A stretch of 64,000 bases of DNA from Protula sp. h YS-2021 (Eukaryota > Annelida > Polychaeta > Sabellida > Serpulidae), in NCBI GenBank assembly GCA_949752745.1, contig OX457034.1:6711625-6775624 (forward strand), given 5' to 3'. The notes under the pieces were generated by a model, which saw only the letters and a program-made list of their open reading frames with translations, was not told the DNA's origin and made no database searches. The translations under genes were made by a program, and so were the position numbers. Position 1 is the stretch's first letter, and the number at the start of each line of letters is the position of its first letter. Positions 1 through 64,000 of this stretch are shown one piece after another.

Positions 1-309
1 CATAATCGACTTATTTAATTTTTGGTCAACGTTAACAAAAGTTTGGCAGATAAGTGCGCAACTTAAATTTTCTGCACTTTGACCAAAAAGTAAAGATGTG
101 CAGCGCATAAAAAATAAGCGGATCGTACTTAGACTTCTGCCTATAAGTTTTTACTTTTCGACTGAATTCAGCTGGGATAGAGATATAAAGAAATCATAGA
201 AAAAGAAACATCAAAAATCAACAAAATTCCATTCTGCCAGAACCATATCCACATGTTGGCTATTAAAGGGGCTGAGTTATATATGAAATAGTTTTTAAAA
301 AAGCGTATA

Positions 310-2260
310 AGATGATAGTAAACCGCGGATGACAAAGGGACTTGTTAATGCATGTATCAAGAAGAATAATATGCATTTCTCTTCAGCTAAATCATATTCT
401 CCAGTGCTTGAAAGAAATACAAAAACTACAAAAATAAACTGACATCCTATACTTAGACATTGTGAGAAAAAGTATTATAATAAATTGTTTAACAACAGTA
501 AAAATAACATCAAGGGTACTTGGAATATATTGAACTCATTAAAAATGCACGCAGGACTGTAAGTCTACCTGATTTGTTTAAAAACAGTAACGGTATTAAT
601 TAAAGGCCAACAAAATATCGCTGATGAGTTTAATGATTATTTTGTTAACGTTGGGTTGAATCTTGCTTCTAAAATTTCAGAACATAATGAAAGAAGTATA
701 TTTGACTATCTCTCAGATAGAAATAGAAAAAGTATGTTTTTAAATCCTGTCGATAAAACTGAACTGATTGATGTTATCAGTAGTTGTAAGAGTAAGATGT
801 CAACTGATTTAGATGACGTAAAGAAGGTTATCCATCAAATATCCGAACCATTATGTCATGTGTTTAACTTATATTTTTCAACAGATACCTTTCCTGAAAA
901 AATGAAAAATGCAAAAGTATTGGCACTGTACAAAGCGGGTGACAAGTCTAGTTTTAACAATTACCGACCTGTTTTCTTACTCCCACAGTTTCCGAAAATA
1001 TTAGAAAAACTATATGATAAACGTTTGCAAAATTTCATTGAGCACTGTGAATTGTTAAGTGACTGTCAATATGGGTTTAGACCATATAGCTCTACGTCGT
1101 TTGCCTCACTGAACTTCTTGAAGAAATATGTAATGCTTTAGATAAAAAGAAATTTATGGTAGCTGTCTTTATTGATTTAAGTAAAGCTTTCGACATTATA
1201 AACTATGATATATTGTTTAAAAAAACTTGAACATTATGGTGTCTGTGGAAGAGCGCATGAGTGGTTGAAAAGTTACTTGTCAAATAAAACTCAGTGTGTA
1301 CAAATTGACAAATGTAAATCGTGTTTCAAAAAATTTTGTGTGCTGTTCCTCAAGGCTCCGTTTTGGGGCCAAAACTGTTTTTAATGTATATTAATGACAT
1401 CTGTAATGTATCTAACATATTAAGATTTATATTGTTTGCTGATGACACGAATTTATTCAAATATTGAAACGGCTTGCATGAATTATGTAAACAAATAAGT
1501 TCTGAATTAAATAAGTTGATTATGTGATTCATGGTAAACAAACTGTCGTTCAATGTTAGTAAAACGCAGTTCATGATATTTGGTAAGAAAGTCACATCAA
1601 ATGAACTTCGAGTATTCGTAGGGGGTCAGGAAATTCAACGAGTGTCAGTCACTAAGTTTCTTGTTGTTTTAATAGATGAAAATTTAAATGTGGGTGCGCA
1701 GATAAATAAAGTATCTGGCAAATTGTCAAAATTATTAGCCATAATGTACAAAGCTAAAAATTACCTTGGATCTGAAGCACTTGTCCTAGTGTACAACTCA
1801 TTATTTTTGTCGTATCTTTCTTACTGCTGTGAGATATGGGGCAATTCTTTTAAGACAAGGTTACAGCCAGTTGTAGTAAAACAAAAGAAGGCCATACGCA
1901 TAATGTTTAATTTAAGCAAAAGTGATCATACGAATACAAAGTTTATGGAACTAAAAGCTCTGAAGTTTTTTTTCTGAAATTGTCAAAGTTAAATCATTAA
2001 TCATAAAGTTTTCCATAATCAACTGCCTCATAGTTTACAAAGCCACTTTGAGTGAGCTATGTTTTCACACAACTACTACACAATGAGACAGCATAACAAT
2101 TTTAGAACAATGTACGTTAGGACATGTATCAAAGCTAATTGTTTTTCTGTGGTTGGGACTAAACTCTGGAACATGCTTCCTCCTAAAATAATCTAAAGTA
2201 GGGGTTTAAATCTATTGAAAAAGAACCTGAAAAAATTTAAACGAATATTGTGATCAATAA
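310..2260 (+). pseudogene. Non-LTR (LINE) retrotransposon relic, reverse transcriptase region
   Basis: This is a 5'-truncated, frameshifted reverse-transcriptase ORF of a jockey/CR1-like LINE. Conceptual translation in shifting frames gives, in order, a linker ending in FNDYFVNVG (about 630-656), the RT finger motif NNYRPVFLLPQF (about 955-990), QYGFR (about 1067), the palm motif VFIDLSKAFD (about 1165-1194) and the catalytic box LFADDT (about 1433-1450). A thumb/C-terminal region with YLSYCCEIWGN (about 1810-1845) and a terminal LWNMLPPK box (about 2165-2190) follow. No endonuclease domain is seen upstream. At least three frame changes (near 1140, 1370 and 1530) and stops (for example 1975) show that it is dead. 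The start and end are approximate; neither a 5' end nor a poly(A) tail was identified. The family is certain as a non-LTR RT, but the clade is not. Confidence 0.85.
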
Positions 2261-2792
2261 TCGTGCAATCTCTAATATATTTTTATCTTTAGTAAAATCG
2301 GTAGCTATATTAGTGTCAGCATTTATTTTAGGTATTCATACACATATGCGTGTATGTTTAATATACCCGTGTAACTCTTGTCACTTTTTCTGCAGTAACG
2401 GGTGGACTCACGAATAAGCATTTGATTCCAGTCCTTTCCCTTCTAACTTCCCAGTTGGTGATTACCTGTGATGTAATATGTTTGTGAATTATCTTTGTAT
2501 TATTGTATATATGATACTTTATTTTATATATGTGTTTGGAGTTGGAATAAATCCTTATCTTATAATGGCTTTTTACATTCGAAAGTGTGCATATTGAAAG
2601 AAAATTATATTTTGGTGTTTTTCCCTTATCATTTCTTTATAATTTATGTCACAAAATTTTCAGTCGAAACGACACCTCCATCAGAAAGAGCATTGAATTG
2701 GGTTACTGTACCTGTTTCACAAAAAGGGTATGCGTACATTGAGTAAAAACTCTCAGTAGATGTTTAAATAATAGGGACAGGTATTCGGAATT
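2261..2792. other. Unassigned AT-rich stretch
   Basis: No coding signal or RNA gene was recognised. The distal part (from about 2660) contains short pieces resembling the interior of the adjacent foldback element, including CTGTTTCACAAAAAGGGTAT. Confidence 0.4.
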
Positions 2793-3711
2793 CTAGCTCC
2801 TAGTCAGGTCTGACTCATATAACATCGTATATCTCTCTGTCAGAGCTACGAAGCCTTCCATTGCTCCACTAATAAGGGCCGACTTCATATGTTCTGAGGC
2901 ACGAATCCTGCATACCAGCCCCTATTATTCAAACATTTACAGAAAGTTTATGCCCAATATACCCTTTTTGTAAAACAGGCACAGTTTTTAGTGAGCTGTG
3001 TATCTTTTATTTGCTCATAAAGTGCAGAAAAGTTAGTTTCCGCACCCACCTGTCAAATGTTTATTTACATTCTGGCCCTTAAAATGTCACGTGACCAAAG
3101 CCAAGGGACAGAAAAATTAAATAAAGGGGTTATAGTTTATTTGTAAAATATATACTAAAACAGTTGATAGACGCAGAATTACGTATAAATTTATTTGGTA
3201 CACCCACAATATTTGACTTTTTATGTTTACGTTCTTTTTGAAATATCAATTTAAAAGTTCTTTGGTGGATAATTGCAAAAAAAATATTGTTACTATTTCA
3301 CGTAATAAAGTATGCTCCCTGTACACAAACAAATGTCATTTATTGCGGGAGATTTGGGGTTATTTCCATATTATTTTCTTTTAAAGAAAACGTAACACAG
3401 AAGTTGTATATGATTACCGTTGTACTTTGAGGGCCTTTAGCAAATGCCAATAAAAACTTATGGGTCGTTGAATCTCGCACAAAGTAGCCACAGGGGTGCC
3501 TCAAAGCGAGCGCAGTTGACTTGCTTATCGCTATATAGCGAGGCTTTGAAGCGGTGCCTGGAAACTTTTTAGCGCCGCTTCTTGGAGCTATCGCAATTCG
3601 TGCCTCAGAACATATGAAGTTGAGCCCTATTTTTAGATCAAGAGAAGGCTTCCATAGATATGACAGCGAGATTTACGAGGTTATTTAAGTCAGAGCTGAC
3701 TCGGAGCTAGC
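2793..3711. mobile_element. Foldback/MITE element, copy 1 (long terminal inverted repeats)
   Basis: This non-coding element of about 0.92 kb has imperfect terminal inverted repeats of about 120 bp. The left arm (about 2793-2915) reads TAGCTCCTAGTCAGGTCTGA and runs through a segment with TTCATATGTTCTGAGGCACG. The right arm (about 3597-3711) is its reverse complement, ending in TCAGAGCTGACTCGGAGCTA. The interior has no open frame of note. Most of the element recurs in inverted orientation at 18510-19315 and, more diverged, directly at 17643-18450. It is probably a non-autonomous DNA element, but no target-site duplication was confirmed. Confidence 0.75.
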
Positions 3712-4022
3712 TTATTTAAAGCCCCGAGTGACCCTACTCCATCACCACTCTTCTACCCGGACTAGGAGGTGAGAGTCACCTGGGATTACGAGTAGCTTAT
3801 TTGATGTTGCTTGCCTGAAAAAAAAAGTAACAGAACTTCTAAGTTCTCGTTTTCCTCCTGCATTTTTGGCATAAGGAAATCAACATTAACATGAAAGCGA
3901 ATAACTATATATCAGAATTAGTAGCTGTCAAAAAATATTCGTTTTACATGAGCAAGAAAATAAAATCAAGAACACTTTACAGGTTATTTCACTACCGGAA
4001 GTGAAAACAAATACTTACATCT

Positions 4023-4184
4023 TTCGGAATGGGACGATTAGATGAATGCGTGGTAAGTTCCATGAAACTGTCCTTTTGCCTGTCTGACAATGGTGCTCTT
4101 GGATCTACTTTTGCATCCCATGATGTCAATTTTTCCCTTAAAACCCGAGGGGTTTGTAGCTTTCCTTGCGACGTGTCAGCCATT
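4023..4184 (-). CDS. First coding exon of an unidentified minus-strand gene (partial)
   Basis: Reading the minus strand from an ATG at 4184, about 53 codons are open. They begin MADTSQGKLQTP and end in NRPIPKD at a strong splice donor, GAT|GTAAGTATTT, at about 4022. No family was recognised. The peptide is hydrophilic, without a signal peptide or obvious motif, so it may be the disordered N-terminus of a cytosolic or nuclear protein. The rest of the gene would lie at lower coordinates; no following exon was found before the foldback element and LINE, so it is probably outside the window. The ATG lies exactly at the edge of the 264-bp direct repeat, which therefore occupies its 5' leader or promoter. 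It could also be a chance open frame; the donor and codon pattern favour a real exon. Confidence 0.45.
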
Positions 4185-4445
4185 GTTTCTACTGTATTCG
4201 ATTCCACTATATGATTTGAAATGTTATGGCATTGCGCAATTGTTCGGACAAAAAAATAATAGGATAACAAAACCAACAAAAATTCTAAGAGTGGTGATTT
4301 TAAAGGAATTATAAAAGTTATTTATTGAAAAGGGTTCGAACACGTGATTAATTTCTTTATTCAAGTATTTTACAGTTCATTGATTTCAGCTGATTAGTAA
4401 AATAGGCAAAAAAAAAACCCCTAGTTTTGTTTTTAATTAAAGTTG
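4182..4445. repeat. Direct repeat, left copy, flanking the ISL2EU transposon
   Basis: This 264-bp segment from ATTGTTTCTACTGTATTCGA to AATTAAAGTTG is repeated almost perfectly, in the same orientation, at 8997-9256 on the other side of the transposon. I see only a few substitutions (for example GTGGTG/GTCGTG and TTTCTT/TTTGTT) and short homopolymer length differences. It is far too long for a normal target-site duplication and is not inverted. Its left edge coincides with the start codon of the minus-strand exon at 4184. Confidence 0.85.
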
Positions 4446-4544
4446 AAATATTATGACGTCACACTTCCACAGCCGCCATTTTGGAGAACAGCTTGAATAG
4501 GTCCTAGGCTTAACCTTTCTCGTACCGAATATTTAAAAAAAAAT

Positions 4545-6687
4545 ATGGTTATTTGTAGTGTCTTTGGCTGTTCGAACCGCTCAGGGAGGGATAAAAATGT
4601 TCGATTTTTCAATTTTCCGAGGTTGAGACTCGCGCAAGGGCATGAAACTAGGCAATTAAGTGACAGAAGGAGGAGGGAGTGGAAGGCAAAAATCAACCGA
4701 AAATTAGATAATAAAAGCTGGGAAAATACGAAAGTTTGCTCCAAACACTTTGTTAATGGTAAGTTTTGTTTATACGGAACAGGAAATGAGTTTGTATTAT
4801 TATTTATCTGTCAAGGCCAGTAAATAGGCGAATGGGGTTGCTTGTTGCATATGTTTTACGTCACGTAACCAATGTAAATTATTATGGTTTTATTTCCTTC
4901 TTCGAACTGGGCGAAATTTCAATTGAATGTTAAAAATTATAAAAGTTTCTATTACTCATTTTGTTTAAATAATATTAAAGCATATCAAATGATGTTTTAT
5001 TTACGGGCATTGTCATTTCATATAATGCCTCCCATGCATTTTTTCAGTCTTTAAAATGAGCGATAATGGGATGTTCGGGAAGGTATCCCGACAATCCATA
5101 TAACGACAATTCATCTAGAGACAATCCATCTAGCGACAAATTAATCCAACTCAATACATAAACGAGTGTTTCGTTTTAAAAATGGGTATATTGTTTTAGT
5201 TTTTATATTCTTAAAATATATACAGACAATCAATGAAATAGTTTTTTTTTTCAATATTTTTGTGCAGGAGTGTGTGCATATCTCCACGATTATTTGAGTC
5301 CCTCATGGCTACCTACTCTAGAGCTTGGATATAAAAGGGCGGAGAAAACGCAGATCAGCGTAGAAAGACATGATAGGACACAGAAGCGCAGAGAATTTCC
5401 GGAGAAAAGAGAGGCGGCAGAATCGTTATTGCTGTTAGCTGCAAACGAAGAAAAGGTTCGGCCTACGTAGTATAATTAATGAAAGCTGACTCGGAGCTAG
5501 GTTGGTACAAGGAAATTTAGTAATGTTGATATTGTTGTCAACTTATGTAAAGCTTACTCGGAGCTAGGTTTGTACGAGGAAATTTAGTAATGTTGATATT
5601 TCCCACTTATGTAAACTGTCATTTTCATAACCATTTATAACTATTTATTTCACCTCTACAGGAAGAGGCAACGATCACAGACAACGAAAAGTATATTCAA
5701 ACTTATTTGACATCAGCCGCCATAGATGCTTTAGAAGAGGAGCATAGGAACACATTGACTGAAACTAAAAGGACCAATAATGTATATGATATCGCCACTT
5801 ATCAAGAAAATCCGGATAAGGTTTCTTTTTATACCGGATTACCTAGCTTAGCAGTTTTATTTATAGTTTTTGAATTTGTACAAGATAAGATGTGTAATAC
5901 AAGTAGAGTATTGACAAAATGGCAGGAATTTTTACTGTGTTTGATAAAGTTGCGCATGAATTTTTTGTTTAAGGATATGTCATACGATTTACATGTGAGT
6001 GTGAAGACAGTTCAAAAAAGTTTTCATGCTACCTTAGATGTGTTGTTTTCTCGCTTGAAGGATCTGATTGCATGGCCTAATAGAGATGATCTTCGTAGTT
6101 CAATGCCTCAGTGTTTTAAATATTTATATGGCAACCGTGTAGTTGTAATAGTCGATTGTTTTGAACTCTTTTGTGAAAAGCCAAGTGGGATGCTGAGTCA
6201 GACATTAAGCTTTTCCCATTACAAACATCACACAACTATAAAATATTTAATAGGAATATCGCCGCAAGGTGTTATCACTTTTATATCGGCGGGTTGGGGC
6301 GGTAAAGTATCAGATAAACATATTACTGATAATTGTGGTATACTTGATAACTTATTACCTGGCGATATATTCATGGCCGATCGGGGTTTTAGTATAAAAG
6401 AAGAAGTTAGTTTTTATCAAGCGGAACTAGTAATACCCGACTTTACAAAAGGGAAAAAACAGCTACATCCTTTAGAAGTAGAGAATACACGGAAAATAGC
6501 ATCGGTGCGAATACATGTAGAGAGAGTGATTGGGCTTTTGAAAAAGAAATTTAGAATTTTTGAGAGCAACGTGCCCATTGAATACATGAAATTAAAAAAA
6601 GAAGCTAGTATCCCTACTATTGATAAAATTGTAACTGTTTGCTGTTCTATTACAAATATGTCAAAATCAATAGTGCCATTCGAGTAA
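4545..6687 (+). CDS. THAP-domain DDE transposase (ISL2EU transposon ORF1)
   Basis: Three exons (4545-4758, 5268-5455, 5662-6687) join in phase to give 475 residues. The junctions are AATG|GTAAGT, TGTGCAG|GA, AAAAG|GTTCGG and CTCTACAG|GA. Residues 4-90 form a THAP zinc finger (C2CH): Cys4 and Cys9, then Cys65 and His68 in VCSKHF, and a PTLELGY end motif completed only by splicing to exon 2. Residues 91-150 are a charged linker. The C-terminal half is a DDE_Tnp_4-type nuclease with Asp299 in VIVDCFE, Asp374 in FMADRGF and Glu421 in HVERVIG as the likely metal-binding triad. It would bind the transposon ends and cut DNA. Its 3' end converges on the YqaJ gene. The only weak splice site is the second donor (GTTCGG). 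Confidence 0.88.
5484..5615. repeat. Tandem duplication (about 66 bp x 2) in transposase intron 2
   Basis: Two adjacent units read CTCGGAGCTAGGTT(G/T)GTAC(A/G)AGG, then AAATTTAGTAATGTTGATATT, then (C)CACTTATGTAAA. Each begins with a motif also found at the end of the foldback element (GACTCGGAGCTAG at about 3698-3710). The pair lies inside the 206-bp intron. Confidence 0.75.
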
Positions 6688-6717
6688 TTAAAAAATGAAT
6701 CAAATGGAATTATGCTT

Positions 6718-6723
6718 TTTATT
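6718..6723 (-). terminator. Poly(A) signal of the YqaJ gene
   Basis: AATAAA on the minus strand lies about 27 bp beyond the stop codon at 6750-6752, in the short gap between the convergent transposon genes. Confidence 0.6.
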
Positions 6724-6749
6724 CAATCAGTTCTTTACTTGAATATCGT

Positions 6750-8606
6750 TCATTTGCAGAAATTGCAATACCATTTCTTTTTGGGAATTTTCTTTATATT
6801 CAAACACTTTACATGAAACCACTGAATTTTACAATTGCTGTTTTCGCACAGTATCATTTTTGTGCCATCATCTGGGGATTTGCAAACACAATACAATTTA
6901 TTTGAATCGTCCATCTTTGGCACAATGCTGCACGCATTAATATTGTTGTTTACATCTATATTACCACTATTTTTAGAGAGAAGTTTTGACCCGGTATCTT
7001 GAATAACCACTTCAGCCAAGTCAAATTCTGTGCTTTTCAACTCTGTAATGGTTGGGATGTCTACAGAAGGGCGTTGTGTAAAATGTTTGAACACTAATTC
7101 TGGCATAACAATTTGAGAATGGTACAATTTAGTTTGTTTTAAAATAATTTCCCACAAATCATAATTTGGACAGATTCGTTCGACATGCAATGCACAATAC
7201 GGGGTCCATACAACAAAATCGCAGTAATCTGAATTGCTAACAAAGATACGAGTTTGAACCTGATAATAATAAGGATGTTCTTGCTTTAATTGCAACTTCT
7301 CGTCTGGGCCTTTTACCAAATATGGTACGCTAAGTAATGTACTTTCTTTTTGTGAGTAGGGGCATTTTATTTCCAAGCAACCTTTCCCACAACATTCACA
7401 CTCTACAATGCCATCTGGGGAAGCTCCTAAAATTGGAAAATCCTTGTTTAAAAATAAACCACAGTCACTTACTTTGAAATTTACATGTTCATTTTTGACT
7501 GATTTAATATATTTCCGTTTCGCTACACTCTCATTAGATTTACCCCATTTCAATGCTTGTGTTTCAAAACCACGCTTATCCTCGTAGCAAATTCTCTTTA
7601 ATAATGATAGAGATACATTTTGCAAATTGGTTTTTACACAATGGTAAACATTTGAAGATGTAATACGACCTGATCTCATACGAAACCATAAATCACACTT
7701 GGATTGCTTTGTTGTATCATTTTGTACATTTTTCGCTTGTTGGTCATTGAATGACACATCTATTGCGCTGCAAAAAAATACTTTATCCTCGTAAGTTGTG
7801 AGGCTTCTATTTACATCGTACAGCTTTGTAAGATCTTTTGGATAGCTTTTAGGCTTGGGAGCAAAAGTATGTGAAAAGCCAGGTGTGACCGACAATATGG
7901 CAGCTGAAGGATACACTTTGGACAATTTTAAAAGGAAATTAGACATCTCATTTTTAGTCGGGGAAGGTACATTATTTTCCGCATTCATAGATGTGTCACT
8001 CGTTGAAATGCCAGCCATTTTCTTTCGTTTTGAAGCAGAGGTAAAATCCATTTCCCTTATCCTCTTTGGTGCGATGTTTGATGTATTGCTTGGAAAAAGC
8101 CAGTAAGCGAGAACATCTGTACATGACTGTTCGTTTCGTAACTTGGTTGCAGCTTCTAAATTAAAAAGTAAAGCTCCGACATGTGAACAGCTCTCCCCTA
8201 GTCCTGCCATGCAGTTACAGTGTGCTGATTCTATTATTCCAGATGACTTTACACACACCCATGCTTTTAATGGCCTTTCGTTCAAACGCATGGAATGATT
8301 GACCGTGGCTAATATGACATGTCTGTCATTGTGACACTTGTGTAGTCTCTCCTGCACCCAGCCATCGATAAAGTACCTATAGGCCTCGAGTGATTTGTAA
8401 TTTTTTAACTGTTCTTTTGAATAAGCTGACGTTTCAAAGATGAGATAATTTACAATGTCCATATTTGTAACATCAGGCCAGTCCATGAAATTTTCCTTAC
8501 TGTATTCCCCTCTTGGTATAGCGTAAGGATCGTAGCCAATATAATCGACTTTGTTCATATATCGCTGCTTCACATCACCAATCAGCTGTTCTGCGTAGGA
8601 TGACAT
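6750..8606 (-). CDS. SWIM / YqaJ-nuclease / PHD-finger protein (ISL2EU transposon ORF2)
   Basis: A single 618-residue open exon. Residues 128-145 are a SWIM zinc finger (Cys130-x-Cys132, then Cys140-x-His142). About residues 305-475 are a YqaJ/lambda-exonuclease-like domain: RSGRITSSN, then WGKSNESVA (about 354-362), LGASPDGIV with Asp398, CLEIKCP with Glu412 and Lys414, and a YYYQVQTRIFV strand. Residues 567-618 form a PHD finger with a C4HC3 pattern (CVC, then C and C, then WFHVKC, then WYCNFC). It is the expected partner nuclease of ISL2EU elements. The ATG at 8606 is preceded by a good acceptor, TTTTCTGCTTGCAG, 10 nt upstream. A leader exon therefore probably starts near the inverted repeat at 8932-8947, where a donor AAAATAG|GTAATATT is present. 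No disabling changes were seen. Confidence 0.9.
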   Translation of the reverse strand: MSSYAEQLIGDVKQRYMNKVDYIGYDPYAIPRGEYSKENFMDWPDVTNMDIVNYLIFETSAYSKEQLKNYKSLEAYRYFIDGWVQERLHKCHNDRHVILATVNHSMRLNERPLKAWVCVKSSGIIESAHCNCMAGLGESCSHVGALLFNLEAATKLRNEQSCTDVLAYWLFPSNTSNIAPKRIREMDFTSASKRKKMAGISTSDTSMNAENNVPSPTKNEMSNFLLKLSKVYPSAAILSVTPGFSHTFAPKPKSYPKDLTKLYDVNRSLTTYEDKVFFCSAIDVSFNDQQAKNVQNDTTKQSKCDLWFRMRSGRITSSNVYHCVKTNLQNVSLSLLKRICYEDKRGFETQALKWGKSNESVAKRKYIKSVKNEHVNFKVSDCGLFLNKDFPILGASPDGIVECECCGKGCLEIKCPYSQKESTLLSVPYLVKGPDEKLQLKQEHPYYYQVQTRIFVSNSDYCDFVVWTPYCALHVERICPNYDLWEIILKQTKLYHSQIVMPELVFKHFTQRPSVDIPTITELKSTEFDLAEVVIQDTGSKLLSKNSGNIDVNNNINACSIVPKMDDSNKLYCVCKSPDDGTKMILCENSNCKIQWFHVKCLNIKKIPKKKWYCNFCK

Positions 8607-8996
8607 GACGTTGCCTCTGCAAGCAGAAAATAAAAATATAATAAATAAACAATGGTTCCTACAGTTTATATATTTATTATTAAAGTAATAAATGAAATAT
8701 GTTTTTACAACCTCGTATTTTTGAGGGAAAATTACACTCTTAAAAACTATTGTATTCGAAAGCTTACTTTAAATATCACTATATCGCTCACTTTTAGCGT
8801 CAAATTTCCCATTTATAGGGCACGAAAAATTACAACTTCCAAATAACAAACATAAATAACATTGTTTTTATATCTGATGAATAATTTTTGAAAAGAATGA
8901 ATATTAATCATAATATTACCTATTTTGTTTCCTGTTCTCCAAAATGGTTGACAGGTATTTGTTGTCTATGGTTACGACCAGAAAGGAAAACAAAGA

Positions 8997-9256
8997 ATTG
9001 TTTCTACTGTATTCGATTCCACTATATGATTTGAAATGTTATGGCATTGCGCAATTGTTCGGACAAAAAAATAATAGGATAACAAAACCAACAAAAATTC
9101 TAAGAGTCGTGATTTTAAAGGAATTATAAAAGTTATTTATTGAAAAGGGTTCGAACACGTGATTAATTTGTTTATTCAAGTATTTTACAGTTCAATGATT
9201 TCAGCTGATTAGTAAAACAGGCAAAAAAACCCTAGTTTTGTTTTTAATTAAAGTTG
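8997..9256. repeat. Direct repeat, right copy, flanking the ISL2EU transposon
   Basis: Second copy of the 264-bp repeat at 4182-4445, same orientation, near-identical. Sequence beyond it (TTCATAAAAG onward) differs from what follows the left copy, so the repeat boundaries are sharp. Confidence 0.85.
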
Positions 9257-10577
9257 TTCATAAAAGAAAGGAAAAACAGTGAATTATGCTGAGTACTTTG
9301 TTGTATTACATTCTAATAGATGCGCATTTCTAACTCCGAAGTCTTGTCATCTAGAAGATTGTATAATTCAGATCTCTTGGGCATTCCCCGTTCCTAGATT
9401 TCACCCAATTAACAAATTTCGGGAAAGTGTTGGAAGCAAAATTATTAGAACCTACAATTATGAAACTGCCCATAATCATATCTAAATGGCTTAAACAGTT
9501 CTGCCATTCCGGCAATTTTGGCACTTTGCCAAAAACTTAACCTAATAACGGGTAGTATCAACACAGCCAATACCAAATTTAAAGGTGATTAAACATAAAG
9601 TAGATTAGAAAGGTTTTGAAATTGGACAAAATATTGTTCAAACTTGCTTTGTATTATCCAAATAAGCAACACCCCGACAGCTGATCATTGGTGTAACATC
9701 GTATTTAATATCAAAATAATTTGAGCGAAGCGCAACAGAGTAATAACATTATGCCAGGTTGTCTAAGGCACATACCTACATATTTTCGTTTATGTATATA
9801 CGGACAATGGCTTGTGAACTGGAAGTGAAAACTTAACGTCTAAATCATTCTTCTATCAACGAGCACATTACTTATGCAACTTAAAGGTATTACTGTTCAG
9901 GCAAAGTTATTACTGATACAAACATATAACAACTACCCGAGTTTTCGTGTGGAGAAAGCCCTATCCCATGATGTCGAGACTGTTGAGGTTTAAAATGGAA
10001 CTCGCATTGTCTGTGATGGCTTATTTTGCTTGATTATTTTAAATATCACCAAACAGCCAATGGACCCAAAGACACCAACTTGTAGATATTACCAGCACAA
10101 ATTTTTATTGCCTCACAAAGAAAAATGCTTGAAACACTAAATGTTGAAAAAACGAAAAATAAACAAAGCAGCTGTCAAACTGGTAGCAGAATCACCTCTG
10201 GCTGCACACACGAGGTCGTTTGATAAATGTAGTGGCTGTGGCTGGGACCAAAACAAACCTAAAATCACTTGGGACTAAAGAATTCTAAACGTACTGCGTT
10301 GTTTTTTCCTCTTGAACCATATATACGCTTTTGCTTGATAGTTCGTTTGACTAGATTTTATGCACTTTCATGTTAAGCATAAACATGTGCTGAATTTTCC
10401 TCTTTAATTTTTAAAATTGAAACCAGTCTTTGAACTGTTCATACTGAGCAAATAACATGTCATGTCACAAAGGAACAAATTTATTAGATCACTAGTATTC
10501 AAAAACTCTGGATACCAGTGGCAGAGACCAGAAATGCGTTTTTAAATTGCAGTGGTGTATGCAACATTAATTTCTCT

Positions 10578-10625
<48 letters not shown>

Positions 10626-11238
10626 GTAACCCCTAACTTCTAGAGAAAAAGAACAATGAAGCGTTGAATTAAAGAAAGAAAACATTCCAATACGTGACAT
10701 CAAACAAATAAATAAAAAAAATAAAGTGATGCGTACCCACACAAGGGAGCATTTTATGTGTACTGTTATGTACTGGGTACTTTTTCTGATTTTCAATACA
10801 ATACGCGGGCCACGGAACTTATACGTGTGACGGTCTACCCAAAACCGAATACTTCATTCGGTATCATGCCCGCAGGAAGTCTTACTGTATGGCGACGGTT
10901 CACGCACGGGGTTTTATTCGTTCCACATAGCAGCTGTTACAGTTCATCTTTGAGTGTGATCATTCTTAATACTACAAGGAAACGGTACTTAAATGCAATG
11001 ACGTCATGATCGAGCTGATACATAAACGCTCTCAGAACCTCGTACACAAAACAGAAACAAGAAATGTATCGTTCTCCCATCGACGTTTTTTTACACCCAG
11101 TCGACCCGATGAAACATTACACCAGCTAATTTAAATAAACCCCTTGATATCACTGTGATTTTAATGCATTAAATGAGCAACCCCTACCCCCAAACCCATC
11201 CTCCCAAGATCAGCATATTTAGTGAAATCTCAGTAAAG
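9257..11238. other. Non-coding stretch with a CT microsatellite
   Basis: No gene was recognised between the transposon and the 3' end of POLD3. The only distinct feature is a (CT)n run at 10583-10623 preceded by poly(C). The short open frames here lack splice sites, homology or codon bias. Confidence 0.5.
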
Positions 11239-11244
11239 TTTATT
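11239..11244 (-). terminator. POLD3 poly(A) signal
   Basis: AATAAA on the minus strand begins 8 nt after the TAA stop of POLD3, implying a very short 3' untranslated region. Confidence 0.6.
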
Positions 11245-11252
11245 TTGTAGAT

Positions 11253-14200
11253 TTATTTTTTCTTGAAGAAGCTCATTAATGAGGCCTGTTTTGTCCCTTT
11301 CTTTGGTGGCGTCGTCTTTTTGGTAGGAGACTTCTTGTCCTGCAAGTCAATCAAAAATAAAAATCAAGCACTGAACACAGAACTAAATACTTCGCTGTAA
11401 GATCGAGTTGATATATTATGGAGGCACTTGATTTGAAACATAACAGACATTTCCCGAAATTTAATATACTTTTCCAGGGTTCGCGCTGGGTTCTCAGGAA
11501 AGTGAGTCAAGAAAGGAAAGTGTGACTCAGTTGGGTCCAGAAACACTCGGTGGGTTCCGAAAAAGTGAGTCATTTCGTAAAAAATACCCCAAAGTAGACA
11601 AAAAAAACCCCGCCAACGCGAACCCTGTTTTTTTTGGTGACCAGTACCTTGTAAAAGAATATTGCTTTAAATTTAAGTAACGCGCCGCGAATTGAAAGTT
11701 CGTTTCACTGTTCAGCAAAACACATACCTCTTTACGAATTTGAGCGAAACTTCTATCGGAGAAAATATTGCGAAAAGACATCTCCATGGGAATACTCACT
11801 TTTGCCTGAGTGACAGTTGCTGCATGTTTGGTTGTCTTGGTAACGGGCGGTGTCGGGGGAATTACGTCTTCATCCGAACAACTCTCTGACTCCGTCTCCC
11901 ACACTTTCTCTGTCACTAAAGAAATACAAAATTCCAAAGCTTTGTGCAAATATATTAAAAGAAAACAGACATGTAAAGAGCAGACCAAAAGCAATAGATG
12001 TGCAGGCCACTTCGATACTTCCGTTAGCCTTCGACCCCTACGTCATTTGAGAAGGTCCCAGCACTACAGAATTAAATCTCTAACCAACAGTGAAATGACT
12101 TTCTTACCCATAAACCCATCGTCATCTACAAATGACTTGGACACCATTTTCTTCTGTCTCTTTCGCCTCTTTACGCCATTGGACGAGGACTTCTGGGAGG
12201 GCGTTTCCGGTTCCGCTTTCTCGGGACTGGTTTCCGTTTTCTTAGGCTCCGGAGATGGTTCTTTCTTGGGTGGTGATGGCGGCGTTGGTGGTGGGGTTGG
12301 TTCCCGAACTGGCTCAGGAAGAGGCTCCTCTTCTGCAAAAACAAAATTGCACCCTTTCTCAGATTATCGTACTGATAGATCCGCCGACATGAGAATGGCT
12401 TATTTATTTGTATTATATTTCAAGTATAATTTGAAAATAAACGAAGCAGTGTTTTTAACCCCCCGAAGGAAAGTACCAACCTGAATTCTACATCATGTTA
12501 AGAGTGTGGTATCAGTTCTCAGTTGCCGCAGAATCTAGGTCTTTATATAACACAGCACAGGGCAGGCACGTGTACTGAACATGGTGATAGGACAGGGCAA
12601 GTGTACTGAGAGTGGTGATGGGACCCGGCAGTTGTTCTGAGAGTGGTGATGGAACCCAGAAAGTACTGAGAGTGGTGATGGAACTGGGCATGTGTACCGA
12701 GAGTGGTGATGAAACCGAGAAAGTACTCAGTGGTGAGGGAACCACGAAAGTGTACAGTGGTGATGGGACCAGGAAAGTGTACTGAGGGTGGTGATGGAAC
12801 CAAGCATGTGTACTGACAGTGGTGATGGGACCGGGTATGTGTACTGACAGTGGTGATGGGACCAGCTATGTGTACTGACAGCGGGGATGGAACTTGGCAT
12901 GTGTAATGACAGTGGTGGTGGAACCGGGAAAGTGTACTGAGAGTGGTGAAGGAAGTGGGAAGTGTGCTGAGAGTGGTGATGGAACCAGGCATGTGTACAG
13001 ACAGTAATGATGGAACCGGGGCTGTGTACTGACAGTGGTGATGGGACCGGGGCTGTGTACTGAGAGCGGTGATGGAACCGGGGCTGTGTATTGACAGTGG
13101 TGATGGGACCGGGGCTGTGTACTGAGAGTGGTGATGGAACCGGGGCTGTGTATTGACAGTGGTGGTGGGACCGGGAAAGTGTGATGAGAATGCTGATGGA
13201 ACGGCATGTGTGCAGGGCACTGTTATGAGCGCCGGCAACTGTACTTGTTATGGGACCAGGCATATTTGCACGGCATGCCAGCGGGCACTTGTATATGGCA
13301 GTGATGGCATCAGGCAAGTGCACGGGGATGAGAGCACGCACGCAGCCAGGGCACGGATATGGGAACAGGCACGTATATCGGGCATGCAGATGAGAATGGG
13401 CACGTGTACATGACATGGCTACAGGCACGTGTACAGGGCACGGTGATGGGAGTGGGCACGTGTACACGACATGGCTACAGGCACGTGTACAGGGCACGGC
13501 CATGGCAGTGATGAGAGCGGGCACGTAGCCAGGCCATGGCTATGGCTACAGGCACGTGAACAGGGCACGGTGATGGGAGTGGGCACTTGTACACATGGCT
13601 ACAGGCACGTGTACATGGCATGGTCATGGCAGTGGGTATGTGTACACGACATGGCTACAGGCACGTGTACAGGGCACGGTGATGGGAGGGGGCACGTGTA
13701 CACGACATGGCTACAGGCACGTGTACAGGGCACGGTGATGGGAGTGGGCACGTGTACACGACATGGCTACAGGCACGTGTACAGGGCACGGCCATGGCAG
13801 TGATGAGAGCGGGCACGTAGCCAGGCCATGGCTATGGGAACAGGCACGTGTGCAGGACACGGTGATGGGAGTGGGCACGCGTGGAGGACACAGCTGGGTG
13901 ACGTCACCTTGCTCGTCCTCGCTGCTGCTGCTTGACCACACCTGCGCCCTGATGCGGCGTCGCTTCTTCTGTTGCACCTCTGCCATTAAAAAAAACACGA
14001 CTACCACGTGATTCGTGTAAGACCATCACGTGATTCGTATAATATTATCACGTGTCTTGTTTAAGATTATCACATGGTCTGTAATGTTTTTTAAAGTGAC
14101 GAGTACCAGGACAGCGTTACAATTTATGTGGCGCAAATTCCTGAGGAAGACTAAACGACAGAGGTGATAACTCGTAACTGAATTTACAGGCTGTAGTCGA

Positions 14201-17200
14201 ATTTCAAACAAAAATTTACCTTCGTCAGAATCATCTCTTTGTTTCTTTTTCCTGTAACACATGTAGTCTTTTTTATTTCACACGATATTGTTTTGCGCAA
14301 TCACCCGTTTTTTTTTTATTTATTTTTTGTTGCTGATTTCTCATGACAATTTCAACAACGTCTTGGCACGCAGGCCTTTCCCAGGATTTTATCACTTTAT
14401 GTTTTGCACAATCAACTTGCAATTGCGTTTTTCGTTATCTACAGAGCAGATGGGGCATCCTGGCGAAAAAGAGATTTCTCCTCTACAACTTATGCTTTTT
14501 TACTTATTTAACAAGTAATAAAATAGCAGTTTAACGTGAGGCGGAAAGCACAGGCAAACATCGAGCTTACGCGTTGACTCCTTCTTGATATTGTCTGGCT
14601 TTTTTTTCATAAATTCGTAATAGAACTCTGGAACATTGTGACAAGCAGCCCATCCACTCACCCCTTGGCTGTCTGTGTGGCCTTCGGCGGTGTTCTCTTG
14701 GACGCTGGTAGTTCTTTTGTCGTGTTTTTGCTGCTTTCGTTGTCATGTACAGTTCCCATCGCGGGCTTTTTTGGCTTACTGGCTGCCAAATGTATGTAAA
14801 TCAACCAATCGATAACTGTTATACAAGTGCACGCAACCTCAGCTTATTGCTTTTTTCATTACTTCAAAGAAAATAACTGCTGGACTCTTTTTTTGTAATC
14901 GTGTAAAAGTAACCAAATACATTTCTAATTTAAAAAGACCAAATTTATTTCAAATAGATATACCTTGATTTGCGAAAAAATTTGCTATGCCCCCTGCCTT
15001 GCCTTTTGCTTGAGATCCCTAGAAAGGGTAAATACTTTTATGTCATTGTTATATCATTAATAATTAATCTTTTTTTTTTAAAATTCCCTTTTACGTTTTT
15101 CAAGGGGACGGATTAGCGATATAACACTACAATAAGTAAAGCAGGATTTGTTTTGAGGAATAAGCACACCGCCCTCTATCCGATTCCATAGCCTCTCTCG
15201 TGTTCTCAATCAAATCTTCAAACTTTTGAGATCGAACATCATGCAAATCCCCTCGGGTTTTTTGCGCATGACTTCTGCGACTGATCTACAGCCATTTATC
15301 AAAAGCAACACAAAATTAAAATGTAACATCCAAAATGAGTGGTTTTATCTATCCTCCCTCTTCGATCTTGGAACTAAGAAGTGCACATAAGCTTTTTGCT
15401 CACAAAATTCAGTTCTAAAATTGTGGAGTGACCTTTTTGTGTTCGGGTGCTGTCGAATTTTCTGGGGTTTTCTGCGAGTCCGTATTGTTGTGTTTTTCCA
15501 GCGCTGGAGAAGTCTTCTTGTTGACAGTGGAGGCAAACATGCCAGCAATCCCGCTCGGCTTTTTTGTACTCGACCCACTTCCGGTCTGCGGCTGCGGACG
15601 GCGAAGCAAAGTAGCCGTAGATAGATTAGCAATATCTTATTTACTTCAAAATTATACGTAAAACCAGTAATTAACAACTTCAGCTCCGCGACGTCCTTCA
15701 ACAATCTGTACCAACTGCCTGTCTTTTTCTTTTTTTTTTTTCATCTCTTTATTGAATGATGGAACGCTTAATGACTGAATAAAGTGTTTGCAAATGACCT
15801 TGGAGAAGGAGGGCGCCGCTGTGGTGGGCTGAGCTACTTCACGCAGCAGCTCCATGTCCGAGTCGGACCGCAACACAGCCTGCTTGCACACGATTGCGCT
15901 ATACCTACACAAACATATGCGCGTGAAATCTCAGCATGGATTTACTATTTATATCAACGAAAGACGCCGAAGGATAGGTGCAAAATTTTGCCCCTTTTCA
16001 GGACCGTTTCAAGCACAGATTTCTTTTTGTTCGACTTCGTTTTTTTTTCACATTTTTTGTTTCATGCAATCAAGTTATACTTTTTTCAAAATAAAAACCT
16101 ATCATTTTTATTTTACAATATTTTTCAGGACCAATTCAAGTACTTCTTCTATTTTCTGCAATTACGATTTACTTCTTTACATTTTTGTCTTGTGTCATCA
16201 ATTTAAGCGTTCTATTTTTTTACCCAAATGAGAATAAAGTTATGCTTACTTATTTGACTGCATGAGATTTTCTTTTTTAATGTCATAATCGGCCTGATAT
16301 AGCGTGGCTTTGTCCCTGACTCTGGATTTGCTGACACTGTACACATGACAACTGCTCACGGGATTGAATGTTGACTTGATATGTGATAAACGCTCCTCGG
16401 GGACAATTTGAAAATGTTGAACCTGGTTTTTCAAAATCCTCTGTTAGGTTGCAAAACAAATATGACACGGGAAAAAAGTTAAATATACTTTTTTTTTTTT
16501 TCTTTTTTTTTTGTTTTTTTTTTTTAATTTTATTTTAATACTTAAATTTTTTGGGTACATGCCAGAAAAAATCTCTCAAAAAACATTATTTGCACCTATC
16601 AGCACTTGTGAATGGGTGACATATCTGAAGCCTTAAATTACCTCATAATCTCCATTTCTTTTCACTCCACTAACAAAATAAGTCACACACAAGTTCTTTG
16701 CTTTTTTATCTCGCTCCCTCTGTACAAAAGTTTGCAGCATTCTGTAAGAAACATGCGATGCATCTCTATAAGCTATATATTTACTTATTGCCTTAAAACA
16801 ACGGAAAAGGAATTAAAAACATTAAAGCAATAAAAAAAGCCTGTAAGGCGGTAAAATACCAAAATGGTCTACGCAATCTGCATGTTTCAATTAAGCAGAA
16901 CTATTTTCAACCTACGAAACAAATCATGAACACAAACGTACCGTTTTGCTTGGTTAGCGTGGACTGACAGCGTATAACTCAGCCAGCTGCAGGTAACCTG
17001 TAACACGATGATCTGTCAGTTTGTACTGTATTACATTGAAATGTTGTTCGAAATAGACAGAAAACAACTCTGTTTAGCAGCTTTATCACTTTTCTGTACA
17101 CTTGTCAGAACTTTGCAAAAACAAAAATGTCTGAATATATTTATTTACTTTTTATGACATTATTTGCCTTTCATTTTCCAATTAACGTCGTTGTGGTTGA

Positions 17201-19697
17201 ATGTCGGTATGTTTTCCTGTACGAAGTACCCAAAAATATTAAAGTTGAACTGGGATACTTGAAGAATCACCTGACCTGGCCGACTTCCATCCGTTCTTTG
17301 ACTGGTTGACACCGACGCGATTACTGAGAAGCGCGGGAGTGTAATTAGGTTTATGAATTGCAAATAAAAATACAAGGAGGAATCAAACTGAATAAGCCAA
17401 CTCAGGGTTTCCCAGTGCACTGGCTCAGTACAGAAAACTTGAACTGGGGAAAAGCATGAAGAAAGAAAAAGTAAAATACATTAAAGTTTATTTATTTTTT
17501 TCGTGGTTCCGTGGTTCATGACATTATTATAATGAGTTTTTAGCACAAAACAAGTGCTATATCTATTTCAAAGTGATTTTGACGTATTTCTCCACTGACT
17601 TCCAAGGTTCTCTGTTTCTCTGCTTCTACGTTTATCCAAAAATAGCTCCGAGTCAGTTCCTCCTTAAATAACTTTGTATATCTCTCCGTCAGAGTTACAA
17701 AGCCTTCCACTGTTCCGCTAATAGGGGTGAACCAGACCCTATCAGTCAAACATTTACTGAAAGTTAATGCACAGTATACCCTTTCTGTAAAACGGGCACA
17801 ATTTTTAATGGGCTGCATATCTTTCATTTCTCCCTTAAAGTGCAGAAAAGTCAGTTTCCTCAGTCATTTATCAAATGTTTATTTACGTTCTGGGCTTTAA
17901 ATGTCATGTGACCAAAACTTTTAAGGAGTTATTGGTTATCTGTAAAATAAATACCCAAATACTTGACAGATGCAGAATTAGCTATAAATTTATTAGGTAC
18001 TACCACAATATTTTATTCTAATTTCTTCCATGCTTTTTGAAATACCAGTTCGAAAACACGGAAGTTGTATACGAGGGGGAGGTGAACGAATTCCTAAATA
18101 AATCCAAATTGGCGAAATGAACAAAAAAAAAAAAAACATATTCCGTGGTTCAAAACAAATTTACGCGTATATTGTCAAATACCACAAAGTGATGCATATT
18201 TAAGTCGACAGGGTTGCAAAACTTGCAGCTGGCTTATTTAGTGGAGTTGGAATTTAGCACTTTGTTGTCAATTGCGATCTACTCTAGCCAATTCTATCTC
18301 CTCTCCCTCGTATGATTGCCGTTGCACTTTAAAGGCCTTTGGCAGATGCCAATACTCGTCGAATCGTGGGTCATTGAATCGTGCACAACATCGCCATAGA
18401 GGTGCTGTCAAAGCCATTGCTATATTGTGAGGATCTGAAACGGTAGCCGACTCCCAGTAGTGAGCCGCTTTTTAGAGCTAATCACCCTCCCTATCCCCCC
18501 CAACCCCAAAAAATGTAGCTCCAAGAAGCGGTGCGCTAAAAAGTTTCCAGGCACCGCTTCAAAGCCTCGCTATATAACGAGAAGCAAGTCAACCGCGCTC
18601 GCTCTGAGGCACCCCTGTGGCTACTTTGTGCGAGATTCAACGACCCGTAAGTTTTTATTGCCATCTGCTCAGGCCCTCAAAGTACAGCGGCAATCATATA
18701 CAACTTCTGTTTCTTTATACGCTTTCTTTAAAGGAAAATAATACGGAAATAACCCCAAATCTCCCGCAATAAATGATATTTGTTTGTATACAGGGAGCAT
18801 ACTTTGTTACGTGAAATAGTAACAATAATTTTTTGCAATTATCCACCGAAAAACTTTTAAATTGATATTTCAAAAAGAACACAAACATAAAAAGTCAAAT
18901 ATTGTGGGTGTACCAAATAAATTTATACGTATTTCTGCATCCATCAACTATTTAATATATATTGTCCAAATAAACTATAACCCCTTTATTTAAATTTTCG
19001 GTCCCTTGACTTTGGTCACGTGACATTTAAAGGCCAGAATGTAAACAAACATTTGACATGTGGATGCGTAAGCTAACTTTTCTGCACTTTTATGAACAAA
19101 TAAAAGATATACAGCTCACTAAAAACTGTGCCTGTTTTACAAAAAGGACCTACTGGGCATGAACTTTCTGTAGATGTTTGAATAATAGGGGCTGGTATGC
19201 AGGATTCGTGCCTCAGAACATATAAAATTGACCCCTATTAGTGGAGCAATGGAAGGTTTCGTAGCTCTGACAGAGAGATATACGATGTTATACAAGTCAG
19301 AGCTACTCGGAGCTAAAAAAAATTGAGCTACAGGTATGTTTTTTTTCTGTACGAGTAAATTTCGCAGATGAAACTGTGAATATGCTTGTTACTGTTCAGG
19401 CAAATATTATATATTTTTGTAAACACATTCCCCACTATTTCTGTAAACGAAACCTCGATTCAGTTATTCTGTTCTTTATATTCTAAGCGAAAAATTAAAA
19501 TAAACTTAAAGTAAGCTCCTTGATACTTATATTATCGCCCAGTTTCTCTTTCAGCTGTCTCCAAATTAAAACATCTTTCTTTCAAGCTTGAAATATGTCG
19601 TAGGTGTTCCGCCTATACTTACAATTCTGTTTTCATCGTATATGTACTCGTCCAAATTATCAAGATAAAGTTCATCAAAATGTTCTGTAGTTTCCAT
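11253..19697 (-). CDS. POLD3: DNA polymerase delta subunit 3 (POLD3/p66)
   Basis: This is the accessory subunit of replicative DNA polymerase delta, which acts in the nucleus and tethers the enzyme to PCNA. Thirteen exons fit in phase: 19623-19697, 16942-16997, 16642-16741, 16250-16440, 15799-15904, 15433-15591, 14964-15018, 14662-14782, 14220-14251, 13908-13979, 12108-12332, 11800-11915, 11253-11339. They total 464 aa, against 466 in human. The N-terminus (LYLDNLDEYIYDE, then WLSYTLSVHANQAKR, then VTYFVSG) matches the p50-binding domain. The linker keeps SGIAGMFAS, GGIANFFANQ, KKRRRI with a Ser/Asp/Glu tract, and FVDDDGFMVTEKVWE. It ends in the PCNA-binding PIP box KQASLMSFF. Intron 1 contains a foldback element and intron 10 contains two minisatellites. 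The 5' UTR was not defined. Confidence 0.95.
12560..13200. repeat. Minisatellite, 31-bp period, in a POLD3 intron
   Basis: About 20 diverged copies of a unit like GTGTACTGACAGTGGTGATG followed by GGACCGGGGCT. Because 31 is not a multiple of 3 and the unit lacks minus-strand stops, overlapping minus-strand frames of up to about 260 codons stay open; these are repeat artefacts. The array lies between POLD3 exons 11 and 10. Confidence 0.9.
13235..13885. repeat. Minisatellite, about 56-bp period, in the same POLD3 intron
   Basis: Higher-order array of GGCACGTGTACACGACATGG and CACGTGTACAGGGCACGGTG units, with variants carrying GTGATGAGAGCGGGCACGTA. It directly follows the 31-bp array and ends about 20 bp from POLD3 exon 10. 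It is rich in CACGTG (E-box) palindromes. Confidence 0.88.
16488..16545. repeat. T-rich low-complexity tract
   Basis: Near-continuous thymines with interspersed C and G, in the POLD3 intron between exons 4 and 3; on the sense (minus) strand it is purine-rich. Confidence 0.7.
17643..19315. mobile_element. Inverted pair of foldback elements (copies 2 and 3) in POLD3 intron 1
   Basis: A 1.67-kb near-palindrome. The left half (17643-about 18450) runs in the same direction as the element at 2793-3711 but is diverged and has internal deletions. The right half (about 18510-19315) is the reverse complement of positions 2793-3590 of that element and much closer to it. Both outer ends carry the same terminal motif (TAGCTCCGAGT, and ACTCGGAGCTA inverted). 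The short centre (about 18450-18510) includes a C-rich spacer. A transcript would form a very long imperfect hairpin. No coding potential was seen. Confidence 0.75.
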
Positions 19698-20818
19698 ATT
19701 TGCGCGCATAAACAATACCATTCATTTGGTGTAGTCTGCATCTTTTGTACGAGATTGCGCAATTCTCATTAAAACCATATTAATCATTTGATATGCTTTT
19801 AATGAAGTCTAGAAACGTTAATCGTTTTAATAACTTTTGCTCTGTTTTGTTAAGGTATAATGGAGAATCCTATAATTAAAACGATTATGTTGACTCTGAC
19901 AAAACAAATATAAATAAAAAAATGAGTATTGGAATTTGAGAAATATATGCAGATAAAACACCTGTGCACCCTTTTAATTAGCCTGGCTAGGTTAATATAT
20001 TCCTTTAAACTCGACAGTGTAACCTTTGTAATGATTGTGTCTAAAATAAATAAATAAATTACCAAGGTGATGAAAGTTTTTCTAGAGACATTGTAAGAAA
20101 AAATATGAATAAAATAGATATTTGTGTAATTTCGTATGTTTTCTTTGCACAATGTTACTGGAAATGAAACAATTTTTAAGGATTAATTAATTTTTAAATA
20201 AGTTTGTGTTATTTAATAAAATTTGGCGCCTTATTTGGTTTAAAACGCGAAGGGATGGATGGAAGATATTGCAAAAAAAAACAAAAAAAAACATAGCCAA
20301 TGCTGACCTGCTACAGGGGCCAGACAGCCGTGCTAAGCTTACACATGAGTATTAATGTAATATAGTCGTTTGGATAAAACGAGGTATACTTGATAGGCCA
20401 AGTTATGCAAAATGTACACATTTAAATGAATAAATTAAAATAAAATTGAAAAAATATATAATGTATAGGGTCAAACAAATTAGTTTAAAAATGCAATGTT
20501 TCCCTTTAGTAATGAGAATCAACCGGACCAAGACCACACCTTAATGCCACTGGAATAAAAAATACAGTACAGATGTCGGTAGCATAAAGTTTATTAAGTC
20601 TTGTTTCAATTTCCTAACATACCGACCTAAAAGCATACGCACAGACTGAAAGATCAAGATAATATCTCAACAAACGATTCCAGTGAAAAACGATCAGACG
20701 GCAAAAAATATTAGTTTAGCAAGGGTTACCTACATGGCCTTGCACACAGGAGATCAAAGAAAGCTATAGAACAAGCCGGTATTACCAGTAGGGTGTTCGC
20801 CTCCCTCGAGGCGGGGTC
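19698..20818. other. AT-rich region upstream of POLD3
   Basis: Probably holds the POLD3 promoter and 5' leader near 19700-19900, but no TATA box or defined element could be supported. The remainder is AT-rich without recognisable genes. Confidence 0.4.
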
Positions 20819-20865
20819 ACAGTCTGCTCGGGACCTCAGTACCACCAGTGGTACTGAGGTCCCGA

Positions 20866-21600
20866 AGCATTTTTTACTTTAAAATCCTAGATTAAATTGT
20901 TTTAAGCTGAAAGAAACGTTCAAAACCAAAAATCAATGTTACTTCCCGAAAAAAAGTGAAGATGTGGTACTGAGGGCCCGGTGGTGGCACTGAGGACCCA
21001 AACTTTTTGTTTGCTTCAAAATGCTAGATTAAGTTGTTTGAAGCTGAAAGAAACGTTCAAAACCAAAAATCAATGCTTACTTTCAGAAAAAAGTAAAGTG
21101 GTGGTACTGAGGACCCGGTGGTGGCACTGAGGACCCAAACTTTTTTTTGCTTCAAAATGCTAGATTAAGTTGTTTTAAGCTGAAAGAAACGTTCAAAACC
21201 AAAAATCAATGCTTACTTTCAGAAAAAAGTAAAGTGGTGGTACTGAGGACCCGGTGGTGGCACTGAGGACCCAAACTTTTTTTTTTTTGCTTCAAAATGC
21301 TAGATTAAGTTGTTTTAAGCTGAAAGAAACGTTCCAAACTAAAAATCAATGCTTACTTTCAGAAAAAATAAAGTGGTGGTACTGAGGACCCGGTGGTGGC
21401 ACTGAGGACCCAAACTTTTTTTTGCTTCAAAATGCTAGATTAAGTTGTTTTAAGCTGAAAGAAACGTTCAAAACCAAAAATCAATGCATACTTTCAGAAA
21501 AAAGTAAAGTGGTGGTACTGAGGACCCGGTGGTGGCACTGAGGCCCGATGGTGGCACTGATGACCCAAACTTGTTTTTCGCTTCAAAATGCTATATTAGG
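20866..21600. repeat. 137-bp tandem array (five to six units)
   Basis: Units begin GTGGTACTGAGGACCCGGTG at about 20964, 21101, 21237, 21376 and 21512, with spacings of 136-139 bp. Each continues through TGCTAGATTAAGTTGTTTTA and GCTGAAAGAAACGTTCAAAA. Copies are highly similar, so the expansion is recent. Confidence 0.9.
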
Positions 21601-22489
21601 TGGTTTTAAGCTGAAAGAAACGTAAAATACGTAATCTAAAATAATCGGGTCCTCAGTATCACCACCTGGTCCTCAGGGCCACCACCGGGGCCTCAGGACC
21701 ACCACCGGGTACTCACTACCACCATCGAGTCCTCACTACCACCACCGGGTCCTCACTACCACCACAGGGTCCTCATTACCACTACCGAATCCTCAGTACC
21801 ACCAACCGAGCCTCAGGGCCACCAACAGGTCATCGATGCCACCACTTACATTTTTTTCGAAAAGTATGATTTTTGTTATTGTTATAATGGTTTATTTTCA
21901 CTCTCAAACATTACAAATCTTACATGTAAAATGAAAATAAAGCAAGAATGTCTAGGGACGTTGTGACCAATCTAGTAAATCACGTATCACTTGGCTTGTA
22001 TGGTCGCCAGAAAGTGGTCATATTGCAAAACACGGCTGCAGAAAAATCTTACAAATATGAAGGAATCCGCTCAAAATTGTGGGAGAAGAAGCATTTTGAA
22101 AATTCGACGCCAAAAATTAAAAAAAGAAAAATGCCCCCACTTAGCCAATATTAGGCGGATCTCCAAATGAAGTAATTTTTCAAGAGAGGCCTACCTAAAA
22201 ATATTCTTACAAATTTTAAGAAAATCTGACCAATACTGTGGGAAAAGAAGCATTTTGAAAACTAATCCGAATTTCGCTACACGTAGCGAAATAGCACCCA
22301 TTTGCAAAGGGCAGAGACACAACATATTTGGTCAAAGTCACATTTTTCAGTGTTTCGACATAATTGTCAGCTTTCGGATTATTATCGTGAACGAGGCCAT
22401 CGAAGTGAATATAATGTAACCTCATTTGGGCACAAATAAATCAAATTCAGTTTTCTAACCGTTTTTGAGATACTGATCAACTTACAGTT

Positions 22490-23220
22490 TTTGACCTTGA
22501 CCATGATGGAGGAGGTCAAGATCACCGAGGTACCTCTTATATAACGTCTTTTTGGCCCAAAGGGTCGAAAATGAGCTCAAAATCGCTCTATCTCTAACCC
22601 TTTTCTAGATAATAGTCAACTTCCGGTTTTTGACTTTGACCGTGACCCAGGTCAAAGTCACCGAGGTACCTCTTATGTAACATTGTTTAGGCCCAAAGGG
22701 TCGAAAATGAGATCAAAATCGCTCTATCTCTAACCGTTTCCGAGATGATTCGGCCTGTCGTTAAGGACGCGTAAAGTCACGTGACCTTTGACCTTGACCC
22801 TCAAGGTCAAGGTTAGTGATAAAAGTTTACCCTTTACTGAGTACGTTTTATGCATTCACACTGGGATTTGAGCACCTTTATGGCTACTTTTCGTGATTAA
22901 TAGGTGTTTCCAAAAATATTTTGACCTCAATTTGACCTTGACCTCTGAGGTTCAAGGTCAAAAAATTTTACGGATTTGACGACAACTCATTACCCTCTAT
23001 GTCTCTGCCAAATGCCGTCTTTTTACGACAAACCCTGTAGGAGGAGTTTTCTAGAAACCACTTTGAGGTCAGAAAAAATTTGACCTCAATTTGACCTTGA
23101 ACTTCAAGGTCAAGGTCAAAAAATTTTGCGGATTTGACGACATCTCGTTACCCTCTATCATTGTGCCAAATTTCATCGTCCTACGTCAAATAGCCTAGGA
23201 GGAGTTTTCTGGAAACCTCC
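22490..23220. repeat. TGACCTTGACC-rich tandem repeat tract
   Basis: Two unit families lie here. About 22495-22745 has two copies containing ACCGAGGTACCTCTTATGTAA and CCCAAAGGGTCGAAAATGAG. About 22920-23220 has two copies containing GACCTCAATTTGACCTTGAC and TTTGCGGATTTGACGACATC. This style of repeat is widespread in lophotrochozoan genomes. Confidence 0.75.
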
Positions 23221-24179
23221 GTGACGGAAAAAAGAGAAGAAAAAAAAGGAAAAAAAAAAAGACAGAAATTTCGAGAAAAACTACAAACTTATACCCATTT
23301 GCAAACGAAGTTTGCAAGTGGGAATTTACAATCGAAAATTTTTTATGTCCCCCGCCCCCATATATATATATGCCCTCCCTCTCAAAAAGATAAATTGCAT
23401 TTTAGCCTCCCCCTCCTCCCCGTTCTCTCTCCCCCCCCCCCCCCCCCCCTCTGATGCCAAAAAGGGTAACTTCGCTTTTTCTAATTTTATGAATAGACAT
23501 ATGTATTTGTATATATTTTATGGAAAACAATTAAAAAATGCACCCAATTTAGCCAATTTAGGCTAAATTGGCTAAAATGGCACATACTTGAAAAATGCAC
23601 GTCTCAGTGCATCAACACCGAAAGGTAGAATGCATAAAAAGATTGAACAAAAACATGCCGTGTGAAAACGTAAATGCTGCTCATAGAGCTGCTTTGATGA
23701 AGTCGCTTCAAGGCTTAATAATTGCAAAGCCGATGGGAAAGGCAAAAAAAAAACGCAACTTGTCTTTGTTGGAGGGGGGGGGGGGCTTCGGAGGCTATAT
23801 ATATATATGCCAAAAAGAGAACTTTCGCATCTTTTTTTTCCTTCAACATTTTGTGAATAGACATGTGTATTTGTATATATTTTATGGAAGAAAACTGTAA
23901 GATATTGAGATAAACATATTGGGTGATGGTGGGGGGTGGGGGGCGGGGCAGTGGGAATACAAGAAGATAAAAGATCCCATGCTACCCCTGACGGCGTCGC
24001 CAAACGGGGTGGCAGGGAGGGAGGCGGAAGAAGCAGTGATTTTAAGATACAATTAAAGATGGGGGCGGTGTGGGGACGGGGAGTTCATATGAAAAATTTG
24101 TCGGGACCTCAGTGCCACCGGGTCCTCAGTGCCACTTCGGGACCTCAGTACCACTAGTGGTACTGAGGTCCCGAGCAGA

Positions 24180-25365
24180 CGACAACCCTTACTGCCTCCC
24201 TCCCGCCAACACAAACATACAAAATTAACGTTACCCTCGCCCCCCCCCCCCAACACACACACTAACGAGAACGGTTCATTGGTCGAGTTGGTCGGAAAAC
24301 CTGGCCCATTCATGCTGTGATTAAACAAAACTCCCAATTGTGACAAAACGCAATCTCATAATCTCGTAAATAGCTTTACAACAGCAAAGTACTCCTCTGT
24401 TTTGCGCAACGCACTCGTTGAACCAAACATATATCGTTCTTAAATACAGTAAAAAAAAATCCGCGATAAATTCAGACAGGCGCACACGCTTCTATTCGTC
24501 TGCAGAACGGAATGTTACAGGTTGTTTTTATGTAGCGCAACACTTAATACTTCACCCATGTATATGGTGGATTCTACACCAGTATATTTATATTTTGGAA
24601 CGAAAAACCAAAGCGAGTGGATTCTGGGATATATCCCGCTGGTAGTAGAGAAAGCCGAACGATAAATGTAACACGATAACAGATCTTTGATTGAGCTCAT
24701 TAAATCTCAAGCCATTAAATTTAAGGGCCGAAAACAAGAAGTATCACTTTTTGTCTGTGATTTGAGTATTATACGTCAGGCAAGTCGTTAAAGATACTCA
24801 CCCAATAACAAGTAACTCTGATACAAAACTTATCAAAATGCACACACAAAGAGCAAGCACAATTCCGAATATTGCCAAGTGAAACATATAAACTCTACAA
24901 AAGAAACGATTCCCACCGTACTTTTTATGTACACAAGTTTACGTACGCATCGATGCAAATAATTACTGGTAAATCGAACTGCAAAAACAATGCATATTCC
25001 TGTACTTTACAACTTTGAATTCATAGCCCAGACTAGAAAGCGACGTGAGAAATCAAGCGAATACACAACAGCGCAAAATAGCGCAACTTTTTTTTGGTAC
25101 ATTTCACGCAGTACATTTTGTCCATTGATTTAAAACCAATGCGATATTACAAATGAAAAGAACGCATCTTTACGTAATACACGAACCTAGAACTATAAGA
25201 AAACATGAAATCGAGTCAAATGTTTGACTTATAATAAATTTTCACAAGTCGAAGTTTACATGATTTTTGGATAATAACTTTTTAAAAAATGAAACGCCTG
25301 TACAAAATCTAAGAATGAATTCATATCCACCACTCCGTTCGCTTGGCTGTGGAATAATTGGAGCG
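24180..25365. other. Non-coding stretch
   Basis: No gene or RNA was recognised. Contains a poly(C) run at about 24240-24251 and otherwise AT-rich unique-looking sequence. Confidence 0.4.
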
Positions 25366-25367
25366 GA

Positions 25368-25465
25368 CGTTAATCCTTGCATACCATCATGGGTCGGATC
25401 CGAGCCTGGGACACTGGGAGTACCACAATGCTTTAAACAACTGAGCCAACACGCGGCCCATTGCT
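25368..25465 (-). mobile_element. tRNA-derived SINE-like fragment
   Basis: The minus strand shows an A-box-like TTGGCTCAGTTGTTTAAAGC followed about 30 bp later by a B-box-like GGCTCGGATCCGACC, the spacing of an RNA polymerase III tRNA promoter. The cloverleaf is degenerate, so this is a tRNA-related repeat head rather than a working tRNA. Confidence 0.5.
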
Positions 25466-25637
25466 TATTTTTGACATTTACGGAACGTTTCGATTACCAA
25501 CACGTGCGATCAGAGGAAGGATAGACGACTTGTGAGTGCAGGCATTATCCCTTATCCACAGAAAACTGATGTCGTTATTGAAAAAAAAAATGAACTAATA
25601 AATGTTTCGATGAAATTGTTATGAGAAATTACTCTTG

Positions 25638-25670
<33 letters not shown>

Positions 25671-27088
25671 TTGCAAGCACAGCAATCATTGTGATTCAAA
25701 CGATGTCATTGAATATTGTCGTTTCCTTCATTATGACGAGGACAGTTCATTCGCTTTTCTGATGGAATCGCCCCCCCCCCCTCTCCCTAAATACACTGTC
25801 GAGTCTTACTGTACCATAGTCTTTCGCCAATAAATTTCTCCAAAAACAATCTTTTCTTCACAACATGATTAAAAATGTAAGGGTTTGTTTATTACATGCA
25901 CTCTCCAGCATCACGTGATTACGGTAACGTGGTAATCCTTGTGGCAACGCCGATCATAAAGATCGATGTTACCACAAAGAAAATATGTGCAAGAAAAGAT
26001 GCCAGCGTATACCAACAACGCTAATAAATAACTTTCGAATTAAAACTACAAAAAATCAATATATTTCACTCTGACACAACAATGATATATTTAGATGACA
26101 TCTTCCTACGCGGCCTACTTAATACACATGTCGCTGGTGAATCATTCCCAGAACCCACATTCCACCATCTGCCCAGTATCTACCAGGCCCTGATACACAG
26201 CTAGCAAAGTACAAATCAATGAGTACATCATGCGGGTGTCATGTTTGTTACTGAGACTGGTACCTTTACTTTGCACAGCAAGCAGTGAAAAAAAAAAAAA
26301 ACAAACGGCACACAAACAGCCATAGGTCAGACATAGCATGGCTTATATTTGGCTCTGTAACAACAACTCCCCGATCCATAATTAACACTTGACAAGCCTT
26401 TGGCTTGCAAGGGTTATATGAATTTGTGCGAGCAAAATTCGTCCTTTTTTTTTCTTCTTGACACTTTTCCCGATTTTTTGTGTTTTCTTCTTCTCTGACA
26501 CTATGGGCCCTACGACCATGAAACTTGGGATTTATGAAGAGCTTGATTTGAACATGTGCATGTCACTTTTTATTTTCGTCTTTGATTTCGTTTTCTTTGT
26601 TAAAATGCCATGTGAAAAGAGGGTATTTTTTGCAAGTAAATGCGTAGCATTTAACGACAGCACAATACACATTTGCTCAGTGAGCTTTGTGCGAGCTGTC
26701 ACTGCGTAAATAGATAACAAGGCGTATGCCTGATCAGTCAATAAAACTTTAAGTCAACAACAACAAAACACTACTCGGCTTATAAGACGTATTCAAGCTG
26801 TGTTGTTTGCAATATATTATTCAAGAAATAACCCACTGAAGGAAGTATTTTTGCGTTTTAATTTTGTCAAGTGTTTAACATCTCGCCAGCGGAATGAGCT
26901 TCTAGTATAAATTTAATCTTGTGTTTTCGGTAACCGGCGGCAGTGCAGCAGGGGTAATGACTGACTCATGTCCCATTATTTAGTTTCAAATTAACACGTT
27001 TATTGATGTACAAAAGAGATGTGCGTTCACGATACAATAAATGCAAAAAAGGTACGAAATTGCAATTAACTAACGCGACTCTCGAGCC
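25466..27088. other. Gap downstream of the sulfotransferase gene
   Basis: Holds a poly(T) run (about 25638-25664) and short C-runs. A minus-strand AATAAA at about 26998-27003 is a plausible poly(A) signal for the HS6ST gene, about 90 bp beyond its stop. No other gene was recognised. Confidence 0.45.
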
Positions 27089-30000
27089 TTACGTCACTTC
27101 TTCCACATGTCCTTGATTCAGCTTTCGCCGTCGATGCCTCCCGGGCTGCTTCTGTGAGATTCTCTTAGAATTCAAATCACCGTACTCATTGCCATCATAG
27201 TCTGTGTTATCGTCCCCCTCTGTGAACTCAAGCACGTGAGCTTTATGCTTTTGTCTGGCAGTGTTGTGGCTCTGACTAGCACCATATTTTTGTGTCGGAG
27301 TGTCCTTATTGCTGGTGCTGGAATCCCAAAACGCCTCCGACCGTAACTTCAGTAGACGCTGTGTGAACAACTCCTTGGCGTATTGATACAATTCAATATC
27401 CAATCGATTCGCGTCCACGATCTTTTGATAATCTGTTGAGCTTAGATTCACACTAGTTGCATGGCTCTCCTCGTGCTGTACAAAATCCTCCAAGAATTTC
27501 ACATGAAATGTCCTCTCGAACATGTAGCGCGTGTCCTCTTGACACTCGGTGAGGCCAAAGAATGCCATGTCGCGCAGGTTGTCCTTGGCGCTTTGAAGCA
27601 CGATGGCGTCGCGCTGGTTGGGCGCCATGGCGCTCATGTTGTAGCAGCCAACCAGGCTGAGGTTGGCGAGCATTCGCGTCTGACGGTTGTTGGCCAGGTT
27701 GTGCGGACACGCCAGAAAGTCCTCGAGACTGACGCCACCCCAGTCCTCGTCTGAAACACACCCAAAACAAAACTTTCAATCTATCTGCACCGGGAATCAC
27801 CTCTACTCTCCTCAACACTGTTGAAAAAAAATCACCATGTTAAAAAACAAGTACTGCTATTTACAAAAACAATTTGGAAATGCTCCTAAATTATACCCAG
27901 AGGTCAAAAGCAAGCTGCACTAGGCTCCCGCAAACCATGCGATATTTAGAGCCAAAACAGAACCACAAATAACTGACATAAAATATGATGAATACCATGT
28001 AATTTTTGCATTAAATTGCAGAACTTCCCCGCTTAATGTTATTCTTGGACCACAGATTTCCCTTTCAGTCACCAAGTAAAGTAATTTTTCAAGAGAAGTC
28101 TTCCTAATAATAATCTATGCAAAATTTGAAGATAATCCGACCCAAATTGTGGGAAAAGAAGCACTTAAAAAATTGGCTACCAAAAAAATTATAAATGTCC
28201 CCGATTGAGCCAATTTTTGGCAAAGCGCCAAAAAATATTTTTTCTAAGAGAGAACCGTCCAAAATAGAAAGAAATCCTATCTAAATTGTGGAAGAAGAAG
28301 CATTTTGAAAATTGGCTACCATAAAAAATTAATTTAAAAGTGCAACGAGGGGTTATTTTGAGATTTTTGCAAAAATGGGGAAAATGGGAAAACTTTGAAA
28401 ATACAGCACAGCTGACCTATTCATTGGGCGTTTGTGGGCGCGATATTTCCGTAACAATTGAAGCGATTCAGTGTACATAGAAAGATTATATAGTGAATCT
28501 GTACAACGAGGGATTATTTTCAGAATTTCGTAAAAAATGGGAAAATGGAAAGACGGTTAAAATTTCACCGTAATGATTTGTACAATGGCTGCTTGTCGGC
28601 GCCATGTAGCCGTAACTGTTCAAGCTACTCAATTGTTGATTGAAATCCGGTGATTGCATCCGGTGGTTCCCATTCCTGATTAGTGTTTCTGTTTATTTAG
28701 CTTGCGTTGATATCCGGTTCGCATTTCGGACCAGTGTACTTGTTTCTTTAGACTGCGTTTATGCGCGGTTCGCATTTCGGACCAGTGCGCAGGTTTATTT
28801 AACCTGCGTTGATACGCGGTTCGTATTTCGGACCATTGAGTATATCTATTCAACTTGCGTCGATGCGTGGTTCTCTTTTCGGACAAGTGCGCATGTTTGT
28901 TTAACTTGCGTTGATGTGCGGTGCTTATTTTGGACCAGTTCGCATGTTTAACTTCCGTCGATGCGCAGTTCGCATTTCGGGCTATTGCGCATGTTTATTT
29001 AACTTGTGTTGATGCGTGGTTCTCATTTCAGACTAGTGCACATGTTTCTTTGGGTTGTGTTGATGCACGGTTCTTTTTTCAGACCAGTGCGCATATTTAT
29101 TTAACTTGCGTTGATGCGCGGTGCTTATTTTGGACCAGGGCAAATCTTTATTTAACTTGCGTTGATGTGCGGTTCGCATTTCGGACCACTGCGCATGTTT
29201 ATTTAACTTGCCTCGATGTGCGGTTCGCATTTTGGACCACTGCGCATGTTTCTTTAGGCTGCGTTGATCCGCGGTTCGCATTTCGGGCCACTACGGCTGT
29301 CTATTCAACTTGCGTCGATCCGTGGTTCTTTTTTCGGACCAGTGCGCATGTTCAACTAACTTGCGTTGATGCGCGGTGCTTATTTTGGACCAGTTGGCAT
29401 GTTTATTTATCTTCCTTCGATACGCGGTTGACAGTTCGGACCAATGCGCATGTCTATTTAACTTGCATCGATGCGCAATGCTTATTTGGATTACGGTGCG
29501 ATTGTTAAATCTGACTACTGCGCAGGTTCATTTAACTTGCATTTATGCGCTGTAGGAGATTCAATTAATTTTTCTTTCGAAAATTCAGAATAAATTTCAA
29601 AAGTTTTCCGATTCACTCAAAAAGCACAAATCGTAAGCATGACCCCTACAGATGGTTCATATAAAAAATAAATGAAATCTGATAAAAATTGTAGGAGGAA
29701 ATGCACTTTGAATTTTTTTCTTCAAAATTTCCCCAAGAATTCCCTGATCGACTCAAAAAGCACAGGCCGTATTCAAGACACCCCAAGCATACCTCAGCCC
29801 CAAAATAAATGATGTCTGATCTAAACTGTAGGAAAGGAGGTGTTTTCATAAAAAAATCCCCCCCATAATCAAAAATTCCCAAATCGGGTCAAATAGCACA
29901 AGCCGTATGTCGTATCGACTAAAGAAGCACAAGCCGTATGCTCAACCCCTTACGGATGTCTCGTACAAAAAAATGAAATCGGTTCAAAACTGTAGTGGGG

Positions 30001-33000
30001 AATGCATTTTGAAGTTTTTTATTCAAAAACTCCCAAAAAATACAAAAATTGAGCGATCGACTAAAAAGCACAAGCCGTATGCACAACCCCTTAGGGATGC
30101 CTCACACCAAAAATAAATAATATCGGATCAAAATTGTAGGAGGAGATACATTTTATCTTCAAAAATTTCCCAAAAATGCAAAAATCACCCGATCGACTAA
30201 AAAAGCACAAGCTGAATGCATGGCCGCTTAGGGATGCCTCACACCAAAAATAAATGACATCGACTCAAAATTGTGGGAGAAGATGCATTTTGAATTATTT
30301 TCGAGATTTTTGCTTCCAAAATTTCCCAAAAATACAAATATTGTCCGATCGACTAAAAAAGCACAAGCCGTATGCACGACCCTTTAGGGGTGCCTCAAAA
30401 AATAAAGACATCCGGTCAAAAATGTAGGAGATACATTTTAATTTTTTTCTTTAAAAATTCCCAAAAAATTAAAAAATCACCCGATCGAATAGAAAACACC
30501 AAGCCGTATGCACGACCCCTTAGGGATGCCTCATACCAACATAAATGACATCGGATCAAAATTGTAGGAGGAGATGCATTTTGAAAAAAGTTTACCAAAT
30601 AAACAACTAACTAACTAACGGACGCCATCCGCAAACCGATAGGAAACAAGTGGGTCAGTGAAACTGACCGTGTCCCCCGCCGGCGTACAATCCCAGTATT
30701 TAATTTTGTTAGGTTGGACTACTCTATTCCAATATCCAATGCACAATAGTAGTCAACTGACCAATGCATAGTTAACACAAAGCTTTAAACAAACACAAGA
30801 ATAATTCTTCGGCCCTCCCAGGACGTAATGAAAGCAGTACTTCTTTCGTTCTTGTCCCGTAGCATATCTTAACTTCTATTGCACATTTTAACAAATCTGT
30901 CTTAGTATATTGCTATTTGATAAGTAAACAGTGTAAAATAATTACAGAAACGTTCCACTGTTTGGCCCCTTTTTGAAAAGATATCGCTATCTGATAAGTA
31001 AAAAGTGAGCATGTAAAAGAACGAGGGTAACTAACCACTGCATGATATTAAAACAAGTAATCGTAGATTTCACAGGCCCCCATCTTGTGGCGAAACGTTA
31101 CCCGGGGAAAAAAAGTCTTTCGGATCAGTAGATTTTGTGACTGAAACGGAATTGTATATATAAACTTCGAGTTCCGATAAAAATTACAAAAATTGGTGTG
31201 GGCGTGGTTGACATATGGGAAAATCTGCTCTATGTACAATACACAGCTTAACTACAGATGTGCTTCATTTGTTGGGAGCCAATACTTCCACTAGAATTTA
31301 TATAATGTAAAATAATTATTCCTTTTGAAAAGAACATATTTGCTAAGACCAGCCAGGGGATTACAAAGTTACCTAAATAGAACCCCTGTTTCCATGTCCA
31401 CCGTAAAAAGAAATACATTACGAAAAATATGCAGCCTAATTGAGCCTTAAAATGACGGAAAAGAATAAATTCCTAAATATTTAGCGTAATGGGACCTTAT
31501 ACCGGAAAGTACTATTTCCTAAATTTAGAAATAATTACCGACGACAGAAATATATTTCTTCCCCATACTGGGCGGTTCTTAGCTCGCACCCATCTATGCA
31601 ATATTAGCTATTTCCCACATTTACTACCACAATACCTTCATTGTATAAAATTTCAGCTCTCTACATGAAATAGTTTCGGCACTACGGCGTCGACAAAACA
31701 ATGCCCAAAATGTTGGACGTAAGAAAATTCATCAACTTGGACAAGTCGTAGTTTCGAGAATTTTTAGTCGATTTAAAAAATAATAAGCCGTTGCACATCT
31801 ACATGATATATATGTTTACTCGGTGAAATATCAAACCAATCCGCCTCATACTTAGCGAGATATGGTGCAGACAAAATACAGCGTTTGCACAAAGTTCTAT
31901 CCCACACTCTCACATTTTATAATTTCCCATTCCGACAATTTTTGACCGATTTGAAAAATAATACGCCGTTGCACATCTTCAACCTTTATATTTTCACTGT
32001 ATAAAATTTCAGCTCTCTACATGAAATAGTTTCGGCGCTACCGCGTCGACAAAACAGCCCAAAATCTGGACGGACAGACAGACAGACGGCAAGACGGACA
32101 GAACCCATTTCTATAGGCCCCCTTTCCGTTGGGTGGGGGCCTAATAAAACTTTCTTCCCGTGAAAATGCGACCAGCAGCTGAAAGCCATGAACTTTAAAT
32201 GGCTACTCACTTGTTTTGTGTGTGTGTGTTTTTTTTAAACGTCCCATTCACGATAACACGGTATCTAATGGGACGCATCTGGTTTGAAGAACAAGCTGGA
32301 AAGGTGTAAGGAAGAATGAAAAAAGTGAAAGAAGAGCTAGAAAGAAACAAATTCTGATTAGTTGTGTCCCACACCATGCACAGAACAGACAGCAGCGGGT
32401 CTATTTCTTAGGTTTCCCTAACCCACAGAGGCAGTTAATCAGCTTATCTGCAGAAATCTTGGTTTGAAAAAGTGATGCACAAAGCTTCCATTGGCTTCTG
32501 AATCTTTAGAAATTTTCTATCAAAGCAGTGGTTTTACTATATTATTTTTTCTTTTCACTTCAATAACATGGATTTGATTTTATCATTGCCATGTAATATA
32601 AAAAAAGCATGGTTCACTGTAGGAATGAATTTGTTGTGGTGTAACTCCAATGATATAACTATGTCTGAGCATAGCTTGGATATTTCCCCAGCGGGATCAC
32701 TGGGTGCACTTAATCCCTCCGTTAACGCCACAAGGTATGAATTACCGCCATAATCACTCACAATTTAACTATATTTGAGGCTTTTTTTATCCTTAATTAA
32801 CGCTGATTTTTTTTTTAAATTTTCATAAATGTTCATCTAATCTATTCCATGACTGACAGGAATGTCAGAGATTCTATTCTGGTACATCTCCCCCTTTTTC
32901 TATTTTGGTTAGACATACAATTTGACCAACTGCAATTGAGTGCCATAAGTTTGAGTTCTACGTGTCCCGTTAATCTCGGTAATCCGGCGTTATACAAGGC

Positions 33001-36000
33001 GGTATACCAACAAACTCAGACCTGGTGGAAGCTTTAGTGTCATCTCAGGCACGTGTTTTTTACGCGGTTTTAGTATAAATACCGGGATTGTAATTGTAGT
33101 TACTTACAGTAGAGAGCAATAATAGGGTAATAATTTGGTAAACAAAGAAAAAGCTTGAAAATAAACTGCATATGAAATAAGGCGAATAAATAAATGACGA
33201 CTAAATGAATAAAATACAAAAATACGTACGGAGTACTTATACCATGAAGTTGGTCAAATGTCCGTTTTTTCATTAAGAGGTTGGTCAAATTTCGGTTGGT
33301 CAAATATCCTACACCCCTTTTACTCAGGCTGGTGCTATTTGCTATAAAACACGTGCTAAAATAATAGTGATTTATCAATACAGGATTTAACAATATTTGT
33401 TAAATGTGTGCCAGATGCCAGAATAAACAATTCACAATCCATTTATATTCGTGCTGCGTTCTAAGCCAAGAAACAGAACTATAAGGTTTGGCCATCTGTT
33501 CAATAGGGTAATAATTAATGACATTATTATCCCCCGCCGTCCTACCGGTGGCGGGTGATATAGAAACGCACTGTGTCCGTCCGAACGTCTGTCCGTCCGT
33601 CGCCAGTTTTGTTTCCAGAAGATATCTCCGAAACTAATGGGCGGATCTAGTTCATATTTGGTATGCCTAACGGTATCCGCCCAAAATGACTCCGCCCAAA
33701 ATGACTCCGCCCAAAATGCCTCCAAAAACTGCAAGGGGGGACAAAATGACTCCGCCCAAAATACCTCGAAATCTTATTTTTTCAAAGTGAAGGGAAGAAT
33801 GGTTTATTTTAATAAATGAAAAAGACAACTCTTGTTAATTCACATTTTATCAAAACTGATAATCAGAGTTCTTGTTTCTCCAAGTTCACTGGCGCATTTA
33901 GCTAATCAACTCAGTTAGCAATCACAGTGTCTCTAACTCACTCACTCAGTGGCTCACTTTACTCATCAACTCAGTTAAAAATCACAGTGTCTCTTAACTC
34001 GCTGGCAAATCAACCCTGGAGTTCTTGGTTTTCCAAGTTCACTGGCATCCAACGCACGTTGTAACCGATACCGTCGATGAAGTCTGCCATAGTTCTCCGT
34101 CCTTCGGCGCGATCTGTGCACAGGGTCTTGAGTCGTCTTTGAAGTGCCACATACTCCTTGCGAATTCGTTTTTTCGGTGGTTCTCCGCGCAAATCTTGCT
34201 CAATAGCTGCACGGACGGCACAGTCTTCCTGCCGAATAGCCGTGATGAACGTCCAGATGGTTGGATGATGGTGGCCAACCAGGTGGAAGAATCTATTGTT
34301 AAATCCCTCACATTGCCTCTATGTCGCCAGCGTTTTTTTTTTTTATTTCAAGCCGGCATTACACTGCTGCGGGATTAAGTGTGTCTACTCAAAACAGTTT
34401 CTGGCAGCTTTGTGGAAACAAAACCACGCTTATCAAAGTCCTCCGGAGTGGGATTAACATGCGTTTCAGGCCGGCAGTGCACTGCAGGGGGATTAAGTGC
34501 GTCTACTCAAAACACCGTTACTGGCAGCTTTGCGGAAACGAAGCCACACCTCTCACACTCCCCGTGATCAGGATTAAGCCCGTCTACTCAAAACACATTT
34601 TCTGGCACTTTGCCAGAAATAGTTAAAAAAAATTCGAAATAATATTTCGGGGCATTTTGGGCGGAGTCATTTTGTCCCCCCTTGCAGTTTTTGGAGGCAT
34701 TTTGGACGGAGTCATTTTGGGCGGAGTCATTTTGTCCCGGATTCCTGCCTAACAACCAAGATATCTAGATGGGCCTTTGGGGGATTTTGGTCAGATCGAA
34801 GTCCATCTGGATCTGTATTTGGATTTAGAATCCCAAAATCCGGTTTTCAATGTGTACTTTGGTTTCCAGACGACATCTCCGACACTAGTGAGCGGATCCG
34901 GTTCATATTGGACATGCGTAACAACCAAGATATCTAGATGTGCCGTTTGGGGTTTTGATCGGATCGAAGCCCATCTGGATCTGTATCTGGACTTAGAATG
35001 CCTTCTCAATACCTGACATTTGCCTTTTACAATACGTGGACACACATACATGTACAAAATGTACATTTGTGTATATGCTGCCGTCACATTCGCTGTAAAA
35101 CACCGGAATCTGCACTTCCTACAACGACACTTGGTTCGGGTAATTTTCGAATTTCTGCTCTTTTGCACATCCTACGTAGCTCACGTATTAATGAACGGAT
35201 GTTTTATCTACTTAGTTTAAGCGCGAGGTACAGCACCCGTCTTACTAATTACACCCACGGCGGCGGATATGGCAATTACTGATTGCTCTTGTTATTATTA
35301 TTATTATTTGTATTGTCAAATAATAGAAATCGATTTGAAAAAAGTATCAGGTCCGCACTTCACATTCGTTTAGTTTTATTTAACAGGACCAATAGCAAGA
35401 TTTAAGCATATAATATAAATAAGCAAATACTTCAAGTGATAAATTGTTTGTTAACAATGTGAGATTTATGGAGGCCAATGTACATCCGCGGTTTGTTCGG
35501 GATGAGTGTGGTGGTGGTTGAAGACAGACAGAATATGTTTAAGTGTTAGGATTAGTTTATGTCGCAAAATGTAAAAAGCACATAAACGTCATAGATATGA
35601 GTCCCAATTTTCTTAGCATTGCTGAATACCAATCATCGTGCAATAAATTCAACTGAAACAAGTAAGTATTTGTGAAACACAAGCAGGCCCCAACCGCCCA
35701 CAAATTCATAGGGGTATAAAGCAATGACGGACGGACAGACGGCCAGACAGACGGACACCCCAAACCTATAGGCCCCAATCCGAAGGGTTGGGGCCTAACA
35801 AGCCATTTTCGGACTGAAACAGACAGGATTCTCATTTCGAATAGCCACAGGAGCTTGCAAGACGAAAGATGAACACACTTCCATCCCCTGGTCATGGTCA
35901 AATTTAAAACAACGCGCATCTACCCCAGGGTTGGCAAGTTTTGGACATGGTGGTTTAAACCATGGTTCTATACCGGTTCTTAACTGTCCGTCCAAAATAG

Positions 36001-39000
36001 GTTTTGGACAGTTTAAGACAGGTTTTGGACATCCAGTATTAAAGCCCATTGCTATTTTGTCCCCCAATACTTGAGACGTCTGTGTTTGATGAAGTAATGA
36101 AGAAGTAACCCTTGTCTTCACCAATGTAAACAATGAGCAAGTGTCACTATACAAACAAATGTTGGGTCGAGGGTAGTTCTATGTACAAAACTGTTTTTCT
36201 CCAGACATTTTGTCTCCGATTAGAGATATTATTTATACTTGTCTTCGAGTCATTTTGCGCCATAAACCTCAGTCTGATCAAGCATCAATAGCGGATGCTT
36301 GTCACACATTGCTCGAGCTCTACGAAAATGAACCCGTCGCGACTCACAAGCAGGCTATTGAAAGGCGATTCAGACAGGCCATCATCGCTCAGCACATGAT
36401 CGCTTACAAGCAGCACCCAAAGTATCGTGGTGAGAAGCTGAATCCGGAGCAGGTTGCTGAGGTGCATTCTTTTATTCAGCAACGGAACCCGATTTTTGTC
36501 TCCGGCTTAATAGCGTTTGAAGGAAAGTCAAGTCCATTTCCTCAAGTCTACTTCTCAGAATCTGCATCACGCCCTGATACATGGTGGAAGAGGCTCCTGA
36601 GTTCTACACTGGATCCTATTTTACTGCCATGGCCAAACAACTGTTGTCCACGCCGCCATCGTCTGCCTCTATAGGGCGATTTTTTTCAAACGCTGGATTT
36701 ATTCACAAGAAACGCGGGAATCGTCTCGGAAAAACGAGAGCGGCCAAATTAGTGTTCTGCTACCGAATGCTCAGGGGCGATCGGGACTTGGATTATTGAG
36801 ATTATTGACAAAAAATGTCGATGTGATTTGCAGACTTTTACTTTAAATGTGACACTTTTCACATTTTTAATAGAGTGTTGGTTACAGAGATACACTTAAA
36901 AACGTTCATTATATTTGTGTTCAATGTACTGGGTTCTGATCAACAGAAAAAAAATGCAATGATAAGCTTATTAGATGTTTTATGGTTTTGGACAGGTTTT
37001 GGACAATTGTAGACGGTTAAGAACCAGTTTCAGACCATGTCCTGTCCAAAATACCTTTTGGGCGGTCCAAAACCCAACCTTGATGTACCCACCACGATAT
37101 ATCTAATCAGCAAAAATTACACGATACTGTTCATCAGGGTTTGAGTAACAACCGACGATGGACGGGCGGACAGACAATACCCAAACCTATAGCCCCCCCC
37201 CCCCACCCCCACCCGAGGCCTGAAGCCCCGACTGGGAGCTAATGAATGTGAGGTAAATTTCGGCTATATTATTATTTTTGCACTGCTTAGGCAACTTGGG
37301 TGTGAAGTGTTACCTGTGCCCGCAGCTTGTGTCGTACTGGATTCAATTTTTAAGAATATAGCAGACTTGACTAGTACTTCAATACCTCACCGCAAGTGTT
37401 GTTACAACGGGTCCTTTGCATATGTCCAATTTTTTAAGACTTTCTCAAACAGCGACGGCCATAACACCAACCCCGCAAAACGGGACTCACCAGTGAAGCA
37501 GAAGGGCACCTCTTGGAGCGTTGCTGACCTGCCGTTACAGTGGAGGTTCGCGGCCAGCCAGGTGGCACCACGCTGTACGTGCTTCCATTCACTCATGTAC
37601 CGCTTCACCGGATCGCGTAACAGCGTTATGTATAAATATCTAAAACACAAATGGGGTCACTTTTTCCGCGCTTTCCAAAACAAACTGGTACGTAAACAGC
37701 GTTAGCGACTAAAAACTTTGAATCGATACCAAACAAAATCAAGTAATAATGTTTCAAATAGGCTGTCAGGATTTTTGCAATTTTCCAATTTGAACACAGT
37801 CAAAAGATTTAAAAAAGAAGATATTTCAATTGACATTGTTGAATCAAGCGGTGACAAAGAATAAGACAAGCTATTCCCGAGTCTTGAAGAAGGTTAGCAA
37901 GAAACTACAGAAACAGGCAAAACGGCCATATCTTCATCTGCCGACCTTCAAATTCAATCCGCTTATTTCTTCGTGCAACTATGTGTGCGATGGGTCTAAT
38001 GGAAGACATTCCCAGCAAAATATTTCGGTCAAATGCCAAATAACAACTATAATTCTTAATAAAATTAAGCACATATGGTTCAGCAAACTAATGAAAAATG
38101 TGGAAATGCATTCAGAATATGTAGCAGCCCGTTTAATAGTACTCAATTACTGAAGTCAATCAAAGAATGTAGTAACCTCTCTAGAGTCTGGAGTGCTACC
38201 ATTTCGGCTGCACACGATACCGATCATGTTAAACCATTCGACACGAATTTTCTAAATACATCACAGTGTTGCCACGGAGTCATCAAGAAAAAAAAGTATA
38301 AATTTGGGGAAGAAACGTACGAAAAAAAGGATAATTCATATTTTGTTGAAAGTTTGAAAACTTTAAATGTGCGTACGTACTTTATCGATGGTCCCTAGGG
38401 ATATTCAATTCAAAATTATAGTCTATGATTGCATAAAATTATGTATTTTTAACGGGATAATTGCATACTGCTTTATCGTAAAACCGGATAAAGGCAAAGA
38501 TTTTTCTCATTTAAAGGGGAAACACTGCTTAATTGCAGAATTGGGGGTGACAATTCAAACAGTGCTAAACTAGAAGTAAACTCGCTCACGGGTGTAAGTT
38601 GCCCCCTGTTTGTTTAGCTAACATATTGTCTGCTATATTTTTGACCTATTGTGTACATTTCCGACCTCTTTCCCCTGTGCCGTTAACATTGAGACCCCTT
38701 TCAGCAGTTACTATAAACCCTCCCGCCTCTCTCCCCACCTCTTAGAAACACACCCGCTCAGATAGCCGGAGTAGATGTGTCAACGATGCCATAGGCCAGC
38801 AACTGCTAGCTTTGTTACTCAAAAGTCATAGACTACGCAGGATTTCTGTGGATGCATTGTTTGCTGGTAGAGTTATGCCAACGCAGTGTGTTAACTGACA
38901 ACTTAAGATGCAAGTCCGTTGATAGTTATCCATCAGTATTTGGTATTCTTGATGTCCAACTGATTTCTTATTTAAAAATTTGAAAACATGTGAAATTTTT

Positions 39001-39876
39001 GAAATTTTAACAGTGAAATATTTCAAGAAATATTTCACACCAGCCCTGCTTAATCTCCGGTTTCATACAGTGTTTTGACGTTTAATAATCATAAGATTAA
39101 CTAAACACCATTTTATTATACAAATAAAAGTTAGAAACTCCGTTTCCCTAATTACGAAAACCTGGCGATAATCTATTTGTATGTGGCTTCACGACAAATT
39201 AATCCCCTCGAGCATTCTTAATCTCTGGTTGAATACAGTGTTTTGATGTTTAGTAATCAGAAGTTCAACTGAATACCTTTTTATTATACATATCAAAGTT
39301 AGAAACTCCGTTTCCGCAATTATAAAAAACCTGGCGATAATTGATGATTTTAAATTTTGCCAGATTTTGCCAGATTTGACCAGATTTTCCCGGCAATTGC
39401 CAGATTTTGCCGCCGGCAAGGCAAAATCTAGATTTTGCCGCTTTTTTGCCAACCCTGATTATAGATTAAAGTCATTCAAAATGATTCTAGAAATAAGAAC
39501 TACTTAACATCATTTATAATAATGGATATTTTACAGTTTGATAAGATATGATAACATTTACGAAATATATGTTTCAATTCCAGAAAAAAATACCCTTTTT
39601 CTACACATGTACTGATTTTAGTGAAAAGTTGGAAATTACATACACATACAGTGTTAGAGCGGTTAATATTATGGCCTAATCAAGAAAAATTCTAGCTGAA
39701 AAAAAAACATATAACTAATTAGGAAAAAATATTTTGAACGAAAAAATTTTTTAAAAATATCAAAATAAAAAAGGATGAAAAGTGAAAAAAGTATGAAAAA
39801 AAAGATGAAATTTTTTTTTTAAAAAAAGTATATAAAAGGTATTTACGGATATAAAATGATAAAATCGGGCTTTTTC

Positions 39877-39910
<34 letters not shown>

Positions 39911-40541
39911 TGATCCTGTAAAAAAAGGATGACGTGGCAACACTGACATCAGCAACACCCAAGAAGTGATAATCTCTCCCCCCCCCAAAAAAAAAAGATA
40001 AAAATATTAGTGTCAGAACTGTTCGGAGATCAAAAGCTCGTAACTCTACAAGTAGCTTTGCCGTGGTTTACCTTCTTTTTCTGGAAGAGTTCTCCTTATG
40101 GTCAAGCATCGAGTTTACACATTCCTTAAGTTCTGTCCAGTCAGCATGCAAGCCACACATCCACCCCGTCGAATATCTGCTGAATAGCCAGATCTGCTTC
40201 TTTGAATTTTCGCATAAGCATCGTTTTCTTGCTATAGTGCAATCACATGGAACTTTCAAGTCGATGTCATTTACAAGGTGCTTTCCAAATGAAGTCCCTC
40301 CCGTTTTTTGCATGTGTAAAAACACAATAACATCGTCTTTGTCCATATCGAAGTCATAGTCTCTAACCAAATCGGGATCTGTAAAATGTTCATGTATAGC
40401 TCCACGCTTCACAGAACCATCAAAATGCGTTAAAATTCCTTGACCAATGCAGCCTTGGCAGAACAAGCTGTACAGGATGCATCCACAAGTCAGTAAAAGC
40501 CCCAGAAGTATGAACTTACGCTTGCGCCTGTCAAGTGTCAT
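27089..40541 (-). CDS. HS6ST: Heparan sulfate 6-O-sulfotransferase
   Basis: A Golgi type II membrane enzyme that moves sulfate from PAPS to the 6-O position of glucosamine in heparan sulfate. Three exons (40072-40541, 37491-37639, 27089-27750) join in phases 2 and 1 to give 426 aa, within the HS6ST1-3 size range. Residues 1-9 are basic and cytoplasmic; about 10-28 form the membrane anchor. HMQKTGGTSF (about 76-85) is the 5'-phosphosulfate loop; GLHADWTEL (about 130-138) carries the probable catalytic His; ITLLRDPVKRYMSEW, built across the exon 1/2 junction, is the 3'-phosphate site. Exon 3 has CPHNLANNRQTRML and MAFFGLTECQ motifs and ends in a basic tail. Intron 2 (9.7 kb) hosts satellites, a MULE and a hAT. 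The vertebrate paralogue equivalent is not resolved. Confidence 0.95.
28060..28370. repeat. Dispersed repeat with two or three tandem units
   Basis: Units of about 110 bp contain AGTAATTTTTCAAGAGA and AATTGTGGGAAAAGAAGCA, followed by TTTGAAAATTGGCTACC. The same unit occurs at 22030-22260 in the palindrome-ended element. Confidence 0.7.
28650..29560. repeat. 51-bp satellite array in HS6ST intron 2
   Basis: About 17 diverged copies of a 51-bp unit containing TATTTAACTTGCGTTGATGC and GGTTCGCATTTCGGACCA. As 51 is 17 codons, both strands remain open over long runs; the plus strand reads a 17-residue period containing YLTCVDARFAFRTSAH. It lies in an intron and has no start context or flanking splice sites, so it is scored as satellite DNA. 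Confidence 0.9.
29570..30600. repeat. About 147-bp satellite array in HS6ST intron 2
   Basis: About seven units contain AAAAAGCACAAGCCGTATGC, then CCCTTAGGGATGCCTCA, then TAAATGACATCGGATCAAAA and TTGTAGGAGGAGATGCATTT. It follows the 51-bp array directly and ends at ACTAACTAACTAACGGACG. Confidence 0.88.
30601..31560. other. Intronic stretch without recognised features
   Basis: Includes the repeat-like tail GGGTCAGTGAAACTGACCGT at about 30650 and otherwise AT-rich sequence. No exon or RNA was recognised. Confidence 0.4.
31570..32150. repeat. Dispersed repeat ending in a GGACGGACAGAC tract
   Basis: Two partial copies of TAAAATTTCAGCTCTCTACATGAAATAG with CGTCGACAAAACA (about 31645-31710 and 32000-32065) precede GGACGGACAGACAGACAGAC and CTATAGGCCCCCTTTCCGT. 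Similar tails occur at 35725-35800 and 37150-37235. Confidence 0.7.
32151..33530. other. Intronic stretch without recognised features
   Basis: Only a short (GT)n followed by poly(T) near 32219-32237 and scattered AT-rich sequence. No exon or mobile-element protein was recognised. Confidence 0.4.
33672..34745. mobile_element. MULE-family (Mutator-like) deletion derivative with 8-bp target duplication
   Basis: A 1074-bp element with terminal inverted repeats of about 100 bp. The left begins GGTATCCGCCCAAAATGACT and the right is the reverse complement starting GGAATCCGGGACAAAATGAC. Both contain repeated ACTCCGCCCAAAATG and CCTCCAAAAACTGCAAGG. It is flanked by the direct duplication TGCCTAAC (33664-33671 and 34746-34753). 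A fragment of MULE transposase C-terminus lies inside on the minus strand. All lies within HS6ST intron 2. Confidence 0.88.
34013..34325 (-). pseudogene. MULE transposase C-terminal fragment
   Basis: Minus-strand translation from about 34325 gives an uninterrupted C-terminal tail: GFNNRFFHLVGHHHPTIW, then a helical stretch, then PPKKRIRKEYVALQRRL, and finally MADFIDGIGYNV before a stop near 34013. The NN-x-F/HHPTIW pattern is characteristic of the tail of MULE-type transposases. The DDE catalytic region is absent, so it is a remnant carried within a non-autonomous element. There is no start codon and no promoter of its own. Confidence 0.8.
35001..35690. other. Intronic stretch without recognised features
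   Basis: AT-rich sequence with a short (TTA)n at about 35295-35312. No gene was recognised. Confidence 0.4.
35926..37082. mobile_element. hAT transposon relic with 8-bp target duplication
   Basis: A 1157-bp element whose ends are imperfect inverted repeats: CAGGGTTGGCAAGTTTTGGACA at the left and, inverted at the right, CAAGGTTGGGTTTTGGACCG. The flanks are ATCTACCC (35918-35925) and ATGTACCC (37083-37090), an 8-bp duplication with one mismatch as expected for hAT. Subterminal regions are rich in TTTTGGACA repeats. Inside is a broken hAT transposase fragment on the plus strand. Confidence 0.82.
36205..36799 (+). pseudogene. hAT transposase C-terminal fragment (frameshifted)
   Basis: Plus-strand frames encode the C-terminal dimerisation part of a hAT transposase. 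The first frame ends in SRPDTWWKR at about 36595. A shift near 36590 then leads to LLSTPPSSASIGRFFSNAGF (about 36640-36700) and RNRLGKTRAAKLVFCYRMLR (about 36718-36776) before the stop at 36799. The PSSAS-(E)R-x-FS motif is diagnostic, although the usual Glu before Arg is Gly here. The catalytic N-terminal region is missing, so the fragment is not functional. Confidence 0.85.
37640..39030. other. HS6ST intron 1, proximal part
   Basis: No exon was found between the HS6ST exon 2 acceptor and the tandem repeat at 39040. Short open frames lack homology or splice context. Confidence 0.4.
39040..39460. repeat. 170-bp tandem duplication ending in a hAT-like terminus
   Basis: Two units start with CTTAATCTC(C/T)GGTT and contain ATACAGTGTTTTGA(C/T)GTTTA and GTTAGAAACTCCGTTTCC (about 39044-39180 and 39216-39350). 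After the second comes a TTTTGCCAGATTTTGCC-rich stretch ending in TTTGCCAACCCTG at about 39459, which resembles the right terminus of hAT elements. No matching left end was found. Confidence 0.55.
39461..40071. other. HS6ST intron 1, distal part
   Basis: Very A-rich, with a poly(A) run at about 39878-39905 and another at about 39986-39995. No gene signal was seen up to the HS6ST exon 1 donor (AGAAG|GTAAAC at 40071). Confidence 0.5.
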
Positions 40542-41900
40542 TTTATGTTGAATATTAACACATATCTTGAGTTCAGATCACTAAAGGTAGTCACATAAAT
40601 CCCAAAAAATATCAAAAAATAATAAAATGTGACAAATCACAAAATGTAAACAACTACCATTCTGTATTTCAATAAGAAAACTACCGCAAATTAACTACAC
40701 TTTGCCATCCCGAAAAAGAATACCTGCACAGCTTTGGGTGCAGCACAACTTTGAAGATGTGATACTGTTAGCAGCAAAGTCTTGATGCATGTTTGCTTTC
40801 TCTACGTGTTTATAAACCATGCATTACACGGATTATGACATGTTCTTGCTTGCTTTCTTCCCGTGGGCATTTGACAAAAGATTTTTTCACTATGCCTCTA
40901 CCATATACCGAAAAACACAGCCATTTCTACTAAGCCGTTTAACCATTTTTTAAAGTTCAATTATGAATGTTTGTTACTGAGTTATTTTTAAGTATGATAA
41001 AAACAATGTGTTTGGTTATACTTACAGAAAAATGAAGATTTCAGATGATACTTTAAGCAACTTACCAATTTGTACCGATATCACAATTGCTGAATAAAAT
41101 ATGTTTTAATTTCGAAGATATCGGCTTCTAGACTACAAAGCAATCAGTATGGATTTTACAACGCGTTAACATTGGTTATCGCAATCCAGAATAGAAATTA
41201 AGACAGATCCAATTCAAGATGAAATGCAAACTTTTGTATATTATTCATCTTGACGGTGACGAATATCTATGCATTGTCGGGTTGCGCATGTCATGGGTCA
41301 TTCGTGCAGCCTCTTGATCAGACGTTTACGTTGCTGTAATCATTGTATTCAATGTTTTAATGAAATTTGAAGTGATTAGACCATATGGTGCTTTATTTTA
41401 ATGACTTTATACGCCAACGACAGCTGTCATTACATACTTATGTGGCTTTCTTTCAGTTGTAGACCCACAGTCGACCCTCGACTCCTGTGCTCATATCAAG
41501 CAGGGCGGTGATCTACAAAAAAAAGATGTACGGCATGTTTACATCGCTGTGGCATACAACCTTGTTCTTTGGACAATCGGAGGATTCGCTCTTTTCTTTT
41601 CTATTGCATCAGAGGGAGTCGGATCGCGTGCGAGCTAGGGAGCTTGAGTGTTCAAAGAGTAGTAAGTCATCGGCGCCGGAGTAACCTTTGCCACCAGAGG
41701 CCGTGATCGCCGTTGACAACTCTAATAATTAAATCAAAGAAAAACGGGCTCAATCCCATTCCAGCTTCTCTGTCTGCGGTCATCTTGTTGTGGTCAGAGG
41801 TTTCCCTATCAGGTGGATGTTACGTCGGGGATAGGGACAATCATGGCATCGACACCCGTTGTGCAGGCGCACATTTAGCAGGTGGCAGTTACGTTAAATC
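40542..41900. other. Upstream of HS6ST exon 1
   Basis: Expected to contain the HS6ST 5' leader and promoter, but no leader exon or core promoter motif could be supported. Otherwise AT-rich. Confidence 0.35.
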
Positions 41901-41939
41901 CTTAATAATAGTGATTTGATAAGGGAAATAAACACAAAT

Positions 41940-43600
41940 GTGCAAGACATTTTTCAAGTGACTATTAGTGCTAACACGGAGTCTCGCATCGCGTTGCAGT
42001 TCATCAGACTTTGGCAGAGGCGGGACTTGGCCACATGTAAGACTTCTCCCCGCTAAAGAAGTTCGCTATAAATTTGAATCTCAACCCTCAATCAAGCAAC
42101 CCCAATATGTTGCTTGATATGTCTGAAGAGAAGTTCAAGCTACTTCGTGGTCTTGCTTCTAAATCGGATCTTGTTGCTTCGGCTAACTCTCAGCTTAACG
42201 CTACACCTACAGGCACCTTCACCAAGGAACCTGCCTCGCCTAAGTAAGTGTAATTACCTTTTCTTCCTTTAATGGCCCCTATACAACCATTGACAGGGGA
42301 AAAAACAACAATTGGAACATGATTTGGTATATGGTTTGTCCTCGTCGGCATCCACGCCTTCACGACCTGTAACACACCCACTCCGCAAGGCATATACAAC
42401 GTGCAGGAGTTGGAGGATTCTTGTAGTACCGACTTGACTCTACTGACTGCCCTTTCAAATTTATAGCGGAAATTCTTCGGTGTCGCTTACGACGTCAAAA
42501 CCGCGGGTGATGAGGCCGCCGCTGTGTCTCGCTGTCTAGTCACAACCGCCGCCGAGCAAAGATTTTGTGAGTCTGTCCACGGCACTTTGTGCATTAAAGG
42601 TATTACAGGCGAGGATGGAGGCACTTGCGTCGATGAAAACTCCGAAGAGCCGCGTCAGTAGTCGCGTCTGCTTCCGTCCACACTTCTGCATGTTAAGTCT
42701 TCAGCGTACCAGTCTAATGGCGGGGTGTTGCATACTCAGTATATTGCCTATCCCCGCAAAATGGGTCCATGGCTGCCTGATGTCAGCCCGGAGTTGAGCG
42801 TACCTCTGGCGGAGAGGGACTGTAGATTTATAGAAGAAAGTGCACCCAAAAACCTGAGCATACTTTCTTTCCAAGATGCGGCCTTCCAGTGCATTACGCG
42901 AATTCACTGTTTGATCGTGATTTTCTCTGGATTGTAGCAGATTTATCGGATCTACCTAATCTGAATGTTTATCTGTTACCTTCTTTGGTTGCTTTGCGTC
43001 GTGACCAAGGGTTGCCATTAGATGGTCAGTCTTAACTTTTTCCTCGCGACCTATTGAAGAAGGCAGGAGTAGTAGACCTTCGAAGTAGAAATACTAGCCA
43101 AGCAAAGTATCCAATCGAGATCGCAACAAACTCGTCCAGATTCTTTAAGTTTTGACGAAGAAATAGTTTCTCCATTATTTAAGTCCGGTGCAAATGTGCC
43201 AGTAGCAGGAAGGCTAAGGTTTTTTGGGAAGCTTGGTAATCACTCGGAGCTCTAAATCAGGTAGTCCGCTGATTGCGTTGGAGAAATTTATTACCGTGTT
43301 CAAGGAACAGGTCTGGGAGCAAATTCGCCCCTGGCGTTACTTGGGATTTATTTAAATATCTCATTTCTCCACCCTTCCATCACTCTATCAATATCGGTAA
43401 ACTACTTATACTGAAGTGTGTTCTCTTCGTGGCTTTGGCTCCGGACAAGCGCGAAGGGAAATACATGCTTTGCAGAATTCTATCGATAAGCCTAATGGTT
43501 CATGGGAAGCGGTGGTCCTGAAACCATTGCCGGCTTTTCTGGACAATACGCATATTGCGACCAAGGGCTTAGGTACGTTTTAGGAAACTGTGATACCAGA
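41940..43600 (+). pseudogene. DIRS-type (tyrosine recombinase) retrotransposon remnant
   Basis: Degenerate plus-strand coding sequence. Near 42110-42245 a gag-like stretch reads MSEEKFKLLRGLASKSDLVA. At 43335-43440 is VTWDLFKYLISPPF followed by LLILKCVLFVALA. After a frame change within CTTTGGCTCCGGACAAGCG (about 43440) it continues ARREIHALQNSIDKPNGSW and VVLKPLPAFLDNT to about 43560. The pattern of a W-DL segment, a P-F segment, an LK-x-x-LLALA helix, then R-R-x-E-I-HAL is the tyrosine recombinase core of DIRS elements. No clear reverse transcriptase was seen, and stops interrupt every section, so the copy is dead and probably internally deleted. Element ends were not located; base composition is more GC-rich than its flanks. 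Confidence 0.6.
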
Positions 43601-45061
43601 TTTGGCATGGTGTGAAATTACGTGAGAGCGTCGACACCGGGTCGCTATATCCCGTCTCCATAGTACGCGCATATGTAGACGGCCACGTACTTGTCGTAGC
43701 TGGTTGTATATGTAAACGGCCAAATATTTGTCGTAAACGGTTGTATTGCAATAGACTTGTCGAAAGCATCTATATCTATCTATGTACAGAAGTCATTCTG
43801 TTAGGTTAGCATGTGACGATCTTTTGAAGGAACCTGATGTAACGCATTCTTTGTGTGATTTATTACGGTATGGATTGGCTGTTGGGCCTCTCCTAGCACG
43901 TTTATTAAACACCACTTGCAAGAACACACAACCGATACATTATCTAATTTCCATAGTCTTCGTTGGTTTGTTGCTGTGGTATCAGTGATTCGTGATAGTG
44001 CTTCTTCATGCAAGAGTTTCCATCAATTAAGGCAAAAAGAAGGCTTTCAAGTACAAGTGGCCAAATAGGTTCTCTCCTATGCGATCGTCGCCACCTCGAC
44101 TTTGGTGTAATTGATCACGTCGCGTGACTGGCGATGTCGACTCGGCACAGTCGCATCTTGTACCATAGTCGTACTTTCACGGTGCCGTGTTACACATGTA
44201 GTAGTGCACAATATAACGTGTCAGCAATGTTCTTAAGCCGCATATGACTGTGTGCTACACGTCGCCCCTTCTGGTGCAAAAATAGGGGAGGGGCATGAGC
44301 TCGTATCAGTCTGTCGGTGTTCGAACATTTAACGTTGTTGTGAGACCCCGCTGGACTAAAGGATTTCATTGAATTCAGTTTCATTTTATTTCTGCCTTTC
44401 CGACGGAATGTATTGTACACAGTGTGTCAAAGAGCTCATATGCTTCCCTTGTTCAATTCTCACCACCGATTCTAGGCTCTCATACTGATGGCTTCGTAGT
44501 ATACAAGCCGATATTTTCGAAATTAAAACTGAAGTATTTAATTTCTTAATACTTTTACTAAAAATATGAGTATAAAGAAATTAACAGTTAAAAACAGATA
44601 AAATAATTTTTACAGCGATCTTCCATTTGTCAAAACTTCACAAATTGATACAAATAAGACAGAACTTGAAAGCCGAACTTGTGTCTTACCACATCAGCTT
44701 TACTGATGACATGCTACTTATTAAGTGACAGACTGCATCAAGGAAAATTAATTTCTGGCTGTACATCACTTTCGAAAAATATAAGCGGCAAACTCGATAA
44801 TGCGTAAGTATGAATTTAAAATGAAATCATCTTTGTCATATAATCTTTGAAGGTACACAGGAGACATTAGATTGAGATAGAGTCTTCACTGCAACACTGC
44901 ACAGCTGTAGCTACGTCGAAGGGCCATACAGTGAAACTGACAATACCGTTACGGTGCCTCTACAACGTTAGAGTGGCGCTGTTGCCAAAAACAGTCTCGT
45001 AGCCAAAACATCAAAGTGGCTTCAGTATTTATATAAATGGACGCAAATAGAAGAAGCACCA
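43601..45061. other. Gap between the DIRS remnant and the ankyrin gene
   Basis: 43601-44300 is relatively GC-rich and may be the 3' part of the DIRS element (short internal repeats such as ACGGCCACGTACTTGTCGTA and ACGGCCAAATATTTGTCGTA, at about 43680-43740). Beyond is AT-rich sequence with no recognised gene. Confidence 0.35.
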
Positions 45062-47260
45062 TTAACTGGAAGGTTTCACCAATAAATATTCCTTATTAAA
45101 CTCTGAAAAATAAGGCCGAATTAAATCACAAATAACTTTGGGAACGGGAAGAGTCGGGGCGGCAACCCAAGCATTTGGGAAGCAATTTATTCTAACTGCC
45201 TGTAAACACAGATATTTCAAAGTTAAGGGTGAAGTAAACACCCCAATGAACGATTGACAAATCTCTTTTTCTCCGACGAACGATTCGAGGTAGTTTCTTG
45301 ACCTGGTCGTACAAGCGTTTACGGACGTCATATTTCTTACTTCCCACAGATCGTCATAGTTTGAGAGGCATTCACACATAGCTTCCAACTTGAGAAATTC
45401 ATTACTGAACAACACATGCATTTTTGAGCCGGCTGACAGAAGCATAAGAAGAAGCGTTGAGGGCTTGTATAGCCTCCGATAACGATAAACACGCCAGTCA
45501 TTCGTCCTCCACTCATCTGACATGAGCTTGTCCTGAAATGGTAGCTTGCCATCGCCATTCACAGCGTTAATGCGGCAGCCATGTTTGAGGAACAGGAACG
45601 TACATCTCACTGACACGCTATGGTTTCTGTAGTGTTTATCATAACGATGTAGTGTCGTGTCTAAATTAGGAAATGTAATATCAATGTGGCCATTTTTGGA
45701 AATGAAAGATGCAAGAACCAGTAGGAAATCATCGACGGTTATGATGCTCTTTTCCCAGGTTTGAACAAACAGGTACCATGGCGTTTCTCCATCTGATGTA
45801 AGTAAAACTGAGGAGGCACCAGCTTGTAAAAGTTTTAGGATGAGCTCGCAATGGGCCAGCATACAGGCATAATGCAACAGCGTGTATCCCCTTGGACTCT
45901 TCAAATCAACAAAGAGAGAGGGTTCTCGTAACTGTCTACATTCGCCAAACCCGTCATTCCTCAGAAAGATCCACATCATTCTCTGATCATCTCTTTTAAA
46001 AGCGATATCAAATGCACAGTCACTGTTGTGGTTCATCAGATAACACAACGCACCTTTTTCCAGCAATGTTAATACCGAGTCGTAAGATTGCATGGACACA
46101 GCTCTATGGAGAGCCGAATTGCCAGTTTTGTCTTGGACGTCAAGAATGGACTCATTCGTAAGTAGAATCGATTCGATAAGAAAACGGGAGGTAATTTCAG
46201 CTGAAATGCAGGAAAGAAGTGCTGTCTCGTCTTTCCTATTTCTGACTGAAACATCCACACCTACAACGAAAATATAACGTATTTACTTTTTGACTGGCAT
46301 TTGTGAAAGTCAGAACAATTCAGATAGACCAAACACGAGTTTTCTCAATATTAATTTTTCCAAATTTGACAACTAAATTTGTACAGATAGCTTCATGCAA
46401 AAACCCCTTAAACCTCTTAAAAAAACTTTGTGAAATATTGTTTTAAACTGCAGCCCTTTTTAAAATCAATTTTAAAATGTTTATTGCTCTCCGTATTGCT
46501 AAATATAAAGGTGGTAAAGACTGGCAACAGATTAACATTTAGTAAAAGGCACACCACAAAAAAAATAAGCAAAAACAAGAAAAAAAGATAATCAATGTTT
46601 AAATGGATTCAACTTAAATAAATTGTCTATAGTAAAGCACATACCATTGTTGAGCAAAACGGAAACTTCTTTTACCATGTTCTTGGAACAGAAAACATGA
46701 AGAGGTGTGTTGCCATTGTTGTTTTGGATATTCAAATCAATCAATCCTTTTCCAATTAAAAGCTTTAAACAGTCGTGAGAATTCGTCCTACTTTCTCCTA
46801 TAATATGAATGAAACTGTTCCCAAAGTCGTCTCGGTAGTTTGTGTCTGCTCCGCTCTCCAGTAATTCTCGTACAACTTCTACTTGGCCAGTTTTTATCGC
46901 ATAATAAAGCGGATTTTTTGCGTTTCTGTCTGACTGGTTAATATTTAAATTAACGAGACCTAATTTATGATATTTTAAAAGCGTTTGTGTTAATGAAAGC
47001 AGCTCTTGTTTAATACATAATATGAGCGGAGAATTCGAGGAATTATCTCTTAGGTTCGCATCTGCGTTGTGGTTTAAAAGTAGTTCAATCATGGACGTCG
47101 TGGCGAATTTTGAACACGCAAGTAATAAAGGACTACTTCCGCTTCCATCCTGCACATTAACTTCGGCGCCATGAGAAAGCAGATCAAAAGCAACGTCGTC
47201 TAAGCCCTGAGCGGCAGCAAGGTGAAGGGGCGTTCGACCGCTATTATCTGGCGTCTCCAT
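45062..47260 (-). CDS. Ankyrin-repeat protein with C-terminal SOCS box (ASB-like)
   Basis: Two exons (46645-47260 and 45062-46260) join at AATG|GTATGT and TTGTAG|GTGTGG in phase 1, giving 604 aa. Ankyrin repeats begin at residue 6 (SGRTPLHLAAAQG) and continue through GSSPLLLACSKF, SNSPLILCIKQE, KNPLYYAIKTG, GNTPLHVFCSK, GNSALHRAVSMQ and GYTLLHYACMLA: roughly ten units, the later ones diverged. The last 60 residues read SPLTLKYLCLQAVRINC and then TLPVPKVICDLI, matching a SOCS box with its LPxP cullin-box signature. By family it would be the substrate receptor of a Cullin5-ElonginB/C ubiquitin ligase. The target is unknown. There is no signal peptide or membrane segment. Direct start on a repeat suggests that an upstream exon is possible. 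Confidence 0.88.
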
Positions 47261-50200
47261 CTCAGTTAGGCTAGTAAATTATCCGCATTTCATTAAAAAA
47301 AACTATCCATTGCATTTCGTTTCTGCGGTATTGGCCCTTATATAAATATATAATCTAAATCAAAGTCAATGCACTTTTACTGTATATTCTATTACTATTC
47401 TAATTTTTGACTTGAATATCTTTACAGCACGAAGTTTTGCCCATTTTTTATTCCAATCTGGAACTGGTATATATTTTCTCAATGAGATACCATTCTGTAT
47501 TTTAACGTTTACGATATCAGTCACAACCAAAGTAAACTAAACAAAATTTAATACATATTAATTATCATATAGGAAGAAAAGACACACATCTAAATTTTAA
47601 ATTTATATCAAATATATAATAAATTATTGAAGTTTCTAAATTGCAGACTTAATGCCATTCTGATGTCGTTTTGTCGACCCCTTGCCGCTTGCATGAAAGT
47701 GCGTGGCAGATATGATGTCTTAATATATTTATATGTTCACTCCTCACTAGCGTACGACCTGCATACGATTTTCAGTACCCAATATATGCGGAATTTGTAA
47801 AAAATATAATATAAAAAGGTCATGCGAATGTGAACAATAACCAAGCCTTTAGCACAATTGATTTATCACCAATCAATACTGTTTACCATGAAGAGCGTGT
47901 ACTTGACACAGTCGTAGAGATCAGCCGCCTGTATTAATTAGAACAGTCAGGGCTCTACATAATATGTAGGCATATTGGTATATAAGCATTCTGGTTCGCA
48001 AGCCAACTAGACAGTACTTTTACGCATGTTAACTTGGCATAGTCATTGTTATGGTAAATTTAACAGTGCCCATGATAATTGCTCATGATATCACCAGAAC
48101 ACTTACTGAGAACTTAAGGAATTCAATATTTTGAAAAGCTATCTTTTGAACTTTCTCTTTCTGTTAATACGCGTGGTAATAGCTCAGCTCCCGGTACCAG
48201 TAATAGAATAACTGAGAGCAATGTATATAACGTTAGATTATGAAAACCGCCACTCCGCCACTACATATTTATTCTCTCGGCAAAATTTTGGAACCCTTTG
48301 ACTTACAGTTTTCTATAGATGGCGCAGACAAAACGCTTTACACACGGAATATTGGGTAATAAAAAATTATTCGTCAGTTCCACAAGCTTTCGACAAATTA
48401 GACAAGTTTACTTCCAAATAATAATGAAGTAGTAACGAAGCTGAAGAGCTAACGATCCCGAGACAAATGTCAAAACCCGTAAGACAGAAAGTCAGGAGGC
48501 GCATATGTTATTTTTTAATCAAGCTGTACATCAATCAAAGAATTATACTTATTTTTAACATATGTACCTTGCCTCTTTACGATAAAGACATAAATATATG
48601 ATAAACAACTTTCAACACATATTATTCACAGTTTTTGACTGCATGATTTCCACATATGTTAAATATGTTTATTAAACATACATGAATTCATTAAGCAAAA
48701 TATAGTTTTGAGACTTGTTTAAAAATACCTTAATGTGGGGTAAGCATATAGTTAGCCTATTCTTCTGTTTCCATGCAGCCTTTAAAATATAGCCATTGCA
48801 TGAATACACATGGAAACAATTCTTGCCACATATATTAGTTTATATATAGGATATTGATATACATACGCTAATCTTGCTATTGAATTTACAAGCTTTAGTA
48901 GAAGAGTAGGCATCGGGTATGAAATAACACAAATCTGGTTTTCACAACATTTAACAGATTTTATTATAAATATGACAAATTATCGGTTAAAATTCTGAAC
49001 TGATAAAAGCTACTTTTATTGCGCACAATGTAGAAAAATATTGAAATATCACTTTACCCATTTTTTAACAATTTTTGATGTTTTAATTTACCTTTATAGC
49101 ATAAAAATGTTATTTGAGGGAACTCTCGAGAGACCCAGTGAATTATAGATTTGTATTCTGTGACAGGTGATCTAACCATCGCCTTTCCCTAGTTGAGGCA
49201 ATTGGAGCGAAAGTCAACAAACACGCTGATCAAAGGCTGATCGACGAATTGATACACAACATTTTCAAAAAGCAAAGAAATACAAGCAAATATTTTATTT
49301 CGTCAGCTCAGTAAGCTTTCTTGTAAACCCAATAAACTGTTTTGAATAAACTCCCAATATACAATTGCTTAATTGTTATCATTTCACATTGTAATGTTGT
49401 GCAAATTTAGCTAGTTATAACAATGAGAAAATGCATGTGCCTCTACTAGAGCAGAGCAGCTGCTAGCGGCTGACCTAACAAAACAACAATTCAATCACTA
49501 CATAAATATTACTTTATTATTACAGAATTTAAACCAACTAAAATACATTTGAATATATAATAAACAGCAGCCAAATTCTGTTTATTTCCTTCGTGTATTT
49601 CAATTTAATTGAAGTGATGGGGCGGCGCCTCACAGCAAGGTTGGTGCCGCGGGGCTAAGGGGGTGGCTAAGGTGCTGTGGACATTGAGGTTATATTCAGG
49701 GTTAACTTATAATTTTTACAAATATTTTAATTTAACTGAAGTAATTTTATAAAACCTCCAGGTGCTAAACTCAGCAAATACCACCTCGGAGGAAGGAAGC
49801 TTAAAGGTTTCTCACTACATAAAGTGGCCATTGCAGTCAAATCTATTATTACCGGAACAAATACCTTTAACACATGTTCCTTATTTTTGTATCGTGTATT
49901 GTGACAAAATCTGGTAAACATAATTAAAATGAGACTAACACAATTGAAAATGCAACCATCTACATAAATGAAACGTGATGATGCTTGTTTACTGGTAAAA
50001 TAATACTTTCCTAATTGATTTTATAGAATTTTAGACATCTAAAATTTAACTTGAGACATCTTTCAATAAATATTGATATCTTAAATTCGGCAATAAGTGC
50101 GAAAAGGACATTCCTTATGGTTTGGTATGACATTAAAATAAAAAAGTGTGATATTTAAAATGTCCGTTATGCTATTTATTTAATATATAATCGCATTGTA

Positions 50201-50797
50201 ACTATCTTTTGAAATTTTTTCAGCATTTTCTTTAAACTGTCACAGCATCCTAAAAATTAAATCTTCCACTTTACTTTTAAGTATTAGAGTAGGTTTAGGG
50301 CTTTCAAATTTTCCGTGCACTGTTTTCACAGACGACGGCGATTTTTCTATCAAGACAAAGAAAACCATATCAAAAGGTATTCACGTTATTGCTCTTTCTT
50401 GTTTAATTGAATCAAGATGTCATAAAGAGAATATTTATGTTACTTTTTAAACTTCTATTTTATTGTGAGAATCCTTAAACCAAGACTGTGTTCTAATTGT
50501 GGCAAACACAAACAAACAAAGACAACTTTTAGGGGGAACTATGATAACTATCAATTATATTTCATTTTTATTTACACATAAGATACTGAATCGCTAGTAA
50601 GATAGCCGCTGATTTTTTAATATAGATCTGAGAACATATATCAAGAACGTTGCATTGATGTATATCTATGCTTGCCATCAAATAACTTTCTATCTCCGTT
50701 GTTTTCATCCCCCATAATGCAGATTCAGTGTGCTTTATCTGTAGAGCTAACTTTGTCCTTCAACCATTTGAACTGAATATTTTTATAGTTATTTCGT
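47261..50797. other. 3.5-kb AT-rich intergenic region
   Basis: Separates the 5' end of the ankyrin gene from the 3' end of the cyclase gene. No coding or RNA gene was recognised. A short GC-rich island (about 49615-49690, GGGGCGGCGCCTCACAGCAA) stands out but has no fold or homology that I can name. Confidence 0.5.
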
Positions 50798-53045
50798 TTA
50801 GAATCTCGATTCAACAAGCTGGCCTTTTTGTTGCTTGGTCGCTCGTCTTTCGGCTTCAAGAGCATCTGAAATATTAAATGGATAAATAAATTATGACATT
50901 ACATCGGTTTTTCTTCAATAAAATATTTGGTTATTCGAATTTTACCATGTTTTGGGTGTTTTAAATCGTAGATAGCACGTGACAGTTTGTGTATAATTTG
51001 CCAACCAACAGCATGTTAATGTGCTAATTCTCAGCTCATTCTTGGTGTAATTACCTTGCAAAATATTATCGCCAAGATCAGACTCCGACGAAGTATGCAC
51101 ATGGACGGCTTGTGGTCTTTCCATGCCTTGTCTGTGAAGTAGCCAAAACGTCTCAATATCCAAGCCCTTCAAATTGAAAATTAAAAATTCAAAATTTGAC
51201 ATGTCTGATTTAAAATCTGTGAACATTATCTGTTAAATTACTTGTCACACAATATCTTATCCTACGCAGAGATGATGGACAGTTTGATGCACAAGAGCAG
51301 AAAGGTTGCACATGTTGACTTTTTGTAGCGTTAATGTTTAATACTTTCCTTTCCTTGTAGATTCTACGAGCCATTTACTTAAATTGATCAACGAAGCCAA
51401 ATCAAAATCACTGGGAATTGCACTTGTACATGTCCTGTTAGCGGTCCGTTAACAGTGTTTTCGAAGCCAACTAATGTCAATTATTGTTTTTGATTTTGTA
51501 CTTCACGCTTCGCTTAACAGCATCGTTTATTATGCGTCTATACAATTAATTATTAATTTTTGTATTGAACATACGAACATGTTGTCCTCATTCAAAAGTT
51601 TGATCAATATGAAACAATGTTCACTCAAATCAAGTTAAAATATGTTCAATTACATATTAGATAAAGGGCAGTATCCTGGAAAATGTCACATCCGAACTCT
51701 ATAATGTCAACTGCTGACAATAAATCATGTAACAAATAGTCCTACGTGTGCTTTTCTGTCATCCCTGGGAGTGATCACAAATCCGCCACATTTGAGGAGG
51801 AGAGCTCGTGTCACCACGCTTATTTGTACCTTCCCAGCTAAAAACAAATAGCACACATCGCTATATTGCATTACGAAAACGCTTATCTGTACCTTCCCAG
51901 CTAAAATACAAAAATTATCATCATGCTTCAAACATCTGTACCTTCTCAGGTAAAACACACATATTATACATCATGCAAAAGTGTATGTCCATGTTGCAAC
52001 GCCCGTATTTCCAAACTCATATCTACATTCAGTACATTCATCACGTACTTCTTAAATAGTAGTGTACGAGAACAATAAATTAAAATTTTTACGAATCTCT
52101 CTGCCCCATAAGATGAATTCTAAAGCAATATTTCCAAAATGAGAACACTAATACAGCAAAATGGCTCAGGGTACAAAAGCACTTGACTGAGTGACACCGG
52201 GATAAGTCCAAACTAGCTTTCATGAAAATCAAAAACCAAACAAATACTGATACCTTTTTGAATATTAATACCAGGTTTTAAAATAACATGATAGCTTCCT
52301 TACTTTCGCCCGTGCTTTCCATTTCTGCAGCACGTAAAACGGTGTCACCAAATAATGTGTACCGTGGCATCTTGTCTCCGAGAATTCCTGCTACGACTGG
52401 ACCTGAAATGGCGGGCTTGGTATTTGAGAAATTGTGTTATATATCCATGCCGTATTTGAGAAATATTTGAGAAAGCTTAAATTGTGTTATATATCCATGT
52501 CGTATTTGATAAATTTTGTTACATATAAATGTATTTTTAGATATTTCTTGACAGTCGAACATTTCTCTACAGTGGTTAAAATAAAAATATTGTGCGAACT
52601 GTCTCTGGATTGAAATATATCTGTGCCTAAAATATTACAAATACCATATTTTTTAATTGCAGGATGAAACCAAATTAAACCTGTCTTCAAATTACCGCAA
52701 CAATAAATCTTATTCAAATCAATAAACTAAACACCTTTCAAGAGTCCCATCACATCGTATCATCAAAAGCACACCTGTATGAATTCCACTTCGTATTCCA
52801 TAGTTTTGACCAGGAACATGAGGTATTTCAAGCTGGGAAAGTGAATCAATTATATTCAAAGCCATTGTTGCAATTTCCGGAGCGTGTCGATCACCATTCC
52901 TGTGAGGGATACCTTTTGGAAAAACAAAGAACATGCAATCTGGGTTCATGTGATATAATTGCATTTAGTTTTGTTCTTCTTTGTCTTTCTCTTCTTGGTA
53001 AGTTTCTTCTTGGTTATTGTTCTTGTTTTCGGTATTTTTGTTCTT

Positions 53046-53131
<86 letters not shown>

Positions 53132-56100
53132 GTATTGTATTGTTTAAGATACCTTTCAACTGCTATGGTCATGTCGGGATCCAACTGCCACATTATGCTA
53201 AAATGGGGCATTCCAGCCCTCCTTCTAACCCTTAGATTTGGAGTGCCTCACAGGGTAGCAAGGAGGAGTCCCAATTTTAAAGTCTTAGGTATGACCCGAC
53301 CGGGGTTTGAACCTACGATCTTCCAGTCTCGAGGGCTGACACTCTAACCATTAGACCACCGAGGCTGGTATTATTATTACTATTATTATTACTATTATTA
53401 TTATTACTATTATTATTAATATTATTATTATTACTATTATTATTATTATTATGTCGAATTGCTCAGATTTTCCGCATATACACATATATGTATAGATTAT
53501 AGCTTGGCATACCAGAAGCAACCATGTATGCGTCTCCGATAGTCTCCACCTTGTACACATCGTATTTCTGCAGCACCTCATCCAGATTGATGTACAGTGT
53601 ATTCAGCATGTTAACCACCTGATAGTAGAAAATGAAATAACACGTAGATACACATGAAACAAGACTTTGTCGTTTATCATGCCATAAAGTAACGGGTGAT
53701 AAGGTGACTGCACGTTACAAGGAGACATTTAATAATAATACAGAGTTTTAGCAATATATAAATAAAACACTTCGCATTGAATACTTGGGAATGAGCTTCT
53801 GCGCAGGTAAGCTCTGTGAGACTAGCATGGCGTACGGGCACAGATAAACGTGATATACTCGCGCAGCTGAGCTCCATGAGACAACCATGATATACTTGCA
53901 CAAGTGTTCTCTGCGAGTCGAGCATAAAGTGCCTGGACAGGTGAGCGCTAAGAGAAAAGTACCACTTGCTTGCACAGGTGAGCTCTGTGAAACAAACATG
54001 ACGAATGTACACGGGTGATCTGTTTGACAAGAAAGATGTGCAGGCACAGGGGAGCTCTGTGAGACAATCGTGATGTACTTGCATAGGTGAGCTCTGTAAG
54101 ACAAGCATGACGTACCTGCACAGGTGAGCTCTTTGAGCTCAAGTTTGTGAATCCAACCATATCATTGAAATAGACAGTGACTTCCTCAAAAGCCTCTGCA
54201 TCAACTGCTTCATTCCTCTTTAGACGCTCTGCTACTTGTTTTGGGAGCATTTGATAGAGTAGGACATCAGTGCGTTTCTGTTCCTTACTCAGAGCTTTCG
54301 TTCTGTAAAACATAAGAAATAAACCTGTGGTCACTTTAATATCACTCAATTTTCACATCTGCATCATTACCAATTTGAATCTATATTTATACGATGAGCT
54401 ACAAACCAACTAAGAAAAGCAGAGGACTCACAACAGCAAAGGAGGGTGGCAGATCAAATTTATATAAATTGAAACAAACTTTAACCTAGCTGCACAAAGT
54501 CATGCCTAATTCAAGTTAGAGTCAATCATTCAAAATTAACAAAATCTTTCATTATATTTTTTCGCTCGTTTCCGTCAGTCTTACGGCTGCTTTTTATATA
54601 TTATTTGTGGAAGACTTGCTAATAACACATTATAACTAGGCCATATCAAAGTAAATTAGGATAAAATTGCAGTTTCTGAGATGAATCCTTACTTGTCAAC
54701 TAATGCCGCTGAGTAATTTTGGATGCTCAATGTAAGGCTAGCTACGGATCTTAGAATAATCGGTGACAGGAGAATAACAAAGGCAAAGAGAGAAGCTATG
54801 AAGGCGATAACTTGTCGGTCTTCAGTTGCCCTTTGGTCCAGACGCTCGCCAATCATTGTCGACAGATTTGTCTTGACAAATAATATTTCATCCAAGTAAA
54901 AACTCATGGCATCAAACCATCTCTTAGCTTCCTGTAATGAGCCATTAATAGCCAATGCTCCCTGCAAACACGTGAATTATACTTAAGACGAGCGGATGTA
55001 GTATTAATAAATTGAAGTCAATTAGAAAGTCTTTCCAGAGAATTTAAATTAAACGGAAAAGATAATTTCCAAAAGCCACTGCAAAGCGATGAGTTCTATC
55101 TCATGGTTTATGGTTTCATGTGAAAAACGACAGCTTAAAATATTCAATTTCTACATCCCAAAGTAGTCACGGAATTGACTTTTATGTTCACCTCCAATAA
55201 CCTTTTAATTATTAATATGCAGCAAAAACTGTAAAATATTGTCAGATGAAAAATAAACTAAAACGGACATACACGGTTACAGAATCAATCGTGCACGGTT
55301 TTATGGTTTTATCAAGTTATGATGTAAAGAAGTTCAAATGTCGAACTTAACGATAGACTGGCGCAAATATGAAACAAAAACTCTCTGGTAAAATTTGTCT
55401 ACAAAGGTGAAGAAATAGTAGTTACCTCAATGCTGGTCGTCCTGATAAAATAGCGCATGTCTCTGACTGTTAGTATTTGTTCTTCTTGTTCTACTCTCGT
55501 TTCGTTCCACATCACTCGCACCTTATCCGAGTAAAGTCGGGCGTTAAACATGGTGTGGTTCCCAATATCTTGAGATTGCAAGAAAAGCAGGTATATCTCG
55601 CGCTCTTTAAAACCACCTTGACTGTAAAACAGGGTGCCTGTTGTAAAAGAAGCAATATGGGCTCTGAAATGGTTCTTGTTAATATTTCGAAAAATAGATC
55701 AAAATCTCTACTATGAATACGGCTGTCGGTCGATTTTTCTAGACCAGGCAGAGAAACTTCTTGATCTGCAGTTTTAGTGACCCGTTTGAGGGATAAGAAA
55801 TAATATTTAAAATGAAAACTGCAGTGAATGTTACATTTCTGGGTTTTGGTATTTTTCTTAGTATTTCTTCATTTTGAACAGGGTAACACAATGCACCAAA
55901 AACAGAAATATTTAGAATAACAAGAAACACATTGCAGGTTCTATACCTTCCTCAGATATTTTCTACCAAGCACGTAAATCAGTCTCAAAAGTTTTGGAAA
56001 ATACAGTAAATCGACCGGCGATAATGATCCAATTTAAGAGATATCGTATGTTATCCCAGTGATATCATTCTTTCCAATCACACTTTTTTATATTTTACAG

Positions 56101-57928
56101 TAATACCGTGTCTTCTAATTTGAATTTTGAATTTGAATTATATTTTAACTTCAAATGATAATTCTAAAAAAGCGATTTCTAATACCAGTTGAACGTTCTA
56201 TTCCAAACGCCTCTAAGGCTTCGGACATTTCAATCAAAGCAACCATGTCTTTCCAGACATAGCCGCTGCTTGCTTCCTGAAGCGCATCGTAAGTCCATTT
56301 CTGAATTCTACCTATAATTAAGTAAGAATTTTTTCAAGGAATAATGTGAATAAAACCATAAAACAAATTTTATTATTTCTCATCCGAATTCGAACTTGAA
56401 CTTTTGAATCTTCTTGGTAATTTTGTGTGAAGGGCATCAGAGGTTTTTTTACTCAAACATGGTTAAATTTATATGATGTAACGCTTTGATTTTATTACTA
56501 AATGTGTTTTCAAACGCAAATGTTTATAGTTGTCTCCGGACCTAATTCTATCCCTTTTATAAAGCCCAGTCATCTCTTCTACATTTCTATTTAAGCAGCC
56601 CGGCCAAGGATGAACAACACGGTTTTCACTAAATTGTGTATTTTGTTTGATAAGTGTTCAGCGAAACCATGTAAAATCATGTAAAAGAACTTGTTATTTA
56701 TTAAATTCTCTTTCAGCAGTTTTGAACTGCAACATTCAGTTCATTGTCGGGTTTGGTTTGGAAGTCGAAATTCAGAGTGCACAGAAACAAGCATCGTACT
56801 CTAATAATCTTAACATATAACACGGCTTAAAAGTGCACTGTTAACTGAACAAACAGAGATAAAATAATGAGAAAAACATGAAATATATTTATTTCAAACT
56901 TTTAGTATAGCTGATGTGACATTTTTTAAGTCAAAACTACAAATTAATACAACATGCACAAACGAAGTATAACAAATTCGTCATTCACTAGCAATAAGCG
57001 TCATATCATCGATAAATATTGTAGTGATAATAGTAGGTGTGGAATTATGACGTAGTGTACATTAGGTTTCTCTCTATTTTTCATATATGTTGTGATATTG
57101 GAAATAAAACAACAAAAACCCGGATATTACGAAACAAATTACTTTTCGAAATGTTTTGGTAACGTTCACAGTAATTGATACAACAGTCACACGCGTCTTA
57201 CCAATAATTTTCCCGTAATATCCAATCTCGTCTATGATAGAAGGGCTTTGCGAATCTATATTGTATCGGTGTCTGATGAAATGTACCGGATATGCAAAAG
57301 AAATACTTTCACTGAATAGTATTTTATCTGAGGAGTTAACAACAACAGCACAGCATACTAGTCAGAAATGTGTCCGTGTTTCCAAAAATATTTCAGAAGC
57401 TAGTCTTAGATTAAGTGATCAAATTTCAGACAAAAGTTGATTTCTATTTCCAAAAGGTAACCGCTTTTTCACTCTCTTTATCAGGCATCAGCTTTTGGCA
57501 ATATAAATTTGATGAATTTTATGAGGAAAAATGCAGCCGTTAACAAATGCTGCCGGGTAATACAATGAGAATCTTCTTTAAAATTGCGCAACATTTACAC
57601 TATGAGGATATTTTGGTAGTTCTGATAATTTTGCGTAAATAACTCTAGACGTATTTCCGCATGTATCATATGTAGTGGTAATGGCGTTGTGTAGTTCAAA
57701 GGCAAAGAACTTAATTTGGTATTCAATAAAGAGTAGCAATCAAAACTCCAACTTTTAAGCCTGATAATTGATCATTTCCTCTACAACTTGCTTTCTAAAA
57801 TGGATCCCTTTGTTCAACCACCTTGAAGACATCACATTCACAATACTGTGAACTTACCAATTGGCTCAGTATAAAACCGAATTTCATCCAACACTGAAGA
57901 ATCCAAGGTATCCAGACTGTATCTGTGT
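50798..57928 (-). CDS. NIT-domain receptor guanylate cyclase (3' exons; N-terminus missing)
   Basis: A membrane cyclase with an extracellular NIT (nitrate/nitrite-sensor-type) domain. Phase-consistent exons: 57858-57928 or 57202-57272 (alternatives), 56186-56311, 55426-55616, 54693-54961, 54116-54302, 53513-53618, 52775-52912, 52304-52402, 51746-51837, 51055-51166, 50798-50865; about 485 residues. NIT signatures are HRYSLD, FGIERST and [16 protein letters not shown] membrane helix ([15 protein letters not shown]) precedes a coiled-coil linker ([14 protein letters not shown]) and the class III cyclase domain: [39 protein letters not shown]. Both metal Asp residues remain, but the usual N-x-A-x-R reads L-x-A-x-E and the purine-selecting Cys is Thr, so activity is doubtful. 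The signal peptide and first NIT exons were not found; they should lie above 57928. Confidence 0.88.
51838..51900 (-). other. Duplicated in-frame splice acceptor region of the cyclase gene
   Basis: The exon starting at 51837 (TTTTTAG|CTGGGAAGGTAC) is preceded by a copy of the same acceptor and exon start, TATTTTAG|CTGGGAAGGTAC, with its first exon base at 51900. The separation is exactly 63 nt and the interval has no stop, so use of the upstream acceptor would add 21 residues, including a second GKVQISV. A third, older copy near 51950 has lost its AG. Confidence 0.75.
53046..53131. repeat. (ATT)n microsatellite
   Basis: About 28 uninterrupted ATT repeats, forming the tail of the adjacent SINE-like element. 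A second imperfect (ATT)n tract lies at 53369-53450. Confidence 0.95.
53132..53367 (-). mobile_element. tRNA-derived SINE in a cyclase intron
   Basis: On the minus strand a tRNA-like head (53367 to about 53290) begins GCCTCGGTGGTCTAATGGTT, with an A-box (TGGTCTAATGGTTAGAG) and a B-box (GGTTCAAACCCC). A tRNA-unrelated body of about 150 bp follows, then an (AAT)n tail at 53046-53131. The anticodon assignment is unsafe because the anticodon arm pairs poorly. It lies in the intron between cyclase exons 53513-53618 and 52775-52912. Confidence 0.8.
53800..54130 (-). repeat. 37-bp tandem array spanning a cyclase exon-intron junction
   Basis: Nine or so diverged units. The first contains the last 15 coding bases of exon 54116-54302 (AGCTCACCTGTGCAG, encoding SSPVQ), its donor GTACGT, and a stretch ending TTACAG. 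Later units keep the same layout: AGCTCACC(T)-x-TGCA(A/G) followed by a GTACAT or GTATAT donor-like site and ending CTCACAG or TTCACAG. The intron thus starts inside an expanded copy of its own splice junction. Confidence 0.85.
57202..57272 (-). other. Alternative 71-nt NIT exon, copy B
   Basis: Acceptor TTTCATCAG|ACACCG and donor ATTATTG|GTAAGA bound 71 nt encoding [20 protein letters not shown] and following residues. It is a homologue of the exon at 57858-57928, which has the same length, phases (2 in, 1 out) and pattern HRY-x-x-D, (V/I)-x-DEI-x-(F/Y)Y. Both fit the next exon at 56186-56311. Confidence 0.75.
57858..57928 (-). other. Alternative 71-nt NIT exon, copy A
   Basis: Acceptor CGCCTGCTAG|ACACAG and donor CCAATTG|GTAAGT bound 71 nt encoding [20 protein letters not shown] and following residues. 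Its best match is copy B, 585 bp downstream in transcription. Upstream coding exons in phase 2 were not found. Confidence 0.75.
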
Positions 57929-58690
57929 CTAGCAGGCGCAACAATCAAAGATAACGTTGGTGAAGCAAAACTTTCAGAAAGTTATAGTATGAAGAATGAT
58001 TGAAACAAGTACCTGAGACATATGTTACACAGCCTTGACACTTTATTAAAAAGGACCTAAAATAAGAATACAGGTAGTGATTTAATTTAAATTTGCAACT
58101 AAATAGTTTCTTCCCATGGATATTCTCAGAAAAATCAAATCAAAATTTGAAAGTTGGAAGTTCAAGCTCTGCAGGCATTTTATTTTAACTAAAAGAACCA
58201 AAAAGAACAGCTCCAAAGTTTTTTGATAAAGGACAAAAAGGACTGTGTGTAAGTCTTTAATTTGTACCAAGACAGTAACTCGCTAAAGACAGAGGCCCGG
58301 TGGATCAAAGTACCAACAGCCTTATTGGGTTAAGGTTTCATACAGAAGGACTTTTTGCATTACTCTGAGTTCAGAAGGCTTTATGCAGAAGGACTGATGG
58401 CATCACTCAATGTTTAGACGTAATATGGTGTGGCTTCAAATAAATCATTATCCACAAGGATTCTCTGTATCACTGAAAGTTTCATTTTTTAGATAAGCTA
58501 TTTCACATTCAGCGGTTTTCAGATAACTTTTTATCACATATTTTCTTAAGAAACAAGGGAGCTTTCTAAAAGTCTTTCTAAAAATCAGAACCAACGGAAT
58601 TTGGAATCAAATTACGTAAGATGCAAGAAAAATTAGAACCAATATTCGTAACGTCAACTTTTACCATGACTTTTTCAATTTATAACTAGA
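57929..58690. other. Upstream of the first recognised cyclase exon
   Basis: Should be an intron of the cyclase gene. No N-terminal NIT exon was recognised here. Confidence 0.4.
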
Positions 58691-59960
58691 GCGGCCAGTA
58701 CACTAAAAACATAAGAGTATAGTCTTATATCACACACTTTCAATCGACACCTATTAAATTTTTTTTTTTAATTTGTAAACAAAAACAAATGTCTCCAGAC
58801 TAAACATAATTCACCAGTAACCATTTTCCATTTTGTTTAGTTTTATTTGAACAAGGGTGTACTATTCTAAGAATAGTAAGTTCTGAAAATAGTACACACT
58901 TCTTCAAATAAAACTAAAAAAGAAAAATGGAAACTGGTTACCAATGAATTTCGGGCTGTCTTTGTCCAATTTTTGAAAAGGGGAGGGAGACGTAACTTGA
59001 TTTCTGGGCATTTCAATCCTCTTTTTATACAAGTTCAGGCTTAGGTGTTTTATTTGTGTTAGTAGGTGGTCATTAAAGACTTTTACTGCACGTCTTTTTG
59101 TCCTGTTCCAGATGGTGGTCGCTAAAACAGGTTTTACTGTACGTCCTTTATATCCCTCTTGAAGTGAAGTTGGTCATTATAGCAGTATTACCGTACGTAC
59201 TTTGTTATCCGAAACTGGAAGTTGGCCACTACAAACACTTTTACTTTACGTCTTTTTATCCGGATCTTGAAGGTGGCAGTTATAAACAGGTTCACCAAAA
59301 TAAGTTATTTTTTGCTAATCTTAACCAGCCCCCTGTCTTAGCTATATAATGTTGGTACGACTCTTAAGGCAACCCTAACCGTTTAAGTCAAAGTTACTGT
59401 AAGGGTTAGTGACCTTGTCTTCGTACATTACCATCGACCAAAAAGCGCTAGAAAGACAATCTTTATAACTGTGCCACACATGACCCACCTCGGTGGGAGA
59501 GTGGGGTAAGGCATTTTGGTGTCAAAATAGTGCACTGCTTGTCATAACACAATGTATTAGATGACCACTTTAAAAGAGAAAGCTGGATACTGCATAAACA
59601 TTGCGAGCCGTTACGTAATTATTCCCATATATGGAACAGCTTGGTAGCCAAATGAAATAGCTGTAGATGTGTAACGCTCAAAAAGGTCCCGGTCCATCAC
59701 ACGAAATGCCAAAAAAGATCGATAATTGTGCTGGATTATGTTTTCTAGAGAATGCAGGAACATTGGAGAATCTTGTGGAAAACGCTGACATCCCAAGCTT
59801 AGTTAATAAATATAATGAGGCAACAAAAGAGCCGACAAAAGGGAGGAAGCAGCTGGGATGTGGGAGACGGACGGGCGAGGGTGAGGGGGTGGAGCGGAAA
59901 GTCGATCCGATTTTCCACCATCGAGATATTTGTACACAATGACGTCCGAGCACATTTGAC
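58690..59960. repeat. Dispersed repeat, copy 1 (paired with 62310-63420)
   Basis: Shares a series of landmarks in the same order with 62310-63420: GCGGCCAG, CACACTTTCAATCGACAC, GTAAACAAAAACAAATGTCTCC, GTCGCTAAAACAG, TAGGTACGAC-like, ACCTTGTCTTTGTA-like, CACCTCGGTGGG and GGGAGGCAG-like sequence. No coding sequence was recognised. A near-perfect inverted repeat lies at about 58830-58945 (CATTTTGTTTAGTTTTATTTGA and its inverse). Confidence 0.7.
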
Positions 59961-60730
59961 AGAATCTTTCGGACCTACCAAGCTACCTTCTTATCAAGTT
60001 TCAACTTTCTGCGATGTTCAACGGCTGAGAAATGTACACATATAAGATTTGAACGTAATGACGCCACACGTCTTTCTTAATTTCGCTACACGCGTGCGTG
60101 AAAAGTTGACAGAACCGTCCGACTGATCTGAAGAAAACCAATGCAAAATTTGAAACTGATATGACTCTCCGTTATCAAGACATTGTGTACACACAATCTT
60201 GTCCAAATTATATGCACATTTCATACGCCGCACTCGTTCGTCATACTCGCGTCATGACATACGTCATTTGACGTCATTTGACAGAACCTGTTCTAGGGTG
60301 TTCAGCGGGCTGACAAATCTTATATACAAGATTGTAACGTAATGACGTCATAAGCCTTCCTTAATTTTGCTACACCGTCAAAAGTTGACAGAACCGTCCG
60401 ACTGATCCGAAGAAAACCAATGCAAAATTTCTGTTATCGAGATATTGTTTTCTTGTCCAAATTATATGCATATTTAACGTGATGACGTCATACGCCGCAC
60501 TCGTTCGTTGTGCTCACGATAAGATTTGACAGAATCTTTCGGACTTACCCAGCCAAAAACCAACCAAGTTTCAACTTTCTCCGATGTTTAGCTGGCTGAG
60601 AAATCTTAAATATAAGATTTTCACGTAATGACGTCATACGCCTTCCCTAATAAAGGAACATGCGTCAAAAGTTGACAGAATCGTCCGATCTACCCATTGA
60701 ATAAACTGACCAAGTTTAAAGTTGATCTGA
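59940..60730. repeat. Tandem repeat with TGACGTCA palindromes, block 1
   Basis: Three or four units of about 240 bp contain AAAAGTTGACAGAACCGTCC, CCGTTATCGAGATATTGT-like sequence, GTAATGACGTCATACGCC and GCCGCACTCGTTCG. Followed by a (CA)n run at 60781-60820. Confidence 0.8.
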
Positions 60731-60780
60731 CCTTTTGCTCTTGAGATATCTTGCACTCAACATTTTGTTCACAACAGAAT

Positions 60781-60820
60781 GACACACACACACATACACA
60801 TGCACACACACACACACACA
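60781..60820. repeat. (CA)n microsatellite
   Basis: Imperfect CA/TG dinucleotide run directly after the TGACGTCA repeat block, ahead of CCTTGGCCGGGGAGACATAA, a common repeat terminus style. Confidence 0.9.
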
Positions 60821-62309
60821 GAACGTACAAACACTATATGTCTCCCCTTGGCCGGGGAGACATAATGCCGCTGTGGTATTACCACGGCTTCCAAAAATAT
60901 TCACAATATACACATCCAATATTTTATAGCTGTGTAAAGAGGTACCGCGGTGTGATTGCACAGCCCCGCCAACAGGTCTACTGTCGTTATCTGGACCTGG
61001 GAAGAGGACGTTACAGAGAAATTTTAAATTCAAAACTAGAACTTAGTCGTTACTGATAGGTCTTTACTTTTTGCCGGCCTGGAAGGTGGACAGGCTTTAC
61101 TGTGCGTCCTTCTATCCCGGTGGGAAGGTGGCCGTTTCAGAAAGTTTTACTATTAGTCTTTCAGATTTGTCTGGACGGTGCTTATTTGGACCTGGAAGGT
61201 AGTCTTACTGAATGTCTTTGAATAAGAATCGAGGGAAGGGGGGGGGGAGGTTGGCAATACAGACCCAGTTTTACTGTAAGTATTTTATCCGGGTCTGGAA
61301 TGGGATCGTTAGACCAGTTTAATTTATGATTTTTTTATCAAGACTTGGTCATTGAAGGTAGGATTCACTGTACGTCTGTTGGTCTAAAAAGTGATCACTG
61401 TGTTGTACGCTTTTTCAGTTTTGCTGGGAATAACCCCCCTTCCCCAACAATGCAAACGACTAATTATACTTCAACCGCATTTTTATCAGAATCTAGCTCC
61501 GATCGCAAATCTAGTTGCAGCCAAACCCCCCCCCCCTACCCTGTGTGGATATGCCAAGGATATCTCCCATTCCTGATACACTCTCGTCCACCACAAGCAG
61601 GACCTAGGACTGTACTTTTACACAACAGAGTATACTGACTTTTTTCTTCAGAAGAAAAAAAATATACACTTTAAACGAAGCCTTGAAGCCCACGTAAAAA
61701 CTTCTGTCCTAGTAATAAAGCTGTTGAATCTATGCAAGAAAGTAAAATAAATAAATAAATAAATAAAAAAGAAATAAAAAATAAACAAAGAGACCCGTAC
61801 TGTGGCTGCATACTAATCTATATTATTTGTTGATTCCATGATCAGAAGACATGGCTTAAACATTAAACAACCGGATATTGAACAATTATAATTCAGCTCA
61901 AGTTCAGTCGGAGATGTGATATGATGGATGCTCGTCATAATTCGAAAGCAATACGATAAACAGTAACAAGTAATTTTGAATCTTAAGCTTTACACACGTA
62001 TGTGCGTGCGGATGCCCTCTTAGTGTGACTGTTCAGATAGGCTAATGAGACAATATCATTGGCTATTCTTACAGTTCAGGCAGTTCATGTTTTTGGAATT
62101 TAGATCCATGCTTATGTGTGAAGTTCCCCTTTCAATAACTCATTTACTCAAAAACTGTACCTCCTGTTGCTATCACTATTGTATGCTGTAAGACTGTCAG
62201 TCAACAAAAACAGCTTTGTGCATATATAACCATGGATCTACACGAGGGGTGAAAGTAGCCGCATTCAAACACTTCTTCAAGAGTCGCAATTACAGACGAT
62301 ACTAGACCG
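60821..62309. other. Non-coding stretch between the two repeat copies
   Basis: Contains decayed units of about 90 bp with GGTGG(C/T)C-x-TTACTGTACGTCTTT-like phrases (about 61080-61410), poly(C) and poly(G) runs, and (AAAT)n at about 61745-61770. No gene was recognised. Confidence 0.45.
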
Positions 62310-63420
62310 AACTAAAGCGGCCAGGGCACACAAAACATACGACTCCTGGCTTAAATTACACACTTTCAATCGACCCTTCTTGGTTTCTTGTTTTTGTAAA
62401 CAAAAACAAATGTCTCCCCTACTAAACCCGTAATTCCTCCCCCCACCAAAAATTCCTTGTTTTAATTACTGAAATAAAATATTCACTTCTGCAAACATAA
62501 TCACAATCATCAGTATAAAAAATTCAAAATAAACAAAACAGATGATGGTCACTAAAACAGATATAAATGGACGTCTATTTTATCCGAATATGGAAGGTGG
62601 TCGCTCAAACGGCGTTTACTGTAGCTCCTTCTCATCCAGGTCTGAAGTTGGTCACTGCAGTAGTTTTACCGTACTTTATATTTTTAAATTTTTTTGCTAA
62701 CCATCATCCTCCACCCCAAGCTATCTAATGTAGGTACGAGTGCAAACGCAACTCTAACCCCTTTACCAAATGTAACGGTAACGGACTGTACCTAAGTGTG
62801 ATTATAGCTATGATATACTACCTTGTCTTTGTAAATTCCCATCGGCAAAAAAGCATTAAAAAGGCTTTCTTCACAACTGCACATCAGATGACGCACCTCG
62901 GTGGGGGAAGGGGGAGGGCATTTCGGTGCCAGAAAGGTAAGCTGCTTCTCACAACACAAGATATCAGATGACCGACTATAATAGCGAAAAATGCTTCCAG
63001 ATACTGCAAACAATGCTAACCAATACAAAACACCTCCCATGTATGAACACCTTGGCAACCAAAACAAAAATCAATAGTTAGACCTGCTGAGACCTATAAA
63101 TACGACAATAGTATTCAATGACCTCGTAGATAACGCATTCATCATGCACCACAACTGACACTGACCGCTGACTGAGTGGCATGTTACGTAATAGCCGTAG
63201 ATGAGAAACTCACAAAAAGCCTAATTTCAGGCAATAATGAATAGCAATGGACAGACAGCAATGCTGTTACTGTTTTGAAACATTCTGAAAAATGCAGGAA
63301 CACTCGAGAATCGTATGGAAAACGCTGAAATGCCTGCGTAGTTAACAACTATGCTGTGTTATTAGAGGAGCCAAAAAAATGGGGAGGCAGGGGGTGTTGA
63401 CGTAGTGAACCTTTCTTGAT
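62310..63420. repeat. Dispersed repeat, copy 2 (paired with 58690-59960)
   Basis: Same landmark order and orientation as copy 1 but with many substitutions and indels. Short open frames in both copies are unrelated in sequence and are not genes. Confidence 0.7.
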
Positions 63421-64000
63421 TTTCTTAACGAGTTTAATAATGTTTAACAAAATCCGTGCGACTTATCCGAGTATAACTACACCAAGTTTAAAGTCGATCC
63501 GACTTTCCGCTATCGAGATATTTTGCTTAAAAACAGATAATTTTTTGGCGTAATGATGCTTAATTTCACCACACGTGTCAAAAGTTGAAACAGTCGTCTG
63601 ACTGAACCAAGAAATATCCATGTAAAATTATAACTCGATTTAACTTTCCGTTATCGAGATATTGTGCATACAAGATCTGGTTCAAAATATGTACAGATTT
63701 TACGTGATGACGTCATACGCCACACTCGTTCGTTCTAATTGCGAAAAACAGAATTTTTCGGATATACCAAGCATGAATCTCAAGTTTCAACTTTCAGCGG
63801 CTGAGAAATTTCGCACACAAGATTTTTACCTAATGATGTCATACACCTGCTCTTATCACTTGACATGCGTGAAAAGTTGAAAGAACCGTTCGACTGATCC
63901 AAGAAATACCCACATAAGATTTGAAATCGATAGGGCTTTCCGTTATTGAGATATTTTGCACACAAGATCTTGTTCATAATATATTCATATTTTACGTGAT
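63420..64000. repeat. Tandem repeat with TGACGTCA palindromes, block 2 (runs off the window)
   Basis: Same unit as 59940-60730: AAAAGTTGAAA, CCGTTATCGAGATATTGTGC, GTGATGACGTCATACGCC and CACACTCGTTCG. Continues beyond position 64000. Confidence 0.8.

Follow-up and report, generated by a model that had tools for sequence, protein, structure and literature searches.

Two 71-nt exons encoding related peptides stand next to each other in a receptor gene of the serpulid worm Protula sp. h YS-2021, and the question they raise is whether the worm exchanges one for the other when it makes this receptor and, if so, which property of the receptor is exchanged. The gene is read from the reverse strand of contig OX457034.1, in a stretch of 64,000 nucleotides which we will call the window. 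An earlier note on this DNA had proposed mutually exclusive splicing within the sensor of a NIT-domain guanylate cyclase, and the anatomy of the locus supports such use well: the phases fit one exon at a time, other combinations lead to early stops, and both exons bear the marks of past purifying selection. We consider it likely that the two exons, A and B, go back to an old tandem duplication and are used mutually exclusively, and the worm probably makes two versions of the NIT sensor by swapping them. The parts of the gene, in the order of transcription, are as follows.

68408-68148 in the numbering of the window extended beyond its end (L009 5148-5408), (-): TM1 exon, beyond the window
67316-67204 in the same extended numbering (L009 4316-4204), (-): mid exon, beyond the window
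57858..57928 (-): exon A, 71 nt; C-terminal end of NIT helix 3, turn and first half of helix 4
57273..57857 (-): 585-nt intron separating A from B
57202..57272 (-): exon B, 71 nt; homologous alternative to exon A
56186..56311 (-): E3, common to the A and B forms; its GIER arginine aligns with the helix 5 pocket arginine of NasR
55426..55637 (-): E4, later NIT region, with the acceptor set at 55637 from homologues
54693..54961 (-): E5, end of NIT followed by TM2 (a hydrophobic stretch judged by eye)
54116..54302 (-): E6, signalling helix of HNOBA type, then the start of the cyclase domain (FNDMVGF)
53513..53618 (-): E7, cyclase
52775..52912 (-): E8, cyclase
52304..52402 (-): E9, cyclase; catalytic-motif Asn and Arg replaced
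51746..51837 (-): E10, end of the cyclase domain
51055..51166 (-): E11
50798..50865 (-): E12, with the stop codon

Exons E3 to E12 (56311-50798, ending with the stop codon) were placed by reading frame and GT/AG sites, and the mid and TM1 exons by tblastn together with a profile built from 13 homologous segments; this search, which extended beyond the window, did not find the first coding exon. For E4 the acceptor at 55661 was rejected and 55637 preferred, since the former adds eight residues that no aligned homologue has. Repeats are found next to two of the exons. Beyond the window, just upstream of the TM1 exon, there is a 93-bp tandem array (L009 5350-6318; 10.7 copies, 90% match) whose unit holds that exon's own acceptor and first bases, an exon-derived minisatellite with some ten potential decoy 3' splice sites. 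In the intron that precedes E10 (51820-51990), the beginning of this exon, acceptor included (TTTTAGCTGGGAAGGTACA), occurs twice and a third time in part, and these repeated starts are possible decoy acceptors.

Read from the mid exon onwards with A, the spliced protein matches the NIT domain (PF08376) at 54.3 bits, HNOBA at 32.0 and the cyclase domain (PF00211) at 183.3, and the B form, tested on a shorter chain, matches NIT at 59.0 bits. Both the NIT and the cyclase domains are above the curated cut-offs (24.9 bits for PF08376 and 21.9 for PF00211), as in animal NIT-domain guanylate cyclases. Hydrophobic stretches recognised by eye in the TM1 exon (which is frameshifted) and in E5 provide the putative TM helices, and the predicted receptor order would be TM1, NIT ectodomain, TM2, signalling helix (HNOBA) and class III cyclase domain; a NIT receptor with a cyclase domain is supported. 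The earlier naming of the gene as a NIT-domain guanylate cyclase is therefore apt by its PF08376 and PF00211 matches, but less so for catalysis. A complete class III catalytic set comprises two metal Asp, an Asn and an Arg. Both metal Asp are present in the window protein, in FNDMVGF and GDAYM, but Asn and Arg are replaced in the LRAAE-containing stretch of E9 (52304-52402), where the usual motif is RYCLFGDTVNTASRMES, and the set is incomplete; several bivalve homologues also vary at these two positions. Since two catalytic residues are replaced, cyclase activity is uncertain: by its domains this would be a NIT receptor cyclase, with activity on its own doubtful. Soluble guanylate cyclase is a heterodimer with complementary halves, and by analogy one could guess that the cyclase of the window gene pairs in the same way.

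Exons A and B are identical at 39 of 71 bases and differ at 32, each with AG before the exon and GTAAG after it. Their flanks, compared ungapped over 300 bases on each side, are not clearly similar (2-9 matches per 20 bases). Each exon encodes 23 residues followed by a Gly codon that E3 completes, and the peptides are related, so that the pair of homologous 71-nt exons described in the earlier note is borne out. They are also neighbouring internal exons of similar sequence and equal length (71/71 nt, 39/71 identical, 585-nt intron), as is characteristic of mutually exclusive clusters. How easily would such a pair arise by chance? The window contains, on both strands, 122 open 71-nt segments between AG and GT, and a profile built from 16 homologous segments (12 from database proteins and 4 from the worm's own paralogues, with A and B left out) scored A at 43.3, B at 33.0 and the next best at -14.6. 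The 16 homologues themselves score 43.0-68.4, which places A close to the bottom of their range and B under all of them. With a profile trained on A, B and a paralogue from C5 as well, no third copy was found on either strand in 56001-113000 of the extended stretch. A genome-wide search likewise reported no further copy outside the paralogues' own segments; it gave two weak extra rows with E of 2.5 and 9.1 (C2:65.3 Mb and C6).

The phases given in the earlier note are confirmed by the actual flanking exons, the mid exon and E3 (which starts at 56311). The mid exon ends in AACAG with two codon bases (AG) left over, to which either A or B adds an A, making AGA (Arg); either then leaves a G, which the GT of E3 completes to GGT (Gly). 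Both mid-A-E3 and mid-B-E3 are open as far as the stop codon, so that each exon by itself fits in frame between the flanking exons that the two forms share. Joined together, A and B read to EPIDTDTI and then stop, and with neither of them a stop follows immediately after LNR. Since the length is not a multiple of three, the choice is forced, although the equal length and phase of A and B follow from common descent and so are not independent evidence. The earlier claim that both or neither would break the frame is thus correct for the matched consensus sites, but the lock is not absolute, because on paper there are 22 in-frame combinations of A and B through alternative sites (from 16 GT sites and 11 AG sites no more than 150 nt from those used, the latter included). 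Many of these sites look poor by eye; the acceptor at 57327, behind a pyrimidine tract, is fair.

Elsewhere in the genome there are at least ten paralogous loci with the A/B segment, on C2, C3 and C4 and in seven tandem loci on C5. The latter form an array of NIT receptor loci at C5:4014358-4166630 (4.01-4.17 Mb), 24-26 kb apart. In 10/10 of the paralogous loci a single uninterrupted open frame without a stop matches both the A/B and the E3 portions, and in four more distant NIT genes (L001-L004) the segment lies inside long single-exon frames of 466-529 codons. The position and phase of the upstream intron are common to all four paralogues read at base level. Since the segment is uninterrupted at the other loci, the window gene stands alone among those seen in having the duplication and an intron behind the hairpin; this intron was either gained here or lost elsewhere. 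In four of the ten paralogous loci the surroundings were searched for a duplicate hairpin, and each showed one clear copy, the next best match having E >=0.16. The catalytic residues vary among these receptors: the C3 paralogue keeps both metal motifs (FFSDMVSF and GDAYM), both metal-Asp motifs are absent in those on C2 (C2:89194650) and C4 (C4:88513520), and one C5 copy that was read keeps the Asp of the first motif (QTDMAAF) and lacks the second. The C2, C4 and this C5 copy are candidate pseudo-cyclase NIT receptors.

Has either exon been left to decay? We simulated one copy drifting neutrally from the other to 39/71 identity, with 20,000 runs per direction. The open frame was kept in 6,721 runs for B from A and 6,462 for A from B, the splice sites in 451 and 404, and six family residues (H, R, Y, D, E and Y) in 0 and 1, respectively; the observed profile score was reached in 0 and 0. 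Therefore, a long neutral decay of A or B is incompatible with these outcomes. The H, R, E and last Y are invariant in a 21-row alignment that includes A and B (the D is not), and the R and last Y are invariant in a 31-row alignment without them. Between A and B, 11, 17 and 9 of 23 first, second and third codon positions are identical, as compared to 203, 246 and 119 of 329 between the shared exons and the C3 paralogue (six blocks, none dropped), so that the second and third positions are close (74 and 39% versus 75 and 36%) and the first is lower in A-B (48% versus 62%). Divergence and constraint between the two exons would therefore be roughly those between whole paralogous genes. On the sequence evidence, the retained invariant residues and a codon-position pattern like that of the shared exons against a paralogue show A and B to have both been long under purifying selection at the protein level. 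The duplication is also old, since A and B are no closer to each other (10/23 residues) than to four paralogues, which A matches at 11-12/23 and B at 9-12/23. E3 has 22-24 of 41 residues in common with four paralogues, which have 38-40 in common among themselves; judged by such comparisons the whole gene is a fast-diverging one, and relaxed constraint could be the cause.

This history bears directly on the reading that the gene, or one of the exons, was long functional and is now dead, A and B being recent relics of which one or neither is used. In the assembly the TM1 exon breaks frame (+1) just after ERDMSALYV, at a GGGG run, with the continuation SISPDSKRFL in another frame, and the matching exons of the paralogues read through without a break. 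Either the sequence is wrong at this point or the lesion is real, and in the latter case the gene copy may be non-functional. The lost catalytic Asn and Arg, the fast divergence and the 93-bp array just upstream of the TM1 exon, with its 10.7 copies of that exon's acceptor and first bases, would all suit a dying gene. However, assemblies are known to contain run-length errors of one base, the ~1.6 kb of coding sequence downstream of the frameshift has all its exons open with GT/AG sites, the codon pattern of purifying selection extends over six blocks compared with C3, and the simulation speaks against long neutral decay of either exon. A recent death of one copy or of the whole gene may be compatible with the data, but we regard the dead-relic reading as unlikely.

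It is also conceivable that A and B are included together in frame via other splice sites, which would duplicate the hairpin. The 22 combinations on paper, one of them with the acceptor 57327 behind its pyrimidine tract, allow for this, but that acceptor adds 42 residues inside a helical bundle, an insertion of such size is absent there in all aligned homologues, and the matched consensus sites give a stop, which makes joint inclusion very improbable in our opinion. We are just as sceptical that B (or A) is part of a transcript of its own, such as one from an internal promoter encoding a short receptor: the open frame of B does reach upstream to 57361, but its acceptor resembles that of A, and the product would be without TM1 and the first NIT helices.

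If A and B are indeed mutually exclusive, as we favour, then A or B would be spliced between the mid exon and E3, and transcripts with both or neither would run into a stop after a few codons and be subject to nonsense-mediated decay or yield a truncated ectodomain. No convincing RNA pairing that could enforce the choice was found in 56200-59200, where the longest between introns is 24 nt at 71% complementarity. Steric exclusion of A-B splicing was considered and appears unlikely, the 585-nt intron being too long. The intron before A contains a hairpin of ~140 bases (58808-58950; arms of 41 and 27 nt, 85-88% complementary), which resembles a short mobile element.

What would the choice change then? 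It would recode 23 residues that in the predicted structure run from the end of NIT helix 3 through the turn to the middle of helix 4. The segment thus does lie in the ligand-sensing domain, as had been noted earlier, but it is the helix 3-helix 4 hairpin, and the ligand arginines lie elsewhere. In the homologue profile, residues of QIERDMSALYV (TM1 exon) and FGIERST (E3) align with the nitrate arginines of NasR (PDB 4akk), and the equivalents of both arginines of its nitrate pocket are kept; NasR itself is different in being a bacterial RNA-binding regulator, and its NIT domain is 15% identical. With these arginines in exons common to both isoforms, a change of ligand is not what one would expect first, and the suggestion that splicing switches ligand preference is not supported. 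The nitrate-type arginines of helices 1 and 5 would stay unchanged whichever exon is used, and the swap would be expected to tune the sensitivity of the sensor, its gating or dimer pairing, rather than to pick a different ligand. A fuller scenario, which we put forward only tentatively, is that the serpulid swaps one NIT hairpin of an NO/nitrate-type sensor whose cyclase, with half an active site (the metal half is kept), must pair, and that splicing chooses the tuning or the partner.

Mutually exclusive exon clusters, or tandem duplicated exon substitutions, are catalogued in a human atlas (PMC5740500) and treated also in PMC9741552, and they share with A and B the neighbouring homologous exons of equal length and phase and a length that is not a multiple of three; the pair in the window differs in being read from genomic sequence. 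Animal NIT-domain guanylate cyclases have been described from placozoans and other animals, with NIT receptor cyclases in many invertebrate lineages (PMC7400543), and as NIT-GC1 and NIT-GC2 in Platynereis, where NIT-GC1 is required for NO feedback to the ciliary photoreceptors of larvae (PMC10584369). The window gene resembles these receptors in having NIT between putative TM helices, a C-terminal cyclase and both nitrate-type arginines, and differs in having the sensor hairpin in an exon of its own, in two versions, and the catalytic Asn and Arg replaced. The earlier note knew of no described mutually exclusive NIT exons, and this agrees with the open-licence literature, in which we found no report of mutually exclusive or alternative splicing of NIT-domain guanylate cyclases; among open-licence papers on mutually exclusive exons and guanylyl cyclase, none concerns NIT receptors by title and start of abstract. 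In the protein collection, no close relatives or transcripts were seen among the best 120 of 429 matches, the best full-length one being 45% identical, and a second search gave a best match of 42% among 16 matches; at DNA level the searches covered the worm's own genome. The Crassostrea entries P0125 ('isoform X2') and P0136 were considered as isoforms of the A/B type and rejected, as they differ over their whole length and look like paralogues. As splicing, the event is of an ordinary type, in a little-studied receptor family. The ligand sensed by the ectodomain of NIT receptor cyclases is unproven, and an isoform pair differing in one ectodomain hairpin would, if real, be a ready-made probe of ligand-response residues and of expression sites.

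Away from the receptor gene, positions 5641-8768 of the window hold two convergent genes of mobile-element type, a DDE_Tnp_4 transposase (+) and a YqaJ nuclease with a PHD finger (-). Among the 120 entries listed of 7,999 candidates scored against the mitochondrial COX1 (C218, L055 1369-3186; code 5), the best named ones come from two serpulids, Ficopomatus enigmaticus (62% over 82%) and Hydroides elegans (58% over 87%), and one further entry ranks above them with 63% over 87%. This COX1 is open to 605 residues, as compared to 405-595 in the entries listed.
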